A DNA stretch of 64,000 nucleotides from Planctomycetota bacterium (GTDB lineage Bacteria; Planctomycetota; E44-bin39), in assembly GCA_004376375.1 (NCBI GenBank), contig SOJX01000090.1, positions 1-64,000 on the forward strand, given 5' to 3'. Shown in pieces: positions 1-64,000 of this stretch (the first letter of the stretch is position 1; each line of letters begins with the position of its first letter). The notes under the pieces were generated by a model. That model did not search any database. It had not been told where the DNA came from and saw only the letters and a list, made by a program, of their open reading frames with translations. The position numbers and the translations under genes are program-made.

Positions 1-37
1 GAAGCACCCTGCACCCGACACAGCCCCCATGCCTCAG

Positions 38-114
38 CACTCAGGACCCCGGACCCAGGCCCCAGGACTCAGGACTCGGGACTCAGGACTCAGGACTCAG
101 GACTCAGGACTCAA
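38..114. repeat. Heptanucleotide tandem array (AGGACTC)
   Basis: About eight head-to-tail copies of the 7-bp unit AGGACTC, with a degenerate left edge (AGGACCCC, GGACCC) and one CGGGACTC variant. There is no spacer pattern, so it is not CRISPR. It is the first of many 7- or 8-bp arrays that fill gaps between genes in this window. No gene is visible in the first 177 bases. Confidence 0.85.
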
Positions 115-177
115 GTTGACCGTGACGGTGGCTGACAGGGCCTTTACATTATTTTGTGAATATGCTATTGTATTCAT

Positions 178-351
178 ATGAGAATTTTGCTGATGCATGT
201 TCTTCAGACAGGCCATGGATACGATTATGAAACCTTTCCGATCTGGGTTGGAATAATTCCAGTTGTTTCTATCGTAATTGGGTATCTTGTTTCATTGGCT
301 TTCAAACGCTGGAAAAAGAAAAAAGAAAGATGGCGGCTTCTGGATTCGTAA
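178..351 (+). CDS. Small single-pass membrane protein (57 aa), hypothetical
   Basis: An uninterrupted ATG-to-TAA frame of 57 codons. The product begins MRILLMHVLQTGHGYDYETF, then has one hydrophobic stretch of about 18 residues (roughly 24-42) and a strongly basic tail containing KRWKKKKERWR. A helix followed by lysines and arginines fits a single-pass inner-membrane protein with its C-terminus in the cytoplasm. There is no clear Shine-Dalgarno sequence; an internal ATG at 193 is an alternative start. A stop codon at 157-159 rules out a longer protein. The flanks are repeats, so the gene stands alone. No family recognised. Confidence 0.4.
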   Translation: MRILLMHVLQTGHGYDYETFPIWVGIIPVVSIVIGYLVSLAFKRWKKKKERWRLLDS

Positions 352-832
352 GGCAGTTATCTGAATTCGAAAATCGAAAATCGTAAATCGAAAAATTTTT
401 CGCCGCGCCACCCGCGCCGCGTTAAAATGTAGGGGCACGGCGGTGCCGTGCCCGATAAATTGTGCTGGAAGCACCACGCCGGTAGGCGTGGTGAATCTTC
501 CCGCCCGCATGTAGGGGCAATCTCCCGCGGTTCCCCGTCCTGTTAGCCGCGCCGCTTGCGGCGCGTGTCTTCGTTTAGCGGGCGAGCTTGCTCGCCGCGT
601 TTCTTTCGTCATTCCTGCTTGCCCGCCGAAGCCTCGCGAAGGCGGGCTCTGTCCGCCATAGCTTTAGCGAAGGCGGGCGCAGGCCGGAATCCAGAATCAA
701 ATTGTAGGGGCACGGCGCCGCCCCACCCATATTGCCCGGGCAGGAATTTATGCGCCACCCAAAAAGAAAGCCCGGGCCTTCGGCAAAAATCCCCGGAAGC
801 CCAAGCCTTGTTCGTCTTCGCGCATTTCGCTT
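352..832. other. Gene-free stretch packed with dispersed repeats
   Basis: No convincing gene. It holds an AAAATCG heptad array (about 366-392); a perfect 9-bp hairpin at 433-453 next to TGTAGGGGC; two REP-like palindromes (542-602); a pair of elements resembling the common CATTCCTGC...GCAGGCCGGAATCCAG hairpin (about 610-696); and a further TGTAGGGGCACGGCG copy near 703. Open frames on both strands here are low-complexity translations of these repeats. Confidence 0.6.
542..602 (+). repeat. Two REP-like palindromes
   Basis: Two adjacent copies, at 542-566 and 575-602, of a GC-rich imperfect palindrome with the pattern TTAGC(C/G)GCGC followed by CTTGC and GCGCG. In the second copy the stem is GGCGAGC/GCTCGCC with loop TT. 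Related copies in this window lie near 12566, 26256 (minus), 48379, 52998, 55067 and 60045 (minus). Together they define a dispersed family. Confidence 0.75.
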
Positions 833-1022
833 GAAAATCTGAAAACAACGCATATAATATATATGTAAAAAAGGACTTATAGATGGTCAATAAAATATCC
901 TTACTATGTCCCCGGAAGGAAAATATGTCCCCGGAAGGAAAATCTGAAAACAACGCATATAATATATATGTAAAAAAGGACTTATAGATGGTCAATAAAA
1001 TATCCTTACTATGTCCCCGGAA
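833..1022. repeat. 85-bp direct duplication carrying a start site
   Basis: Positions 833-917 and 938-1022 are the same 85 bases, offset by 105. Each copy contains AAAAAAGGACTTATAGATG, that is, a Shine-Dalgarno sequence (AAGGA) and an ATG. A shorter unit, TATGTCCCCGGAAGGAAAA, is also repeated at the junction. From the first ATG (883) a 34-codon frame ends in TAG at 985-987, immediately before the second ATG at 988. The arrangement looks like a recent tandem duplication of the 5' end of the next gene. Confidence 0.85.
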
Positions 1023-1302
1023 TACCCCGGAATACCGGAATAACCCCCATATATACCAGATCGATGGTCCTGGAATTGACGTGCGCGAGATTACCGCTGA
1101 CTATGATCATGTATGGATGTTTGATAACTTTCGTGAACAGGTTTATGTGAAACTTGATGGTGCCTGGTATCAATGTTCGCCACATTACAAATGGCATTCA
1201 AAAGAGAGCACCAAGCCGAAGAATGCGACACAAATGACTCGGGATTCTATAAGCTCGCAAAAACTCGGAAGCGGCTGGTTAACAATACCTGCTAACCCAT
1301 GA
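988..1302 (+). CDS. Hypothetical protein (104 aa)
   Basis: The start ATG lies in the second copy of an 85-bp duplication and has a well-placed AAGGA seven bases upstream. The first dozen residues (MVNKISLLCPRN) come from the repeat. The middle (DVREITADYDHVWMFDNF and on) has normal protein composition, rich in aromatic and charged residues, with no signal peptide or membrane helix. It may be the remnant of a larger gene whose 5' end was duplicated or replaced. No family recognised. It is followed 45 bases later by a HEAT-like gene on the same strand. Confidence 0.45.
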   Translation: MVNKISLLCPRNTPEYRNNPHIYQIDGPGIDVREITADYDHVWMFDNFREQVYVKLDGAWYQCSPHYKWHSKESTKPKNATQMTRDSISSQKLGSGWLTIPANP

Positions 1303-1347
1303 CAGAGCATTTTCTTATCCAATGCTCATTATTAATGGAGGAATGAC

Positions 1348-2013
1348 ATGTGCAAAAATGCCAAGTGGTTAGCTTTGGGGATTATTTGTTTATTACTAGT
1401 AATCCTTATACACGACTCAAGGATTCTTGCGGGTAATGATAAGGAAAATGGCAAAAAAGACAGAATTACTAATGGTTTAACTGGTTTAGCATCAAAACAA
1501 CTAGGTGATAGAGTTATGGCAGCATCTGAAATCGGGAGTATAAGACGAAGTATTATAAAAGGACTCCTTGTTTTAGCATCCCAAAATGTAAAGCCAATAA
1601 AAGAAACGGAAGAAAATGCAAGTATCCCAATATACCCCCGTCATGACTCAAAGCATCTGGCAATTGAATTATTGGGCGAATACAAGGCTGAAAAAGCAGT
1701 AAAAGTATTAATAAAAAACATAGACTATAAGGTTGAGAAACAAATTGCTGGCGGTTTTACGGACTGGTTCAGTCGGTATCCTGCGGCCAATGCACTGGTA
1801 AAAATTGGACTACCTTCGGTAGATCCCCTGATTTTTAAAATTAAAAGGATTTCGGATAACCTGAACATGAGGAAGGTTTGTTGCTGGACACTTAATAAAA
1901 TCCTTGGGAAGAAAATGGCGGTATTTATGCTAAAAGAACATATCTCCGCAACTGGTGGAAACCATAAAGAAAATTTAGAGGCGGCGCTTAAGATTTTTGA
2001 GAAATATGAATAG
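1348..2013 (+). CDS. Membrane-anchored or secreted HEAT-like repeat protein (221 aa)
   Basis: The start has a strong Shine-Dalgarno sequence (TGGAGGAATGAC before ATG). Residues 7-24 (WLALGIICLLLVILIHDS) are a hydrophobic signal or anchor. The rest contains paired helices of HEAT/PBS-lyase character: LAIELLGEYKAEKAVKVLIK, then a unit ending in PAANALVKIGLPSVDPLIFK, and a third ending in CCWTLNKILG. HEAT repeats bind partner proteins, so a scaffold role outside or at the membrane is likely. The gene is clearly more AT-rich than most genes in the window, which may mean transfer or relaxed selection. Partner and pathway unknown. Confidence 0.75.
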   Translation: MCKNAKWLALGIICLLLVILIHDSRILAGNDKENGKKDRITNGLTGLASKQLGDRVMAASEIGSIRRSIIKGLLVLASQNVKPIKETEENASIPIYPRHDSKHLAIELLGEYKAEKAVKVLIKNIDYKVEKQIAGGFTDWFSRYPAANALVKIGLPSVDPLIFKIKRISDNLNMRKVCCWTLNKILGKKMAVFMLKEHISATGGNHKENLEAALKIFEKYE

Positions 2014-2788
2014 AACAAGGAGAAAATAGAGAAAGTCCCCTATTTCGATCCGAAAAAATTCCGAATCTCCGGACACCCATAACCGAGATTTGTCAAGAGC
2101 GTCCTTGCGGTTTCTTAGATTATCTTATCCGTGTTGGAAAGAGCAAACGCATGTGCAATACAGACACCCATTCGCACCGTGACCGAATTACTCCTCAATC
2201 GGCCCGTGCATTATATAACATACTGATTTTAAAATTACATATGAGGTTATTAAGTCTTATCCGACTTATCATCCTGAAATCAAGTTTAAAGTAAAAAGTC
2301 GAAAGTTAAGAGTTCGAAGAGTTGATGTAAACTCAGATTACAACTTTGAACTTTTAACTCCCCAGCAAACTTTGTGCCGAAAAATTTCAGGGTTACAAAC
2401 CCCGGAATTCTGTCACAAAAAAGGGACGGTATACGTCCTTTCGGAACTCATACCTCCCGATTGCGGCCTGATGCACCCCGTTACTCGGCCTGCACAGGGG
2501 TTTCAAAGGGGTATCAGAACCGAAAAAAGTGGGAATTTTCCGCAAATTATGACAAAACTTTTACATTATTTCCACGCTACTCGTTAATATTATAAAGATG
2601 AAACCCTCGGGAAACGAAATCCGGAAAACGCACCGATTCCGCTTCGCGCAGTAAAGTTGATAAACAATCGAAATGACTCAGGACGCAGGACGCAGGACCC
2701 ATTTCCGCGAAAAAGTTCAGAACCTACTTGAACGGCAGGGCTTGTGGCGCTATTATGCATTCAGGAGAATTGTTGAGAAGGGGAGTTT
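2014..2788. other. Long gap with repeats and no convincing gene
   Basis: 775 bases. Open frames of about 70 codons overlap one another near 2372-2595 but lack Shine-Dalgarno sequences and recognisable features. At 2283-2362 there is a composite repeat with short AAGTT/AAAGT units in one arm and an inverted copy (AACTTTGAACTTTTAACT) in the other. At 2675-2700 there is a small GCAGGAC array just upstream of the next gene. The end of the gap must carry the promoter of the large gene at 2789, but I cannot name it. Confidence 0.5.
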
Positions 2789-5700
2789 ATGGCTGTCGAT
2801 CCTATTTTGCGCATTTATGCCGAAACCGCTGTCAAGCTCGGAATACTCGAAGCCGGAGAGGCTGCACGTATTGCGGCACATGCACAAACACATGGCATAA
2901 CATTCGTTGAAGCAATTAATGAGATGGCTTTGCTCAACCCGGAACAGCTTGTTGAGTTGGAACAGGCAGTTGCAGCTTCAGGTGCGATAGAACCCGTAGC
3001 GGCTCCCGGACCCGGCGAACCACCGCAAGTGCAAGAGCAACCTGTTCCTACGGATCCAATGGCGGAACAGGCTGGTGAGATTGAATTTACTCCAGAATAC
3101 CCACCCGAGCAGGAACCCATAGACTTTGCCCCTTCACTAGAACAGCAGCCGGAACCCGCACTTCTGGACGAATCTCCTTCCGGCGAGATGCCAATATCCG
3201 AATCCGAAAAAGCCGCTTCCGATGCCGGCTGGGCGCCGGACGTGCCACCGGCTTCCGATGCCGTTGATGGTGTTGCGGCAGCGAAAGAATCAGAGCCGGG
3301 GCAAGTACCGGAAGGAGGGAGTGAAGCGGTCACGGTTATTCCAGTTCCTCCGACCGCTTCGAAACCGGATTTGATAGAAGAACCGGTACCGCACCCGGCG
3401 TCGGGCGGCGTGCCGTTCGTTCCCAGCACGACCGCTTTCTGGTCTTTTCACGACCGCGTGGTGACTCGCTCGAAAATTGATGACCGCTACGATAATCAGA
3501 AAGAGCTCGAGCGCCACGGACGGCTGCGAATCGTGACGGTGGAAGATACGGATTTTCACCGCACGGTGCTTATGAAACGGCTTGTGCCGGCACAGGACTT
3601 GAGCCCGGAGGTTGCCGAATCGTTTCTCCATGAGGCCCTGATTACTGGCCAGCTTGAGCACCCGAATGTTGTGCCTGCGTACGATGTCGGTATTCTGTCC
3701 AACGGCGAGCTTTTTTTTACAACCAAGCTTGCGCGCGGACGGTCGCTTGCCGACGTGCTTGGCGGAATTCGGATGGGTTCCCGGGCGATTAAACGAACCT
3801 ACACGACGCACAAGCTGCTCACAATCTTCGAAGCGGTTTGCCGCGGCGTGGCCTATGCGCATGCACACGGCATCGTCCACAGGAACCTTCGCCCGGACCA
3901 TGTCATGATCGGAGAGTTCGGCGAGGTTTTCGTGACCGAGTGGGGCAAGGGGTGCATATTGGGTGAGCCGGATAAGCGGCGCGCCGCATGTGAGATTGTC
4001 ATTGACGGCCAGGCGGGGGTTGTAAAAACCGGCGAAGGCGAGGTAATCGGCGCACCGGCTTATCTACCGCCGGAACAGGTCGCCGGAAATATCGACGCAA
4101 TGGATAACCGCAGCGATATCTATTCGCTCGGGGCCATCCTGTACGAGGTCCTCACGTTAAACAAGCCTATAACGGCTGCGAGCTCCGTTCAGGTTGTACA
4201 GCGTATCCTTGACAGCGAGCCGGTCAAGCCATCAGCGGCGGCGGGGGTGCGGGATATTCCTCCCGAGCTTGAAGCCATAGTGCTCAAGGCGATGGCAAAG
4301 AAGCCGGAGAACCGTTACCTTTCGGCTGAGGAGTTCAGGAGCGAGATCGAAATGTTCCTGGCCGGCCGGATAACCCTTGCTTCCAGTTACGGGTTGGGCG
4401 AACTCTTAACGCAGTGGATAAAGGACCATATACGGGTTGCAGCGTTGACAGTGTTTATAATTCTCGTTTTTCTGGGTTCGGCAGCCGGGGTGTTGTGGTG
4501 GGCGATTTCAAGCCGGAACAAGGCCGCAACTTCCCTTGAGTCGTTTTCGAAGACTCATGAATCGACAAGGCGTTCTCTGCAAAATGCTCGAAAGCAGCTG
4601 GAGTCGGCAGCGAACACACAGGAAGGCGTGACTGCAGAGTTGGCCAGGCTGTATGTCGAACGCGGGGCCGCGCTGATTGATTCGGGCAAGGTCGAGGATG
4701 GCATTTTGAGTCTTGCGGCAGCGACCAGATTCAGGGAGGATCTGTCGCTCATGATAAAGGCCGGCTGGGAATATGCTGTCCGCCCCGTTCCTCATCTTCG
4801 TATGCAGGACCCTTTCGAGCGTACGGATGACCACGAATTTCTTGTGGGGACGGGCGCGGGCCTGGACGTGCTCGACCTCGAAGATATGAGCGGGCAGTTG
4901 CATCGGGTGGACCTCTGGACCGGGAAACGCTGGAAGGTCACTGCGGTTGCTCCAAACAGTAAAATGATTTCCTCCCCCGATGGAAAGTACGTGCTCAAGG
5001 TGTTTTCCGACAAGAGTGGGAGCACCCATGTAGTTGTCCAGGATACCTTCAACCAGCGAATCCTTGTTGATAAGGTCGGCAACAATGGTTTTTTCGCCGG
5101 TACGGGTTCACATGTACTTGTAGTAAACGGCGTTGTCGATATGATGTGGTTCGCTCTGCCCGACGGCACGGAAATCTGGCGAAAGAAAAGCCCGGGTATC
5201 AAGCTGCGCGGGTTCAAGGCCACGCCAAACGTCCGGTTTGGAGCTTTCCTTTTTGCCAATGAGATTATAAGCATTCGAGACCTGGCCACCGGCGAAGAAA
5301 TCAGGAAAATAACCCCTGAAGTGATTGACGTACATTCCATTCACATCGGCTCGACGGGCCGACAACTGGCAATAGTCTACGGCGGCGGCGGCCTTCGCAT
5401 GGTCGGGCTTCCATCGGGTGGGGCGGGGGATTTCCTGTCCGGCAGCGGTCCACCGGATTTCTCCGTTCGTGCAAACGGAAGATTTCTGATCCTGGGGCGA
5501 TCCGACGGCGTCTGGTTCTGGGACCTGGAAAAAGGAAAGCGAATTGAACTTCCTTACGGAAACTCCGTAGAGAGCCCTTTGATCGCGCTTGCCCCGGGTG
5601 GATCACGGGCTGCAGTGGCGGTTGAGGGCGGTTTCGATGTCTGGGATCTTTCCCAGGCTGTCCAGATTATGCCTGCCGTCGAGTTCCGAAAACGCGTGGA

Positions 5701-7189
5701 GGCGATAGCCTTTTCCGCAGACGGCGGCCTCGTAGTGGCAAAGGTTGGTGAAAAACAATTTGTTTATAACCTGTCGACGGGGATTCGCTACGAACTGGTG
5801 GGCAGGCGGGCCGGATTTACTCCTGCAAATCCCGGTCATTTCTGGCTCGAGCGCGGCGGTACGAGGGGATTCAGCGTCTGGAGCACAAGCCAGTTTGCCA
5901 AAGGTTTAACTACTCCCGGAAACTATCGCAAGCTCTGGGGATTCGCACCCGGAGGCCGGTGTGCAATCCTCTGGACTGCAAGAGATACAAAACTCTGGAA
6001 CCCGCGCACGGGTCGAGAATATACTTTTGATGGCCTCTGCACCGTGGAAAGCGATACGCCCCCCTCGCTTACGCTACTGGCCAGGCGTTTTCCCGTCGGC
6101 CCCCGCACCATTCCCGGCGACGATCCGTTCGCCGCGGCCGGTGGTGATTTCAGGTTGCAGTTTTTCGGCGGGGGGCGCTACATGCTTGCACGCAAGCCCG
6201 GAAAGCAGCAGCTTATTGATCTTGAGAAGGACTCCGCTGTTGCTGAGATAAAGCCCGGTAGTGTCATTGCAGTCTCCGGCGACGCCAGGCAGATAGCTGT
6301 TATCGACTCGCGTTCCGGAACAGGTGAGGTCCGCACAGTTGATGGAAACAAGAGCAGTCAGTTGAGCGATCTTGTCGGCGCTCTTGCGGCCGTGTTTTCC
6401 TCGTCCGGCGACAGGCTCGTTGTTTCCACCGCATTCACGGCCGGACGTTTCGTAACCTGCGTTGATACCAGTCGGAACTCGCTCGTCAGCCGTCTACCGT
6501 GGCCGCTTGATACAAGCCTGGCCTTTTCCGCCGACCTGAGGCGCATGGTCAGGCGGAGTGAAAAGAACCGCCGGCAGATAGAAATGCTTACCGTCGACGG
6601 GGGAAGCCGACTCGCACAACTTGAAGATGCGGGTGGTGATATATGGGGCGTTTATCTTGCACCCGACGGTTCATCCGCTTTGCTGCTGATTACGGACAAA
6701 ACGGGAGTTTCTTATCCTGCAACCTGGGCGCCGGGCGAATCGGTTGCCCAACTCCTGCACCTGTCAAAGCTTGACGTAGACGCTACCGTTGCGCGCCCGG
6801 TGAAGAACGGCGAGTGGGTGATGTTTCTTTCCAAAAGAGGGCTGGCGGTATATTCGTTCAAAGAGCGGCAATTCATAATCAACGAGATGATTGCCGATAC
6901 GGGCGAGCGATACATGGACGCGCGGATTTCGCCGGATGGAAACTGGCTGTATCTGCAGGTGAGCACATCGGCCGGCATGAAGCTCCGACTCTGCTCGCTT
7001 CCCGACTGCAATGTCGCAACCGAGTTGTCCCTGCCCCAAACCGGTTTTATCATGCCCGCAAGAGATAACCTTCGCATCCTGGCCTTTACAAAGGAAGGAA
7101 AAGCCGTCTGTTACGACCTTGCGAAAGAGTTCAAGGACTTCACCGGGATGGCGGTGAAATCGGGGATGCAAAAAGCGAAGAGCCGATAA
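2789..7189 (+). CDS. Membrane pseudokinase with C-terminal beta-propeller (1466 aa)
   Basis: Order: a helical N-terminal domain of about 65 residues, resembling MshEN/T2SSE_N-type modules; a Pro/Glu-rich linker to about 215; a Ser/Thr-kinase fold (about 220-530); a membrane helix at about 549-571; a short coiled coil; then a long beta-propeller of WD40-like units to the end. The kinase fold keeps the ATP lysine (K263, VLMKR), the helix-C glutamate (E282), the PPE motif (E429) and DIYSLG. However, the catalytic loop reads HRNLRPDHV (N366 in place of the catalytic Asp) and the DFG position is EWG (E384). There is no clear glycine-rich loop. Phosphotransfer is therefore doubtful, and a ligand- or partner-sensing receptor is more likely. 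The start is preceded by AAGGGGAG. The propeller would lie on the far side of the membrane. It is convergent with aspS, with 14 bases between them. Confidence 0.88.
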   Translation: MAVDPILRIYAETAVKLGILEAGEAARIAAHAQTHGITFVEAINEMALLNPEQLVELEQAVAASGAIEPVAAPGPGEPPQVQEQPVPTDPMAEQAGEIEFTPEYPPEQEPIDFAPSLEQQPEPALLDESPSGEMPISESEKAASDAGWAPDVPPASDAVDGVAAAKESEPGQVPEGGSEAVTVIPVPPTASKPDLIEEPVPHPASGGVPFVPSTTAFWSFHDRVVTRSKIDDRYDNQKELERHGRLRIVTVEDTDFHRTVLMKRLVPAQDLSPEVAESFLHEALITGQLEHPNVVPAYDVGILSNGELFFTTKLARGRSLADVLGGIRMGSRAIKRTYTTHKLLTIFEAVCRGVAYAHAHGIVHRNLRPDHVMIGEFGEVFVTEWGKGCILGEPDKRRAACEIVIDGQAGVVKTGEGEVIGAPAYLPPEQVAGNIDAMDNRSDIYSLGAILYEVLTLNKPITAASSVQVVQRILDSEPVKPSAAAGVRDIPPELEAIVLKAMAKKPENRYLSAEEFRSEIEMFLAGRITLASSYGLGELLTQWIKDHIRVAALTVFIILVFLGSAAGVLWWAISSRNKAATSLESFSKTHESTRRSLQNARKQLESAANTQEGVTAELARLYVERGAALIDSGKVEDGILSLAAATRFREDLSLMIKAGWEYAVRPVPHLRMQDPFERTDDHEFLVGTGAGLDVLDLEDMSGQLHRVDLWTGKRWKVTAVAPNSKMISSPDGKYVLKVFSDKSGSTHVVVQDTFNQRILVDKVGNNGFFAGTGSHVLVVNGVVDMMWFALPDGTEIWRKKSPGIKLRGFKATPNVRFGAFLFANEIISIRDLATGEEIRKITPEVIDVHSIHIGSTGRQLAIVYGGGGLRMVGLPSGGAGDFLSGSGPPDFSVRANGRFLILGRSDGVWFWDLEKGKRIELPYGNSVESPLIALAPGGSRAAVAVEGGFDVWDLSQAVQIMPAVEFRKRVEAIAFSADGGLVVAKVGEKQFVYNLSTGIRYELVGRRAGFTPANPGHFWLERGGTRGFSVWSTSQFAKGLTTPGNYRKLWGFAPGGRCAILWTARDTKLWNPRTGREYTFDGLCTVESDTPPSLTLLARRFPVGPRTIPGDDPFAAAGGDFRLQFFGGGRYMLARKPGKQQLIDLEKDSAVAEIKPGSVIAVSGDARQIAVIDSRSGTGEVRTVDGNKSSQLSDLVGALAAVFSSSGDRLVVSTAFTAGRFVTCVDTSRNSLVSRLPWPLDTSLAFSADLRRMVRRSEKNRRQIEMLTVDGGSRLAQLEDAGGDIWGVYLAPDGSSALLLITDKTGVSYPATWAPGESVAQLLHLSKLDVDATVARPVKNGEWVMFLSKRGLAVYSFKERQFIINEMIADTGERYMDARISPDGNWLYLQVSTSAGMKLRLCSLPDCNVATELSLPQTGFIMPARDNLRILAFTKEGKAVCYDLAKEFKDFTGMAVKSGMQKAKSR

Positions 7190-7203
7190 TGGTTTTCGCA
7201 GGG

Positions 7204-8985
7204 CTAGTCGTCTTTTCTAATTTTTAATCTTAACTCCTCAAGTTGCTGGTCCGAGACGGACGTCGGCGCGCCGGTGAGCGGGCATTTCGCGGCCGTTGTC
7301 TTGGGAAACGCAATAAAGTCGCGGATGCTTTCCCGTCCGAGCAGGCACATCAGCACGCGGTCGAAACCGAGGGCGAAGCCGCCGTGCGGGGGCGCGCCGT
7401 ACCTGAAAGCGTTGAGGAAAAATCCGAACCTGTCTTCGAGTTCCTGTTCTGAAAATCCCAGCGCCTTGAACACGCGGGACTGCATTGCCGGATCGTGGAT
7501 TCTGATCGAGCCGGAGCCGAGCTCGACGCCGTTGAGGACGAGGTCCGCCGCGTGCGACGGGATTGAGAAGAGGTCTTCGCCGCGCTCCAGTTGTTCGAGA
7601 TATTCGGTCGGGAAACTGGTAAACGGATGGTGCGCGGGCGAGAGTTTGCCTTCGTCGTCCTCTTCGAACAGAGGGAAATCAGTAACCCAGAGGTAGTTGA
7701 ATACTTCTTCATCAATGAGTCCGAGCCGCTTCGCAAGCAGGCCGCGAAGCACGCCTGACGAGGCGCGGGCGACTTTGGGAGAGTCTGCGACGAAACAGAA
7801 AAGATCGTTTTCTTCCGCACCACCGAAGACGCTGAACAATTCTTCCCGAATCGGTTCAGGAAAGAATTTCGAGACGCCGCCGGAGATTCCGTCCGCGGTT
7901 TTCTTGAGCCATGCGACGCCTTTTGCGCCCGTGTCCGCGACCGCTTTCGGCAGCGCGTCGATTTCCTTTCTGCTGAGCGCGGCGCCTCCGGGCGCCCGAA
8001 TTCCGGCAACCATCCCGGCGTTCTGGAAGACCTTGAATTCGGTTTTCTTTGCCACGTTGGTTGCATCCACGATTTCAAGTCCGAAACGGGTATCCGGCTT
8101 GTCGGTGCCGTAGCGCTCCATGGCCTCGTTATATGTCATCCTCGGGAACGGTGCGGAAACATTTTTCCCGGCAGCGACTTTCGTAAGCTCGGCCATAAGG
8201 CCTTCGAGGACCGAGTAGATATTTTCGAGCGAGACGAAAGACATCTCGATGTCTATCTGCGTGAACTCGGGCTGTCGGTCATATCGGAGGTCTTCGTCGC
8301 GGAAACAGCGGGCGATCTGGAAATACCTGTCGAAACCGGAGATCATGAAAAGCTGCTTGTGCATCTGCGGAGACTGCGGCAATGCAAAAAAACGGCCGGG
8401 GGATTTCCGGGCCGGAACGAGATAGTCGCGCGCGCCCTCGGGCGTGGATTTCCAGAGGACCGGCGTTTCGATTTCCAGAAAATCCTCGCCGTCGAAATAC
8501 CGCCGCGTGGCCTGAAGGACTTTGTGCTTGGCTATGGTCGCCTCCTGCATCGGTTTCGAGCGCAGGTCGAGATAACGGTGCTCGAGGCGGACAAGCTCGT
8601 CGGCCTTCGGCGCGTCGACGACCTCGAAGGGGGGCGTCTCGGCCGGGACTTCCATGTCAATTGATTCGACTGCAATCTCAATCTCGCCGGTCGGCATGTC
8701 GGGATTGATGTTTGCCTTGTCCCGCGCCGCGACCGTGCCGGTAATCGCAAGGACGGTTTCGCTTCGGATTTTTGACGCCCGCCCGGTGAGTTCCTTATCG
8801 TTCTCCATGCGGAAGACGAGTTGCGTTATGCCGTAGCGGTCGCGCAGGTCGATGAAGACTATTTCGCCGTGGTCGCGCCAGTTGGCGACCCAGCCGCAGA
8901 GTTTCACTTTTTTACCGACGCCTGCGGCCGCGAGTTCGCCGCACGTATGTGTCCGCATCGTTGTGGCCAGTTTTGATGTGGTCAT
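7204..8985 (-). CDS. aspS: Aspartyl-tRNA synthetase
   Basis: Charges tRNA with aspartate in the cytoplasm. Bacterial-type class II enzyme of usual length (593 aa): N-terminal OB anticodon-binding domain (GWVANWRDHG, FIDLRDR), motif 2 (ARCFRDEDLRYDRQPEFTQ), the inserted GAD domain, and motif 3 (GFALGFDRVLMCL). Residue 10 (MRTHTCGEL) matches the usual family start, so the true start may be at 8958; neither site has a strong Shine-Dalgarno sequence. H39 (in RDHG) and A91 (in RDKANIN) align with the positions that are His/Gly in the non-discriminating Pseudomonas aeruginosa enzyme and Leu/Lys in the E. coli enzyme. This suggests it may also charge tRNA-Asn, for later amidation by GatCAB. Confidence 0.97.
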   Translation of the reverse strand: MTTSKLATTMRTHTCGELAAAGVGKKVKLCGWVANWRDHGEIVFIDLRDRYGITQLVFRMENDKELTGRASKIRSETVLAITGTVAARDKANINPDMPTGEIEIAVESIDMEVPAETPPFEVVDAPKADELVRLEHRYLDLRSKPMQEATIAKHKVLQATRRYFDGEDFLEIETPVLWKSTPEGARDYLVPARKSPGRFFALPQSPQMHKQLFMISGFDRYFQIARCFRDEDLRYDRQPEFTQIDIEMSFVSLENIYSVLEGLMAELTKVAAGKNVSAPFPRMTYNEAMERYGTDKPDTRFGLEIVDATNVAKKTEFKVFQNAGMVAGIRAPGGAALSRKEIDALPKAVADTGAKGVAWLKKTADGISGGVSKFFPEPIREELFSVFGGAEENDLFCFVADSPKVARASSGVLRGLLAKRLGLIDEEVFNYLWVTDFPLFEEDDEGKLSPAHHPFTSFPTEYLEQLERGEDLFSIPSHAADLVLNGVELGSGSIRIHDPAMQSRVFKALGFSEQELEDRFGFFLNAFRYGAPPHGGFALGFDRVLMCLLGRESIRDFIAFPKTTAAKCPLTGAPTSVSDQQLEELRLKIRKDD

Positions 8986-9013
8986 GTCCGTATCCGTTCA
9001 GTAAAAGTTAAAA

Positions 9014-9046
9014 GCCTCTGGCCGCGCATCATAGCGCGGCCAGAGG
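9014..9046 (-). terminator. Hairpin terminator downstream of the coiled-coil gene
   Basis: A perfect 13-bp stem (CCTCTGGCCGCGC, 9015-9027, with GCGCGGCCAGAGG, 9034-9046) and a six-base loop. Read on the minus strand it is followed by CTTTTAACTTTT. It lies between the end of the gene at 9079 and the start of aspS, so it should end the upstream transcript; aspS would then need its own promoter. Confidence 0.8.
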
Positions 9047-9078
9047 ATTATTTCCACATTTTTTCTTTGCGCCGGTCG

Positions 9079-9849
9079 TTAGCGTACGAGGATCTGCCAG
9101 ACTCCGATGGAGCCGAATACAAGGACCAGGAGCAGGATCGCCCCGAGAAGCAATGCGCTCTGGCGGCTCTGGCGGATTGTCGCCTTGCGCATTTCGGAGA
9201 CGTATTTCAGCGACGCCTGCGCGTTCTCCTCGATTATGGAGATGGACTGGGCCTGTTTCTCCGCGGCTTCGCATATTTTCGAAAGGGTTTCATTGAAGCC
9301 CGCGACGATCTCGAAGCGCTCGTTCATCCTGTCCAGGCTTTCGAGCTGTTTTTCAGCCGTTCTCGGCACTTCATCCAGCATCTCGCTTACGCGGCCGAAC
9401 GCGTTGTCCATCTCGAGGCCGCGGGTGCGGATTGATTCGTTCATCTCCTTCAGGAGCTGGGTCTGGTGCTCGGAGTCTTCCGGCAGGCGCTTGAGGTTTT
9501 TCGGCAGGTTTATGAGCGTTTCCACGAGGGCCGAGTGCGCCTCGTTCTGGTTCTCTATCTTTTTGCCAAGGTTGTTCATTAACTCTACCTGGGCGCGGGT
9601 AGTCTCCTGGAAAGTGCGTGCGGCTTCGCGCTGCGCCAGAAGTTCCGCGTTTATTGTGCCAAGAAGCGCGGAGATGTTGGTGAAAGTTTCCGTAACCTTT
9701 GCGGCGAGGTTTCCTTTGGGGACGACGTCCGTGATCGGGTTCATTTCATCGGTGTCGTCGTCAACCAGTTCGCCGCTCAGGGTTTCCGGGTTGTTCGGGT
9801 CCCCGTCCTCGGGCAGCTTCCGGCCGAAAAGTTTGGAGAAAATCGACAT
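9079..9849 (-). CDS. Tail-anchored coiled-coil protein (256 aa)
   Basis: Begins MSIFSKLFGRK with an acidic linker, then about 170 residues of amphipathic helix rich in Gln, Glu, Asn and Leu (for example LGTINAELLAQREAARTFQE and KQLESLDRMNERFEIVAGF). It ends with one hydrophobic helix (about 231-252) and only a few residues after it. There is no signal peptide, so it should be anchored by its tail with the coiled coil in the cytoplasm. The heptads recall chemoreceptor or methyl-accepting signalling helices, but I see no HAMP domain or conserved hairpin tip, so that is only a resemblance. Good GAGGT Shine-Dalgarno sequence. Function unknown. Confidence 0.8.
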   Translation of the reverse strand: MSIFSKLFGRKLPEDGDPNNPETLSGELVDDDTDEMNPITDVVPKGNLAAKVTETFTNISALLGTINAELLAQREAARTFQETTRAQVELMNNLGKKIENQNEAHSALVETLINLPKNLKRLPEDSEHQTQLLKEMNESIRTRGLEMDNAFGRVSEMLDEVPRTAEKQLESLDRMNERFEIVAGFNETLSKICEAAEKQAQSISIIEENAQASLKYVSEMRKATIRQSRQSALLLGAILLLVLVFGSIGVWQILVR

Positions 9850-9991
9850 AATAATACCTCCGGCAGCGGCTTACAGTCATTCCCCGCCGCCAGGAATCAT
9901 TATATCCGGGTAATCTGAAAAGGCAAGATAAAAGTCTGAAAGACCGAAAATATGGTTAACATCTGCAAGGATTTTCGATAAAATCACTTAT

Positions 9992-10708
9992 ATGGATGAA
10001 CAGGAAGGACCAAAAAAGACAATTTCCCGCCGCGAGCATCTGGACCATGTTGTACGGTTCTGCTTGGGTATCTGGGCTGTTTTTGCGATAGCCGCCGCAT
10101 TTATTTTAGCCAAATTCCTTGACGAGCCGGTAGATTTTTTTGGCGCTTTCATCGGCTGGCTTTTCATATTTACGATAGTCGCGATAATCTTTGGGATTTT
10201 AACCGGGCTTGTGGTGAACAGGCTTTTGCTGGTTGCTTACACAAAACCTGACCATAAAGAAGTACCTGTCTCATGGGTTGCGCGTATCGGGCGTGCAGGA
10301 CGCAAACCGATTACCATATTGGTGCTTGTTTTATTATTAGGCTCTCTCGTTGTATCCCTCATGACACCCATCACAACCGCACATCCTCCCGAATATGAAA
10401 AGGCTGCTATCGCCACGATGAGAACTCTCTCAAGCACTCAGGAACAATATCGCAGCCGGTTCGGGTCATACGCTTCACTCAAGAACCTAAGTGAGCAGCA
10501 ATTTATCGATCCCGTTCTTGGCTCGGGAGAGATGGCCAAGTATAGAATTAAGGTTGTGGTGAAAAGCCAGAATGAATGGTATGCAACAGCTGTATCGATA
10601 AAACCGGGCAAGTACCGTCTAAGTAGTTTCTATATTGATCAGACGGGTGTGATTCGATTTACTACTGATGGGAGCCCACCCACTTCCACATCTCCGACCG
10701 TGGATTAA
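9992..10708 (+). CDS. Three-helix membrane module fused to a pilin-like domain (238 aa)
   Basis: Residues 1-135 form a membrane module: ISRREHL motif at 11-17, hydrophobic stretches at about 24-40 and 50-75, a conserved loop (FGILTG, NRLLLV, KEVPVSWVARIGRAG), and a third helix at about 107-125. Residues from about 138 resemble the globular half of type IV pilins and pseudopilins: AAIATMRTLSSTQEQYRSRF, GSYASLKNL, FIDPVLGSGE, then FYIDQTGVIRFTTDG. In true pilins this part follows a prepilin alpha-1 helix with a cleavage site, which is absent here. First of four tandem paralogues on this strand. A surface or periplasmic domain held in the membrane is inferred; the role is unknown. Confidence 0.75.
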   Translation: MDEQEGPKKTISRREHLDHVVRFCLGIWAVFAIAAAFILAKFLDEPVDFFGAFIGWLFIFTIVAIIFGILTGLVVNRLLLVAYTKPDHKEVPVSWVARIGRAGRKPITILVLVLLLGSLVVSLMTPITTAHPPEYEKAAIATMRTLSSTQEQYRSRFGSYASLKNLSEQQFIDPVLGSGEMAKYRIKVVVKSQNEWYATAVSIKPGKYRLSSFYIDQTGVIRFTTDGSPPTSTSPTVD

Positions 10709-10852
10709 TTGATTCATAATTCATCTCATATTTTTTTGGTCCAGCGTTTGCAATACTCTCCATACGAACTGTGGCAAGGTTAAAATAGGGTTTTTTACTG
10801 GAAAAATTGAGAATTTTTGTCGCTTCGGTGACACATTTTGGCGTCAGGGCAA

Positions 10853-11551
10853 ATGGCTGGAAAATTTAAAAAGAGAATTGTAATTCCCCGCCGGGAACAC
10901 TTGTCTGATGTGATACGTTTTTCCACTGCGTTCTGGATAGGCATGGGTTTCCTGCTTTTCTTGATTCTAATTTTATTAAATGGCTTCAGTGAATTTTCTG
11001 CCACAGTTCTATTTCTTTTCATCCCGGCGGGGGTATTTTTTGGTGTACCGTTCGGAATCGCCCTTCATCGCTGGCTGATTGTCGCGCATTCGGAATACGG
11101 CGCGAAAGTGGTTCCGGTTACCTGGCTGTCCAGAAATGGGCGGTTGTTGAAAGGGTGGTTTGCTGCCGGCATTGTGATACTTATTGTCTTGGTCCTGGTT
11201 GTGATTCCGAGCACTATACATGTATGAGGCCACGGCGGCTACGAGGCGGCCGTTATCGCAAGTTTGCGAACAGTATCTTCATGCCAGGAGCAGTACCGCG
11301 TACGGTACGGAACTTATACAAGTCTGGCAAATCTTTCCGCGGTGAACTTCGTCGATCCCGTATTGGGCTCGGGGCAGAAAAGCGGTTATACAATCAGCGT
11401 GAAGGCCGGTGTCAACACGTGGTCCTGCACAGCGATACCGAATAAGCCGGGTGAAACTGGCGTCAGAGGTTTTTACGTCGACCAGTCAGGAGTACTCCGG
11501 TACACGACTGACGGCACACCACCGACCACGAGTTCACCAGCAATTGATTAA
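10853..11551 (+). pseudogene. Paralogue of the module-pilin fusion, interrupted by in-frame TGA
   Basis: ATG at 10853 opens MAGKFKKRIVIPRREHL and the same membrane module (FGVPFGIALHRWLIV, VVPVTWLSRNGRLLKGW). The frame stops at TGA 11225-11227, after PSTIHV. In the same frame it continues as GHGGYEAAVIASLRTVSSCQ through FYVDQSGVLRYTTDGTPP to a stop at 11549-11551. The part after the TGA aligns end to end with the pilin-like domain of the gene just upstream. The TGA falls in the variable linker. Simplest reading: a single nonsense mutation. If both halves are still made, the second needs internal initiation (TTG at 11264 is possible). I see no convincing SECIS hairpin for selenocysteine. Other genes here use TGA as a normal stop. 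Confidence 0.7.
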
Positions 11552-11654
11552 CGTCCAGTGAAAACAGAAAGCGTTTGCGAAATACGGAATCCGGTTTAGA
11601 ATATCAGCAGAGAGTCCAAGCTCCCGTATCGTCCTTCCTGAAGTGTTTTTCCTG

Positions 11655-12020
11655 ATGAAAAAGCATTTGAAAAACCTCCACACTATAAGCCGGGGCCAGC
11701 ACCTGTTATTTGTTATCCGGACGTCGGTAACGCTCTGGGTAGTAATACTGGCCGAGCTTGTCCTCATAATGGGAGCTGCCTCATTATTGAATGAACACAT
11801 AACAAAGTTTGTCTTTGCCGCCGTTTTCCCGGGCGGTGCAGTGTTTGGACTCGTCTTCGGGATATTTCTGAATCGCTGGCTGCTTGTTTCCCATTCGGAG
11901 TATGGCGCGTATCGTGTTCCCCTTACAAATGCCGCCAGGTGCGGACGCGGGCTCGGCGGCTGGTTCGAGAGTGGATTTATCCTGTTGTCATTTCTGGCTC
12001 TCATGGTATTTATACAGTGA
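11655..12020 (+). CDS. Stand-alone three-helix membrane module (121 aa)
   Basis: Third member of the tandem family. It has the N-terminal motif ISRGQHLLFVIR, helices at about 25-45 and 55-77, the conserved loop (FGLVFGIFLNRWLLV, YRVPLTN, CGRGLGGWF) and a final helix, and then stops; no pilin-like domain follows. I chose ATG 11655 because it places the motif at the same distance from the N-terminus as in the paralogues; GTG at 11643 is an alternative. The loop lacks the Trp of VPVSW/VPVTW seen in its neighbours. Function unknown. Confidence 0.7.
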   Translation: MKKHLKNLHTISRGQHLLFVIRTSVTLWVVILAELVLIMGAASLLNEHITKFVFAAVFPGGAVFGLVFGIFLNRWLLVSHSEYGAYRVPLTNAARCGRGLGGWFESGFILLSFLALMVFIQ

Positions 12021-12033
12021 AGGATTGAAGAAG

Positions 12034-12417
12034 GTGACGATAAAGGACGAGTATGAAGAATTTTTTATTCCGAGGAGGGCACATCTGAAATATGTAATCA
12101 GATATTCCGTGGCCTGCTGGGTATCTGTGAGCATGTTTTTTTCATCTTTTATCCTGATATTTATTAATCCGTTCATCGAAAACAGCACCTTTTTCTTTCT
12201 GGGAGTGTTCGTTTTTGTACCTGCGGGAATATTCTGGGGAGTAGTGTTCGGACTGGTTATCGACCGTCTGATCCAGGTATCCTATACGAAGTACAGGGCC
12301 AGATATATTCCACTTACATGGTTTTCGGAAGGCGGCAGAGCAATAAAAGACTGGCTGGAAGGTACAATCGCGTTCATATTTTTTATCGGATTGACGGCTT
12401 ACATATTTACCGTCTGA
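12034..12417 (+). CDS. Stand-alone three-helix membrane module (127 aa)
   Basis: Fourth tandem paralogue. GTG at 12034, preceded by GAAGAAG, gives MTIKDEYEEFFIPRRAHL, which aligns with the IPRREHL start of its neighbours. It has two hydrophobic segments, the loop FWGVVFGLVIDRLIQV with YIPLTWFSEGGRAIKDW, and a third helix ending at FTV. Only 13 bases separate it from the preceding stop, so the genes are probably co-transcribed. There is no extra domain. It could be a partner subunit for the pilin-bearing paralogues, but that is inference. Confidence 0.7.
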   Translation: MTIKDEYEEFFIPRRAHLKYVIRYSVACWVSVSMFFSSFILIFINPFIENSTFFFLGVFVFVPAGIFWGVVFGLVIDRLIQVSYTKYRARYIPLTWFSEGGRAIKDWLEGTIAFIFFIGLTAYIFTV

Positions 12418-12565
12418 CGACTGGCCACTTCACACTATTGTCACATTCCCGCCACATACTTGCCGTTTGACGCGAAGCCGGTTTTACAATATCCTGTTAC
12501 CACACCGGGAAATACTTTGCGCCGGGTTTACTTGGCGCGTGACTAATTGTGGTGATAGTCTTTTC

Positions 12566-12652
12566 AACGCGGCGCAAGCGCCGCCGCTAACAAACGACAA
12601 ACGACAAACGACAAACGACAAACGACAAACGACAAACGACAAACGACTAACC
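12566..12652. repeat. REP-like palindrome joined to a CAAACGA heptad array
   Basis: 12566-12590 is an inverted copy of the TTAGCGGCG...CGCCGCGTT palindrome. It is followed directly by about eight copies of the 7-bp unit CAAACGA (12590-12650). The array ends about ten bases before the start codon of the next gene, occupying the place where a Shine-Dalgarno sequence would normally be. Confidence 0.85.
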
Positions 12653-12661
12653 ACTAATACC

Positions 12662-13579
12662 ATGAAGCAACTCTATATCGAAAAAGCCAGGGAGATGCGC
12701 TCGCGGCGGTGGGTGATTTCGAGATGGAACCTGCGGCCGGGTGATGAGGTCGAGAAGTGGCCCGTGCTGGCATCCCGCGCGCCCGAGCCGGAGTCCTGGA
12801 TGTTAACCGGCCGCGGCTCGGTCGGGGTTATCCGCAGAAAACCGGACAATTCTGCCGTCGGTTTTATCGCCAACCTTTCGCTCGAGCGGGGCGGGATTTT
12901 TGAATACGGTTTCCTCGACGGCATACCGGCCGGCATAGATTATGAAGAATATCTCGAAGGCGCGCTCCGCGATTCGGTTTTCTATCCGTCCATGGAAGCG
13001 CCGGCGGACTGGGCGGCGAGATATTTCTGGGATGCTGCCGCGTTCGGGAGCGAGCTGCCGCTGCCGCCACCCGCGCCCGAGCGGATGCTTTTCAGAATGT
13101 TACCGCCGAGCGCGGAGTTCATGCAGAAGACAATGGCGGGTGCGAAAGGTTTGCCATCGACTGTGCCGCAGGAGCTTGCCGAGATTGTAAAGCAGGTTAT
13201 CGAGCAAGGCGGTTTCGACCCCGACGGGCTTCCAATCTACGGCGAAGCGTTTTTCAGGGTCGATAACCCTTCGCGGCTTTTCCGCATCATGCGCAAGAGC
13301 CCGATATTTACCAAGAGAGTTACGCCGACCGGTCTGAAGGGCTGCGTCAAAAGCCCGACGATGCGTAACGCGAGCGGGGAAAAAGTTTCGGTTTTCGAGG
13401 ACGGCCTCGGGAGTTTCGCGCTGTCGCATGATCAGCTGACTATCCGCACCGGCCCGCTTGCCGCTCTTGGGGCTTTGTATCTTATCATGAAGGCCGCGGC
13501 CAGAGGCGGCCTTCAGCTTATCCATTCCCGCTACAGACCCGCGCCGAAGGATTTTACGGATTTACTCAACGCCGCTTAA
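12662..13579 (+). CDS. Hypothetical cytoplasmic protein (305 aa)
   Basis: I start it at ATG 12662 (MKQLYIEKAREMRSRRWVIS) because the longer open frame upstream only translates the tandem repeat. There is no signal peptide or membrane helix. Visible stretches include FIANLSLERGGIFEYGFLDG, a proline-rich patch (ELPLPPPAPERM) and a C-terminal part with LAALGALYLIMKAAARGG. I do not recognise a family. There is no clear Shine-Dalgarno sequence, and the array sits immediately upstream. Codon use and GC content look like the neighbouring core genes, so it is probably a real resident gene. Confidence 0.75.
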   Translation: MKQLYIEKAREMRSRRWVISRWNLRPGDEVEKWPVLASRAPEPESWMLTGRGSVGVIRRKPDNSAVGFIANLSLERGGIFEYGFLDGIPAGIDYEEYLEGALRDSVFYPSMEAPADWAARYFWDAAAFGSELPLPPPAPERMLFRMLPPSAEFMQKTMAGAKGLPSTVPQELAEIVKQVIEQGGFDPDGLPIYGEAFFRVDNPSRLFRIMRKSPIFTKRVTPTGLKGCVKSPTMRNASGEKVSVFEDGLGSFALSHDQLTIRTGPLAALGALYLIMKAAARGGLQLIHSRYRPAPKDFTDLLNAA

Positions 13580-13624
13580 CCGAATCCTGTTGCAGAATCC
13601 TGTCTTCCGGTTATTATTTATTCC

Positions 13625-14374
13625 ATGTTCAATAAGAATCTAAACGGCGAAGTTTCCAACAAGCTTATCCTGCTGATGACGTTAATAGTGGTGTCTATCG
13701 TTATCCTCGGACCTCTTGCTTTATTTATTATTCTTCCAGCCCTGCTCGACATCACCAAAACAGAAGTGCTCCAGGTCGTTTTCGAAGATGATTTCGAGAG
13801 TTACGATCCCTCCGTACCGGGGGGATGGCCTCCTTACGACGCAAAATGGGTCGCATGGTCGAGCGGAAAAGGCGTTGCGCTGGACGATCAAATAAAGAAA
13901 AGCGGTAAAAGAAGTATTCGAATGCACGGTACGGGCGCCAGTTCGGGAATATACAGGAAGCTTGGAGCGAAACCGCCGTTTACTCTCGAATTTGATGTCC
14001 GCATGGGTAGCGAGCCTTTCAACCGGGGCGGTCATCAGTTTCGCGCAGGAGTCTATCACTGCGAGGAAGGCAGGATGGCTCACGGCAGGGATTTCGTTCA
14101 TTTCATGAAGGGAAACGACGTTCGGGTGATTGGGAAGGTTTTCAGTGACTTTAAGTGGAAACCGGACCGCTGGTATCATGTCCGGATTGATTATAAACAT
14201 GAAGACGGCAGCTACTGGGTGGATGCCGAAGTGGGTGGAAAGAAGTTCAAGACGTTGAGCATGGGACTGACGAACTGGCAGAAGAAATGGGATGCCGTTC
14301 TCCTTGTTTTTCACTCCGGAATGGGAACGAGCTGGTTTGACAATATCCGGCTTTATCGGCGGGTTAAGAAATAA
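13625..14374 (+). CDS. Membrane-anchored jelly-roll (concanavalin-like) protein (249 aa)
   Basis: One hydrophobic anchor at about 13-38 (LILLMTLIVVSIVILGPLAL), then an exported beta-rich domain. Its pattern is typical of concanavalin/laminin-G or family-16-like sandwiches: an opening VFEDDFESYDP followed by PGGWPP, a middle FTLEFDVRMGSEPFN, DRWYHVRIDYKHEDG, and a closing SWFDNIRLYRR. Such domains bind or degrade polysaccharide or act as adhesins. I see no clear catalytic acid pair, so binding is safer. The gene ends convergently with the large secreted protein downstream. Confidence 0.7.
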   Translation: MFNKNLNGEVSNKLILLMTLIVVSIVILGPLALFIILPALLDITKTEVLQVVFEDDFESYDPSVPGGWPPYDAKWVAWSSGKGVALDDQIKKSGKRSIRMHGTGASSGIYRKLGAKPPFTLEFDVRMGSEPFNRGGHQFRAGVYHCEEGRMAHGRDFVHFMKGNDVRVIGKVFSDFKWKPDRWYHVRIDYKHEDGSYWVDAEVGGKKFKTLSMGLTNWQKKWDAVLLVFHSGMGTSWFDNIRLYRRVKK

Positions 14375-14439
14375 AGCGGGCGACCTTGGCCCTGCCCCTG
14401 CGAAAATACATCGTTTTCGCCTCCGGCAAACCCTTTCCT

Positions 14440-17400
14440 TTACGGCGGCGGCAAGTGGTCCCTGACCCGCTTGCGGATTAGCAGCGCGTCGAGCACGCCG
14501 ACTTTGCCGTCCGAGTCCATATCCGCAAGGCCTAACTGTTCGGGCATAAGCGTTTCGAGCCCGTGCTCGGAGCGGGCCGCGAGCAGCGCATCGGCGTCGG
14601 TCACGCTTCCGTCGCGGTCGACGTCGCCTGATTCAAAGGCGTTCAATCTCACGGCCGTAAAGGTGAAATCCCGGGTGTCGACCACCGTGGCGGCGTACTG
14701 GTACAGGTCTTCAACCTCGAGGTCGATGATTTCGCCGGTCGTCTCGTCGCGCATGTAGAAATCCCAGTCTTCCCTGATTTCCGGCGGTACAGTCCATGAA
14801 ACATTGACGATTTCGGATGCGTTGTTTGTATAGACTGTAAGCCGCCACTCGATCGAATCGTCCGCAGCCGGGAGCGGTCTCGTGTCCTGCGTGTAGCGCG
14901 CGGCGTAATAGCCCCATTCCGGGTGGTTGAAGTATGCCTGGATATATTTTGTCGTAAACGGGTTCATTTCCAGCACATCGTAACTGTCGTGCTGCTCGTC
15001 CGCGCCTTCGCGTACGGAGAAATACGTTGCAGTGTCCATGTGCGCGCCGGTGTAGACGGAGACGGGCACGCGCCAGGTAATTCCGGTCGGGCCCGCTTCC
15101 CTGGGCGCCGGGGCGGGTCCCGGGTCGAGGATGGTTAATGTGCCGCCGACCTCGTCGGTCGCGTGCACCCAGAAGCTTGCGCCCGGCGGAATGGTGTTGC
15201 TGCCGCCGGGGGAAGACGTCGGCCCCGAGGTATTGTACCACTCGTACTGCGTGCCGCCCCATGGCCGGTAGTGGACCGTATCGCAGTTATCCAGTATACA
15301 GTCGGACCAGTAGATTTCCTTTGCGAAGGGATTTCTCACAAGGTTCCAGCCGTCATTTCCAAAACCGTCGATGCTGGTGTATGTCAGCGCGATAACTTGC
15401 GGCCCGCCGCCGCCGATATCTTCGCCGTTGAAACCGGCGATCTCGCCCGGGTTATTACAATAAGCGAAATAGCCGACATTGTTTTCGAAAGTATCGCCGG
15501 CGAAGACCTGCACCCAGCTTCGCGTGATTTCGTCGTATTTGAAAATCCATATAAGGCTCAAATCATCGCCTATGAGCTCGCCGATGGTTTTATTGCTATA
15601 GCAGGGAATATTGAGGAGGTGATAGCCCTTGTACGGCAGTTCCTGCCAGTATTGCACGGGTACGAACCATGCAGATTCGCTTGACCACGGCGTTTCCTGG
15701 GGAACGTCGTTCTTAAGCTTGATGCGCCAGTAGTACCTTTCTCCGTACTCGAGGGCCGGGCCGCCGTAATTTATTTCCTGGCTTCTTGCCCCGGATGACA
15801 CCGGTGATATCCCGAGCCACCCGCTGTCCCAGTGCGTCGATAGGAAATCCTGATCATTGTCGACCTCGATTAACGCTTCGACGGCGGGAACCGGCAGGCC
15901 GGGATGGGAATGCACGGCGCTGAACGTTACCGGTCCACCGAGCGAGGTCGGGTTGTATCTACCGCCCGCGAGGAGACCGGACGGTTCCTGCGGCTGAGGC
16001 GGATCGCTTGCCACGGTAATGGATTCGTTATACGTCGCGGTTACGATTCCGTCCTGGTTTCGGAACTTTATCTGGTAATAATACAACCCGGCGATGGGCA
16101 CCACGTTGATAAACGAATAATTCTTCGTCCAGTCCATTACGGTATAAGCGGAGCTGAAAGCCGGAGTGGTGTCCCGTTCGACATAGACGCCGGTACTTCC
16201 GGTCGTGGGATTCAGCGGCTGTGCGATATCAATCTGCACCTGTCCGCTTCCGATTTCCGAAAGCGCGAGGTCCGGATCGCCGGGGTCATGCACGAGCGTG
16301 CAGGCGGAATTGGTGTTGGATGAGGAACTGTGGTGCATTATGTCCGGATAAATAATCTCAACCTCGTCCAGGTAACCGCAGTCACCGCCCCCTGAGAAGG
16401 ATCCATTCTTGTAGTATTCCCACTTAAGTATGTTATCGTCCGTTCCAAGAGGATAGGTGCATTGCACCCAGCCGACTTCACCCGAGATTTCTTCCTTAAA
16501 CACGTCATTAATGTAAAACGTCAGGTAATCGCAGTCTACTTCGGAGCTGACCTTCCACTGGAACTTCACAACAGCACCGCTTTCCGTGCCCATATCATAG
16601 GTTTTCTTTAAGTACGTGTATTCGCTGTCGAGGATAGATCCTGACAGGGCGCTGTAGTCGCCGGAAAACGGTAGTGACATGCTCGCAGACCATGACGCCC
16701 ACCCGCCGGTCATCCACCCGTCCAGTTCGCCGGGCTCAAAGCCCTCCATGGAGTTATTCGGGTGTAGGAACGACTTATAGGCATGGCAGTGCCTGAAATA
16801 TTCGGTATTCTCGTCCAGGCCTGTTTCGACGGTTGAGATTATATCAGGCCCGGCTTCTCCAATTTTCATATCCGACCCGTTGTGAAGCTCAAAACCATCC
16901 TCGCCGGTGGAGGCGTCGGTCCAGTGCCATGTTATGGAACTGCTTGTTTCGCTGTCCCCGAAGAAATCGGTCGGCTCGTCCAGCGGCACGGTACTTATTG
17001 TGACCGATTCGTTATAAGTTCCGGTCGTAATACCCTCCTGGTTGCGAAACGTGATTCTGTAGTAATACAGGTCCGGGCCCGGGGGAGTATCAATCATGGC
17101 GTACGTCTGCGTCCAATCGCTCACCATCTCCGGCGAGCCGAAATTGATATCCGTATCACGGTCGATATATACGCCCGTACACCCGAGGTCGAAATTCATC
17201 GGCGGCGTAACCGCGACCCACGCCATCCCTCCACCGATTTCCGTCAGGCTCAGGTCTTCGTCTACAGGATCATGTATGAGAGTACAGGCGTCGTTATCAT
17301 TCGATGCAGGGCTGCGGTATTTCCACGCCGAGATTATTTCAAATTGAATGTCAGGGACAATAGGGACGGTACTGCCCGCCGGTTGGACTGGCGGGGGATT

Positions 17401-19278
17401 GGTGTCAGTACTGTACCCATAGAGGCATCTGTTGTCGCTGGATTCAAAAAGCGTCCACTGCAGGTCGATATTCTGCGTGCCACCATGTTGATGGCGGAAG
17501 CTTACCAGCAGGTTCGCAACATTATTGTAATAGAACGGAGTAGCGAGCGTTATTTCGACCCACCCGCCTCCGCCGACGTCAACAAGGGTGCCGCTGAAAA
17601 CCTCCATGCCGGCTCCGTTATCATCCCCGATCCATTCGGTTAAAGTGGTTTCATCCGTTTCCGCCATGTAAATCGTGAAGTTGTTAATTGTCGCTGTTTT
17701 ACTGTTGTCCTGATACAATCTGATCTTGGCTATAAGTCCTTCCCTGGCGATTTCGTCGTGAAGATACAGCATCTGGCTGCGGTAATATGAAGAATACTTG
17801 ACATTAATCGGATAGTAGGATGAGAGCCATGCGGAGTTTAAGCATGTGACGTTATCGGTTGACCCGGTCACCACCTCGTAGGCATGGCAGTGTCTGCTGT
17901 ATTCAGTGTTCTCGTCCAGCAGTCCTTCTACTGCCGATTCAGCATCCTCCTGTCCGATATCAAGCACTATATCCTCTGTGCCGATAAGGTGTAACTCAAA
18001 CCCATTCTCAAGCGAAGACTGGTCCGTCCAGTGCCATGTAACGGAACCGGTGGTTTCGTTGTTTCCGAATAAATTGGAAGGGGGTGCTATCGGCGGGCTG
18101 ACTATGGTAACGGATTCATTGTAAAACTGCGTCATAACGCCGACCTGGTTGCGCAACCGGATACGGTAGTACCATGTACCGGGGTCGGGAACGAGGTCGA
18201 TATGCGTATATTTCTGCGCCCAGTTGCTGATAACAACAGGCTGTTCGTCGAAAGCGGCCGAATTGTCCCGGTCGATATAAACACCGGTACATCCAAAAGT
18301 GGAATTCAGCGGAGGTGTTACCATAATCTTCGCCTGCTGACCGCCCCAATCCGAAAGCGCAAGGTCCGCATCGCCCGGTTCGTGGACAAGCGTACAGGCG
18401 CTGTTTGTATTCGAGGGTGAGCCGTAGACCCTGATTTCGTCTTCCATCACGAACTGTACGTCAGGGACGTAACCCTTTACGGTGACGTCGGGCGTATTGT
18501 CAGTATCACTGTATCCGGCAACGCACCTGTTCAGCTTTTCCGACACGGACCACGTCAGCATGCCGCTTTCGATGATGCCGTTCAGGTGTCGAAAACTGAA
18601 GAGAAGGTTTTTTGAATTACTGTAGTAGAACGATGTATTCAGTGAGATTGTATACCATCCGGTAGTGGTGGGAATGTCCAGGTTTCCGCTGTATACGAGG
18701 GTACCGGGACCGCTTGGTTCCTGGACCCAGCCCGAAAGAGTCGGGTCGTCCGTTTCATACAGGTAGATTGTGCAGTTGTTAACAAACGAGCTGTCAGTAG
18801 AATACTTGTCGAATTTTATTTCTCTAATCGTTCCGGCTTGGTTGATTTCACTTTGAAGATAGAGCGCCTGGCTTCGCGCGTATTTGGTATCGTAATTGTC
18901 GATGGGGTAGTAATCAGTGTACAGTCCGCCGCCGATTTCCACGGTCTGGGGAGAGCCGGGAGTGGCGGTATAGGCGTGGCAGTGCCTGTAGTAACTTGTG
19001 TTTTCATCGAGGCCGGATTCGACGACCGAGCTGTTGTCAGCACCGATATCCGTTTTACTCGAATTTCCCGGGTCCTGAATCTCGAACCCGTCCTCGTCAG
19101 AAGATGTATCATTCCAGTGCCATTCTATCGAATCTGCGGTTGCGTTATTGCCGAAGAAATCCGTCGGCGCATCCAGCGCAAACGCAGGCGTTGCGGAAAA
19201 AAGTAGAATGACGAGCGCGGAAATGAAAATCAGAAAACTGTGTCGCCATCGGTGTCGATTAATTCTGCTTTGCGGCAT
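14440..19278 (-). CDS. Secreted repeat protein with C-terminal dockerin (1612 aa)
   Basis: N-terminal signal peptide (basic start, FLIFISALVILLFSATPAFA, cleavage before LD). Three long repeats follow, each opening with a fibronectin-III-like strand pattern (PTDFFGNNATADSIEWHWND, PSNLFGNNETTGSVTWHW, PTDFFGDSETSSSITWHW). Each has LDENTEYxRHCHAY, and then a second domain with TGVYIDRD or TGVYVERD and a repeated YNESVTI end. A further Fn3-like region (YGERYYWRIKLKN) and a beta domain precede the last 60 residues. These are a type I dockerin: DVDRDGSVTDADALLAA and DMDSDGKVGVLDALLIRKRV, two calcium-binding loops. Dockerins dock to cohesins; none is visible here, and in this kind of genome they may serve other surface attachment. 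Probably extracellular. Confidence 0.88.
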   Translation of the reverse strand: MPQSRINRHRWRHSFLIFISALVILLFSATPAFALDAPTDFFGNNATADSIEWHWNDTSSDEDGFEIQDPGNSSKTDIGADNSSVVESGLDENTSYYRHCHAYTATPGSPQTVEIGGGLYTDYYPIDNYDTKYARSQALYLQSEINQAGTIREIKFDKYSTDSSFVNNCTIYLYETDDPTLSGWVQEPSGPGTLVYSGNLDIPTTTGWYTISLNTSFYYSNSKNLLFSFRHLNGIIESGMLTWSVSEKLNRCVAGYSDTDNTPDVTVKGYVPDVQFVMEDEIRVYGSPSNTNSACTLVHEPGDADLALSDWGGQQAKIMVTPPLNSTFGCTGVYIDRDNSAAFDEQPVVISNWAQKYTHIDLVPDPGTWYYRIRLRNQVGVMTQFYNESVTIVSPPIAPPSNLFGNNETTGSVTWHWTDQSSLENGFELHLIGTEDIVLDIGQEDAESAVEGLLDENTEYSRHCHAYEVVTGSTDNVTCLNSAWLSSYYPINVKYSSYYRSQMLYLHDEIAREGLIAKIRLYQDNSKTATINNFTIYMAETDETTLTEWIGDDNGAGMEVFSGTLVDVGGGGWVEITLATPFYYNNVANLLVSFRHQHGGTQNIDLQWTLFESSDNRCLYGYSTDTNPPPVQPAGSTVPIVPDIQFEIISAWKYRSPASNDNDACTLIHDPVDEDLSLTEIGGGMAWVAVTPPMNFDLGCTGVYIDRDTDINFGSPEMVSDWTQTYAMIDTPPGPDLYYYRITFRNQEGITTGTYNESVTISTVPLDEPTDFFGDSETSSSITWHWTDASTGEDGFELHNGSDMKIGEAGPDIISTVETGLDENTEYFRHCHAYKSFLHPNNSMEGFEPGELDGWMTGGWASWSASMSLPFSGDYSALSGSILDSEYTYLKKTYDMGTESGAVVKFQWKVSSEVDCDYLTFYINDVFKEEISGEVGWVQCTYPLGTDDNILKWEYYKNGSFSGGGDCGYLDEVEIIYPDIMHHSSSSNTNSACTLVHDPGDPDLALSEIGSGQVQIDIAQPLNPTTGSTGVYVERDTTPAFSSAYTVMDWTKNYSFINVVPIAGLYYYQIKFRNQDGIVTATYNESITVASDPPQPQEPSGLLAGGRYNPTSLGGPVTFSAVHSHPGLPVPAVEALIEVDNDQDFLSTHWDSGWLGISPVSSGARSQEINYGGPALEYGERYYWRIKLKNDVPQETPWSSESAWFVPVQYWQELPYKGYHLLNIPCYSNKTIGELIGDDLSLIWIFKYDEITRSWVQVFAGDTFENNVGYFAYCNNPGEIAGFNGEDIGGGGPQVIALTYTSIDGFGNDGWNLVRNPFAKEIYWSDCILDNCDTVHYRPWGGTQYEWYNTSGPTSSPGGSNTIPPGASFWVHATDEVGGTLTILDPGPAPAPREAGPTGITWRVPVSVYTGAHMDTATYFSVREGADEQHDSYDVLEMNPFTTKYIQAYFNHPEWGYYAARYTQDTRPLPAADDSIEWRLTVYTNNASEIVNVSWTVPPEIREDWDFYMRDETTGEIIDLEVEDLYQYAATVVDTRDFTFTAVRLNAFESGDVDRDGSVTDADALLAARSEHGLETLMPEQLGLADMDSDGKVGVLDALLIRKRVRDHLPPP

Positions 19279-19425
19279 TGACGGTTTCCCCGTTCAGACA
19301 GGTGGCCAGGGCGCGCAGTCGGATTTATCCGGCCGCACGCCCGCGTTCAGTCCCCCGTGCCTTTATTTTGATCATTACTAGTATACAACAGGAGTAGCGC
19401 CTGAAACAAGTCGAAGGGAGATTTC

Positions 19426-19578
19426 ATGAAAAAAAATTACATCGTGTTGTTGCGGGTTATGGTAACCGCATGCAATTACATAAGTTTGGCCTTGACCGTA
19501 TGTAAATATGGGCGTACAATGGTTTTTCCCCCGATCGACGGTTTTTTCACAATCAATACACTGGAATATTTTAATTGA
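19426..19578 (+). CDS. Possible leader peptide upstream of thiC (50 aa)
   Basis: ATG at 19426 with a good Shine-Dalgarno sequence (AAGGGAGA, six bases upstream) opens 50 codons (MKKNYIVLLRVMVTACNYIS and on) ending in TGA at 19576-19578, 14 bases before the chosen thiC start. The TGA overlaps another in-frame ATG of thiC (19578). I looked for a TPP riboswitch here and did not find its core boxes. A translated leader controlling thiC is possible, but the composition (odd Cys and Tyr content) is not strong evidence of a protein. Confidence 0.3.
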   Translation: MKKNYIVLLRVMVTACNYISLALTVCKYGRTMVFPPIDGFFTINTLEYFN

Positions 19579-19592
19579 TGCAAGGCACCTCC

Positions 19593-20891
19593 ATGACTGA
19601 ACTTGAAGCCGCAAGAAACGGCAAGATAACCGAAAATTGCCGCAGGTGCGCGGAAGCTGAAAATATCGCGCCCGAGGTTTTACGCGATGCCGTTGCGGCT
19701 GGAAAAGCCGTAATCTGCGCCAGTGCGCGTCATGGCGGCGAAACTCCGGTTGCCATAGGCCGGGGTCTGCGCACGAAAGTTAATGCCAACATCGGCACCT
19801 CACCCGACCATGCGGATTTTGAAGAGGAGTTGGAAAAACTCCGCGCAGCGATTGATGCGAAAACCGATACACTGATGGACCTTTCCACAGGCGGCGATTT
19901 GCGCGAGATAAGGCAAGCAATCCTTGATGCCTGCCCGGTTCCGGTCGGCTCTGTTCCGATTTACCAGGCCGCGCGCAGAGCGCGGGACCGGGGGACCGCG
20001 TTCGTCGATATGACGGTCGACGATTATTTCGATATCGTCAAGGAACAGGCCGAGGACGGCATCAGCTTCGTTACCGTGCATTGCGGCGTTACGCGTAAAA
20101 GCATAAAGATACTTCAGGAGCAGGGAAGGGTGCTCGGTATTGTTTCCCGCGGCGGTGCGCTTACCTGCGAGTGGATGCGGAAAAACGAGGCCGATAATCC
20201 GTATTATCAGTATTACGACCGCCTGGTTGAAATTGCCCGCGAATATAATTTGGTGCTCTCGCTCGGCGACGGGCTGCGGCCGGGCTGCCTTGCCGACGCG
20301 ACCGACCGCGGACAGGTGGCGGAGCTTGTAATCCTCGGCGAGCTTACCAAACGCGCAAACGATGCAGGCGTTCAGGTCATGATCGAGGGCCCGGGCCACG
20401 TGCCGCTCGCCGACGTCGCGATGAACGTGCAGCTTCAGAAAAAGCTTACAGGCGATGCGCCGTTTTACGTGCTCGGACCGCTCGTGACCGATATCGCGCC
20501 CGGGTACGACCACATCGTCGGCGCCATCGGCGGCGCAATCGCGGCGATGGCGGGCGCGGATTTCCTTTGTTACGTCACGCCGTCGGAACACCTGCGGCTG
20601 CCCGACGCCAGAGACGTTTTCGAAGGAGTTATCGCAAGCCGTATCGCAGGCCATGCAGCCGACATTGCAAAAGGAATCCCGGGAGCAAGGGAAATCGACG
20701 ATGCGATCAGCAAGGCCCGCGCCGTAAGCGACTGGGACAGGCAGATAGAGCTTGCGATTGACCCCGCGCGCGCAAAAAAGATTCGTGAATCAAGCAAGCC
20801 GGCGGACGGCGACGTCTGCACAATGTGCGGCGAGTTCTGCGCCATCAAAGTTCACCGCGGTACTGACGGTTCAACTCATAAGAAATCTTAA
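19593..20891 (+). CDS. thiC: Phosphomethylpyrimidine synthase ThiC
   Basis: Makes the pyrimidine half of thiamine (HMP phosphate) from 5-aminoimidazole ribotide by radical SAM chemistry, in the cytoplasm. Signatures: ASARHGGETPVAIGRGLRTK, NANIGTS, DLSTGGDL, ALGDGLRPGC-type patch (LSLGDGLRPGCLADATD), IEGPGHVPL, and the C-terminal cysteine cluster CTMCGEFC that binds the 4Fe-4S cluster. At 432 residues it is the short form of the family, lacking the long N-terminal extension of proteobacterial enzymes. I start at MTELEAARNG, which matches short ThiC proteins; ATG 19578 and TTG 19575 lie upstream in frame. mnmA follows after 11 bases. No other thi gene is in the window. Confidence 0.96.
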   Translation: MTELEAARNGKITENCRRCAEAENIAPEVLRDAVAAGKAVICASARHGGETPVAIGRGLRTKVNANIGTSPDHADFEEELEKLRAAIDAKTDTLMDLSTGGDLREIRQAILDACPVPVGSVPIYQAARRARDRGTAFVDMTVDDYFDIVKEQAEDGISFVTVHCGVTRKSIKILQEQGRVLGIVSRGGALTCEWMRKNEADNPYYQYYDRLVEIAREYNLVLSLGDGLRPGCLADATDRGQVAELVILGELTKRANDAGVQVMIEGPGHVPLADVAMNVQLQKKLTGDAPFYVLGPLVTDIAPGYDHIVGAIGGAIAAMAGADFLCYVTPSEHLRLPDARDVFEGVIASRIAGHAADIAKGIPGAREIDDAISKARAVSDWDRQIELAIDPARAKKIRESSKPADGDVCTMCGEFCAIKVHRGTDGSTHKKS

Positions 20892-20902
20892 TTCTCACCT
20901 GG

Positions 20903-21979
20903 ATGAAATCTGCAAAAGGTAAAATCATCGTAGGCATGTCGGGCGGAGTCGACTCCTCCACGGCGACTTTCCTCCTGAAGGAGGAGGGTTACGAGGTTAT
21001 CGGCCTCTTCATGCGGACGGTGCCGGAAGGCTGCTGCGGCGGTCCGGACGCGGGCGCGGTGGCGCAAAAGGTCGGCATCGAATACCACGAGATGGATTGC
21101 GCGGCCGAGTTCGCGGAAATGATTTCATGCTGGACGTCGGAATACCTTCGCGGCCGCACGCCCAATCCCTGCGTAATGTGCAACGAGCGTCTCAGGTTCG
21201 TGAAACTGCGGGAGTTTGCAAAGGAGCACGGGGCTGAAAAAATCGCGACCGGCCATTACGCGCGTATTGTGAAGCGCCGTACCGGGCGTTACCATATCGC
21301 AAGGGCCAAAGACCTTCGGAAAGACCAGAGTTATTTTCTGTATGCCGTTGCGCAGGAGGAACTCGCACCGACCATCTTTCCGAACGGAACCTATACGAAG
21401 AAAAAAATCCGGCAGATCGCAGCCGAAGTTGGGATTCCGGTTGCTGAAAAACCGGACTCGCAGGACATCTGTTTTATCCGGAATTCTTCGTATGCGGATT
21501 TCCTGAAGGAGTGCGCGCCCGAGGCAAGCAGGCCGGGCCCGATTGTGGATACGAAAGGCAACGTTCTCGGCGAGCACCCCGGTATCGCATTTTTCACGGT
21601 CGGCCAGCGCCGCGGGCTCGGGATTGCGGGAGGCGTTCCGTATTACGTTATCCGTCTTGAAGCGGAAACGAACACGGTTGTTGTGGGAAAGAAACCTGAA
21701 ACCTATGCCCGCGAGTTCTGGGTCGAGGAAATGAAGTGGATGGCCGATCCCGAGGCGGCTGACGAATGGCCGAAGAAATGGCGCGTTGCAATCCGCTCGA
21801 CCCAGAGGCCGAGGACGGCAGAGGTGTTTCCGGAACCGGATTATAACCGCCTCCGCGTCGTTTATCAGTCGCCGGTCCGCGCCATCACGCCCGGCCAGTC
21901 AGCTGTCCTGTACGAGCGCGACCTTGTAATCGCCGGCGGATTGATTTCGCGTGTCGGGCCCAGTGTTGCGAAAGAATAG
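20903..21979 (+). CDS. mnmA: tRNA-specific 2-thiouridylase MnmA
   Basis: Thiolates U34 of the Lys, Glu and Gln tRNAs using ATP and a relayed persulfide. PP-loop ATPase signature GMSGGVDSS (11-19), catalytic cysteine C90 in TPNPCVMCN, the second redox cysteine C190 in DSQDICFI, and the tRNA-binding ATGHYARI. Length 358 fits the family. It starts 11 bases after thiC and the two are probably co-transcribed, although their functions differ; both rely on sulfur and Fe-S related supply. The start (MKSAKGKIIVGMSGG) is the only ATG at the right distance from the PP-loop. Confidence 0.97.
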   Translation: MKSAKGKIIVGMSGGVDSSTATFLLKEEGYEVIGLFMRTVPEGCCGGPDAGAVAQKVGIEYHEMDCAAEFAEMISCWTSEYLRGRTPNPCVMCNERLRFVKLREFAKEHGAEKIATGHYARIVKRRTGRYHIARAKDLRKDQSYFLYAVAQEELAPTIFPNGTYTKKKIRQIAAEVGIPVAEKPDSQDICFIRNSSYADFLKECAPEASRPGPIVDTKGNVLGEHPGIAFFTVGQRRGLGIAGGVPYYVIRLEAETNTVVVGKKPETYAREFWVEEMKWMADPEAADEWPKKWRVAIRSTQRPRTAEVFPEPDYNRLRVVYQSPVRAITPGQSAVLYERDLVIAGGLISRVGPSVAKE

Positions 21980-21995
21980 ACGCGGAGACGGGGCG

Positions 21996-22105
21996 AGCAT
22001 CTCGGTTTTTCGGTTGTTCGGTTCTTCAGTTGACCGGTTATATTTATTTAATTCAAGAACCGAATAACCGGGCAACCGGACAACCGATTAACCGATTTAA
22101 TCATG
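21996..22105. repeat. Inverted arrays of 8-bp units
   Basis: Left arm built of CGGTTxTT units (TCGGTTTTTCGGTTGTTCGG), a central AT-rich stretch, and a right arm of AACCGxxx units (AACCGAATAACCGGGCAACC and on). The arms are complementary unit by unit, so the transcript could fold into a long imperfect hairpin after mnmA. It belongs to the composite repeat system seen throughout the window. Confidence 0.85.
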
Positions 22106-22193
22106 GACACGACGGTTGTGAAGACTATAATTGTTATCGTTGTCAGAGAGATACGGTCAAGGCTGCTTCCGCGGCGGCGGCGCAGGGGTTGAT

Positions 22194-22712
22194 ATGGCTG
22201 ACGAAGAGAAAAAAGAAAACGGTTTCGCCGAACGCTTCAACGCGAAGTACAAGGAAAGGCTCGCCAAGGACGAGTGGGAAGCGGCAAAGAAAAACGATTT
22301 CTATCATCGCTACGTCGAAAAATTGAGCGAGTTGTACGGCCTCGTGTGCGAGTCCGTTGAAGGCACCCCGATAGAAATCGGCAGAGAGAAGCTCAAGATA
22401 ACGCGCAAGGTTTCAAGCTTCGACGCAGAGGAGGTGGAGCTTGAAAAACTCAGGCTCGGCCTCGGCAATTATTTCATCCTTCTGACTCCCGAAGGCGTTG
22501 ATTACGATACCGGCGCAGCCATCGTGGACATCGAGCACAACAACATACGCGAAAAACCGCTGCACATTTCGCTCCACCTTCAATTCACCAACCGCACCGA
22601 GGAAAATCCTTCCGGCGAGCTCCAATGGATGCTCAAGATCGGCTACAAGAATTACAAGCACTTCGACCGCGAGCTGATCGAAAACCTCATCGAAGGCGTG
22701 TTTCTATCTTAA
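22194..22712 (+). CDS. Hypothetical soluble protein (172 aa)
   Basis: ATG 22194 with GCAGGGG upstream; the longer open frame before it is not supported. The product (MADEEKKENGFAERFNAKYK and on) is highly charged at the start. It then has an alpha/beta part with LLTPEGVDYDTGAAIVDIEH, KPLHISLHLQFTNR and WMLKIGYKNYKHFDRELIEN. There is no signal or membrane helix. It is of similar size and style to the protein at 60118, but I cannot show they are related. It is flanked on both sides by tandem-repeat arrays. Confidence 0.7.
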   Translation: MADEEKKENGFAERFNAKYKERLAKDEWEAAKKNDFYHRYVEKLSELYGLVCESVEGTPIEIGREKLKITRKVSSFDAEEVELEKLRLGLGNYFILLTPEGVDYDTGAAIVDIEHNNIREKPLHISLHLQFTNRTEENPSGELQWMLKIGYKNYKHFDRELIENLIEGVFLS

Positions 22713-22801
22713 ACGGTCCATTGGTCGCTCGGTCTTTTGGTCCTTTGGTTATTATATTTAAATAATATGACGCACGACGCAAGACGCTTGACTCACGACG
22801 C
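22712..22801. repeat. Short tandem arrays (8-bp GGTC units, 7-bp ACGACGC units)
   Basis: Units such as CATTGGTC, GCTCGGTC, TTTTGGTC and CTTTGGTT are followed, after an AT-rich centre (ATTATATTTAAATAATAT, itself palindromic), by ACGCACGACGCAAGACGC units. The two sides use different units. It sits between convergent gene ends. Confidence 0.7.
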
Positions 22802-22803
22802 AA

Positions 22804-24303
22804 TTATTTCCCGCTTGCCATTGAAAGGACTATGTAGACGATAATATAGGAAAGGAAAAAGAGGACGAACAGGAGGGAAACTCCGATAACCAGTTCGACG
22901 ATTGATTTCGTCTGCTTCAGGCGAAAGGCGCGCTCGTGGCGGCGCTCATCGCGCGCGGCGATGACTTCGGAATCGATTTCGACCGGCGTCGGGGCGTCCT
23001 CCGCCGCCCGATGCGAAGGCGGTTTTGCAATGGGTGACCGGTGTGAAGCCGGGGCCGCGGGCGTGCGCTTGGAGGAGACTTTATGGACGGCCTGCCCCTG
23101 GTGAGGCGGCGGTTTTACCTGATGTTTTACGTGCCCGTGATGGTGGCCGCCAAGGTGATGTTTCCGGTGCTTGTGCGGCGTGGCGGGCAGTCTCTTTGAC
23201 GGCTTCTTGGCCGGTGAGAGCGCCTTTATGATATCTTCGAGAACCTCGTTCATCGAGCCGTAACGGTTCTGCAGGTTCTTGAGGCACATCTTTTTTATCA
23301 TCAGCCCGACCATATTCGGGATGTCTCGGTTCGTTTCGGAAAGGTCGGGGACGGCCTCTTTCTTGTGCTTCTCGATAATCTCCCCGGCCGAGCGTGCGAC
23401 GAAGGGAGGGCTGCCGTTGAGCATCTCATACATGCTGATGCCGAAAGAATAAATATCGGACTGGGCTGTAATGCCCAGCCCCAACGCTTCCTCGGGCGAG
23501 AGATAGTTTAGCGCGTAGACGTCTTTCTTCGCCGGGTCCGGATTTTTCGGTATGCCGAGCTCGGCGATTTTCGCCATGCCCTCCATGGTGAGGATTATGT
23601 TGGCGGGGTTGAGTTCGCCGTGGATAACGCCGGCGTCGTGCGCTTCCTTCAGCGCTTCGGCGATTGTCTTCGCGGTTTCCAGCGCGCGCAGGAGCGGGAA
23701 GGCACCCTCTTCCTTTATCGTGTCGCGAAGCGTTTTGCCGGAAACGTACTCCATGCAGACGTAATACAGGTCGCCTTCATGGCCGACGTCGAAAACCTGG
23801 ATAACGCCGGTGTGGCGCAGCTTTCCGGCCGCGCGTGCCTCCTCGATAAAGCGTTCCACGAACGCGGGGTCGTCCGCGAAGTCCTTGTCGAGCACCTTCA
23901 GCGCGACCATCCGCGCGAGCTTTACCTGCCTTGCGCGGTAGACTATGCCGATACCGCGTGCCCCGAGGTTCTTTTCTATCTTGAATCCCGCGACGGTCTG
24001 GCCCTCGAGGTTCTGGACCGGGTCTGCAAGGAAGGCGAGTATTGTGCGGCCGATGCGGATTTTGTCGCCGTAATTAAGGAGGTGTTTGTTTATCAGGATA
24101 TCGTTGAGATAGGTTCCGTTGGAGGAGTTCAGGTCTTCGACGTAGAAGGCGCCGTCTTCCTTGTATATTTTTGCGTGTTCGCGCGAGGCCTTGTCGTCGT
24201 CGACTATAATGGCGCAGTCTTTCTTGCGGCCCAGGATCATGTTGTCTACAATCGGATAATCCTGGCCGATGGATTTGCCTGCCTGGCAGAAAAGTCGGGG
24301 CAT
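22804..24303 (-). CDS. FHA-domain pseudokinase with C-terminal membrane helix (499 aa)
   Basis: Residues 1-95 are an FHA domain (LGRKKDC, SREHAKI, LNSSNGTYLN), which binds phosphothreonine. Residues 107-365 are a Ser/Thr-kinase fold with a glycine loop (NLGARGIGIVYRA) and the ATP lysine K136 (VALKVLDKD). The catalytic loop is HGELNPANI (E230 where Asp is needed) and the DFG position is ELG (E248). With both acidic metal and catalytic sites altered, it is probably a pseudokinase. A His-rich linker (HHLGGHHHGHVKH) and one membrane helix (about 470-494) follow. The kinase part is thus cytoplasmic and tethered. It may read phosphorylated partners through FHA, acting as a scaffold. The start is followed closely by the FHA domain. 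Confidence 0.9.
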   Translation of the reverse strand: MPRLFCQAGKSIGQDYPIVDNMILGRKKDCAIIVDDDKASREHAKIYKEDGAFYVEDLNSSNGTYLNDILINKHLLNYGDKIRIGRTILAFLADPVQNLEGQTVAGFKIEKNLGARGIGIVYRARQVKLARMVALKVLDKDFADDPAFVERFIEEARAAGKLRHTGVIQVFDVGHEGDLYYVCMEYVSGKTLRDTIKEEGAFPLLRALETAKTIAEALKEAHDAGVIHGELNPANIILTMEGMAKIAELGIPKNPDPAKKDVYALNYLSPEEALGLGITAQSDIYSFGISMYEMLNGSPPFVARSAGEIIEKHKKEAVPDLSETNRDIPNMVGLMIKKMCLKNLQNRYGSMNEVLEDIIKALSPAKKPSKRLPATPHKHRKHHLGGHHHGHVKHQVKPPPHQGQAVHKVSSKRTPAAPASHRSPIAKPPSHRAAEDAPTPVEIDSEVIAARDERRHERAFRLKQTKSIVELVIGVSLLFVLFFLSYIIVYIVLSMASGK

Positions 24304-24354
24304 AATACTTCCTCAAAATATGCAATATAGAATTATATCCCGCCCTTTGTATAC

Positions 24355-24480
24355 TTTCAAGAGAGAAAACAGGGAAACAGGAAAACAAGGAAACAAGGGA
24401 ATATGGGATAAGGATTTTATAAATTTAAATAATGCGCTTTGCTCTTTATTCCTTGTTTCCTTGTTCCCTTGTCAACTTAT
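24355..24480. repeat. Inverted arrays of 8-bp GGAAACAA / TTGTTTCC units
   Basis: Left arm GGGAAACAGGAAAACAAGG and onward; right arm TTCCTTGTTTCCTTGTTCCC, complementary to the left arm. The right arm overlaps the last codons of the acetyltransferase gene on the minus strand (24446 onward), where it encodes the C-terminal residues. Confidence 0.85.
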
Positions 24481-25012
24481 CCCTTAGATAGAATCCCATC
24501 AGGATTTCGTCGATATACTGCCCGTCGATGCAGATCTGCTCCTTGCGCCGGCCTTCCTCGACGAAGGCGAGTTTTTTGTAGAGCGCAATCGCAGCCGTAT
24601 TCGTTGCAAAGACGGAAAGGTGGAGTTTATGGAGGTCGGTAGTTTTCGCCCATTCGATACCGGCCTTCGTGAGCGCGGTGCCGATGCCGATGTTGCGGTA
24701 GTCTTTGAGAATCGCCATCGCGATTTCGGCGGTGTGCTCCCGTTTTGGCGCGAGGTGGCGCTCGAGGCGGCAGTAACCGACGATACGTTTTTCATGCTCG
24801 GCAACGGCAAGGTATGAGCCGCTTTTCAGAAGCGCCTTGATAAACCGCGATTCGGTGTATTCGTGGAAGGGGTAATCTTCGAGCGTGATATGGATTTTTT
24901 CCGCGCCGACCGTGCGGTAGATATTAACAATGCCGACCCCATCCGCCGCCTTCCCGTCGCGGATGATTATCCCGCGCCCGTCTTTGGTTGTGAGTTTGGC
25001 CGCTCCGCTCAT
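24446..25012 (-). CDS. GNAT-family N-acetyltransferase (188 aa)
   Basis: Transfers an acetyl group from acetyl-CoA to an amine. The GNAT core is visible: GYCRLERHL on beta 4, AIAMAILKDYRNIGIGTALT (the R-x-x-G-x-G/A acetyl-CoA loop) and NTAAIALYKKLAFVEEGRRK, which is the usual ending of RimI/phosphinothricin-type members. The substrate cannot be told. The last dozen residues (LTREQGNKE) are encoded inside the right arm of an 8-bp repeat array, so the original stop was probably upstream and the repeat has extended the protein. No signal peptide. Confidence 0.88.
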   Translation of the reverse strand: MSGAAKLTTKDGRGIIIRDGKAADGVGIVNIYRTVGAEKIHITLEDYPFHEYTESRFIKALLKSGSYLAVAEHEKRIVGYCRLERHLAPKREHTAEIAMAILKDYRNIGIGTALTKAGIEWAKTTDLHKLHLSVFATNTAAIALYKKLAFVEEGRRKEQICIDGQYIDEILMGFYLRDKLTREQGNKE

Positions 25013-25100
25013 GGCCTGATTCTATAATCTTTCATCAGCTTTTGGAAATCTTTTTCCGGGAAGAATCCGTTGCCTTGACTTTCATTTCAATCAGGCTACA

Positions 25101-26177
25101 ATGAACCAAATGAAACCGCGTGATTTTCGGAACATCCTCATCGTCCGCCTGACCGCTCTCGGCGACGTCGTCCATACCTTTCCCGCGATAAAGGCGCTCA
25201 GAAAGAAATTCCCGAACGCGAAGGTTACCTATATCGTGGAGCAAATCGCGGGCTCGCTACTCGTCGGAATGGCAGAGGTCGACGATACGATTATTTTCAA
25301 CAGGTTGTCGTGGTCGAATACGTTCAAGAGCAAAGACCATTTCAAGCGCTCGGTCGACGAAATCTGGCGCGTGCTGTGGGACGTCCGCCGCCGCAGGTTC
25401 GACCTCGTTATCGACTTTCAGGGCAACCTCAGGAGCGGAATTGTAACGTGGTTCACCGGCGCGCCCGTGCGCATCGGTTTTTCGCCGAAGCATTCGCGCG
25501 AGTACCATTCGTTCTTCTATACCCGTTTCGTTCCCGTTTCCGACAACCGCCTGAACAAGGTGAAAAAGGACTTCCACCTGCTCGAGCCGCTCGGCATAAC
25601 CGGGATGGGCGGCACATGCACGGTCACTGTTTCGCCCGGGGAAAAGAAACCGATTGACGATTTTTTCGACGAGTCGGTCACGTCCGGAAAAAGAATCGTA
25701 CTCATGCATCCCGGTGTTTCGGTTTTCGGTTCCTTTAAAGCCTGGCCTGTAAAGTCGTGGATCGGATTGTGTGAAATTCTCGAAAAGCGTGGTGATGTTG
25801 TCTCGATAATTTCCTGGGGCCCGGGCGAGGAACCGCTGGCGGAAGACATCGTGAACGGAATAAAATCGCCCACGACCGTCATGGCGCCCGATACGGTGAA
25901 CCTGAAAAAGTTCGTCCACCTCGTGCGAAGAAGCGACGTCTTCGTCGGCGCCGATTCGGGCCCGCTCCACCTTGCCGCTTCGGTCGGTATTCCGGTCGTC
26001 GGCCTCTACGGCCCGAAAGATCCGGTGATTTACGGTCCGTTCAGCGATTGCGCCGAAATCGTCCGGGCCGGCGTCCACTGCCAGCCGTGCTGGAAGCGCC
26101 GCTGCGAAGACCCCATCTGCATGACCCGCATGACGCCCGAATCCGTTGCCAAAGCGTGTTTGCGTTTATTAAAGTGA
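25101..26177 (+). CDS. Glycosyltransferase family 9 (heptosyltransferase-like)
   Basis: Resembles WaaC/WaaF, which add heptose from ADP-heptose to the lipopolysaccharide core at the cytoplasmic face of the inner membrane. Marks: ILIVRLTALGDVVHTFPAIK at the N-terminus, FDLVIDFQGNLRS, a second domain with IVLMHPGVS, and the sugar-nucleotide site VGADSGPLHLAASVGIPVVG followed by LYGPKDP. A cysteine-rich end (CQPCWKRRCEDPIC) is common in this family. 358 aa, normal length. It suggests a diderm envelope. The exact acceptor is unknown, as no other LPS gene is in the window. The start is MNQMKPRDF; M4 is an alternative. Confidence 0.92.
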   Translation: MNQMKPRDFRNILIVRLTALGDVVHTFPAIKALRKKFPNAKVTYIVEQIAGSLLVGMAEVDDTIIFNRLSWSNTFKSKDHFKRSVDEIWRVLWDVRRRRFDLVIDFQGNLRSGIVTWFTGAPVRIGFSPKHSREYHSFFYTRFVPVSDNRLNKVKKDFHLLEPLGITGMGGTCTVTVSPGEKKPIDDFFDESVTSGKRIVLMHPGVSVFGSFKAWPVKSWIGLCEILEKRGDVVSIISWGPGEEPLAEDIVNGIKSPTTVMAPDTVNLKKFVHLVRRSDVFVGADSGPLHLAASVGIPVVGLYGPKDPVIYGPFSDCAEIVRAGVHCQPCWKRRCEDPICMTRMTPESVAKACLRLLK

Positions 26178-26340
26178 TAAGAGATAGGTGATAGGTGATA
26201 TAGGGAAAAGAGGAAAAGAAGAAGAAAGGGAGAGAGAAAAGAAGAAATAAAAAAACGCCGCGCAAACCGGTCTGGTTACGCGCGGCCGCTAAATATATTT
26301 AATATTCTTTACTTATCTCTTATCACCTATCACATATCAC
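26172..26340. repeat. Composite element: heptad arms around a REP-like hairpin
   Basis: Left arm GTGATAAGAGATAGGTGATA, right arm TTATCTCTTATCACCTATCA: inverted copies made of GATAGGT-type 7-bp units. A purine-rich stretch and a REP-like palindrome (26256-26294) lie between them. The whole 169-bp block fills the gap between two convergent genes and has the shape of a small inverted-repeat element. No reading frame inside. The stop codon region of the anti-sigma gene touches the right arm. Confidence 0.85.
26249..26286 (-). terminator. Terminator of the sigma/anti-sigma operon
   Basis: Read on the minus strand: stem GCCGCGC/GCGCGGC extended by AACC/GGTT, then seven T residues (26255-26249). 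It lies about 55 bases after the end of the anti-sigma gene. The stem is the REP-like palindrome of the composite element, so here the repeat doubles as the terminator. Confidence 0.8.
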
Positions 26341-27008
26341 TAATTTGATGGAAACACGTCGTCGCCCTTGCAGCCTTCGTCGATACCGTTCGGGCCGACT
26401 GAATAGAAGATAACTCTTCCGCTTGTCTCGTCGGTCATAACGCGGAACGGCTTTTCCCACGGGTCGAGAAATTTGCCTTCCTTTACCTGCGGCAGTTCGT
26501 CCTGCTTGAGCTTCTCGGCAAGTTTCGGTTCGAGCAGGGCAACAAGCTGCCGGTCGTTTGTAATTTTTCCGGGATGGCGGATAAGGGCGACGGCTTTCGA
26601 CATCGTGTTGACCTGCAATCTGGCGAGCTCCTCGGGCGTGGATTTCTTGATCTTGACAAGCGAGCCGTAGGCGATGAAAAGAACCAGTATGATAATCACG
26701 CTCGCAGCCGCTATGGCGATGTACGTGTAATTGCGCCGGCGCATGCTGATGCGCGCGCTTCTGCGTGAAGAGCCGGACGAAAGGAAGGTTTCGGGGGATT
26801 TGCTGGGTCTTGTGCCGACTTCGCGGGCCATGGCGAGCATCGCGGACTTCATCAGCGATTCGTAGCTTGTCGCGTCATCGAGTTTCTGTCTGCATTCGGG
26901 GCACTCTTCCGCGTGTTTTACCGCGAAGTCCCAGTCGGCGTCGTCTGCTTCGCCGGCAAGATAATTGTCGACCAGGTCTTCGGTTCTGTCGCACTGCCAG
27001 TCCATCAA
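26340..27008 (-). CDS. Anti-sigma factor with extracytoplasmic GspG-like domain (222 aa)
   Basis: Residues 1-45 carry the zinc-binding anti-sigma motif: H32, C36 and C39 in KHAEECPECR. A basic linker and a membrane helix (about 95-114, YIAIAAASVIIILVLFIAYG) follow. The outer part ends, from about 180, in LDPWEKPFRV, IFYSVGPNGIDEG and DDVF. This is the pattern of the C-terminal calcium loop of the major pseudopilin GspG (DPWGxPY ... SxGxDG ... DD). The fusion suggests the sigma factor is released in response to something sensed by a pseudopilin-like fold. It overlaps the sigma gene by 4 bp (ATGA), so the two are co-translated. Confidence 0.85.
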   Translation of the reverse strand: MMDWQCDRTEDLVDNYLAGEADDADWDFAVKHAEECPECRQKLDDATSYESLMKSAMLAMAREVGTRPSKSPETFLSSGSSRRSARISMRRRNYTYIAIAAASVIIILVLFIAYGSLVKIKKSTPEELARLQVNTMSKAVALIRHPGKITNDRQLVALLEPKLAEKLKQDELPQVKEGKFLDPWEKPFRVMTDETSGRVIFYSVGPNGIDEGCKGDDVFPSN

Positions 27009-27547
27009 AAATACTCCTTCAGTTTTTCTTCAAGCATCCGGTTGGCGCGGAAGATCCGGTTGCGAATCGTCCCGGCCGGCTCGCCCAGGAAATCGGCGAT
27101 ATCTTTCGCGCTCATCCCTTCGAGAAACCGCAGGTTTATTACGACGCGGTAATTATCGGGAAGGTCGCCGATCGCCGTCCGAACTGCCTCGAGCGTTTCG
27201 CCGTTCAGTTTCGACTCGTCCGCGGGCGCGGACAGCAGGGATTCGGAAACGTCGTCAATCGAGCCGCCATCGGGGCGGCGCATCTGCGCGCGGAGGACGT
27301 CCATGCATGCGCTGCCGGCAATCGTATATAGCCACGGGCCGAAACGCTCGGGATGCCTGAGTTGCTTCAAAGAGCGGTACGCTTTGGCGAATATGTCCTG
27401 CAGCAGGTCTTCCCAGTCGCCGCGCGGGCCGAGCTTCTGGTAGATGAAAACGCCGATCTGCTTCCAGTACCGGCGGAAGAGCCTGTCGGACGCGGTCCTG
27501 TCACCCTTGCGCGCTTGTTTTACAAGTTCTGCGTCCGATTCGGACAT
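27005..27547 (-). CDS. ECF-family RNA polymerase sigma factor (180 aa)
   Basis: Region 2 spans about 10-85 (DRLFRRYWKQIGVFIYQKLG, DWEDLLQDIFAKAYRSLKQL, FGPWLYTIAGSACMDVLR). Region 4 is at about 120-175 (AIGDLPDNYRVVINLRFLEG, then MSAKDIADFLGEPAGTIRNR). The short form without region 1 or 3 is typical of ECF sigma factors, which are held by a membrane anti-sigma partner. That partner is the overlapping gene downstream. Target promoters are unknown; I cannot see an obvious autoregulatory promoter in the 130 bases before it. Confidence 0.95.
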   Translation of the reverse strand: MSESDAELVKQARKGDRTASDRLFRRYWKQIGVFIYQKLGPRGDWEDLLQDIFAKAYRSLKQLRHPERFGPWLYTIAGSACMDVLRAQMRRPDGGSIDDVSESLLSAPADESKLNGETLEAVRTAIGDLPDNYRVVINLRFLEGMSAKDIADFLGEPAGTIRNRIFRANRMLEEKLKEYF

Positions 27548-27681
27548 AGCCTCTTCTCATCCGTTAGTTTAGACGCCGCATTCTAGCAGGTGTTGCACGG
27601 CGGGGGAAGGGATTTTATAGCGGTTTACTGCATAGAACATGGGTTCTTAGCAGTTGTTAATTAAGCAAACCATCGCATTTA

Positions 27682-28755
27682 TCATTTATTAGCAATTCGC
27701 TTTATTGCGCGCGAAGCAGCACTTCGAACATTTGGGTTCGCGTCATTTTTACACACATTCTTCAAGATATTTAATGTACTTTGCTCGCCTATTTCCCCAA
27801 GAGCGGAAACACAATCATGGCGAATAACAGCATTTGGGTCTTTCAAGGCATTAACCAACTCCGGTATGGCTTTTTTATCTCCGATGGAGCCTAAGCTTAA
27901 TGCGGCCCAACGCCTTACATTAATGTCATCACCAGAATCACTAAGCATATTAATCATGGCCCCTACTATAGTTGGATTATTTATTTCCATGCCAATTATA
28001 TTTAGAGAATGCAATGCGTTGATTCTCAATTGTGAGTACTCATTGCTTTGGGCTATTTCGACTAATTTGTCAATTGATTTGGTGTCCCGGTAAAGCTTGA
28101 GAGCATTAACTATTGCTTCTTTAACGTTTTCATCATACTGATTATATGAGGAAGTCAGAAGATCTAAAGAAGTATTATCACCAATTTCATAAAGAGATCT
28201 AACCGCCAATTCTACAAGATCGGAATCCGAGTAACTTGAATCTGAAATTATCTTTCGTAATTGCGGAAGAGCTTTTGGATTTGGCTTTGTCAGGATATGC
28301 TGCAATGTTTCCAGTCGAACGTGGTAAGATTGGGATTTTTTCAGACCGTAAATTTGTCCAAATATATATAAATTGGAAAAGAAAGGCTGCATCATTATGC
28401 ATTTTGAATACAAGCCAAGCATTATTACCCAGAGTATTATCCCTCCCCACCCCCCGAACCATTTTCCAATCCGCATCCCCCAAGACACTGGAACTTTATC
28501 TGTAGGTTTGTCCAAATGTATTACCAGTAAAAAACGATGGAAAACCAAGCCAAAAACAATTCCAAAGGAAAGACCGATTGGCATAATCCATGCAAGGGAA
28601 ATTCTTGAGATATTAAAAAGTGGTTCTTGCCTTGGACATGTTAGCACGTAACCTAACGGAACTAATGTTAGAATTGACGCAACAATTACATAGATAGTGG
28701 CTGTTACGTATACTACATATGCAGCGTGTTTTACGACTGAAGTCTCGCTACTCAT
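27682..28755 (-). CDS. Three-helix membrane module fused to HEAT repeats (357 aa)
   Basis: The first 135 residues carry the module also seen four times at 10-12.4 kb: helices at about 10-40 and 50-70, the loop FGIVFGLVFHRFLLV with KVPVSWGMRIGKWFGGW, and a third helix. It lacks the ISRREHL start motif. From about 140 to the end are HEAT/PBS-lyase repeats (YHVRLETLQHIL, DDINVRRWAALSLGSIGDK, KDPNAVIRHDCVSALGEIGE and so on), probably in the cytoplasm for partner binding. Good AAGGATGAT Shine-Dalgarno sequence. The gene is much more AT-rich than its neighbours on both sides, suggesting transfer. Function unknown. Confidence 0.85.
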   Translation of the reverse strand: MSSETSVVKHAAYVVYVTATIYVIVASILTLVPLGYVLTCPRQEPLFNISRISLAWIMPIGLSFGIVFGLVFHRFLLVIHLDKPTDKVPVSWGMRIGKWFGGWGGIILWVIMLGLYSKCIMMQPFFSNLYIFGQIYGLKKSQSYHVRLETLQHILTKPNPKALPQLRKIISDSSYSDSDLVELAVRSLYEIGDNTSLDLLTSSYNQYDENVKEAIVNALKLYRDTKSIDKLVEIAQSNEYSQLRINALHSLNIIGMEINNPTIVGAMINMLSDSGDDINVRRWAALSLGSIGDKKAIPELVNALKDPNAVIRHDCVSALGEIGEQSTLNILKNVCKNDANPNVRSAASRAIKRIANK

Positions 28756-28813
28756 ATCATCCTTACTGTTTACTTTGCAGTAGCCCCATTCTATGTAGTT
28801 ATCGAGTCTACTC

Positions 28814-31591
28814 TTATTTATTCTTCTTTTTCTTTTCTTCCGCTTTGACGGCGTCGCGGGCGGCGTCGATGTAGGGCTCGAGGTTTTTGAGCTCGGGGTT
28901 AAAGCCGCGGGCCATCAGGAAATCGTCGAGCGCGTTCTTGAATTTTCGCATCCGGTAGTATGCAATCCCGCGAAGGTAATAGAAGCGCGCGTTGAGCCGC
29001 TCGATCTTGAGCGCCCGGTTCAGTTCCCTGAGCGCGTTGTGCGGGCTGTTGAGGCGGAGATCGATTTCGCCCGAGAGCGCCCACGCGTCCGCGAAATTCT
29101 CGCGCTCGAGAAACGCGGGCGTCAGGGCCTCGCGCGCCTCTGAAAACTTTTTTTCCTTGAATGAAATCCGGGCAAGATAAAACGGCAGCCTTTTCGGCGC
29201 ATCGCTGAGCGATTTGCCGGCGCTTTCGTAGGCCTGCCTCGCCTTTTCCAGCTCGCCGGCGTTTTCGTGTATTTTGCCGATTTCAAGCCATGCCGCGCCC
29301 GGCCGGTGCGAGGCTTCGGCCGCGGTAGAAAAGTTTTCCAGGGCTTCGTCATATTTTTTTGCTTCAAGCGCGATCTGGGCGCGCAGGAAGATGATGTCCA
29401 ACCGCTCGGGCGCTATCCGGATTGCGGCGCCGAGCTCGTCCATCGCGGCCTTGTATTCGCCCAGCTTTCTCTCATGCTCCGCTTTTGCGATCCTGTATTC
29501 CAGGTTTCTCGGTTTCAGCCGGACCGCGTTTGCATAATCTTTCAGAGCTTTCTGGATTCCTCGATCGTTTTTCGCAGCCAGAGAAAGGGTTTTTCCCCGT
29601 GCCGCATAGGCCCCGTCGGATTCGGGGTCGATTTGAAGGGCCTTGGTGAAATCGTTTTCCGCCCGTTTCAACCGGTTCTGGGCGAGGTATGCGCGCCCGC
29701 GCAGAAGCCAGGCCCGGGCGTGTCCGGAATCGAGGCCGAGCACTTCCGTTGCCGCCATGATTGCTTTACTGTAATCCCCGGCCTTATAATTTTCCGCGGC
29801 CAGCAGCCATGCGGCTTCCTTGTGCTCGACGCCTATTCTTACCGATTTTTCCAGGTCGGAAATAGCGGCGTCGCGCTTCCCCAGTTTCAGGCGTGCGCGC
29901 GCCCTGCCGGTCAGGCAGCGGACCTGCCATTTCTGGCTGAGCGCGGAGCCGGCCCCCGCGGAAAACGCCTTCTCCGCGGCCGCGTAATCCTCTTTTGACT
30001 CGGCGATCAGGCCTTTATAACATTCCGGGCGCGCAGGCTCACCCTGGAACGATTCGGTAAGTTGCGCCAGGTCGGCTTCCGCTTTCTTGAATTTTCCGAG
30101 CGAGATAAGGCATTTCGCGCGGGTCAGGTAAAGTTTCGAGCGCAGGCCCGGCATCAGCGGTACCGGGTGCAGGGCCGGCGGCGCATCCGGGGGCGGCAGA
30201 GGCCTGTCGGGCCATTTGAACGCAAGCGCGAAAGCTTCGTTGTCGAGGTTTTCCATTCCCTTCGTAAGCAGCTCGCAGGCCTGCGGAAAGTTGCCGAGCT
30301 TTTCAAAGAGAAGTCCTTCCGCAATATCGGCGAGGAGGGAGCGGTTGTCGAGCGCGCGGGCGGAGTTGATGTTGTGCTGTGCGGCGAAGTGCTGGTTATC
30401 CATGACTTCAGCCAGCGCGATAAGAGCGAGCGGTTCCGCCTGTTTGAAGGCCAGAATCCCCGCGAAAATAAACGAATTTTTCGCCTCGCCGGATTCACCG
30501 GCCTCGAGCGCAAGAGCACCCTTGACAATTGCCAGTTCCGGGTCGGGTTGCTTGTTTGTCGACAGGGCAAATTCGAGATCGTCAACAGCCCGGAGTTTGC
30601 CCGCTGCCGCATAGAGCAGTCCGCGGACACCGCGAGCCTTCCCGTTACGCGGCTCAGCCTTGATTACCGCGTTCAGGTCTTCGAGCGCGCTATCGAACCG
30701 CCCGCCGCGGAAGTATGACTTTCCGCGAATCAAGCGCGCGGGAGTCATCGCCGGGTCTACCTCGAGAGCCCGCGTTGCCGCCTTGATCGCAGCCGCGTAG
30801 TCCCCCGAATCGTGCGCTATCCGGGCCGTTATGAGATTCCGATAGGCGGGCGCGGGAAAGTTTCCGGGAACTTCCGTAACGCGCTTATAAGCATCGTTTG
30901 CGTTGCCGGCAAGACGGAGCGCTTCTGCGGAAAGCAGAAGGTAGGCATCCGCAAAAGGCCCTTTTTCGCGCGCCTTTGCTTCCAGCCTCGTAGCTTCTGA
31001 TGCCGGGCCGGGGTCGCGATAAAGGAAGGCAAGCTGCACTGCCAGGAATTCGCGGACCTGGTCCGGCCGGACGGTGTTCTGCGCGGGAGTCGGCGGTTTG
31101 GGAATCTGGGTCTGTGTTTGCGGACCGCCGTCATCCGCGATTGAGGATATCAGGATAAAGACCAGAACGACAATAACACCGAGAATAACGCCGAGCAGGA
31201 TCGTCTGACGCCGCAGGGGCGGGCGTTTTACCGGAATCGCCATGGGGATGCTTTCCAGGACTTCGTCGGAAGGCGCATCAGGCGAGCTTCCCAGCCGGAG
31301 CTCGGGCACGTCTCCGTCAACCGGAATCGCGACCGGCAGGTCTTCATCCGGCTGGTCTTCAATTGCCCCGGCTTCCGATTTGCCCGCGGAATCGAGCACC
31401 AGCTCGTTGACCCTGGGCACGTCGGACTGGGAAATGTATCCTTCGCGGACCAGGAGTGAAATAAGGTTGATTTTCCTGCCTTCATCGTCGAGGGACTGCT
31501 TTTTTATAAGGGCGGCTTCGCCCGCCGAGCCGGTCATTATCCCGTTCTCGACAAGCAGGTCGATAAGAAATTTGTCCCGTGCGCTGGGCAT
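28814..31591 (-). CDS. Membrane-anchored TPR protein (925 aa)
   Basis: Residues 1-68 form a small helical domain (FLIDLLVENGIM, INLISLLVREGYISQSDV) that resembles the MshEN/T2SSE_N modules of the secretion ATPases encoded further on. An acidic linker and one membrane helix (about 130-150) follow. From about 165 there are some 18-20 tetratricopeptide repeats, for example AAIKAATRALEVDPAMTPA, AENDFTKALQIDPESDGAYA and ALRELNRALKIERLNARFYY. TPRs bind partner proteins; this is a large scaffold outside the inner membrane if the N-terminus is cytoplasmic. The tail is Lys-rich (KAEEKKKKNK). An 8-bp repeat array lies immediately upstream of its start. Confidence 0.88.
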   Translation of the reverse strand: MPSARDKFLIDLLVENGIMTGSAGEAALIKKQSLDDEGRKINLISLLVREGYISQSDVPRVNELVLDSAGKSEAGAIEDQPDEDLPVAIPVDGDVPELRLGSSPDAPSDEVLESIPMAIPVKRPPLRRQTILLGVILGVIVVLVFILISSIADDGGPQTQTQIPKPPTPAQNTVRPDQVREFLAVQLAFLYRDPGPASEATRLEAKAREKGPFADAYLLLSAEALRLAGNANDAYKRVTEVPGNFPAPAYRNLITARIAHDSGDYAAAIKAATRALEVDPAMTPARLIRGKSYFRGGRFDSALEDLNAVIKAEPRNGKARGVRGLLYAAAGKLRAVDDLEFALSTNKQPDPELAIVKGALALEAGESGEAKNSFIFAGILAFKQAEPLALIALAEVMDNQHFAAQHNINSARALDNRSLLADIAEGLLFEKLGNFPQACELLTKGMENLDNEAFALAFKWPDRPLPPPDAPPALHPVPLMPGLRSKLYLTRAKCLISLGKFKKAEADLAQLTESFQGEPARPECYKGLIAESKEDYAAAEKAFSAGAGSALSQKWQVRCLTGRARARLKLGKRDAAISDLEKSVRIGVEHKEAAWLLAAENYKAGDYSKAIMAATEVLGLDSGHARAWLLRGRAYLAQNRLKRAENDFTKALQIDPESDGAYAARGKTLSLAAKNDRGIQKALKDYANAVRLKPRNLEYRIAKAEHERKLGEYKAAMDELGAAIRIAPERLDIIFLRAQIALEAKKYDEALENFSTAAEASHRPGAAWLEIGKIHENAGELEKARQAYESAGKSLSDAPKRLPFYLARISFKEKKFSEAREALTPAFLERENFADAWALSGEIDLRLNSPHNALRELNRALKIERLNARFYYLRGIAYYRMRKFKNALDDFLMARGFNPELKNLEPYIDAARDAVKAEEKKKKNK

Positions 31592-31593
31592 AT

Positions 31594-31680
31594 TCGGTTC
31601 TTTGGTTCTTTGGTTCTTTGGTTCTTTGGTTCTTCGGTTCTTCGGTTAATCGGTTGTTCGGTTAATCGGTTGTTCGGTTA
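31594..31680. repeat. Array of 8-bp GGTTCTTT / GGTTCTTC / GGTTAATC units
   Basis: About eleven 8-bp units in a row, starting GGTTCTTT four or five times, then GGTTCTTC, then GGTTAATC and GGTTGTTC alternating. The array begins three bases upstream of the TPR gene start, so it occupies its whole 5' leader. Confidence 0.9.
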
Positions 31681-31699
31681 TAATGAGCTTCGCGCGTTT

Positions 31700-31739
31700 A
31701 TGTAGGGGCAGACCTTGCGCGCGCGCCGTGCCCCTACAT
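31700..31739. repeat. TGTAGGGGC palindrome overlapping the suhB stop codon
   Basis: Perfect 11-bp arms (ATGTAGGGGCA, 31700-31710, and TGCCCCTACAT, 31729-31739) around an 18-base GC-rich centre. The TAG inside the arm, read on the minus strand at 31736-31734, is the stop codon of the inositol monophosphatase gene. Partial copies of TGTAGGGGCA also occur near 430, 511 and 703, and a relative at 35477. Confidence 0.85.
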
Positions 31740-32546
31740 GTTTTTTATTTCACGCCTTACGTTATCGGCTCCGGTCAGGCGCGAGCGGACTGTTTCATGC
31801 AGCCTGCCGTTGGATGCTACTATATTCCTGCCGTAGATAAAATTGTCTTTTCCATCCAGGTCGGTGACGGTGCCTCCGGCTTCGCGCACGATAATTGAGC
31901 CTGCGGCCACGTCCCACGGCGCGAGCCAGAGTTCCCAGAACGCGTCGTAGACTCCCGATGCGACCAGGCAAAGGTCGATGGCGGCGGAGCCGCAGCGGCG
32001 GATTCCCTGCACCTCGGTAACGATTCGGCTGAAGTTGTCGATATTGTTCGCTTCGCTCTCATGGCGGTTGTAGGCGAAGCCGGTGGCGACGAGGGCGTGC
32101 AGCAGGTCGGAAACGTCTGAGACATGAATCGGAGCGCCGTTCCTGTTGGCCCCGCATCCGCGCTCTGCCGCGTAAACGGCATCGAGCATGGGCGCCGCAA
32201 CCACTCCCAGCTGCAGCGCGCCGTCCACCATCAGCGCGATGGAAACCGAAACGAAGGGGTGTCCGTGAGCGAAATTCGTCGTCCCGTCCAGGGGGTCAAT
32301 AATCCACCTGTAAGTCGAGCCTGTTTCGGAAGACTGCGATTCTTCCGCGAGTATATCGTGGTTGGGAAACTCTTTGCGGATTGCGGGAACGATAAAATTC
32401 TCAAGGTCCGTGTCGGCCTGGGTCACGAGATCGCGTTTGCCCTTGTAATCGACCTTTTGACCGCGGAAATCAGCAAAACGCTCGGAAAGCATTTTGCCGG
32501 CGTCGCGGGCGAGTGAAACTGCAAAATCCAGCATACTATCGGTCAT
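31734..32546 (-). CDS. suhB: Inositol-1-monophosphatase family protein
   Basis: Magnesium-dependent phosphatase of the IMPase fold, cytoplasmic. Motifs: LAEESQ (metal-binding Glu), WIIDPLDGTTNFAHG (motif A with the DPLDGT metal site) and WDVAAGSIIVREAGG (motif B). 270 aa, normal length. Substrate may be myo-inositol-1-phosphate or a related sugar phosphate; family members also include NADP and histidinol phosphatases, so the symbol is by family only. Its start overlaps the end of the upstream membrane-protein gene by 4 bp. The stop codon lies within a dispersed palindrome, so the repeat probably trimmed or extended the C-terminus (HETVRSRLTGADNVRREIKN). Confidence 0.9.
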   Translation of the reverse strand: MTDSMLDFAVSLARDAGKMLSERFADFRGQKVDYKGKRDLVTQADTDLENFIVPAIRKEFPNHDILAEESQSSETGSTYRWIIDPLDGTTNFAHGHPFVSVSIALMVDGALQLGVVAAPMLDAVYAAERGCGANRNGAPIHVSDVSDLLHALVATGFAYNRHESEANNIDNFSRIVTEVQGIRRCGSAAIDLCLVASGVYDAFWELWLAPWDVAAGSIIVREAGGTVTDLDGKDNFIYGRNIVASNGRLHETVRSRLTGADNVRREIKNM

Positions 32547-33535
32547 TTACTGAATACCTTTCGGACAATTGCAATCATACCTTCGGGATCTTTGAATTCG
32601 AAATCGAGGAGAATTTCAACTCTGTTGCCGTCGGCTTTGGCCGAGGCGTTTTTTGCGCCCAGCAGTTCTTTTACGTCTCCAATCGTCGCCTCGAGAGCTT
32701 TATGGGCGGTGTCGGCTTCGTCGTCGGACGACAGTGTTATGCACATGCGCCCCGTTGCCGTGCTCGTGGACGTGAAATCCAGTTCAAACAAATAAATCGG
32801 GGTCGCGGTTGTGTACTCTGATGTATCAAACCCGGTGAGGCCGGCAGGCGGTACGATTGAAAGCACTGTAACATCGGCTTTCCATTCCATTCCGACCGCG
32901 GTGGCGGCCAGCGGGCCTTCAAGCCGTTTTCCCGCGGCTATGCGTGAAAGCGTGTTCCTGACCGTCTCGAGATCGGTGGAGTAAAGGACCGAGTTTTCGC
33001 GGACGGCAAAATACGGGAGAGGATCCTCAGGCACCTTGTAGACCGGGACGCCGCCGTGAAAACCGACTTCTTCAAAAGCGTTTCCGGCCATGCCGGGCAC
33101 GGCAAACTGCAGAACACGCCACCAGTGCGTGTAGGTTACGGCCCATATCCCGTCTTCGGGCAGCGCGCTGTAATCATCGGGCAGGATTTTTCCGGCCGTA
33201 ACCGTCCAGCCGGGCGAGAGATGCTCCAGTGCGCCGATCATTCTTGCGGTCGTTTCCTTTTCACCGCCGAATTCGCCCCTGAAGCCGGTCAGGAACGCCT
33301 TTGAGGCTTCATCGTCGAAATCGAAACGGATCGCGACGACGAAGCGGGACTCTTCGTTCATGAAGGCGGTCGGCGGCAGCGGGTCGCGTCCACTGTAGAA
33401 ATACCATATTCCGCCGAGCACGACGACAAGCGCGAAAAACACAACCAGAAGGCATCCCGTAACGCAGCAGTTCAGGCGCCGTTTTGCGCGGCTGAGTTCC
33501 CCCTCCGTTCCGAACTGGTCGACTATATCGGCCAC
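32543..33535 (-). CDS. Membrane-anchored protein of unknown function (330 aa)
   Basis: Short cytoplasmic start (MADIVDQFGTEGELSRAKRR), one membrane helix (about 24-46, CCVTGCLLVVFFALVVVLGG) and an exported domain of about 280 residues. The exported part has features such as AIRFDFDDEASKAFLTGF, DGIWAVTYTHWWRVLQFAVP, VPVYKVPEDPLPYFAVRENS and VLYSTDLETVRNTLSRIAAG. The pattern (a value computed, then tested per item) resembles the DUF3352-type proteins found in this kind of genome, but I hold that loosely. It is first in a two-gene unit with the phosphatase (4-bp overlap). Confidence 0.75.
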   Translation of the reverse strand: MADIVDQFGTEGELSRAKRRLNCCVTGCLLVVFFALVVVLGGIWYFYSGRDPLPPTAFMNEESRFVVAIRFDFDDEASKAFLTGFRGEFGGEKETTARMIGALEHLSPGWTVTAGKILPDDYSALPEDGIWAVTYTHWWRVLQFAVPGMAGNAFEEVGFHGGVPVYKVPEDPLPYFAVRENSVLYSTDLETVRNTLSRIAAGKRLEGPLAATAVGMEWKADVTVLSIVPPAGLTGFDTSEYTTATPIYLFELDFTSTSTATGRMCITLSSDDEADTAHKALEATIGDVKELLGAKNASAKADGNRVEILLDFEFKDPEGMIAIVRKVFSK

Positions 33536-33887
33536 GATTTTTCCTCTGGCGCCCGAAGTCCGGTCTCAAAGCCATTGTAACTGCCGGTCCGACACCCTGC
33601 AAGCCATTTCCGGCATCGGCTCGGTTTCAGTTGGGAACTCGGTTATTATAACCTGGCGGAAACACTATCTGAAAATAGGGAGTTAATTTAATTATAAGTT
33701 TGTGTGGTGACAAACGCCTGCAGCTACAGAAATCTACCAGCCTTTCAGAATATTTAAAGGAATGTTATTGCATCAAATTATTTTGTTTCCGCAATTCATT
33801 CTTCACTCTTCACTTACTGCTATTTGGCGTTTATAACGCGTTCTTTCCACGGATTTGGGTTGATTTTATTTGTAGGAAAGAATATAA
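33536..33887. promoter_or_regulatory. AT-rich leader upstream of the ammonia-lyase gene
   Basis: About 350 bases between divergent genes, more AT-rich than its surroundings. It includes short TTCACTC-type units near 33800. No gene is convincing. It must hold the promoters for both directions, but I cannot assign boxes with confidence. Confidence 0.35.
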
Positions 33888-33956
33888 ATGACGGACATTT
33901 TGGACAGGAAACTCAAAACCGGAATCGCCTGGAGGGATATCACATGGCAATCGTAA
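33888..33956 (+). CDS. Possible 22-residue leader ORF overlapping the lyase start
   Basis: ATG at 33888 with a good Shine-Dalgarno sequence (AGGAAAG, seven bases upstream) opens MTDILDRKLKTGIAWRDITW and two more residues before TAA at 33954-33956. It overlaps the first 13 bases of the ammonia-lyase gene in another frame. It could couple or attenuate translation of the lyase. It is not rich in His, Phe or Tyr, so classic attenuation by substrate is not suggested. Confidence 0.3.
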   Translation: MTDILDRKLKTGIAWRDITWQS

Positions 33957-35476
33957 TGGATGGTTTTCATCTCACCATTGAGGATGTAAACCGCATTTCA
34001 AGGAACAACGAAAAGATCGAGATGCATCCGGACTCGCTCGAGCGGATAAAGAAGTGCCGCGCAATGCTGGATAAGAAAATTATTGCCCGCGAAATCATGT
34101 ACGGCGTGAACACGGGGATCGGCGAGTTCTCGGAAGTCGTTCTGACCGACGAACAGGTGGGGCAGTACCAGAAGTATCTTATCTACAGCCACGCGGCAGG
34201 CTGCGGCGAGCCGATGGACGAGAGAGACGTGCGCGCCGCCATCGCATCGCGCGTGAACGTACACTGCCACGGGAATTCGGGCCAGCGGCCCGAAATTACC
34301 GATTTGATGATAGGCATGCTGAACGCAGGCGTGAACCCGGTGATGTTCCAGCACGGCTCGGTCGGCGCGTGCGGCGACCTTTCGCCGATGAGCCAGTTCG
34401 CGCTCGTGCTGATGGGCGAGTGGGAGGCGTTCTACAAGGGCGAGCGGATGACGGCGCTTCAGGCGCTGGAAAGGGCGGGACTGAAGCCCGAAGCGCTGCA
34501 GGCCCGCGACGGCCTTGCCGCGATAAACGGCTCCAACTGCATTCTCGGCATGGGATGTAATATGCTGTGGGAGATCGAGCGCTGGGTGAAGACGCACGAT
34601 ATCGCCGCGGCCATGACGCTCGAGGCCCTGAAGGCGAACATGAAACCTTATGACGAACGGATCCACCAGCTCCGCGGCTTCCCCGGTGCCGTGACGGCTG
34701 CCGGAAACATCAACCGCGTCACCGAGGGCTCCGACATCCTCAAGGCCAAGGGCAAAAAAGTGCAGGACGCCTACTCGATGCGCTCTACGCCGCAGGTCGT
34801 CGGTTCAGCATACGACGGTTTGAAGTATGCGCGCGAGCAGTTCCACGTCGAGCTCAACGGCGTCGGCGACAACCCGGTCTTTATCCCCGACGACGACACG
34901 GTCCTTACCGGCGCGAACTTCCAGGGTACGCCGCTCGCGTTTCCGCTCGAGCTGATGGGTCTTGCGGTTTCCACCGTCAGCGTTCTTTCCGAGCGGCGGA
35001 TGAACCGCCTGATGAACCCGGCTCTCTCGGTCGGGCTGCCGGCATTCCTCTCAAAGGGCGCGGGCATGATGAGCGGTATGATGCTGACCCAGTACACGGC
35101 CGGGATGCTTCTCTGCGAGCAGCGAATACTTTCGCACCCCGCCGCGAACGGCTCGATACCGGCCGCGGCCGACCAGGAAGACTTCGTCTCGATGGGGATG
35201 ACGACCGCCATCAAGACGCGGCAGATTCTGAACCACGCTTACACGGTACTTGCGATCGAGCTGATGGCTGCCACGCAGGCGCTCGATTTCCGCGAATTAA
35301 ATCCGGGCAAGGGTACGCAGGCCGCACGCGAGGTCGTCCGCAAACATTTCGAGTTTCTCGACGACGACCGCCCGCTGTTCGAGGATATCAACCGCGTAAG
35401 CGCCGCTGTCCGCGACTGGGAAGTCCTCGACGCGGTCGAGTCCGCCATCGGCGAACTCGGGTCGGTTGAGAAGTAA
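33944..35476 (+). CDS. MIO-type aromatic amino acid/histidine ammonia-lyase
   Basis: Eliminates ammonia from an aromatic amino acid (or histidine) with a self-made MIO cofactor. Start ATG 33944 follows GGAGGGA. It is 510 aa, and numbering matches Pseudomonas HutH exactly: Y53 (YGVNTGIGEFS), H83 (SHAAGCGEP), N195 (INGS), YSMR and PQV near 278-285, and QEDFVSMG at 411-418 where HutH has QEDHVSM. The cofactor triad A142-C143-G144 (GACGDLSP) has Cys where nearly all members have Ser. H83 and the Glu at 412 favour histidine, while the Phe in QEDF argues for caution, so I give no symbol. No other hut gene is nearby. Confidence 0.9.
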   Translation: MAIVMDGFHLTIEDVNRISRNNEKIEMHPDSLERIKKCRAMLDKKIIAREIMYGVNTGIGEFSEVVLTDEQVGQYQKYLIYSHAAGCGEPMDERDVRAAIASRVNVHCHGNSGQRPEITDLMIGMLNAGVNPVMFQHGSVGACGDLSPMSQFALVLMGEWEAFYKGERMTALQALERAGLKPEALQARDGLAAINGSNCILGMGCNMLWEIERWVKTHDIAAAMTLEALKANMKPYDERIHQLRGFPGAVTAAGNINRVTEGSDILKAKGKKVQDAYSMRSTPQVVGSAYDGLKYAREQFHVELNGVGDNPVFIPDDDTVLTGANFQGTPLAFPLELMGLAVSTVSVLSERRMNRLMNPALSVGLPAFLSKGAGMMSGMMLTQYTAGMLLCEQRILSHPAANGSIPAAADQEDFVSMGMTTAIKTRQILNHAYTVLAIELMAATQALDFRELNPGKGTQAAREVVRKHFEFLDDDRPLFEDINRVSAAVRDWEVLDAVESAIGELGSVEK

Positions 35477-35483
35477 TATGCAG

Positions 35484-35504
35484 GGGCGGGTCTCAGACCC
35501 GCCC
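35484..35504. repeat. Short GC palindrome after the lyase gene
   Basis: GGGCGGGTCT and AGACCCGCCC with one base between, eight bases after the lyase stop codon and preceded by TATGCAG. It has no T-run, so termination is uncertain. Its start (ATGCAGGGGCGGG) resembles the TGTAGGGGC repeats found elsewhere in the window. Confidence 0.6.
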
Positions 35505-35523
35505 ATATTGTATATTACAATGA

Positions 35524-37245
<1,722 letters not shown>

Positions 37246-37263
37246 CGCTTGCTGGAGGCCGTT

Positions 37264-38199
37264 ATGGCGAAAACGGGTTTTGTATTCGACGAAGTCTATC
37301 TCGAGCACGATACCGGCGGGCATCCCGAGAACGCCGACCGGCTGCGGAACCTTATCGAGTTCCTCGGCGAGGAGGGCAGGCGGGAAAAGCTGGTCGAGAT
37401 TGAAGCCCGCGCCGCGACCGAGGAGGAAATCGCGTATAACCATGACCTGAATTATATAAAGGCAGTTGAGAAAACCGCGGAGGCCGGCGGCTCCTGGCTC
37501 GACGGCGATACATACTGCTCGCCCGGCTCGTTCAAGGCTGCGCTCTGGGCCGCGGGCGGCCTGATGAACGCCTGCGACGCGGTGATGGAGGGCAAGGTCG
37601 ATAACGCGTTCGCGGCGGTCCGCCCGCCCGGGCATCACGCGCTTCACGGGCACGGCATGGGCTTCTGCCTTTTCAACAACGTAGCAATCGCCGCGCGGCA
37701 TCTCCAGAAAAAGCACGGGTTGAAAAAAATCGCTATCGCCGATTACGACGTCCACCACGGAAACGGCACGCAGGATTCTTTTTACGACGACCCGACGGTG
37801 CTTTTCATCTCGATGCACAGGTACCCGTTTTATCCCGGCAGCGGCTCTGCCGGCGAGACCGGAGTCGGCGACGGCAAAGGGACTACGGTAAACATTCCCG
37901 TCAATATGGGTACGCCGCGGGAAGAAATCGTAACGATGTGGTCTGAAACCGTCAAACGGGAAATCAGAGATTTCAAGCCCGATTTTGTGCTCATGTCGGT
38001 CGGGTTTGACGGGGATGAGCTTGATCCGATAGCGGGCCTGGGGCTTGCAGTAGCGGACTACAAGTCGATGACCACGCCCGTGAAGGAGGTAGCGGAAGAA
38101 GTCTGCGGCGGCAAGCTGGCATCAACCCTCGAAGGCGGTTACAATCTTCGCGATATCCCGGCCCTGATATGGGCGCACATGGAAGCTCTTTTGGAGTAA
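37264..38199 (+). CDS. Histone-deacetylase-family (AcuC-like) amidohydrolase
   Basis: Zinc-dependent deacetylase acting on acetylated lysine, polyamines or small amides in the cytoplasm. Motifs: [11 protein letters not shown] at the start, RPPGHHAL (catalytic His pair), [12 protein letters not shown] (zinc Asp and His), [12 protein letters not shown], and [15 protein letters not shown] (second zinc Asp). 311 aa from ATG 37264, chosen for GGAGG nine bases upstream; the longer frame to 37249 is not needed. It follows the methyltransferase closely, but the link may be accidental. Bacterial members include AcuC and acetylpolyamine amidohydrolase; which one this is cannot be told. It is followed by a clear terminator. 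Confidence 0.92.
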
Positions 38200-38221
38200 G
38201 CAGTTAGGGCATAAACCCAAT

Positions 38222-38253
38222 AAGCCGTCGGCCGGTCGGTCGGCGGCTTTTTT
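38222..38253 (+). terminator. Rho-independent terminator after the HDAC-like gene
   Basis: A 12-bp stem (AAGCCGTCGGCC with GGTCGGCGGCTT, counting two G-U pairs), loop GGTC, then six T residues. It lies 22 bases after the stop codon and should end the lyase/methyltransferase/HDAC transcripts. Confidence 0.9.
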
Positions 38254-38347
38254 CATATTCATATTATTGTCACAATGTCTCGGCCTGGTTATATGTTATC
38301 TTATGGGCGGCGGCAGTATGGCTGCCGTTTATCAGAGGGGGGATAAA

Positions 38348-39307
38348 ATGGGTTCGGATAACACACCTGAATTAAAATCCAGTGAATCGGCTTCCGATTA
38401 CGAGCCGATTGTAATCATTCACGTTGATACGTTGCCGCTTGTCGACAAAGGCTGCCGCGTCGTCGGGCACGCGCAGGCGCTGGTCGATTATGCGACACCG
38501 CTTCTTGAAAAGATGCCGGGCGATTCGCTCGCCGCGTACAACGCGGCGATAACCATCGCCTCATGCTGCTGGAAACAGGCTGCGACCCAGGGAACGCCGG
38601 AAGTTTTCGAGAAGTACGGGTGGCCGCTTGTCCTGGAGTTCATGCCAAAGGAAAATCCTGCGGCCATTCACGGACTGATGCTCGAGCGCTTCCTTAAAAT
38701 GTTTCCGTATTTCGATTCCGAACGGGACGGAACGCACCTGCACGAGGCCGTGGTGGACCCGCCGCCGCAGTACAAAGAGTTCGACGAGTCAAAGTTCGAA
38801 CTCCTTGATAAGGCATTTCCTCTGACGATGGAAGAGCTCCCGATCGCCGAGCTGGGCGAATTCGTCAATCACGCGCAGGTGAACGACAAGCCGGCCGAGG
38901 ACTACGAGGCCGAGATGCAGGTCCTGCGCGAACGGCTGACGGATATGTTTGCGGACTGGCTTGGAAGAAAAGGCGTATCGCCCGAAACGGCCGACGACCT
39001 CGGCGGAATCGCTTACCGTTTCCTCGAGTTCCTTTACAATTATTCCCACACCACCTATACGTCTGTGTCGCGCGAAATAATCGCCGAGTTTTTCGACACG
39101 TGGTTTATCCGCAAGTGCGCGTTCGACCCCGCATGGATGAGCATGGCGCCGGTTGCGGTGAAAATCCTTTTCCACTTCCTGTTCGAGAAAAAACTCGCCG
39201 ACGACGTGACGGATACGATTATCGCCGTGGACGAATGCAAACCGAAGTTTTTTTCCAATCTCCGTCTCTACGTAGACCCGCGCCAGGTCCGGACAAGAGC
39301 GGCGTAG
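38348..39307 (+). CDS. Hypothetical protein (319 aa)
   Basis: ATG 38348 follows GAGGGGGGATAAA, a strong Shine-Dalgarno sequence; the upstream extension is not needed. No signal peptide. The protein is largely helical: LVDYATPLLEKMPGDSLAAY, EKMPGD, HGLMLERFLKMFPYF, then an acidic middle (KPAEDYEAEMQVLRERLTDM), TAYRFLEFLYNYSHTTYTS-like segments and a C-terminal VAVKILFHFLFEKKLADDVT. Cysteines are few. I recognise no family. It has its own terminators on both sides, so it is a single-gene unit. Confidence 0.75.
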   Translation: MGSDNTPELKSSESASDYEPIVIIHVDTLPLVDKGCRVVGHAQALVDYATPLLEKMPGDSLAAYNAAITIASCCWKQAATQGTPEVFEKYGWPLVLEFMPKENPAAIHGLMLERFLKMFPYFDSERDGTHLHEAVVDPPPQYKEFDESKFELLDKAFPLTMEELPIAELGEFVNHAQVNDKPAEDYEAEMQVLRERLTDMFADWLGRKGVSPETADDLGGIAYRFLEFLYNYSHTTYTSVSREIIAEFFDTWFIRKCAFDPAWMSMAPVAVKILFHFLFEKKLADDVTDTIIAVDECKPKFFSNLRLYVDPRQVRTRAA

Positions 39308-39326
39308 TAAGAATAATCCAAGAACA

Positions 39327-39352
39327 AATGGGCGGCTTAATAGCCGCCCATT
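39327..39352. terminator. Bidirectional terminator
   Basis: Perfect 11-bp stem (AATGGGCGGCT and AGCCGCCCATT) with loop TAAT, followed by CTCTATTTTG on the plus strand and preceded by an A-rich stretch. It lies between the convergent ends of the hypothetical gene (39307) and the DUF116-like gene (39372), so it can serve both. Confidence 0.8.
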
Positions 39353-39371
39353 CTCTATTTTGAATATAGGT

Positions 39372-40181
39372 TTACTGTTTCGCCGCCGCCGTGCGGCCTT
39401 CGAGGAAGAACTGGAGGGATTGCTTGAAGGCATCGATGTCGGCTATCGTGTTCCGGCAGGGGCCTTCGGGGCGGACGTTGGGGAGAGCAATAACCTGGAG
39501 CTTCTCCGCGGTGTCCGCAATGCCGGCGACGAGGTCGCGCTCGCACGCCACGCCGATAACCGCTTCCGGTTTCTTTTCGCGGACGAGCCGCCTGGCCTGG
39601 TTGCCGCCTCCGGCCACGTAGACTTTGACGTCGAACTCGGCCGCAATCGCCTTCAGCTCGCCGAGGATGTCTTTCTTCAGGCAGCGGGGGAGGATGATAA
39701 GCAGTTTTTCGACAGGAGTTTTTTTCTGCTTGCCTTCGGTAATCGCGTTTGAAACGCGGATGAACGAATGGCTGATTCTGTCTCTGGAAACTCCGAACAG
39801 CATGCCGAGCTTGAATATGAAGGGCTGGAAAAAAACCAGGACGTATTTTGCGACCTTGTGGAAGATAAGGAAGTTTCTGCGGAACATGACCGAGAGAACC
39901 AGGAGAATGTAGCCGAGAAAAATTACTCCGACGATTCCGACCATCACCCAGAAGGCGACGGGAGGCAGGTCCGGCTCCCACATTGCCAGCCTGGGTGCGA
40001 TGAGGTAGTAAAACCCTCCCACCAGGCCGGCGCAGATAAGCAGCGCGAGAAGGCAGAGGCCCAGGTAGGTGCGCCTGGGCTCGCGGATGTCGGCCTCGTA
40101 GTTGTCGAGGTCGCCGTCCCAGTTCTCCCACTCATCGCCGAGCCTGCGCTTGTCGGATGTTTTTGTTGTTTCTTCGCTCAA
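39372..40181 (-). CDS. DUF116-like membrane protein (about 269 aa)
   Basis: Two or three membrane helices (LGLCLLALLICAGLVGGFYY and VMVGIVGVIFLGYILLVLSV) are followed by a soluble domain with LLIILPRCLKK, a following stretch of I-L-G-E-L-K character, VYVAGGGNQARRLV, AVIGVACERDLVAGI and ALPNVRPEGPCRNT. Cysteines in this order and spacing are typical of DUF116 proteins, whose function is unknown. The open frame runs upstream to 40253, but those first 24 residues only translate a repeat array. TTG at 40181 has AAGGAC eight bases upstream and is my preferred start. Confidence 0.8.
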   Translation of the reverse strand: MSEETTKTSDKRRLGDEWENWDGDLDNYEADIREPRRTYLGLCLLALLICAGLVGGFYYLIAPRLAMWEPDLPPVAFWVMVGIVGVIFLGYILLVLSVMFRRNFLIFHKVAKYVLVFFQPFIFKLGMLFGVSRDRISHSFIRVSNAITEGKQKKTPVEKLLIILPRCLKKDILGELKAIAAEFDVKVYVAGGGNQARRLVREKKPEAVIGVACERDLVAGIADTAEKLQVIALPNVRPEGPCRNTIADIDAFKQSLQFFLEGRTAAAKQ

Positions 40182-40189
40182 CTTCTGTC

Positions 40190-40275
40190 CTTGAAACCGG
40201 TTCTTCGGTTCGTCGGTTCTTCGGTTCGTCAGTTCCCAATCCGCAATCCGCAATTCGCAATCCGCAATTCTTCTA
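40190..40275. repeat. Adjacent 8-bp GGTTCTTC/GGTTCGTC and 7-bp CGCAATC arrays
   Basis: Units GGTTCTTC, GGTTCGTC, GGTTCTTC, GGTTCGTC, then CCCAATC and CGCAATC/CGCAATT repeated five times. The boundary between the two unit types is abrupt. It fills the gap between two minus-strand genes and touches the stop codon of the upstream one. Confidence 0.85.
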
Positions 40276-42273
40276 GTATCCCCTGACCGATTCCCACCAT
40301 TTTTTCAGTTCTGCCAGCCCCTTGTCGTCGCCCTTGTCCGAGCGCCCGGTAAGTTTATTCAGCAGTGGGATTACGAGTTCGTACTCGGACTCGATCAATT
40401 GCATCAGCGCTCCGGCAGTTGCGTAATCCGCAAGGTCCTCCGGGGTGGAGAAGAAGACGTCGTTTTCCCTCGTGCGGTAGACAAGCCCGGTCTCCAGTAT
40501 CACCTGTTCTACAGCTTCACGGACGGTAATGATGTCTGCTTTGCACGTTACCCTGATTTCTTCCAGCTTTTTACCCACCGAAGGTGAAAAACCCAGCGTG
40601 AAAGGTATTCCCACATAGCCGGACAATCTTTCAAGCACGGTACCGAGGGGAAGGTCGTCCGCTATGAATGCAACCGTTTTCTCCAGCGCAGATTTTATCG
40701 AATGAGAGCCGGATAACGAGGACAAATAAGAAGCGGCCATGAACTTGTGCGCCTCGGTTCCCTTTTCAAGGACGTCGGCGCCGAAGTGCCGGACGGCGGC
40801 GGCGACCGCGTCCTCGCAGAGGGAAATGAGGGTCAGCCTCGCGCGTGCTGCAAATTCGGCGTCCGGGTTGTCGAGGTAAACCAGCATCGCCTTGGGGTCG
40901 TCGCCCGAGAGGATTTTTTCACGCCTGGCTTCCAGCCTTGCATCGAGGAGGCGCAGAGGCAGTATGTGAAGCGTTTTCCCGTCAAGATAGTAGCCGAGGC
41001 CGCGGGAAAAGAGAAGGCAGCGAAGAGCGTTCTCAACCGTCACCTTGTTGAAGAAGGCAAAGGTTTTGATATTTCCCAGATCGGTTTCGGGATGGACTTT
41101 GAGGTCCAGATCTACTTCAGCGGTTACCTCGACAAGTGCTGTCTTGAGATGTGTGTTATGAAAATCAGCGTTGATCCTGAGGTTTCTGAGTGCGTTTGAT
41201 TTCAGCCTGTCCCCTTCCGCCGCCAGCTCGGCAGGATCATATTCGGGCAACGCGGCATGACGCAGCAGTGTTGCCACGTAGATTACGCCGTAGCGCAACC
41301 TGGTGTCGACCTTCCCGAGCGGCCTGACAAGTAGCGGCAGGATGTCCCTTAATTTGCCTTCGACCGGGGCAGGTGAATCGTAGTCGATGGTTGCGCTTGA
41401 TTCCTCGAGTTCGGCGTCAATAACAATGTTCAAGGAAAGCCTGTCGGCGAGTTTCTTTAATGCAAGCCTCACGTTTATATCTTTATCCAGCGATAACCGC
41501 GTCTTCACCGTCCTGAGTGCGGCGTAGCCGGTCGGGTTGCCGTAGTAGTTGAGGAGCGCGCCGGCTGCTTCCACGGCAACAGCGTTCGAGTGATGGTCCA
41601 GCATCTTGAGGAGTTTTTTCTCCGCCAGGCGGCTGCGGGTGGCCGCAGCGGCGTACAGGGCTCCGATGACTATTTCCGGTTCGGGCGAAGCGAAGAGCAG
41701 CTTCATCCTGTCGACAATGGAATTGCGGCTGGTTGCGGCAAGCAGAAGAGTTGCCCGCTGGCGTAGAGATGACTTTTCGGAGTAGATCAGCTCGACCAGG
41801 ACGGGTGCGGTATCCGAGGAGCGCATCTCTTCCAGCCGGTCGAGGAGGGCGTATCTCAGACTGCTGTCTGTGCGCAACTGCGGTGTACTTTCGAGCAGGA
41901 TGTTGTAAAGGTTTGGTATATGCTTGAGCAGGCGTTCGAGCCTTTCCGCGTCGCCGGGGAAGGCGGTAAGCCGCTCCCGCAAGCCGCGCTGACCGACGAT
42001 TTCCCATATCTGCTTGATCGCCCTGCGCGCCTGAGAAGCGATTTCCGGGTCAGCGTTGTCACAGGCGTCCCGGAGTGCGGGGAGGGCTCCCAGTCCGAGT
42101 AAAACGAGTTGCCGCCGGGCCTTTGTTCTTTCCGACCAGCGGTGCGAACCCAGTTGTCTGATAAGCTGCGGTATTTCGGAGGTGGTCGATTCATCGCCGA
42201 ACGCCGCCGTCAATACTGCGCAAAGAATCAGAAATGCGGCCGGGCGACGAAAAAAAACAAAAATACGAATCAA
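40273..42273 (-). CDS. Exported HEAT-repeat protein with secretin-type STN domains (666 aa)
   Basis: Signal peptide (IFVFFRRPAAFLILCAVLTA, cleavage near FGDE). HEAT-like helices run from about 30 to 280 (for example LGALPALRDACDN, EIASQARRAIKQIWEIV, VEAAGALLNYYG). Three short beta-alpha-beta modules of the STN/secretin-N type then follow: ALKKLADRLSLNIVIDAEL, ALVEVTAEVDLDLKVHPETD and TVLERLSGYVGIPFTLGFSP, each with the usual later VEDALRxLL-like stretch. STN modules line the periplasmic part of secretins and TonB receptors, but no secretin barrel follows. It is the last gene of the operon with GspE and the receiver (4-bp overlap), so it may be a periplasmic part of that machine. Confidence 0.82.
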   Translation of the reverse strand: MIRIFVFFRRPAAFLILCAVLTAAFGDESTTSEIPQLIRQLGSHRWSERTKARRQLVLLGLGALPALRDACDNADPEIASQARRAIKQIWEIVGQRGLRERLTAFPGDAERLERLLKHIPNLYNILLESTPQLRTDSSLRYALLDRLEEMRSSDTAPVLVELIYSEKSSLRQRATLLLAATSRNSIVDRMKLLFASPEPEIVIGALYAAAATRSRLAEKKLLKMLDHHSNAVAVEAAGALLNYYGNPTGYAALRTVKTRLSLDKDINVRLALKKLADRLSLNIVIDAELEESSATIDYDSPAPVEGKLRDILPLLVRPLGKVDTRLRYGVIYVATLLRHAALPEYDPAELAAEGDRLKSNALRNLRINADFHNTHLKTALVEVTAEVDLDLKVHPETDLGNIKTFAFFNKVTVENALRCLLFSRGLGYYLDGKTLHILPLRLLDARLEARREKILSGDDPKAMLVYLDNPDAEFAARARLTLISLCEDAVAAAVRHFGADVLEKGTEAHKFMAASYLSSLSGSHSIKSALEKTVAFIADDLPLGTVLERLSGYVGIPFTLGFSPSVGKKLEEIRVTCKADIITVREAVEQVILETGLVYRTRENDVFFSTPEDLADYATAGALMQLIESEYELVIPLLNKLTGRSDKGDDKGLAELKKWWESVRGY

Positions 42274-42692
42274 GGCAAGCCTCCGGGTTCGTCGAATTCG
42301 TCCTTTTTTATAGAATAATATATTGCGCGGCGGATTCGCTGAAGCAGGAGATCCTGGCGAAACGGCTTGGTGATGTAGTCGGAAATGCCGAGCACGTGCC
42401 CCCGTTCGAAATCCCTTATTTCCTTCTCGCCGGTGAGCATTATCACGGGGATATCCTTCGTTTTTTCGTCTCTCTTCAGTTCTTCCAGCAAGTCGAAGCC
42501 GTCGCGCACGGGCATTCTGATATCGAGAAGTATGATGTGAATAAGCCCTTCTTTTGCCTGGCGCAGTCCTTTGTCTGCGGTTTCGGCCGTGATTACGCCG
42601 AAACCCGCCCGCTCCAGGATAATCTGCAGTATCTTCAGGACGTCAGGTTCGTCATCGATTGCCAGGACGTTGAATTTGTTCATGCCCATCAT
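42270..42692 (-). CDS. Single-domain response regulator (receiver only, 140 aa)
   Basis: CheY-like receiver: acidic pair D13/D14 (AIDDEPD), phospho-acceptor D57 (ILLDIRMP), T88 (IMLTGEK) and K110 (YITKPF). No output domain; the end is a basic helix (QRIRRAIYYSIKK). It is phosphorylated by a histidine kinase that is not in this window. Its position between a secretion ATPase and a periplasmic HEAT/STN protein suggests it tunes assembly or motor activity, as receivers near pilus genes do. ATG at 42692 or 42683 (M4) may be used; the leader is a repeat array. It overlaps the next gene by 4 bp. Confidence 0.94.
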   Translation of the reverse strand: MMGMNKFNVLAIDDEPDVLKILQIILERAGFGVITAETADKGLRQAKEGLIHIILLDIRMPVRDGFDLLEELKRDEKTKDIPVIMLTGEKEIRDFERGHVLGISDYITKPFRQDLLLQRIRRAIYYSIKKDEFDEPGGLP

Positions 42693-42695
42693 TCC

Positions 42696-42763
42696 GATTT
42701 CGGATTTCAGATTTCGGATTTCAGATTGCGGATTTCTCTAAATCCGAAATCCGCAATCCGACT
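42696..42763. repeat. Inverted heptad arrays (GATTTCG/GATTTCA and ATCCGAA)
   Basis: Left arm GATTTCGGATTTCAGATTTC and so on; right arm AAATCCGAAATCCGCAATCC, the inverse. The two can pair into a hairpin of about 25 bp between the ATPase stop codon and the receiver start. It may limit read-through or set the level of the downstream genes. Confidence 0.85.
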
Positions 42764-44477
42764 AGCCCGTAACCCTGAAAACCTCCTCCAGTGACGTGAT
42801 TCCCCGCGAGGCCTTTGCCGTGGCGTTTTCCTTCAGGTCTTTCATATCCTGGCTCTTGACGGCCACTTTCCTCAATTCGAACGCGTTGGTGGTTCCCATA
42901 ATGAGGTCTTTTATCGGTCCATCTAAAAGCATTGCTTCAAGGACGCCAATTCGCCCCTTGAAGCCGAGGCCTTTGCATTCGTCGCATCCCCGGCCGCGGT
43001 AAAAAGTCGCGTCACGGTACAGGGGAACGATGCGCTCCAGCGTTTCCTTTGGATAAGTGGCCGGTTGTTTGCAGTTGTCGCACAACTTGCGCATGAGACG
43101 CTGCGCGCAGACCATCTCGACCGAACTGGCGACCAGGAACTGTTCGGTTCCCATGTCGATAAGGCGGATTATCGAGCTGGGCGCGTCGTTCGTGTGCAGC
43201 GTCGAGAGAACGACGTGGCCCGTCATCGCCGACTTAATGGCGATTGAAAGAGTGTCCAGGTCGCGTATCTCACCTATCATGATAATGTCGGGGTCCTGGC
43301 GGAGAATCGACCGAAGCGCAACCGGGAACGTAAGGCCTGCATCCGTGTTTACCGGCACCTGGTTAATACGGAAAAGCTCGTACTCGATCGGGTCCTCAAC
43401 CGTAACTATGTTCACGTCCGGACGGTTCAGCACGTGAAGCGCTGCGTAGAGCGTAGTGGTTTTGCCGCTGCCGGTCGGGCCTGTTACGAGTATGATGCCG
43501 TTCGGCAGCCCCATTGCGGTTTTGAATACGGACAGCGGAGACGGCTCGAATCCGAGCTGGTCGATATCCAGAGTGAGGGAGCTTTTGTCGAGAATACGGC
43601 AAACGACTTTTTCGCCCCAGCGCGTCGGGAGGACCGAAACGCGAAGGTCTATGATGCGGCGGTCGACTTTTACCCTTATGCGGCCGTCCTGCGGTACGCG
43701 GCGCTCGGCAATGTCCATTTCAGCCATAATCTTAAAGCGGGAGATAAGCGACCTTTGAAAATGCTTGGGTATGGGCTTCTGGTCCCTGAGCACTCCGTCC
43801 AGGCGGTAGCGGATTCCGACGTTTTTTTCCCTGGGCTCGACGTGTATGTCGGATGCGCTGGCTCTGACCGCATCGTGGATGAGGAAGTTGGCGAGCTTGA
43901 TTGCAGGGGCGTCGTCGACGTCCACATCCTCTTCTTCTTCTTCTTCGTATTGCTCGACGTCCGTGTCTTCAAACATCGCCAGGTCGTCGTATTCAGTGTC
44001 TTTCTCCGCCGGCGTTTCGCCGCGGTAACGCTCCACCTGGAGGGTCGTGCGCTCGTAGTATTTGTTGACTGCTTCGTTGATTTCGCTTTCCTTGGCAATG
44101 ACCGGCAATATCTCGCAGTTTGTGGTGAGTTTAAGCTCGTCGATCGCCGGTATGTTCAGGGGGTCGGTAAACGCCACGGTAAGAAGGTTATCCGTGAGGG
44201 AGACGGGGATGAGCGTATACTGCCTGCACTTTTCCCTGGGAACCTTTGCGATTGCGGGTTCCTCTATCTCGTAATCGCGGAGGCGCAGGTGCGAGAAACC
44301 GAAGTGCGAAACCAGCGCGACGATGATCTCTTCTTCCGAAAGCATTCCGAGGTCAAGCAAGGATGCCTTCAGGGACAACCCGGCCTTGCGTTGATACTCG
44401 AGCGCTTCTTTCAGCTCATGATCGGCCAGTACGCCTTCCTGAACAAGAACGTTTCCAAGTTTTCGTTCGCTCAGCAT
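42762..44477 (-). CDS. Type II secretion / type IV pilus assembly ATPase (GspE/PilB family)
   Basis: Hexameric ATPase at the cytoplasmic face that drives pilus or pseudopilus extension. N-terminal MshEN-like domain (GNVLVQEGVLADHELKEALE, LLDLGMLSEEEIIVALVSHF), acidic linker, then the motor: SDIHVEPRE, Walker A GPTGSGKTTTLYA (near 330), Asp box (TVEDPIEY), Walker B GEIRD, His box (TGHVVLSTLHTN) and a zinc site C-x-x-C/C-x-x-C (LCDNCK, GCDECKG). 571 aa, normal. The PilB-type tetracysteine favours a pilus or secretion extension motor over a retraction motor. No PilC, prepilin peptidase or secretin is adjacent. The MshEN-only gene is 51 bases upstream. Confidence 0.95.
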   Translation of the reverse strand: MLSERKLGNVLVQEGVLADHELKEALEYQRKAGLSLKASLLDLGMLSEEEIIVALVSHFGFSHLRLRDYEIEEPAIAKVPREKCRQYTLIPVSLTDNLLTVAFTDPLNIPAIDELKLTTNCEILPVIAKESEINEAVNKYYERTTLQVERYRGETPAEKDTEYDDLAMFEDTDVEQYEEEEEEDVDVDDAPAIKLANFLIHDAVRASASDIHVEPREKNVGIRYRLDGVLRDQKPIPKHFQRSLISRFKIMAEMDIAERRVPQDGRIRVKVDRRIIDLRVSVLPTRWGEKVVCRILDKSSLTLDIDQLGFEPSPLSVFKTAMGLPNGIILVTGPTGSGKTTTLYAALHVLNRPDVNIVTVEDPIEYELFRINQVPVNTDAGLTFPVALRSILRQDPDIIMIGEIRDLDTLSIAIKSAMTGHVVLSTLHTNDAPSSIIRLIDMGTEQFLVASSVEMVCAQRLMRKLCDNCKQPATYPKETLERIVPLYRDATFYRGRGCDECKGLGFKGRIGVLEAMLLDGPIKDLIMGTTNAFELRKVAVKSQDMKDLKENATAKASRGITSLEEVFRVTG

Positions 44478-44528
44478 TTTGTTCTTCCGTTATACAGGCC
44501 GCGGCGTATTTGCGGTGCGGCGATTACG

Positions 44529-46373
44529 TCAGAGAATCTCGACTACGGTTTCAAACTCTTCGTCCGATACTGGTACGGCGTGCATCACGCGGCGGCGGAT
44601 AAATGCCGCGATCCGGTCCTGAAACTCCTGGTTAGCCGATTTCGGAACAAGGATTTCCCATTGCTCGGGCGAAATGGGAACCGCGTCCAGCGTTGGTTCA
44701 GGTCTGACCGGCGCTTTTTTTACCTTTTGCGGCTTTTCATCGCCTGTTGCCATGAGCATGGCCAGCGCTTCCTCCGGCGAAACGGGAGTCGGGCCTTCTT
44801 CCAGCAGCGAGGGCTCTTCGGTTTTTATGAAATCCGGCTCCTCGATATCAAGGGCTGATATGTTAATCTTCTCGGGAGCGGGAGCGGCAACTTCGTCCGG
44901 AAAAGGTTCGCTCAGATCAATCATCGGCGGCAGATCTGCAATTACGGGCAGTTCAAGTTCCACTTCCGCCAGAATGGTTTCTATTTCTTCTTCCTTTTCG
45001 GCTTCTATATCGGCCGGCACGGCTTCAGGCTCTTCGGCCTTTTCAGTAACTTCTTGCACTTCCTCGGGTGCGACGGCTTCCTCAAGCAACTCCGGCAGCT
45101 CTTCTACTTCCGCTGCTTCATCTACGGGGCCCGGCATTACCGGAATTTCCTCGTCAAGCGTCTCGCTTACCGCGCTCGGTTCTACCTGGGGTGGTGGTGC
45201 TTCCTCTACGGGTGCAGGCTTGTCCGCCTCGGGTATCTCAGGCCCGGGGGTAGTCTCTTTTTCCTGTAACGCAATTTCCCGGTCCACGATTTCGTCCAGT
45301 TTTTCTTCCGAGACTATTTTTGTCGTCCTGGTCGAAGCGTCGGCCTGAAGGTCTGATCCGGACTGGAGCGAAATCAGCTCGCCGTCGAGCTCATCGGCGC
45401 TAAGCATGGATATTTCGTCGACCCAGGTCGCGTCCGCTTTTTCCTCTTTCTTAACCTCGACCGCAGGGAGTTCCCGAGTGTCCGTGCCGATATGTATTCC
45501 GACGGGTACGCTGGGCTTGTCGGCAATTTCTTCGGCATCATCTTCGGCCAGTGCGTCTTCTCCGTGCGCGGTTTCCACAACCGGTTCCATTGACTCGGAT
45601 ACGCCTTTGGAAAGTCCGAGCCCTTCCCATTCGGACGCAAGGCGGACATACGCGTCATGGAGAGCGCTCTTGGTCACGACCACGCGCTTGACGGTGTAGT
45701 CTGTCAACTCCTCAATCTCCCGGATGGCGGCGTAGTCGAACGGATTCGCCATGGCAATCTGAAGCATTCTCCCGAGCCGGTCGAGAGGAATGAGCTGGAG
45801 CCGCCGGGCGGTCGCAAAGGGAATAACCTCGAGCGCTTCCTTGCTGATGGCATATTTTTCAAGGGGTATGAACGGTATCTGGCAGATCTTCGATATCGTT
45901 GAAATCAACTGTATCTCGGTAAGGAAACCGAGCTCGATGAGGATTTCCCCGAGAAGCTTGTGCTCTTTTCTGGCGGCCTGGACGGAAAGCGCCTCTTCAA
46001 GCTGCGCCTGAGTTATGAGCCGGTATCTTAGAAGAATCTGTCCTATCTGCTGTCTCGGCTCGCGTCCCGCGGCTCTGAGTCTTGCACTCTCGCTTCTGGC
46101 CGGAAGGAGTTCCTGAGATGACGGCGGCTTACTCTCCTGAGTCACCGGCTTCACCGGCGCCGGGGGTTTTTGCCGGATTGGCTTGGGCGGGTGCTCGGTC
46201 CGTTTTTTCTTTGTATCTGTTTTACTTTCCAGCGGCAGGTCGCTGGGGTAGGGTATCAGGCGGGGTTTTGCGCCTGCAAGCCATGCCTTGAACCCCATCG
46301 GCAGTTTTCCCCTTTCACGGCCTGGCCGGGGTTCTTCGGTATAGATGTAGTTTCCCGGATTATCGTTTTTCAT
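44529..46373 (-). CDS. MshEN-domain protein without ATPase, long acidic tail (614 aa)
   Basis: Basic, proline-rich start, then at about 108-255 an MshEN module like the first part of GspE: IGQILLRYRLITQAQLEEAL, GEILIELGFLTEIQLISTIS and AIREIEELTDYTVKRVVVTK. The remaining 350 residues are disordered, rich in Glu, Pro and Ala, with no Walker motifs. A short helical end (EFQDRIAAFIRRRVMHAVPV) closes it. MshEN domains often bind cyclic di-GMP, and this one may too; I do not see enough to confirm the nucleotide-contact residues. It lies directly before the ATPase and could be a regulatory or polar-targeting partner. Confidence 0.85.
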   Translation of the reverse strand: MKNDNPGNYIYTEEPRPGRERGKLPMGFKAWLAGAKPRLIPYPSDLPLESKTDTKKKRTEHPPKPIRQKPPAPVKPVTQESKPPSSQELLPARSESARLRAAGREPRQQIGQILLRYRLITQAQLEEALSVQAARKEHKLLGEILIELGFLTEIQLISTISKICQIPFIPLEKYAISKEALEVIPFATARRLQLIPLDRLGRMLQIAMANPFDYAAIREIEELTDYTVKRVVVTKSALHDAYVRLASEWEGLGLSKGVSESMEPVVETAHGEDALAEDDAEEIADKPSVPVGIHIGTDTRELPAVEVKKEEKADATWVDEISMLSADELDGELISLQSGSDLQADASTRTTKIVSEEKLDEIVDREIALQEKETTPGPEIPEADKPAPVEEAPPPQVEPSAVSETLDEEIPVMPGPVDEAAEVEELPELLEEAVAPEEVQEVTEKAEEPEAVPADIEAEKEEEIETILAEVELELPVIADLPPMIDLSEPFPDEVAAPAPEKINISALDIEEPDFIKTEEPSLLEEGPTPVSPEEALAMLMATGDEKPQKVKKAPVRPEPTLDAVPISPEQWEILVPKSANQEFQDRIAAFIRRRVMHAVPVSDEEFETVVEIL

Positions 46374-46714
46374 GTTCTATGTTGCGGAGCGTGACAAGTA
46401 CAAACCTTGTCCAGAACAATACATAACTTACCCTTTATAAAAACTATCCCCACGGCTAGATTCTACTTCACAGGCGGTAACTGTCAAGATAATTATGCGG
46501 CTCTTTGCTTTCAGGCTTTCAATATGTCTCGAGTTCAATGAGGTCTCCCGACCATATAATGCCTGCCCGGCGGCTCGGACTTCATTGTGTCAAGACACTG
46601 GCTTGACTTCCGCGCCTTACTGTGATATCACAATTGCAGGCAAACGATGTTTATTTCCGTCTATGCTGACGAGGAGCGCCCCTACAACTGACCTATTACG
46701 AGAAAGCAGGTTTC
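46374..46714. promoter_or_regulatory. Divergent intergenic region with two N7-spaced palindromes
   Basis: 340 bases between genes in opposite directions. GACAAG-N7-CTTGTC lies at 46393-46411 and GTCAAG-N7-CTTGAC at 46589-46607: two six-base inverted repeats with the same spacing, one near each gene. They could be operators of one dimeric regulator, or chance. CTTGAC at 46602 could serve as a -35 box. An open frame at 46495-46725 overlaps the next gene and is not convincing. Confidence 0.4.
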
Positions 46715-48292
46715 ATGCGCGTTAAACGTTTACCAATTCTGCTGCTTCCGGCGATCCTGCTGTTTACGGGTTGCAAGGGGAACGAGCCGGTCGCGCCGCG
46801 GCTGAAAATAATGAAAACATCCCAGGCGGATGACTACTCCGGCGACGTTACCGTCGATTACGTGATTTATCACCAGAATTCAAAACCCGTAGCATTAACT
46901 GTCGAATATTCACTGGATTCGGGTGCCTCCTGGCAGGCCGTTACCGAGGGAACCAACAGCAGTGGCATTACCGGACTTCTCAGCAGCCGCAAGGGGGCGC
47001 CGTATAAACTTGTCTGGGCGACGGCAACGGACATGCGAAACAGCAGCCGCGTCGCGAAACTGAGATTTATTTCCTATACTTTCGATAAAGGTGCCGCCGA
47101 ATTCGGGCAACCCGTGGAAACCTCTGCCATCAAAGTCAGGAACTTTACCATGGGGTCGCTCGGGTGCGTGGCCGTGCTTGCCCCGGCGGACAACGATACG
47201 GACGCCCTTTCGCCCTCGATTGCCGCGTTACGCGACGGAGGGGTCGCGGCGGTCTGGGAATCCGGGAATTCGACAGACTCTGTTATTCAGTTCGCCGGCG
47301 CGCCCGCCGATTCCGTTGTCTTCGGCGCGCCCGTGCCTGTAAACCCGGCACATGCATCTCCCGCCGCCGAAAATTCTCCCGATATCGGCGCGGACCCCAA
47401 AGGCGGGTTGTATGCCGTCTGGACCGAACCGGTGTCCGGCTACCGGCGGTTGAGGTTTTCGTTCAGTTATGATAACGGCGCAGCCTGGAGTGAGCCGAAA
47501 GGAATAAGCTATAAAGCGGATCTCGATGAGACCGATCCCCGGCTGATGGTTTCAGGGAATTCCTCGAGGGTTGCGCGGGCGACCGGCGCGCCGGGAGGGG
47601 ACAGAAACATTTTTTTCTCTTACAGCCCCGGCAGCGGAATCTTCTACTATGAGACCAGGGTCAACGTCGGTTTCGGCAGCGATATCTTCGATCACCAGTC
47701 GCCGGACCTTGTGCGGGGCAACTCGGCGCAGGTGGTCTGCGCGTGGATCGCGCAGCGCGGCCAGAAGCGATACGTGTGGACATCCCTGGCACATAACGAG
47801 GCAACCTGGGAATGGGCAAAACTCGTCTCCGACGGCGAATCGACCGCCCCCACCGGCGTCCGGCTCTGCGCCGACGCGTGGGGAGCAATACACGCGGTAT
47901 GGATCGATAACCGGGAGGGTGAGCCCCGGATATACGGAAGCACTTCATACAACGGCGGCTATTCCTGGACGGCCAACCGTAATTTAATCGATAACGCCTC
48001 CGGCGTCGAATTTTCAAGCCCCGACATGGTCGCGGACGGGACCGGGCAGTTAGTGCTGTTCTGGATAGATAATTCGTCCGGCACCCGGGAAGTATACGCG
48101 GCAACCAGCCTCGACAAAGGATTCACCTACGAGCCGCCTGTTCTCATGAGTCAGGACAAACCGCTCCCCGGCGCCGAGTGCATATCGCTCCGTGCGGCGA
48201 TAACGCCGGACGGCGTGCCCGTATGCGCGTTCGTCGAGGAGTCGACCTTCCCCGGCAGATATCACATCCGCTTCGCCCGCGCCGCGAAATAA
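46715..48292 (+). CDS. Lipoprotein with Asp-box beta-propeller (525 aa)
   Basis: Signal peptide with lipobox (LLLPAILLFTGC; Cys20 is the lipidated residue), so it is anchored in the outer or inner membrane facing outwards. The remainder is beta-rich with repeated Asp-box (BNR) motifs, S-x-D-x-G-x-x-W: YSLDSGASWQ, FSYDNGAAWSEP, TSYNGGYSWTAN and TSLDKGFTYEPP. Asp boxes are structural in sialidase-like propellers. I see no sialidase catalytic Arg triad or FRIP motif, so it is probably binding rather than enzymatic. Start with AAAGCAGG upstream. A tandem-repeat tract follows directly after its stop codon. Confidence 0.85.
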   Translation: MRVKRLPILLLPAILLFTGCKGNEPVAPRLKIMKTSQADDYSGDVTVDYVIYHQNSKPVALTVEYSLDSGASWQAVTEGTNSSGITGLLSSRKGAPYKLVWATATDMRNSSRVAKLRFISYTFDKGAAEFGQPVETSAIKVRNFTMGSLGCVAVLAPADNDTDALSPSIAALRDGGVAAVWESGNSTDSVIQFAGAPADSVVFGAPVPVNPAHASPAAENSPDIGADPKGGLYAVWTEPVSGYRRLRFSFSYDNGAAWSEPKGISYKADLDETDPRLMVSGNSSRVARATGAPGGDRNIFFSYSPGSGIFYYETRVNVGFGSDIFDHQSPDLVRGNSAQVVCAWIAQRGQKRYVWTSLAHNEATWEWAKLVSDGESTAPTGVRLCADAWGAIHAVWIDNREGEPRIYGSTSYNGGYSWTANRNLIDNASGVEFSSPDMVADGTGQLVLFWIDNSSGTREVYAATSLDKGFTYEPPVLMSQDKPLPGAECISLRAAITPDGVPVCAFVEESTFPGRYHIRFARAAK

Positions 48293-48475
48293 GGGATACG
48301 GGATAAGGGATAAGGGTAAGGGATAAGGGAAGAGGGGAAGAGGGGAAGAGGGGAAGAGGGGAAGAAGAATATAATATATTTAGCGGCGCAGCTTGCTGCG
48401 CGTTAATAAAAAAGGAAACAAGGTAACAAGGAAATAAGGAAATAAGGAAATAAGGTAATAAGAAAGAAGTAACCT
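48293..48475. repeat. Composite repeat: GGGATAA and GGGGAAGA arrays, REP palindrome, AAATAAGG array
   Basis: In order: 7-bp GATAAGG units (GGGATAAGGGATAAGGG), 8-bp GGGGAAGA units repeated five times, an AT stretch, the REP-like palindrome (48379-48409, TTTAGCGGCGCAGCTTGCTG and on), then 8-bp units AAACAAGG, TAACAAGG and AAATAAGG. It has the same order as other copies in the window: arrays on the left, palindrome, arrays on the right. It ends at the next Shine-Dalgarno sequence (AAGAAAG). Confidence 0.9.
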
Positions 48476-49159
48476 ATGAAGTACATGCTCCCCGTTCTGG
48501 CGTGCATTCCCTTCCTCACCGGTTGTGCCTATATGAAAAACCGCGCGCTGGACTTTGCTGATGTTTTTGCTGTAAAGGTGAGTTATGGTCCGGGTGTAGC
48601 CACTGGTGTATCAGCTAGCGGTTTTTTCCGAGCAGATGTGGGGTGGAGCGACAAAACATGTTATCCGCTTTTCAGATGGGATTATCTGGAAGAGAAAAGA
48701 ATTACATTTGGCGTACCGTGCAATTTTTTTCTACCACACGTTGGATTGAAGATAGCGTTGGTCACAGGATTGTCGTGGGAACATCGCCCTGACTGGTTTG
48801 ATGACGGCGGTGATTGGGTTTGCGCCCTTGGTCTTTTTTCTACAGGTCTGGAAAACTCGAAATGGACTTTGTACGATAATAATTTCGATACAACCAGTTT
48901 TGCGGTCGCCGGGGTTGACATTGGCAAACTAGTCGGAGAGGATAGACTTTTTTCCGCATGGTACCAGTGGGCGCGGTATTTTGACATCACGGTTGATGTA
49001 CACATCTGGGCCGGGTTTGAAGCTGGATTCAGCCCCGCCGAATTTACTGACTTTCTCCTTGGCTGGTTCAACGTGGACATCGCGGGAGATGATACGAAAA
49101 CAGAGGAAGCAGAACCGAAAGGGGAAGAAGAAACCGAACCCGAGGAGGAGGAAGAGTGA
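48476..49159 (+). CDS. Lipoprotein of unknown function (227 aa)
   Basis: Short signal with lipobox (MKYMLPVLACIPFLTGC; Cys17). The mature part is beta-rich with aromatic residues: RALDFADVFAVKVSYGPGV, GFFRADVGWSDKTCYPLFRW, DWVCALGLFSTGLENSKWTL. It ends with an acidic tail (EEETEPEEEEE). The opening RALDFADVF is a pattern I have met in lipoproteins of this kind of organism, but the role is unknown. Codon use is more AT-rich than in the upstream lipoprotein. The poly-Glu end contains strong Shine-Dalgarno-like bases that could drive the overlapping small frame downstream. Confidence 0.8.
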   Translation: MKYMLPVLACIPFLTGCAYMKNRALDFADVFAVKVSYGPGVATGVSASGFFRADVGWSDKTCYPLFRWDYLEEKRITFGVPCNFFLPHVGLKIALVTGLSWEHRPDWFDDGGDWVCALGLFSTGLENSKWTLYDNNFDTTSFAVAGVDIGKLVGEDRLFSAWYQWARYFDITVDVHIWAGFEAGFSPAEFTDFLLGWFNVDIAGDDTKTEEAEPKGEEETEPEEEEE

Positions 49160-49266
49160 AGCGTTTATTTACCTTGTTCCTCGTGTGGCTTTCGGGGGGA
49201 TTTCTGGTGGCATGGATTCATGGATTCTGCGGGCATACTCTAATATTAAGTTGGAATTTGCGTTAA
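49156..49266 (+). CDS. Possible 36-residue membrane peptide, coupled to the lipoprotein
   Basis: GTG at 49156 overlaps the preceding stop (GTGA) and follows GAGGAGGAGGAAGA. The frame reads MKRLFTLFLVWLSGGFLVAW and sixteen more residues to TAA: basic start, then one hydrophobic helix. The coupling and the charge pattern look right for a small membrane protein. However, the Shine-Dalgarno-like bases are also the Glu codons of the upstream gene, so this may be chance. Confidence 0.35.
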   Translation: MKRLFTLFLVWLSGGFLVAWIHGFCGHTLILSWNLR

Positions 49267-49885
49267 GTTTGATGAGTAGGGCCAGAAATGGCAAAATTCG
49301 TGTCAAAATGACAATATGTGTAAAATATACACAGCAAATATAGGCGAATTTCTGATATTGGTTCACACATAGTTTACCCGGGCTTCAATTTTGCCTGTGA
49401 AGGCGGTTTAAATCGTCGCTGTTGCGTTTAAAATTCGAAAAGGTCTTCCGGGTCGGCTTTTTCGCAAACGGGCGCCAGCGGGCTTTATTTGGTTTCTGAG
49501 TTGACGGGCCCGGGAGCCAACGGAAACCGATTATTCAATCGACTACCTTGCATTACAAGGTAGTGAACGTTATGTGGCAAAGAAAATCCTGGATTCCCGC
49601 CTCCGCGGGAATGACGGCGGTCAAGCAAGGCGCGGGCATCTCCCAAAAATTCCCGCTGGCGCGCGTTTTTGCGGCGGCGAAGCCGCGTGCAAAAACCGTG
49701 ACAGCGGGTAATCTTCCAATCGCCAATCGAAAATCGCAAATCGAAAATTGAAAACGCCCGGGTTTCCGGGAACACCTTGCGAGTTACCACACCCCACACA
49801 CGACACACGACTCACCTTGACATCGCTCAGGCCGCCTGATAGAATGGGGTTTCAGTGATTAGGGTCATTTCTCGGGAGCAAGGCC
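49267..49885. other. Gene-free stretch with dispersed hairpins
   Basis: About 620 bases. It contains a perfect hairpin CTACCTTG-N5-CAAGGTAG (49543-49563), a GGATTCCCGCCTCCGCGGGA element (about 49590) of the common dispersed ATTCCCGC...GCGGGAAT type, a heptad array of ATCGCCA/ATCGAAA units (49715-49750), and CACACGACACACGACT units near 49790. I see no gene. Confidence 0.55.
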
Positions 49886-51055
49886 GTGAAATCCAAAGTC
49901 GCATTTCTCATGCCGGCAATTGCGCTGATTCTTACGATTGGGTGTTCGCCGCTGGTCTACGTCGAAACGCTGGTGCCGCCCAAGGATCGCGTCGAGGGGA
50001 TACGCTCGGTTGCGGTAATAACCGCGGGGAGCCCGTTTGACCGCCGCAATGCGCGTGCGGCCCGCGTGGTTGCCGAGCGGCTGGCGGCAGTGCTCAGCAA
50101 ATCGCCTATCTATTCCAGAGTGCGCTACAAGCCGAATTACAACGCGGACGAGATCACCTGCGATTCGCGCGGTTTTCCCTCCCCGGATGATTGCATGGTG
50201 ATTCAGCAGGAACTGGGCGTTGATGCCGTTGCCGTGGTGGTGGTGGACCATTTCAGTTCACGGATTTACCGCCGGCCGGTCTACATAAGTTATGGATTTG
50301 GCAGCCATGACCCGCACGGCCACATGGGCATGACGTTCCACGATTCCTATGAATCGTACATCGTGGACGGTATTCTTTCGGCAAGTTTCCGCATGTTCGC
50401 GAGCGGTGAAGTTGTTTCCAAGCCGCGGATTCCCGCGCAGCGCATAAGGGAGCGAACCGACTGGTATCTTTCAAAGGATGAGATCCTTGACATGCTCGCC
50501 GACCACGCGGTCGAGCCGTTCGTTTCCTTTATCGACGTGGTAACGGTTCGGCGGCCGCGGGTGCTCAAGACCGGTGGCGAAGGCGAGATCAAGCGGGGCG
50601 TCAAGGCCGCACTTAGAGAGAGATGGCGGGAGGCGGAAAATATCTGGCGCGCCACGTCTGCCGCTTTTCCCGCCAATTACGCGAGCTTCTATAACCTTGC
50701 CGTAGGCGCGGAAGTCAGGGAAAATTTTGAAGAAGCGTTTGAAATGTATCAAAAGGCGCGCGGGCTGACCGACAAGGCGGAATCGTTTTCGAAGGAGATC
50801 GGGCAGGTCGAGGACTCTATCAAGGCGATTGAGCTTATCGATGCCGCGGGTGACCCGCGAGGCGTCAGAAAGTCCGAAGCAGAGGAAGAAGAACCGCTCG
50901 AGAAGACCGAGACCGGGGAGACCGAGGAAAAGACGGTAAAACGCAGGACAGTAGTAACTCCGGATGAGCCCGCTGAACAGGCCCCGGAGGACAAGACTGA
51001 GAAACTGAAGCCGGAAAAACCTTCCCCCAATGAACCTGAAGGGGATAACCGATGA
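49886..51055 (+). CDS. Lipoprotein with CsgG/LpoB-like fold and TPR-like region (389 aa)
   Basis: GTG start with AAGG/GGGAG upstream. Lipobox IALILTIGC (Cys20). Residues about 35-215 look like a CsgG/LpoB-style domain: VEGIRSVAVITAGSPF, AERLAAVLSKSPIYSRVRYK, QQELGVDAVAVVVVDHF, then YESYIVDGILSASFRMF. A short TPR-like segment (AALRERWREAENIWRATSAA, EEAFEMYQKARGLTDKAESF) and a long acidic, Pro-rich tail follow. Such proteins act at the outer membrane as assembly or secretion factors. It overlaps the next gene by 4 bp, so the three genes 49886-52955 form one operon. Confidence 0.8.
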   Translation: MKSKVAFLMPAIALILTIGCSPLVYVETLVPPKDRVEGIRSVAVITAGSPFDRRNARAARVVAERLAAVLSKSPIYSRVRYKPNYNADEITCDSRGFPSPDDCMVIQQELGVDAVAVVVVDHFSSRIYRRPVYISYGFGSHDPHGHMGMTFHDSYESYIVDGILSASFRMFASGEVVSKPRIPAQRIRERTDWYLSKDEILDMLADHAVEPFVSFIDVVTVRRPRVLKTGGEGEIKRGVKAALRERWREAENIWRATSAAFPANYASFYNLAVGAEVRENFEEAFEMYQKARGLTDKAESFSKEIGQVEDSIKAIELIDAAGDPRGVRKSEAEEEEPLEKTETGETEEKTVKRRTVVTPDEPAEQAPEDKTEKLKPEKPSPNEPEGDNR

Positions 51056-52428
51056 TCTATCGTATCGCAGGCGGATGGAGATTTTTCGTAATTATCGTTC
51101 TTGTGTCCGCATTCGCAGGGTTGGGCTACCGCGGTGCGTCGGCGAAACCCAAGAAGCGAAAGTACCGCGAAGGCCAGAAAAGTGAAATCAAGAAAATCAT
51201 GAAGGAAATGGTCAAGTATCTGAATACGGACGACGAAGAAAAGCGCGCCAAGCTCATAACCAAGATGAAGCGCCTGGGCAGGGCCAAGGCGTTTTCCACG
51301 TTTGAGAAAGCCGCACAGGCTTCCCTGAACATGCGCAAGCCGTTCAAGAAAGGCTACAGCGAAGTCGAGACCGAGAATGCGACGGATATCAGCATCTACG
51401 TCCCGTCCGGGTACAGCCCCGCGAAGCCGCGTCCCCTGGTTGTTGCGCTGCACCACTCCGCGACCGGCGAGCCGTGGAAGGAAATGGTCACCCTCTATCT
51501 CAGGTCTAATCTCGAAAGCAAGAAATATCTCGCCGTGCTTCCGCAAAACCCCGGTTTCGGATGGACCGCGCCCAAGTCGGCGAGGAAAGTTATCGACGCG
51601 ATCGAGTACATGATCGAGAACTTCAACGTGGATATCAACAGGATTTTCCTCTTCGGGTACCAGTTCGGCGCCAACGGATGCTGGTATATGGCGTGTTACC
51701 ACGGCTCGAGGTTTGCGGGCGTCGCCTCTCTCGGCGGCGCGCTGAACGATGAAAGGCTTCTCAACGCCGCCAACGTTCCCATCCTGGCGTACGCCGCATC
51801 GGATGACGCCTCGACCACTCCGGACGAGCTCGAGAAACTGGCAAAAAAACTCACGGATGCCGGGGGCAATATAACGGTCAAAACGGTTACGGCCGGGCCG
51901 GAGAGCGCGGCCATAAAAGGCGCGCTGTACTCACAGGTGAAATACTGTTTCCAGTTTTTTGAGAAGCAGAGGCGCAATCCGCTCCCCAGGAAGTTCCGCT
52001 GGGAGCTGCCGCTTCGCGGGGATGATTTCGGCTATTATCTTGCGTTCGGCGAGCAGTGGGAAGGGACGGTCGAGGTGGAGGTGGCTTCGGAAAGCCGCAT
52101 CGATATCAAGACTACCGAGGAAATCGAGGGCTTTACACTGCTTCTTTCCGACAGCCTGTTCAACCTCGAGGAGCCGATCGAGGTCTTTGTGAACGGCGAG
52201 CGCAAATTTTTCGATAAAAAGCCCGGCGATATCGTTTTCCTTCTGGATTGCCGCGAGGGATGGGGCAGGTCGCGCTGCTTTGCAAACAAGATCGACTTTA
52301 CCGAGCTGAAACCCGAGAAGCCGAAAAAGGAGACAAAGAGAAGGAAAAGGAAGCGCGCCGACGAAGACGAGGACGAAGACAAGGACGAGGACAAGGGCAG
52401 GGAAAAAGACGAGGAGGAGAAGCCCTGA
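51052..52428 (+). CDS. Exported alpha/beta-hydrolase-fold protein lacking its nucleophile (458 aa)
   Basis: Signal peptide (FFVIIVLVSAFAGLGYRGASA), a basic linker, then a hydrolase core: RPLVVALHHSATGEPWKEMV (oxyanion-side strand), an INRIFLFGYQFGANGCWYMA elbow and VASLGGAL. The nucleophile elbow reads GYQFG with Q204 in place of Ser, and I see no obvious catalytic His near VTAGPESAAI. It resembles PHB-depolymerase/esterase proteins but is probably inactive, perhaps a binding protein. A C-terminal beta domain and a highly charged Asp/Lys tail follow. It is coupled by 4-bp and 1-bp overlaps to the genes on either side. Confidence 0.82.
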   Translation: MIYRIAGGWRFFVIIVLVSAFAGLGYRGASAKPKKRKYREGQKSEIKKIMKEMVKYLNTDDEEKRAKLITKMKRLGRAKAFSTFEKAAQASLNMRKPFKKGYSEVETENATDISIYVPSGYSPAKPRPLVVALHHSATGEPWKEMVTLYLRSNLESKKYLAVLPQNPGFGWTAPKSARKVIDAIEYMIENFNVDINRIFLFGYQFGANGCWYMACYHGSRFAGVASLGGALNDERLLNAANVPILAYAASDDASTTPDELEKLAKKLTDAGGNITVKTVTAGPESAAIKGALYSQVKYCFQFFEKQRRNPLPRKFRWELPLRGDDFGYYLAFGEQWEGTVEVEVASESRIDIKTTEEIEGFTLLLSDSLFNLEEPIEVFVNGERKFFDKKPGDIVFLLDCREGWGRSRCFANKIDFTELKPEKPKKETKRRKRKRADEDEDEDKDEDKGREKDEEEKP

Positions 52429-52955
52429 TGAGGATAGGAATTGTGGCCGATACCCACGGCAACGAGGACCTGATGATGCGCGCGGCTGCAATGCTGCAGG
52501 ACATGTTCGAGGTCGAGCGCTTCATCCATCTCGGCGACAACGAGGGCGACGCAGACAAGCTTTCTTCTCTGGGGCTTCCGCATATCGGCGTGCCGGGTAT
52601 TTACGATTCGGACTACCCGGAAAAGGGCGACAGTTGCGCCCACATGGAGGATATCGGCGACTTCACATTAGTCGCGATTCACGACCTTCGCGATCTCGGC
52701 CGGCTGCGGGGGCGTGCATTTCATATTGTCTGTCACGCCCACTCGCACAGCCACACGCTTGCGGTGAACCTGGGCAAGCTTTTCCTCAACCCCGGCCACC
52801 TGAAAGGTGAGAAGGACCGCGGCAATCCCCCCTCGTGTGCCTTTCTCGAGATTAAAGAAGGTACGGCGAAGGCGACGATAGTCGACCTGAAAGGGGAAGT
52901 GTTAAGCGAGATGGAATTCATCCTGCCCAAGGGAGACGACGGGTCTAATTTCTAA
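52428..52955 (+). CDS. YfcE/MJ0936-type phosphodiesterase (175 aa)
   Basis: Calcineurin-like metallophosphoesterase: D-x-H (GIVADTHGN), the second metal site IHLGDNEGD, then VAIHDLRDLG and a CHAHSHSHT His cluster, with metal ions from the bi-nuclear site. Family members hydrolyse cyclic or linear phosphodiesters. Start ATG 52428 overlaps the preceding stop (TGATG) and has GAGGAGGAG upstream. 175 aa is normal. No signal peptide, so it is cytoplasmic, unlike its two operon partners. The link to the envelope proteins before it is unknown. Confidence 0.9.
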   Translation: MRIGIVADTHGNEDLMMRAAAMLQDMFEVERFIHLGDNEGDADKLSSLGLPHIGVPGIYDSDYPEKGDSCAHMEDIGDFTLVAIHDLRDLGRLRGRAFHIVCHAHSHSHTLAVNLGKLFLNPGHLKGEKDRGNPPSCAFLEIKEGTAKATIVDLKGEVLSEMEFILPKGDDGSNF

Positions 52956-53116
52956 GATTTCGGATTGCAGATTTCGGATTGTGGATTGTCAATCCCATTT
53001 AGCGGCGCAGCTTGCTGCATGCGTTTCTTAATAAATAAAACCGACGAACCGACGAACCGACGAACCGAATAACCGAATAACCGAATAACCGACGAACCGA
53101 ACAACCAAAGGCTGCC
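52956..53116. repeat. Composite repeat: heptads, REP palindrome, CCGACGAA/CCGAATAA arrays
   Basis: GATTTCGGATTGCAGATTTC heptads, then the REP-like palindrome (52998-53039, TTTAGCGGCGCAGCTTGCTG and on), then at least seven 8-bp units: CCGACGAA three times, CCGAATAA three times, CCGACGAA, CCGAACAA. It runs to within ten bases of the next start codon (GTG 53117), so the radical SAM gene has its leader inside the array. Confidence 0.9.
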
Positions 53117-54049
53117 GTGGATCAATCTTTCAGATACCTTTCGTTCGGGCGCTACCTGCGCGGCAGGTTCGGCCGGCCGGTACACAAGATATCAATACAC
53201 GCCGGATTCACCTGCCCGAACCGCGACGGGACGATTGGAACCACCGGTTGCATCTACTGCGATAACCGCTCGTTTTCCCCGGCCTCGAACAACCCCGGCC
53301 TCGGCCAGAAAATAAAGCCGATTCGAGAGCAGATCGAACAGGCGAAGGTTTTTCTGAGCGAGCGTTACGGCGCCGACAGGTTCATCGCATACTTCCAGAG
53401 CTATACGAATACTCACGCGCCGGTGGAGGTGCTTCGGCGGCGTTACGGCGAGGCGCTTGAAGATCCCGACGTGATCGGCATCGCAATAGGCACGCGCCCG
53501 GATTGCGTCGACGATGAAAAACTGGACCTGATAAGCGATATCGCGCGGACGCATCATACCTGGGTTGAGTACGGGCTGCAGACCGCAAATGATGAAACGC
53601 TCGAGGCCGTCAATCGCGGTCACGACGTGGCTGCGTTTGACCGCGCCGTTTCCGAGACGCGTGGGCGCGGCTTACTCGTCTGCGCGCACGTCATTTTCGG
53701 TCTGCCCGGCGACACCCGCGAAGACATGCTGGATACGATCCGGCACTGTGTCGGTGCGGGGGTTGAGGGTATCAAGTTCCACCAGCTTCATGTAATAAGA
53801 GATACGCCGCTTGCGGAACTCTGGGAAAAAGGCGAAGTTCCGCTTCTCGATTTCGAGACGTATCTGGACCTGGTCGTCGAGTCGATTGAATTGCTTCCGC
53901 CCGGGACGGTCGTGCACAGGCTGTTCGGCACGGGCCCGAAGGAGTTGTGGCTCGGGCCGAACTGGAACATGCGCCCGCAGGAAATACAGCTTGCCATAGA
54001 GCGTGAGCTCGAAAAGCGCGATACGTACCAGGGCAGGAAGAAAGTATGA
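53117..54049 (+). CDS. Radical SAM protein (TIGR01212/YtqA-like)
   Basis: 4Fe-4S radical SAM enzyme, cytoplasmic. The cluster cysteines are in FTCPNRDGTIGTTGCIYC, spaced C-x11-C-x2-C, which is the pattern of this subfamily, followed by DNRSFSPAS. Other marks: FIAYFQSYTNTHAP, IGIAIGTRPDCV, WVEYGLQTANDETL, NRGHD and IFGLPGDTREDM. 310 aa, normal. The reaction is not known to me with certainty. GTG start at 53117; the next gene is another radical SAM protein 91 bases on, separated by a repeat. Confidence 0.92.
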   Translation: MDQSFRYLSFGRYLRGRFGRPVHKISIHAGFTCPNRDGTIGTTGCIYCDNRSFSPASNNPGLGQKIKPIREQIEQAKVFLSERYGADRFIAYFQSYTNTHAPVEVLRRRYGEALEDPDVIGIAIGTRPDCVDDEKLDLISDIARTHHTWVEYGLQTANDETLEAVNRGHDVAAFDRAVSETRGRGLLVCAHVIFGLPGDTREDMLDTIRHCVGAGVEGIKFHQLHVIRDTPLAELWEKGEVPLLDFETYLDLVVESIELLPPGTVVHRLFGTGPKELWLGPNWNMRPQEIQLAIERELEKRDTYQGRKKV

Positions 54050-54140
54050 AGTATGAAGGCTGAAGTATGAAATAAGGAAATGCTAATTTTCTTAATTCAT
54101 ACTTCATTCTTCAGCCTTTATACCTTCTTCTTAGGATTTT
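54050..54140. repeat. Inverted AAGTATG/CATACTT heptad arrays
   Basis: Left arm GTATGAAGTATGAAGGCTGA and on, right arm TTCATACTTCATTCTTCAGC: inverted copies of AGTATGA-type 7-bp units with an AT-rich centre. The left arm also covers the last codons and stop of the upstream gene. Confidence 0.85.
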
Positions 54141-55022
54141 ATGATGCCACCCAGATATAAAGACCCCGTCTACCGGCCGCCGAGCGAGGCAATGAGCCTG
54201 CTGATACAGGTGAGCTTCAGCTGTCCGTACAACAGGTGCACGTTCTGCGGGATGTACAAGGGCCACAAGTTCGGGATTCGTCCTATCGAGGAGGTGCTCG
54301 AGGATATCGAAACATGCGGGCAGGAGTACGGCAACTCCGTCCGCACGGTTTTTCTGCCCGACGGGAACTCGATTTTCCTGCCGACCGATGACCTCGTAAG
54401 AATCTGCGAGGCGATTGTCGACGCTTTCCCCGGTCTCGAGCGGATAACTTCCTACGGCAGCGCGCGCTTTGTCGTAAAAAAGACGGCTGAGGAATGGAAA
54501 CGCCTTCGCGGGGCGGGGCTTTCGCGCATCCACATGGGTATCGAATCAGGCGACCCGGAAACGCTGAAAAAAGTAAAGAAGGGCGCGACGCGCGAGACTT
54601 TTATCGAGGCTGCCCGCCTGTTGCATGAAGCGGATTTTGAGATTTCCGAATATATCCTTATCGGCATTGCCGGTCCGGAGCGCTCCAGAGAACATGCCGT
54701 AGCTTCCGCGACTCTGCTGAACGAGGTGAGGCCGCACTTCGTCCGTTTGCGTACGTGGGTACCCGTTCCGGCGGCGCCGATGTATGAAGAGTACGAATCT
54801 GAAGAGTTCCGCCTGCTTGATCCCTTTGAAGCTCTCCAGGAAATGCGAACCCTTATTGAAAATCTGGAATGCGAGACCCTGCTGCTGACGGATCATGTGT
54901 CTAACTTCGCCGCTATCAATGGAAAGATTCCCGACGACAAATCCGACATGCTTGCCGCGATTGAAGAAGCCCTCAAGCTCGACAGGTCAGACTTCCGCCC
55001 CGATATTATCCGAAGGCTGTAA
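54141..55022 (+). CDS. Radical SAM protein (Elp3/B12-binding-like family)
   Basis: Cytoplasmic radical SAM enzyme with the classic C-x3-C-x2-C-like set in FSCPYNRCTFCGMYKG. Other marks: FLPDGNSIFLPTDDL, ERITSYGSARFV, SRIHMGIESGDPETLKK and EYILIGIAGPERSREHA. 293 aa. The pattern (rungs with IESGDPETL and IGIAG) is that of HemN-like and related families; the substrate cannot be told. M1-M2 start ATGATG follows AGGA. It may be co-transcribed with the preceding radical SAM gene if the repeat between them is read through. Confidence 0.88.
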   Translation: MMPPRYKDPVYRPPSEAMSLLIQVSFSCPYNRCTFCGMYKGHKFGIRPIEEVLEDIETCGQEYGNSVRTVFLPDGNSIFLPTDDLVRICEAIVDAFPGLERITSYGSARFVVKKTAEEWKRLRGAGLSRIHMGIESGDPETLKKVKKGATRETFIEAARLLHEADFEISEYILIGIAGPERSREHAVASATLLNEVRPHFVRLRTWVPVPAAPMYEEYESEEFRLLDPFEALQEMRTLIENLECETLLLTDHVSNFAAINGKIPDDKSDMLAAIEEALKLDRSDFRPDIIRRL

Positions 55023-55121
55023 ATAAGGCAACAAGGTAACAAGGGAACAAGGGAACAATCAATATGTTAGCCGCGCCGCTTGCGGCGCGCGCGGCTTCTT
55101 TTCATAATTCATAATTGGGTA
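55023..55121. repeat. AACAAGG/AACAAGGG array plus REP-like palindrome
   Basis: Units AAGGCAAC, AAGGTAAC, AAGGGAAC, AAGGGAAC (8 bp), a short spacer, the REP-like palindrome (55067-55100, TTAGCCGCGCCGCTTGCGGC and on) and CATAATTCATAATT. It sits between convergent gene ends, so it can act as a terminator for either. Confidence 0.88.
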
Positions 55122-57356
55122 TTATTCTTTTTCCGGCACCAGTTCGGGATGCAGTTTGCGTATCTGGTTCAGGTTTTTGCGCGCCGTGGAGTTGTCGGGG
55201 TCTAATGCAAGTATTTTTCCATAGGTTTTGGCGGCATCGGCGAGGCTGCCCTCGCTCTCGTAAAGCATGGCCATCTGGAACAGCAGTCCCGTGTCTTTCG
55301 GCAACAGGTCCACTGCCTTTTCGATCGTCTTGATTGCCTTTCGGGTGTCATCGCGCATCAGGTGGCATCGCGATATTTCAGCCAGCACCTGCGCGTGCCG
55401 CTTTTTCAGCATCCGGCGCAGCGACATGATGAGGTCGGCGGGGACCTGTGTTTTCATGGAGGGGCGGCGGGCCGACCCGCTCTTTTCGGCTTCCAGCTGT
55501 TCCACTCCTTCGCGCCACGCCTCGATGTATTTTTCGTTCTTCAACGCCCGCCGCGTGCCCGAAATAAGGGACTCCGCTTCCTGGTACGCTTCCAGCGCGT
55601 CTTTCAGGAGCTTTTCCCTCTTTGCGCGGATTATCACGACCTCGCCCTCGCCGTCCGTGAGTTTCGGCCGCAGTTCTTCGTCCATGTCGAGCTGGGCCTG
55701 GTTGGATTTGGCGAGCGCGATATATCCTTTCACGAAGCGGTTATCCTGAAGCGTTGCCTGGGCGAAACGTTTCTGTGCATCTTCCCATTCTTTTTGAGCG
55801 AGCGCGATCATGCCGAGGTGGAAAAAGATATCGCGGAGGTTTATCGTGGAAATCCGGTCGGCGTAAAACTTCAGGAGCCTGAGCAGGCGCTCACGCGCGC
55901 CGACGTAATCCCGCATTTCCTGGTACAGCAGTACGGCGATGTTCATATGCGCGGCCGTATTCGCGGGGTTAAAACGGAGCGCTTCCTCAAAGAGGTAAAG
56001 CGCTTCGCTTGTATTGCCGTGTTCGAACGCAATCTGCCCCTGGCCGTAGAGGAAGCTGGAATGGCTGCGGTCTTCTTCCGGTATGTCCGAGTTTCGGACA
56101 ACCGTGGCCTGCCGCTGGATCCGTTTCTCGTGTTTCTTGAGCCATTTCCGCCATTCTTCAATCCATTTCTTGCGTCTTTCAGGCGGGTCATAGGGCGTGC
56201 CGCCGAAGTCCTCGCGCGTGAAATCGCGAAGCTTCTCGAGCGCCAGTTTGCGCACTCCCTCGTCTTCCATGTCAAGGGCCTCTATCAGCAGGGGGATGCC
56301 CAGGAGAATGCCCCGCTCCCCGAGAAAGACGGCCGCGAGCACGGCAAGGGGCGTGTCGGCTTTCTCCATAATCGTGATAAGCTCACGCGGATGGTTGAGC
56401 TCGTTGATCTGCTTGAGGCAATAGTAGCGGATCTGTTTGTTTTCGCTTACACTGTCGAGCGCGACATGCACGAGAATCGGCGGCGCGTCTTCGGGAAACA
56501 GCATCTGGATCATCTGAAGCGTTTCGAACTTGGGGTCGTACTTCGTGTTCATCAGGCAGTCGTAGATGTCGGGGAACTCGGTCAGGATATCGGGCGCGAC
56601 TATGCGCTTCAGTCTGGTCAGCTTGTCCAGTTTTTGAAGCCTGGATTTATATGCGCCCTTCGCTGTTTTCAGGGCCTCCGATATGTCGGCCTCTGCAAAC
56701 AGGCCGTAATCAATGAGCGCCTTTTCGGCTTTTGCCACCCTGTCCGGGTCGTCGCTTGCCAGGTCCTTGAGCCTTTCCCTGATTGAGGTGGCAATCAGCG
56801 GGTTGGCCTTGACTTCTTTCCTTGTCCTTACCCTGGACAGCGGCTGGTTCCTGGCCGGGTCGGCGTAGATAATCCGCAGAACTTCTTTCGGGTCCAGAAT
56901 TGTTTCACCTTCGCCTGCACCTGTTTTGCGCTTGAGAACAATCTTCCCGGTCTTCGGGTCGACGTGGACTTCGCCGAAAAGAATTGCCCCATCCTTCATG
57001 AAAACGATATCTTCGTCCGGTGTTTCGACCGTGCGGCCCTTGCCGAATTCTATTTTTTCGATATCGCTTTTCAGCAGGATCCGGCTGCCGCTGGTTCTCT
57101 CGACATGGATTACCGGTCCGCCGGAGTCGACAACGCGCCCTTCGACTACTTCTCCGCTTTTCAGCCAGACTTTATCGTAGTTCTTTTTTTCTTCCGCGGG
57201 CTTGACGGGTTTACCACCTTCTTTTGAAGGTTTTTCCCTGACCTTATCCTTATCGGGACCGGGGGGTTTCGGTGCTGCCTCACCTGCAGACGCACAAAGC
57301 GAAAGCACGAAGATTAATATCAGTGCCGCAGACGCTATTTTACGGTGGGGAGTCAT
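55122..57356 (-). CDS. Exported TPR/HEAT scaffold protein (744 aa)
   Basis: Signal peptide (MTPHRKIASAALILIFVLSL, cleavage near ASA-GEAA), then a Lys/Pro-rich linker. A beta-rich region follows at about 60-165 (DKVWLKSGEVVEGRVVDSGG, EDIVFMKDGAILFGEV, GKIVLKRKTG), then HEAT-like helices (EALKTAKGAYKSRLQKLDKL to LALEKLRDFTREDFGG). TPRs run from about 440 (GNTSEALYLFEEALRFNPAN) to the end (KAIKTIEKAVDLLPKDTGL, AKTYGKILALDPDNSTARKN). The beta region looks like two small SH3-like repeats. It is periplasmic or surface-located. GGAG Shine-Dalgarno sequence. A scaffold or adaptor is the safest reading. Confidence 0.85.
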   Translation of the reverse strand: MTPHRKIASAALILIFVLSLCASAGEAAPKPPGPDKDKVREKPSKEGGKPVKPAEEKKNYDKVWLKSGEVVEGRVVDSGGPVIHVERTSGSRILLKSDIEKIEFGKGRTVETPDEDIVFMKDGAILFGEVHVDPKTGKIVLKRKTGAGEGETILDPKEVLRIIYADPARNQPLSRVRTRKEVKANPLIATSIRERLKDLASDDPDRVAKAEKALIDYGLFAEADISEALKTAKGAYKSRLQKLDKLTRLKRIVAPDILTEFPDIYDCLMNTKYDPKFETLQMIQMLFPEDAPPILVHVALDSVSENKQIRYYCLKQINELNHPRELITIMEKADTPLAVLAAVFLGERGILLGIPLLIEALDMEDEGVRKLALEKLRDFTREDFGGTPYDPPERRKKWIEEWRKWLKKHEKRIQRQATVVRNSDIPEEDRSHSSFLYGQGQIAFEHGNTSEALYLFEEALRFNPANTAAHMNIAVLLYQEMRDYVGARERLLRLLKFYADRISTINLRDIFFHLGMIALAQKEWEDAQKRFAQATLQDNRFVKGYIALAKSNQAQLDMDEELRPKLTDGEGEVVIIRAKREKLLKDALEAYQEAESLISGTRRALKNEKYIEAWREGVEQLEAEKSGSARRPSMKTQVPADLIMSLRRMLKKRHAQVLAEISRCHLMRDDTRKAIKTIEKAVDLLPKDTGLLFQMAMLYESEGSLADAAKTYGKILALDPDNSTARKNLNQIRKLHPELVPEKE

Positions 57357-57445
57357 TTACGGTACTCCAATCGGCTGGTATGCAAGGGAAAACAGAACCG
57401 GTTCACAGGCTAATTATAACCCGGCTTGCGCCTGCTGCAAGTAGA

Positions 57446-57490
57446 AAGCGTCAAACGTCGAACGTCGAACGTCGAACGTCGAACGTTATA
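57446..57490. repeat. Heptad array (GTCGAAC)
   Basis: Five or six copies of the 7-bp unit AACGTCG, with the first copy varied (AAGCGTCAAACGTCG). It sits between a divergently read gap and the end of the YfhO-like gene. No inverted arm is visible here. Confidence 0.85.
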
Positions 57491-57513
57491 CTATTTATGA
57501 AGAAAGCAAATAT

Positions 57514-60006
57514 TCAGGATGCGCGCCGCCATAGGAAGAGAGCCAGAACTGTGATAATTATCCAGCCGGCAAAAGCCAGGGCGGATATCCACGCTCCCGC
57601 AATCAGGCAGGTGTTTTGAAAACTGAGCTCAACACGGTGTTTGCCTGCGGGAACTCTGACCGCTCTCAGGAAACCGTTCGCGGTATCGAGTCTTACGGAT
57701 TTCCCGTCGACCTTTGCGAGCCAGCCGGGGTAATTCAGCGCGTTTTCAATCAGGCAGGTTTCATAATTTGCGTCTACGTCATACGCCACCCTGTCATAAT
57801 CGAAAGCGACCAGTTTTACCTCACCCGGCTGCTTTCCCACAGGTGCGGGCCCTAGACCTGCGCCTGCAACTTTCTCAGTAATTACCGCGACGTCTGCCGG
57901 GAGATTTTGCTCAGATTCCGTAAGCAGGTTGATTGCCTCATCATCGCTTTTTGACACACGGGTGCCGCGTGAGAGGTAGGCCATCGGGAGCCTGTCCGGA
58001 TTTCGCCAGAGAGACTGGCCTGCCGTCCTGATGTCGGATACCAGTTCGAAGCCGAAAGCCTTTTTTCCCCCGGGCGGCGGCGAGGTTTCCAGCACAAACT
58101 CAATTCCGTAACGGTCAAGTAATGGTCTGGCTTTATCCGGGTTGCGATGAATATATCTGAGCATCCGTGCGACGGGAGTGGGCGTGAGAATCAGGTGGCG
58201 CTGAATTGTCGGGAGCCTGCCGATAAGCGGCGCGGCGCCGACCATCTGGCGGTTTGTCGACCACATGTCTTTTTCGCCCATTCCAACCGCGCGCCCGTCA
58301 ATCTCCACGGGCGGCATCGTCTTCGGTCCGTGTTTTCGGATAAACGTCCATCCGGGGCGCTCGGGGTCGATCGCATTTTCCCTTATCCGCCCGGCAAGTG
58401 CCGGTTCGTATTTATAGAGCTTTCGCGGCATGGTAAATGTCTGCATGCGGGCGGTGATGGCGAGGTCGGCAGCTATGACTACGAAAAGGAGGAATAAAAG
58501 ACGTTTATCTGAGAAAACTCGTCCGCCGAACCGGATCAGCAATCCTGAAATGACGGCAAGTACGGCAAAAGAGTGGGCAATCGACCTGCACAGTTTTGTG
58601 AGCCGTAAGCTTGCCGCGCCGTCGACGGTGGTCAGTCCTGCAAGTGAGAGTACGGCGGACAGGATTGCCGCAATGGCAAGCACGAAAAAGAGTCTGCGCA
58701 GCCATTTCGGAGCAGCGTTTTTCCATTTCATGATTTCGGCCGAGATTGCGTCGAATCCGAACGCGGCAAGTAACGGCACGACGAGCGCGGTCATGCAGAA
58801 CCATTTTTCCGCATATCGGAAAGAGCGGAAGAAAGGCAGGCTCTTTATAATCCATGAAAGCGGCGGCAGGTTTGCGCCGAGGCCTGCAAGCACTCCGAAA
58901 ACCGCGAAGCCTGCGAGCAGCCAGGTTGTCGGCGTTCTTCTGCGAATAATACCCGCGAGCGCGAACGCAAGCACGCCTGCGCCGAGGTAAATCGTGAATA
59001 TGTAAGGCAGGACGTTAAGTGTTTTCGGGTAAATAGCGTTCAGTTCGTAGCCTTCCGACGGCATAACCGGGCCGAAAGGAGAGGGGAATAATACTTCCGG
59101 CAGACGCAGCCACTCGAAGGCGTACCTGGTGCCGTAGGTATATCCATGGGCTTTATATCCGGCCGCGCGGATGGAATGGCTGAAAAGCTCCCATATCGGA
59201 AAGACCTGCGCCGCGGCAATCAGGCAGCCGAAAAGAATTGCGGCCAAAAGAGCAGCGGCGGAAACAACCGCCGCACGTTTCCGGTTATAACCATTGCCCG
59301 GGAGTCCGGTCGGTTTGCCGCGTACCGTATGGATGACTCCCACTCCGAGTAAAATCAATACAGTCATCACGGCTACCTGGAATGCGCCCGCGAGGAGAAT
59401 CATTGCAAATGAAATAATCAACAGCAGGTGCGGCAGAATCAGGGAAGCCCTTTCATCTGCGCTGCGCAGTATTCTCCTGAATGCGGCAAGTACAGCCGGC
59501 ATCCAGGCGGCGCCGAACAATATGTTTGCCTCAACTGTCATTGAAATAATTTCAGGCCCGAGCGCGTAGGCGGCGCCTGCGACGAAACTGCCTGCACGCG
59601 AGCATTTGAATTCCCTTGCGCACCAGTACATGAAACATCCGGCAAGGGCGACATGAAAAACGATTACGAGGTTATAAGCTCTCAGCGGGTCGGGGTCGAG
59701 CATCATGAGGAACTGGGCGGGATAAAACGTCGATGCAAGCCCGAGCGCGGCAAGCGGCTCGCCGAATTCGGTGTACGGATTCCATGACGGGAGCTTGCCC
59801 GAAAGCAATCGTTCGCGGATGAATCGGAAATAGGGGAGGTGGTAAGTTGACACGTCGCGCACGAACAATGTCGCACCGCCGAACACAAGGTCCCAGAACA
59901 CGACAATCGCAAGCGCAATCAGTAACAGGAGTGGAATGAACCGCGATAAGGGACTATGGGTGCCGTGTGAAAGTTGAATGTCAGATGGCGGTTTGAGATT
60001 CGTCAA
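57514..60006 (-). CDS. YfhO-family polytopic membrane protein (830 aa)
   Basis: Begins with a short cytoplasmic end, then a membrane helix (RFIPLLLLIALAIVVFWDLV) and GGATLFVRDVSTYHLPYF with SWNPYTEFGEPL. These mark the YfhO/DUF2298-like class of glycosyltransferase-fold membrane proteins, thought to move sugars onto lipid- or surface-linked polymers from a lipid donor. At least twelve hydrophobic segments alternate with loops to about 560. An exported C-terminal domain (RTAGQSLWRNPDRLPMAYLS, VAFDYDRVAYDVDANYETCL, PGWLAKVDGKSVRLDTANGF) and a last helix follow. The Asp in FVRDV fits the catalytic place in this class. Neighbouring genes give no clue to its substrate. Confidence 0.85.
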   Translation of the reverse strand: MTNLKPPSDIQLSHGTHSPLSRFIPLLLLIALAIVVFWDLVFGGATLFVRDVSTYHLPYFRFIRERLLSGKLPSWNPYTEFGEPLAALGLASTFYPAQFLMMLDPDPLRAYNLVIVFHVALAGCFMYWCAREFKCSRAGSFVAGAAYALGPEIISMTVEANILFGAAWMPAVLAAFRRILRSADERASLILPHLLLIISFAMILLAGAFQVAVMTVLILLGVGVIHTVRGKPTGLPGNGYNRKRAAVVSAAALLAAILFGCLIAAAQVFPIWELFSHSIRAAGYKAHGYTYGTRYAFEWLRLPEVLFPSPFGPVMPSEGYELNAIYPKTLNVLPYIFTIYLGAGVLAFALAGIIRRRTPTTWLLAGFAVFGVLAGLGANLPPLSWIIKSLPFFRSFRYAEKWFCMTALVVPLLAAFGFDAISAEIMKWKNAAPKWLRRLFFVLAIAAILSAVLSLAGLTTVDGAASLRLTKLCRSIAHSFAVLAVISGLLIRFGGRVFSDKRLLFLLFVVIAADLAITARMQTFTMPRKLYKYEPALAGRIRENAIDPERPGWTFIRKHGPKTMPPVEIDGRAVGMGEKDMWSTNRQMVGAAPLIGRLPTIQRHLILTPTPVARMLRYIHRNPDKARPLLDRYGIEFVLETSPPPGGKKAFGFELVSDIRTAGQSLWRNPDRLPMAYLSRGTRVSKSDDEAINLLTESEQNLPADVAVITEKVAGAGLGPAPVGKQPGEVKLVAFDYDRVAYDVDANYETCLIENALNYPGWLAKVDGKSVRLDTANGFLRAVRVPAGKHRVELSFQNTCLIAGAWISALAFAGWIIITVLALFLWRRAS

Positions 60007-60095
60007 ATATTCAGTTCTTCGGTTTTTCGGTTCTTCGGTTTTGTTATTTAAGAAACGTGCGCAGCAAGCTGCGCGGCTAATTATGTATTTTTCTT
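60007..60095. repeat. Composite repeat: GGTTCTTC array plus REP-like palindrome
   Basis: 8-bp units GTTCTTCG, GTTTTTCG, GTTCTTCG, then TTTGTTATTTAAGAAACG and the REP-like palindrome in minus orientation (60045-60083, TTAGCCGCGCAGCTTGCTGC read on the minus strand). Read on the minus strand, the order is palindrome, then TTTCTTAAATAA, then AACCGAAG units, as in the element at 52998. Confidence 0.9.
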
Positions 60096-60117
60096 CCCGG
60101 CCGTTTTGGCTTTGCCG

Positions 60118-60594
60118 CTATTCAGCGGATTCCTCCGGTTTTGCCAGATATGCCTTCGCGAACGCGAAGATTTTATCCTGGATGAACTTCTTGGCGCGGG
60201 CCTCGTTTACCCGGTCGACCGGGAAAGAGACGTAATCGTTCGAGGGCTGCTGCCCTTCTATCTCTACCGTGCATTCAAGGAAAATCGCCTGATGTGTTTC
60301 GTTATCACGGCAGTGGAACTCCAGCCGTCCTTCATTGGGGTGATCGGCGTCCTTTTCGAACCGGCAGCGCAGGCCCGCCGCGGTTTCTTCGTCGATTTCT
60401 TCTTCACTGATATTGGAAAACCTCTGTCTTAGCCAGTCCCTGCGCTCGAGGATGAGGTTGTAGAGTTTCCTGATTTCTTTGAGCGATTTCCCGACCTTTG
60501 CCTCTGCGTCTTCGGGCGCATCGGGGACGTCGTGTCCCAGTATTTCCCGCTCGAACTTCTTTGTGAACTCGCCCATCGGCTGGTCAGTATCCAT
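60118..60594 (-). CDS. Hypothetical soluble protein (158 aa)
   Basis: ATG with AAGGGGGCGG upstream. No signal or membrane helix. A helical, charged first half (PMGEFTKKFEREILGHDVPD, SLKEIRKLYNLILERRDWLR) and an alpha/beta second half (RCRFEKDADHPNEGRLEFHC, IFLECTVEIEGQQPSNDYVS, then RAKKFIQDKIFAFAKAYLAK). No family recognised. Its size and charge recall the protein at 22194, but I have no evidence they are related. Confidence 0.75.
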   Translation of the reverse strand: MDTDQPMGEFTKKFEREILGHDVPDAPEDAEAKVGKSLKEIRKLYNLILERRDWLRQRFSNISEEEIDEETAAGLRCRFEKDADHPNEGRLEFHCRDNETHQAIFLECTVEIEGQQPSNDYVSFPVDRVNEARAKKFIQDKIFAFAKAYLAKPEESAE

Positions 60595-60774
60595 GACCGC
60601 CCCCTTGTTTGAGAAGTTAACTGATTATAGCCCCATGCGGGGAAAAGTGTCAACGGCTTTCGGGAAAAAAAATGGATTTGCGGCTGCAGCAGCGCCTTGC
60701 GGATTTCCTTCTTGACCGGCCGGCACTTCAACGTATATCATCTTTTGTAACATTGAAATACATGGAGGCCTGCC

Positions 60775-61137
60775 ATGCGTGCAGCATTAATCGCGTTTTT
60801 CCTCGGCCTGATAATCGGGACAGTCGCCGCAAGCTTTGTGCTGATCGGCTCAAAGCGGCGCGAAATGAAAAGTCTCCGCGAAGAGATTAATCAGTTCGGC
60901 ACCAATTTTCGGATCGCCCGGGAAGAGGTTGCATCACTTGAAGCAGACCTCGAGCTGGAACGCGAACTGCGCGGAAAATACAAAGGCGAGGTGGATAAGA
61001 TGCAGCGGAGCATGGGAAAGACGCTAAAATCAACGAACCTGCTTGTCGAGCTGCGTGATAAAAAAATAAGGCAACTGGAAAAAATACTCGTCGATAATAA
61101 CCTGCTTCCGAAGAGCGGTGAGAACGAGGGGGAATAG
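60775..61137 (+). CDS. Small membrane-anchored coiled-coil protein (120 aa)
   Basis: Good GGAGG Shine-Dalgarno sequence. One N-terminal membrane helix (AALIAFFLGLIIGTVAASFV, residues 3-23), then about 90 residues of heptads (EMKSLREEINQFGTNFRIAR, EEVASLEADLELERELRGKY, KSTNLLVELRDKKIRQLEKI). It should be single-pass with a coiled coil on one side. It recalls small division or septum proteins (FtsL/DivIC-like in layout), but there is no sequence mark for that. It is convergent with the HAD gene, with 13 bases between them. Confidence 0.75.
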   Translation: MRAALIAFFLGLIIGTVAASFVLIGSKRREMKSLREEINQFGTNFRIAREEVASLEADLELERELRGKYKGEVDKMQRSMGKTLKSTNLLVELRDKKIRQLEKILVDNNLLPKSGENEGE

Positions 61138-61150
61138 CGGTTTTACATCA

Positions 61151-61753
61151 CTATCCCGGCCGGACGCCCGTCAGTTCTTCGAGAAGCAGAATCAGGGCTG
61201 GAATATTTCGGACGTGATAATCGGGTGCAAGTTCGTTTATCTTGTCTTTATCTTCCCCGATCAGGACCGTTGTCAGCCCGCATCCGCAGCCTGCGACGAT
61301 ATCAAGGCGTGAATCTCCGATTATTACCGTCTCTTCCGGTTTTGTACCCGTAATCTCGAGCGCCAGTTTCATGAACTCAGTCGAAGGCTTGTGACGGCCG
61401 CAGTCGCGGGACAGGACAGGCGGCAGGCTGAGCCCGCAGCGCCCGGCGACTTCCGACACATTAGAGGAGTTGTTGTTTGTAACAACGGCTGCGGCCAGGC
61501 CCTTTTCCTTCAGCGCTTCAAGCAGTGCAGGCACGCCTTCGCGGATACGTGCTCCTGCGACGGCTTCCCGCTCCCAGCGCGACATTATGGCTTGAAGCTC
61601 TGCGCGGCGCTCGGGCGTTGCGGCTTCCATGGCTTCGAGAACGAGCATATCCCCAATGCCCATTTCGGACTTGATCGCTTTCCAGTCGAAAAACGGCTCG
61701 GTTATTGTGCCGTCGAAATCGAGAAGAACGCCGCGTATTTTAAGTAACGTCAT
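61151..61753 (-). CDS. HAD-family hydrolase (phosphatase, 200 aa from M14)
   Basis: Haloacid-dehalogenase fold phosphatase, cytoplasmic. Motif I DFDGTITEP (nucleophile Asp), motif II VVTNNN, motif III RHKPS, motif IV IIGDSRLDIVAG. Cap helices in between (SEMGIGDMLVLEAMEAATPE). The open frame starts at a GTG (61792), but M14 (ATG 61753, MTLLKIRGVLLDFDG) places the motif at the usual distance, so I prefer it. The subfamily resembles phosphoglycolate-phosphatase (Gph)-like proteins; the substrate is unknown. It ends near the coiled-coil gene with no shared operon. Confidence 0.9.
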   Translation of the reverse strand: MTLLKIRGVLLDFDGTITEPFFDWKAIKSEMGIGDMLVLEAMEAATPERRAELQAIMSRWEREAVAGARIREGVPALLEALKEKGLAAAVVTNNNSSNVSEVAGRCGLSLPPVLSRDCGRHKPSTEFMKLALEITGTKPEETVIIGDSRLDIVAGCGCGLTTVLIGEDKDKINELAPDYHVRNIPALILLLEELTGVRPG

Positions 61754-61804
61754 AACCAAGTGCCCACAGCGTTGCAAGGTCCCGTTTTTCACCGCGTGGT
61801 CGCG

Positions 61805-61965
61805 GATGTCTTTGGTAATTGGTTTTTGGTTCTTGGTTAAGAGTTATATTCTTAATATCTATTAAAGCTCCGGAAACTGTTCAAGGTCACAGGCCGGAGC
61901 TACGGTTTCCAGAATTTAACCAATGACCAGTAACTAATAACCAACAACCAATAACCAATAACTCT
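61805..61965. repeat. Inverted GGTTTTT/GGTTCTT and AATAACC arrays
   Basis: Left arm GGTAATTGGTTTTTGGTTCT and on (7- to 8-bp units of GGTT type), a 90-base middle, and right arm AACTAATAACCAACAACCAA and on (AATAACC units). The arms are inverse. The right arm stops six bases before the stop of the membrane-protein gene. Confidence 0.8.
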
Positions 61966-62427
61966 TTATCCGAACCGCTTGAAGAGAAGAACGATGGTCC
62001 CGATTGAGCCGCCGATACCTGCGGCGAAAATGACCCAGCCGAGAAGGTAGACGATGCTGCCGATGCCGTAGCCGAAGCCGCCGGCCGTTCCATACCAGAG
62101 TCCTGCAAATTTCCCGCCGCCCTTTCCGCGGAAACGGTTGCCCGCCTTCCTGAACCACAGGCGTGCGCGTTTCCTCAGGGCGACTGCGGCGGGAAGTACT
62201 CCCCACGCGGCGAGAGAAACCACGCCGACCGCGATGACGAACAGAAGGACCGTCCACCAGAAAGTTTTGGGAATCGCGGAAAATTTCAGCGTGCCTGTAA
62301 GGTATCCGTACACGAAGTAGCCCGAGATGATCAGAGGGACGATATTCAACCCCAGCATTAGGAGAATGTTGTCCCTGATCGGGCTTGAGCGTTTCCAGCG
62401 TTCGCTTTGCACCTGCTGCTCCGTCAA
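61966..62427 (-). CDS. Small membrane protein (153 aa)
   Basis: Four hydrophobic stretches (NILLMLGLNIVPLIISGYFV, FWWTVLLFVIAVGVVSLAAW, GFGYGIGSIVYLLGWVIFAA and a final GSIGTIVLLFK). A basic loop (ALRKRARLWFRKAGNRFRGK) lies between the second and third. Polytopic, no domain recognised. It is last in a three-gene unit with 4-bp overlaps, so it should work with the two genes before it. Confidence 0.75.
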   Translation of the reverse strand: MTEQQVQSERWKRSSPIRDNILLMLGLNIVPLIISGYFVYGYLTGTLKFSAIPKTFWWTVLLFVIAVGVVSLAAWGVLPAAVALRKRARLWFRKAGNRFRGKGGGKFAGLWYGTAGGFGYGIGSIVYLLGWVIFAAGIGGSIGTIVLLFKRFG

Positions 62428-62954
62428 TCGTTACGATACCACCAGGCGAGGCGGGAATGTTTTACCAGCGCGGCAGCGATTGTGCGGAGGTCTTTCCGGG
62501 CCCTCTGCACTTCATCGGCGCTCAGGTGGCGGGAGAGCAACGGAAAAAGCGGTCTGAGCCAGAAGGAAAGTCCCTTTCGCGCCGTAACTTCCAGTATCCA
62601 GCGGCATGCCGTGTCGCGTCTGATCATTTCGAGAAGCTCGACGACCCGCGGTATGAATCTCTGCGCCCTGGTCGTTGTCGTGAAATAGACGTAGGGAGGA
62701 AGCCCCTCGTCGGGATGACCGCCGCAGGAGGAGTATGTCTCGAAACCTTCGATAGAGTTCAGCGCGCGTACGCATTCGCGTGAGGCCGGCTCGATTTTGT
62801 TCCGCTCGGCCCAGGCGTTGAAATCGATTGTATCGAAAAAGTCGTCGTTCCCGATCTGCATGCCGCAGACCTGGCATTCGATAAAGACGTGCCCGCCGAC
62901 TTCGCGTTGGGCCATCGCATGGCATCCGCATTCATCGCATTGCAGGCGGCTCAT
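62424..62954 (-). CDS. Zinc-ribbon protein of unknown function (176 aa)
   Basis: N-terminal pairs of cysteines (LQCDECGCHAMAQRE and ECQVCGMQIG) form a likely zinc ribbon. The rest is an alpha/beta domain: FDTIDFNAWAERNKIE, ALNSIEGFETYSSCGGHPDE, PYVYFTTTTRAQRFIPR, and a helical end (DEVQRARKDLRTIAAALVKH). No signal peptide. Possibly a nucleic-acid or protein binder. It overlaps both neighbours by 4 bp, so the three are surely one unit. No family recognised. Confidence 0.78.
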   Translation of the reverse strand: MSRLQCDECGCHAMAQREVGGHVFIECQVCGMQIGNDDFFDTIDFNAWAERNKIEPASRECVRALNSIEGFETYSSCGGHPDEGLPPYVYFTTTTRAQRFIPRVVELLEMIRRDTACRWILEVTARKGLSFWLRPLFPLLSRHLSADEVQRARKDLRTIAAALVKHSRLAWWYRND

Positions 62955-63928
62955 TTCGGCGTCCCCCTGCCGAGGCGTTCTTTGACTTTTCTACGTACCC
63001 GCTCCGCGCGGTCGCGTACGACTTTGCTCGGATGAACTGAGAGCGTTTTCAGTATATCGAGGCATGCCTCGGTGCCTATGATTGCGAAGGCGGAGACGGC
63101 CTGTGCAAGGTCGAACTCGGCATTTCTGTCCGCAGCCGCGTCGCGGCAGTATGCGATAAAAGCCGATTCCGAATCGGCGGCTTTAATTGTGAACGCGGCC
63201 AGAGCGAGTTCAAAACGCGCCCGAAGATTCAGTTCTTTTCGCACGCTGGTTTCGACGATCTGTTTTACATAATCCACGGGCTTGATTGAAGCAATCGCCA
63301 TTGCGGCCGCGACCGCGACTTTCTCGTCCTTATCCGCGGCGGTTTCAAGCAGCGCCGGTGTTGCGGATGCGTTTCCAATCTCCCCCAGGGCTTTGGCGGA
63401 TACAAATCTCAGGCGGGATGAGTTTTCAACCTGAAATTTCATTGCCGCAATAAGGAGATCAACCGCCCGCGGATCCTTATACTCGGAAATTTCGGGAATT
63501 ATAATATGACGCCAGCGGTAATTTTCATCGGCAAGCGCGTCGAGCAGCCAGTCGACGCGCCTGAGTTCTTTGCCTTCATAGCGGGTTTTTACTCCGTTCC
63601 ACCATTTTTCCCATCGCGTGAGAGCGGTAAAGCGGAGTTCTTCGGTATGTTCGGGGTGATAATCGAAGTGCATTCCGGTGGCATCGCGAAGCAAAATTAT
63701 TAGATCATTTCTGTACGACCAGTCTTCACCGCGCAGGAGTCCGATGATAAGCTTGTCGATTTCCCGTGCAAGGTTATGCCGCCTCGGCTTTCTCGGCTTT
63801 GCGGGCCCCGGCTTGAGGATAATCGACGCCGCGACGATTCCGACAAAGAGAATCGCCAGGAGCGTAAACGGCATGACCAGCGACGGTTTGCGTTTTGCCT
63901 GTTTGTTTTTTTTGCTCATCGCCTGCAT
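62951..63928 (-). CDS. Membrane-anchored HEAT-repeat protein (325 aa)
   Basis: Basic start (SKKNKQAKRKPS), one membrane helix (about 18-40, LVMPFTLLAILFVGIVAASI), then HEAT/PBS-lyase repeats: EYKDPRAVDLLIAAMKF, RLRFVSAKALGEIGNASATP, KDEKVAVAAAMAIASIKPVD, LRARFELALAAFTIKA and KVVRDRAERVRRKVKERLGR. The repeats lie on the outside if the basic end is cytoplasmic. First gene of a three-gene unit. M4 may be the real start. The leader sequence after 63928 is poly-C rich with no gene to the window end. Confidence 0.85.
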   Translation of the reverse strand: MQAMSKKNKQAKRKPSLVMPFTLLAILFVGIVAASIILKPGPAKPRKPRRHNLAREIDKLIIGLLRGEDWSYRNDLIILLRDATGMHFDYHPEHTEELRFTALTRWEKWWNGVKTRYEGKELRRVDWLLDALADENYRWRHIIIPEISEYKDPRAVDLLIAAMKFQVENSSRLRFVSAKALGEIGNASATPALLETAADKDEKVAVAAAMAIASIKPVDYVKQIVETSVRKELNLRARFELALAAFTIKAADSESAFIAYCRDAAADRNAEFDLAQAVSAFAIIGTEACLDILKTLSVHPSKVVRDRAERVRRKVKERLGRGTPK

Positions 63929-64000
63929 TTAATACCACATAACGCGGGATTATGCAACCACTTGTCTGAATTGCCCCCCCCCGCCCCCTCGGTCGTTAAG

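Follow-up and report, generated by a model that had tools for sequence, protein, structure and literature searches.

Four consecutive genes on one planctomycete contig encode variants of a single membrane module, which raises the question of what this module is, what it holds at the membrane and on which side. The window analysed here comprises positions 1 to 64000 of one contig in an assembly of 5.68 Mb and 157 contigs. Translation showed that 9992-12417 of the plus strand holds four paralogous module genes and that a fifth copy with HEAT repeats lies at 27682-28755 of the minus strand; this arrangement, first read in the initial annotation, was borne out by alignment and by the leave-window-out profile search described below. 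The features concerned are:

9992-10708, plus strand: copy 1, a module with three transmembrane (TM) segments (ca. 9992-10366) followed by a pilin-like globular head (ca. 10394-10705)
10853-11227, plus strand: copy 2, a three-TM module of 124 amino acids from the likely start ATG at 10853 (the other option is TTG at 10838), ending at the stop codon TGA 11225-11227
11228-11551, plus strand: a pilin-like head in frame with copy 2, after its stop codon
11655-12020, plus strand: copy 3, a three-TM module alone, 121 amino acids, likely start ATG 11655
12034-12417, plus strand: copy 4, a three-TM module alone, 127 amino acids, likely start GTG 12034, 13 bases past the copy 3 stop
27682-28755, minus strand: copy 5, a three-TM module (ca. 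28342-28755) with HEAT repeats (HEAT_2)
28814-31591, minus strand: a TPR protein with a single TM segment, lying immediately upstream of copy 5, 58 bases away

The TPR protein is a possible partner of copy 5. The region 26340-27547, which adjoins copy 5, holds an ECF sigma factor (27005-27547) and then a one-TM protein that could be an anti-sigma factor. An Rfam search of the window gave no match.

In an alignment of the five window copies, H16, V20, G68, G72, R77, V81, P92 and G100 were invariant. A profile of the 19 copies outside the window, searched against the six-frame ORFs of the window, retrieved precisely the five window ORFs (E = 6.4e-26 to 3.2e-21), and no match was obtained against five-fold shuffles; chance or low complexity was thereby ruled out as the source of the similarity. 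The start motif that had been ascribed to all copies held only in part: ISRGQHL stands there in copy 3 and TSVVKHA in copy 5, while a core (I)S-R/K-R/K-x-H was conserved.

A profile of the five copies, a search proposed with the initial annotation, retrieved 24 copies of the module (ca. 125 residues) in the genome, and a profile of all 24 rows returned the same 24; the count of five first given was therefore too low. The claim that one module is reused with different domains proved stronger than stated, the copies being joined to ankyrin repeats, HEAT repeats, HEAT and ankyrin repeats together or a pilin-like head, or standing alone. When the ORFs of the 24 copies were read, 11 were found to carry ankyrin repeats and 8 HEAT or HEAT-like repeats, one of the latter also having ankyrin repeats; the HEAT label of L029 (no Pfam match) and of L026 (outside the Pfam scan) is by reading alone. 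The cargo of copy 5 passed the HEAT_2 cut-off in the Pfam scan (E = 6.8e-47, 158.1 bits against 27.7). A pilin-like head is carried by copy 1, and formerly also by copy 2, and three copies are standalone modules. Among the ankyrin copies, two bear additional helices at the N-terminus and one a zinc-ribbon-like start. In a tree of the modules, the ankyrin type gave a single strong group, of 10 copies (100/99), and cargo was clustered, needing 7 changes where shuffles needed 11.2, most other forks being poorly supported. A small membrane protein at L077:7682-8140 has its first 11 residues alone (MDSASLISRKR) in common with the neighbouring module-ankyrin gene, and looks like a decayed or re-used module start.

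The initial annotation recognised no described family in the module, and the searches agreed. In a Pfam/NCBIfam scan of the 24 members, no family matched more than two of them (best E ca. 0.0025), and the module part stayed under every printed cut-off. A PDB profile search with the module returned nothing at E <= 1, Foldseek with the copy 1 model (of moderate quality) against the PDB nothing at E <= 0.001, and a fold search against viral models nothing significant. Outside its own genome, the module was found in none of 59 relatives, nine named genomes and 392 phylum genomes (a draw with per-genome scoring of nine candidates). The sole other phylum match, in G336, lies in an ORF that reads as a membrane pyrophosphatase and was matched over ca. 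70 residues; copy 1 itself had a match to membrane pyrophosphatase, but kinship with this enzyme was rejected, the G336 match falling at a place unrelated to the copy 1 match. Scans of the named genomes and viral contigs with degenerate patterns gave candidates, none of which was confirmed, and no module was found on plasmids or phages. In a partial 16S tree the genome was nearest to Scalindua (76%) and the sampled phylum genomes fell among named planctomycetes, while the nearest aspartyl-tRNA synthetases were those of Ca. Scalindua (51%), Caldithrix (51%) and a Phycisphaerae genome (50%); together these indicate Planctomycetota as the phylum. No sampled genome shares its class, order or family with this one, so the module family may predate one species; it is not widespread in the phylum as sampled.

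Hydropathy revealed three TM segments in the module, matching its first description as a three-helix membrane unit. Lys plus Arg per 20 residues was highest ahead of TM1 (4.2) and in loop 2 (3.5) and lower in loop 1 (1.6) and beyond TM3 (2.4), and in 24 of 24 copies the N-terminus plus loop 2 had more of them than loop 1 plus the part after TM3. By the positive-inside rule, this charge bias predicts an N-in/C-out topology, which would fit an extracytoplasmic cargo. Loop 1 of the ankyrin-type copies is CxC...H-like. AlphaFold models of two of the five window copies, copies 1 and 5 (27-28% identity), agreed on a common layout, namely a strand at ISR, TM1, a long TM2, a strand at VPVSW, a short helix and TM3; they were built on 5-6 sequences, with a pLDDT of ca. 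66-92 over most of the module. The strand assignment suggests that the VPxS strand pairs with the N-terminal ISR strand. The best-conserved part of the module consists of the motifs predicted to lie on the cytoplasmic side, and their conservation exceeds the need of a passive anchor.

Of the two functions first suggested, anchoring or sensing, the former is well supported by the sequence. We propose that the module is probably a lineage-specific inner-membrane anchor and assembly unit that displays protein-binding repeats outside the cytoplasm, a reading preferred because membrane attachment with outside cargo is the common denominator of the 24 fusions. The N-terminus (ISRRxH) would be in the cytoplasm, and TM1 and TM2, the latter bearing a GxxxG packing motif, would make a helical hairpin whose short loop lies outside the cytoplasm. 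The stretch after TM2 (NRxxLVxYS...VPxSxxARxGKxLLGWRG) would fold back on the cytoplasmic side, with the VPxS strand against the N-terminal ISR strand, and TM3 would lead outward to the C-terminal cargo. In this way ankyrin or HEAT repeats, and in one copy a pilin-like head, would present a protein-binding surface at the outer side of the inner membrane. A cytoplasmic location is the commoner one for ankyrin and HEAT repeats, which counts against display. The head of copy 1, which follows TM3, counts for an outside cargo: the genome's true GFTLIE pilins bear the same head, and this fold is extracytoplasmic in known pilins.

The heads of copies 1 and 2 appear to resemble the head of type IV or ComP-like minor pilins (PF16732), with sub-threshold Pfam matches only (copy 2 head against PF16732, E = 0.00088, below the cut-off), and the head was poorly modelled in the AlphaFold model of copy 1. 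That of copy 2 is 55% identical to that of copy 1 and up to 70% identical to a true GFTLIE pilin in the genome. This head is reused at 17 places (L030-L046), among them true pilins, a position after a coiled coil, an ORF with a Tat-like stretch and four large C152 ORFs. The pilin-like domain initially assigned to two copies is intact in copy 1 and in copy 2 is cut off by the in-frame TGA at 11225-11227. This TGA, which separates copy 2 from an otherwise intact head, would represent a recent nonsense change or an assembly error; stop-codon recoding is the less likely account, since other module genes terminate with TGA. The presence of such a head after TM3 in copy 1, and formerly in copy 2, would be explained if the module were part of a pilus- or pseudopilus-like machine with the repeat proteins as assembly factors. 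However, only one or two of the 24 copies have the head, which is also fused to unrelated proteins, and the prepilin peptidase motif G-F-x-x-x-E that precedes the hydrophobic helix of the true pilins (C102) is absent from copies 1 and 2. Unlike type IV pilins, copy 1 has no prepilin cleavage site, and it is TM3 of the module that holds its head. Inspection of the listed neighbours by eye turned up neither a pilus ATPase nor a platform gene. A pilus function is very improbable.

The neighbours of the module genes, examined by eye on greedy ORF calls, were mostly unrelated and diverse housekeeping genes with no shared pathway visible. On C45 and C137, module genes adjoin paralogous TPR-GAF-AAA+-Fis regulators at gaps of 37 and 87 bases, respectively, one is convergent to such a regulator on C6, and that on C39 lies 31 bases behind a Ser/Thr kinase. 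These adjacencies, the 77 Ser/Thr kinase matches in the genome and the strong conservation of the cytoplasmic-side motifs favour the main rival, transmembrane signalling, in which binding to the outer repeats would be relayed through TM1-TM3 to the conserved cytoplasmic face acting on kinases or sigma-54 activators. However, with 62 sigma-54 regulator matches in addition to the kinases, both classes are so numerous that chance alone would place some of them next to module genes, and a general link of the module to either was therefore left as weak. The cytoplasmic side has no effector domain, and most copies have housekeeping neighbours. We consider signalling rather unlikely; a sensing role would draw on the conserved cytoplasmic-side motifs only. 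Separately, at least ca. 18 giant ORFs (1,728-1,898 amino acids; on C25, C58, C34, C7, C16, C137 and others) match a Ser/Thr kinase and the GAF-AAA+-Fis part of sigma-54 activators, the two apparently forming one chain.

A second anchor, unrelated to the module, often fronts the other ankyrin/HEAT proteins of the genome; it starts with MKLSLPLKLGIxVVLLFAAVIATCLLWTPVRxRYY and has one TM helix. More than 30 distinct copies were counted in the loci fetched (L139-L198, L073:10709-11989, L075:6573-7310 and L080:4530-5771), which is a lower bound. The copy at L074:10261-11751 carries a different cargo with no Pfam match. An LLRxHG(A/G)KTG-EL-like tail, scored partly by eye since a regular expression missed variants, closes the ankyrin cargo on both anchors and is absent from both signal-peptide-like ankyrin proteins seen; the two anchors therefore share a cargo pool. 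ATGA overlaps join a module-ankyrin gene to a following module-HEAT gene on C45, a module-only gene to a single-TM ankyrin gene on C110 and a module-HEAT-ankyrin gene to a single-TM HEAT gene on C70. For the two overlaps between the anchor types, a Poisson estimate gave ca. 0.004, a rough value, to be read as indicative, that assumes ca. 40 single-TM genes among 5000. Because of the module-only copies and these translationally coupled pairs, it is suggested that modules may assemble into hetero-oligomers, including with the single-TM anchor family bearing ankyrin cargo of the same type. We infer topology, display, oligomerisation and ligand binding alike. Many Lys and Arg residues follow the TM helix of the single-TM anchor, so that the positive-inside rule would allow a cytoplasmic position for its cargo. 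It is a speculative and rather doubtful extension that the three-TM (24 copies) and single-TM (>30) anchors exchange repeat cargo and pair through coupled genes, yielding by combinatorial display a large recognition repertoire. If this were true, they would be surface or periplasmic recognition proteins resembling a repertoire of receptors, and might serve in contacts between cells.

Known immunity proteins include ankyrin and HEAT types (PMC3482391), and the many scattered, divergent copies, along with ankyrin and HEAT matches in PADLOC, would also suit membrane-bound immunity proteins against contact-dependent toxins. However, the PADLOC matches were limited to generic repeats, inspection by eye of the listed neighbours of the copies revealed no toxin gene, and no three-TM module has been described for the known immunity versions. 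Such a function is extremely unlikely.

Bacterial ankyrin proteins such as AnkB have ankyrin repeats at or beyond the inner membrane; the likeness is by description only, and no family model searched covers the three-TM module. In Ca. Uabimicrobium amorphum and other Planctomycetota, membrane-spanning Ser/Thr kinases bear TPR/WD40 arrays predicted to be periplasmic (PMC11032199), likewise a lineage-specific expansion of repeat-bearing membrane proteins in a deep planctomycete. While the cytoplasmic part is a kinase in those proteins, it consists here of short conserved motifs with no enzyme, and the anchor has three helices and ankyrin/HEAT cargo. Alpha-solenoid repeats, including HEAT, are described as unusually abundant in Planctomycetes (PMC3837014), in passages that mention neither a three-TM anchor nor cargo-sharing anchor families. 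A literature search found no description of the module family or of the two-anchor arrangement. Thus, the domain family is new, and the kind of protein, a membrane-held repeat array, is already known in the phylum. The module is an unannotated membrane domain present in 24 copies in a deep planctomycete lineage and linked through shared cargo to a second anchor. Within the phylum's expanded set of membrane-bound repeat proteins it provides a kinase-free example, and it makes the extracytoplasmic working of ankyrin and HEAT repeats there a simple question of topology.
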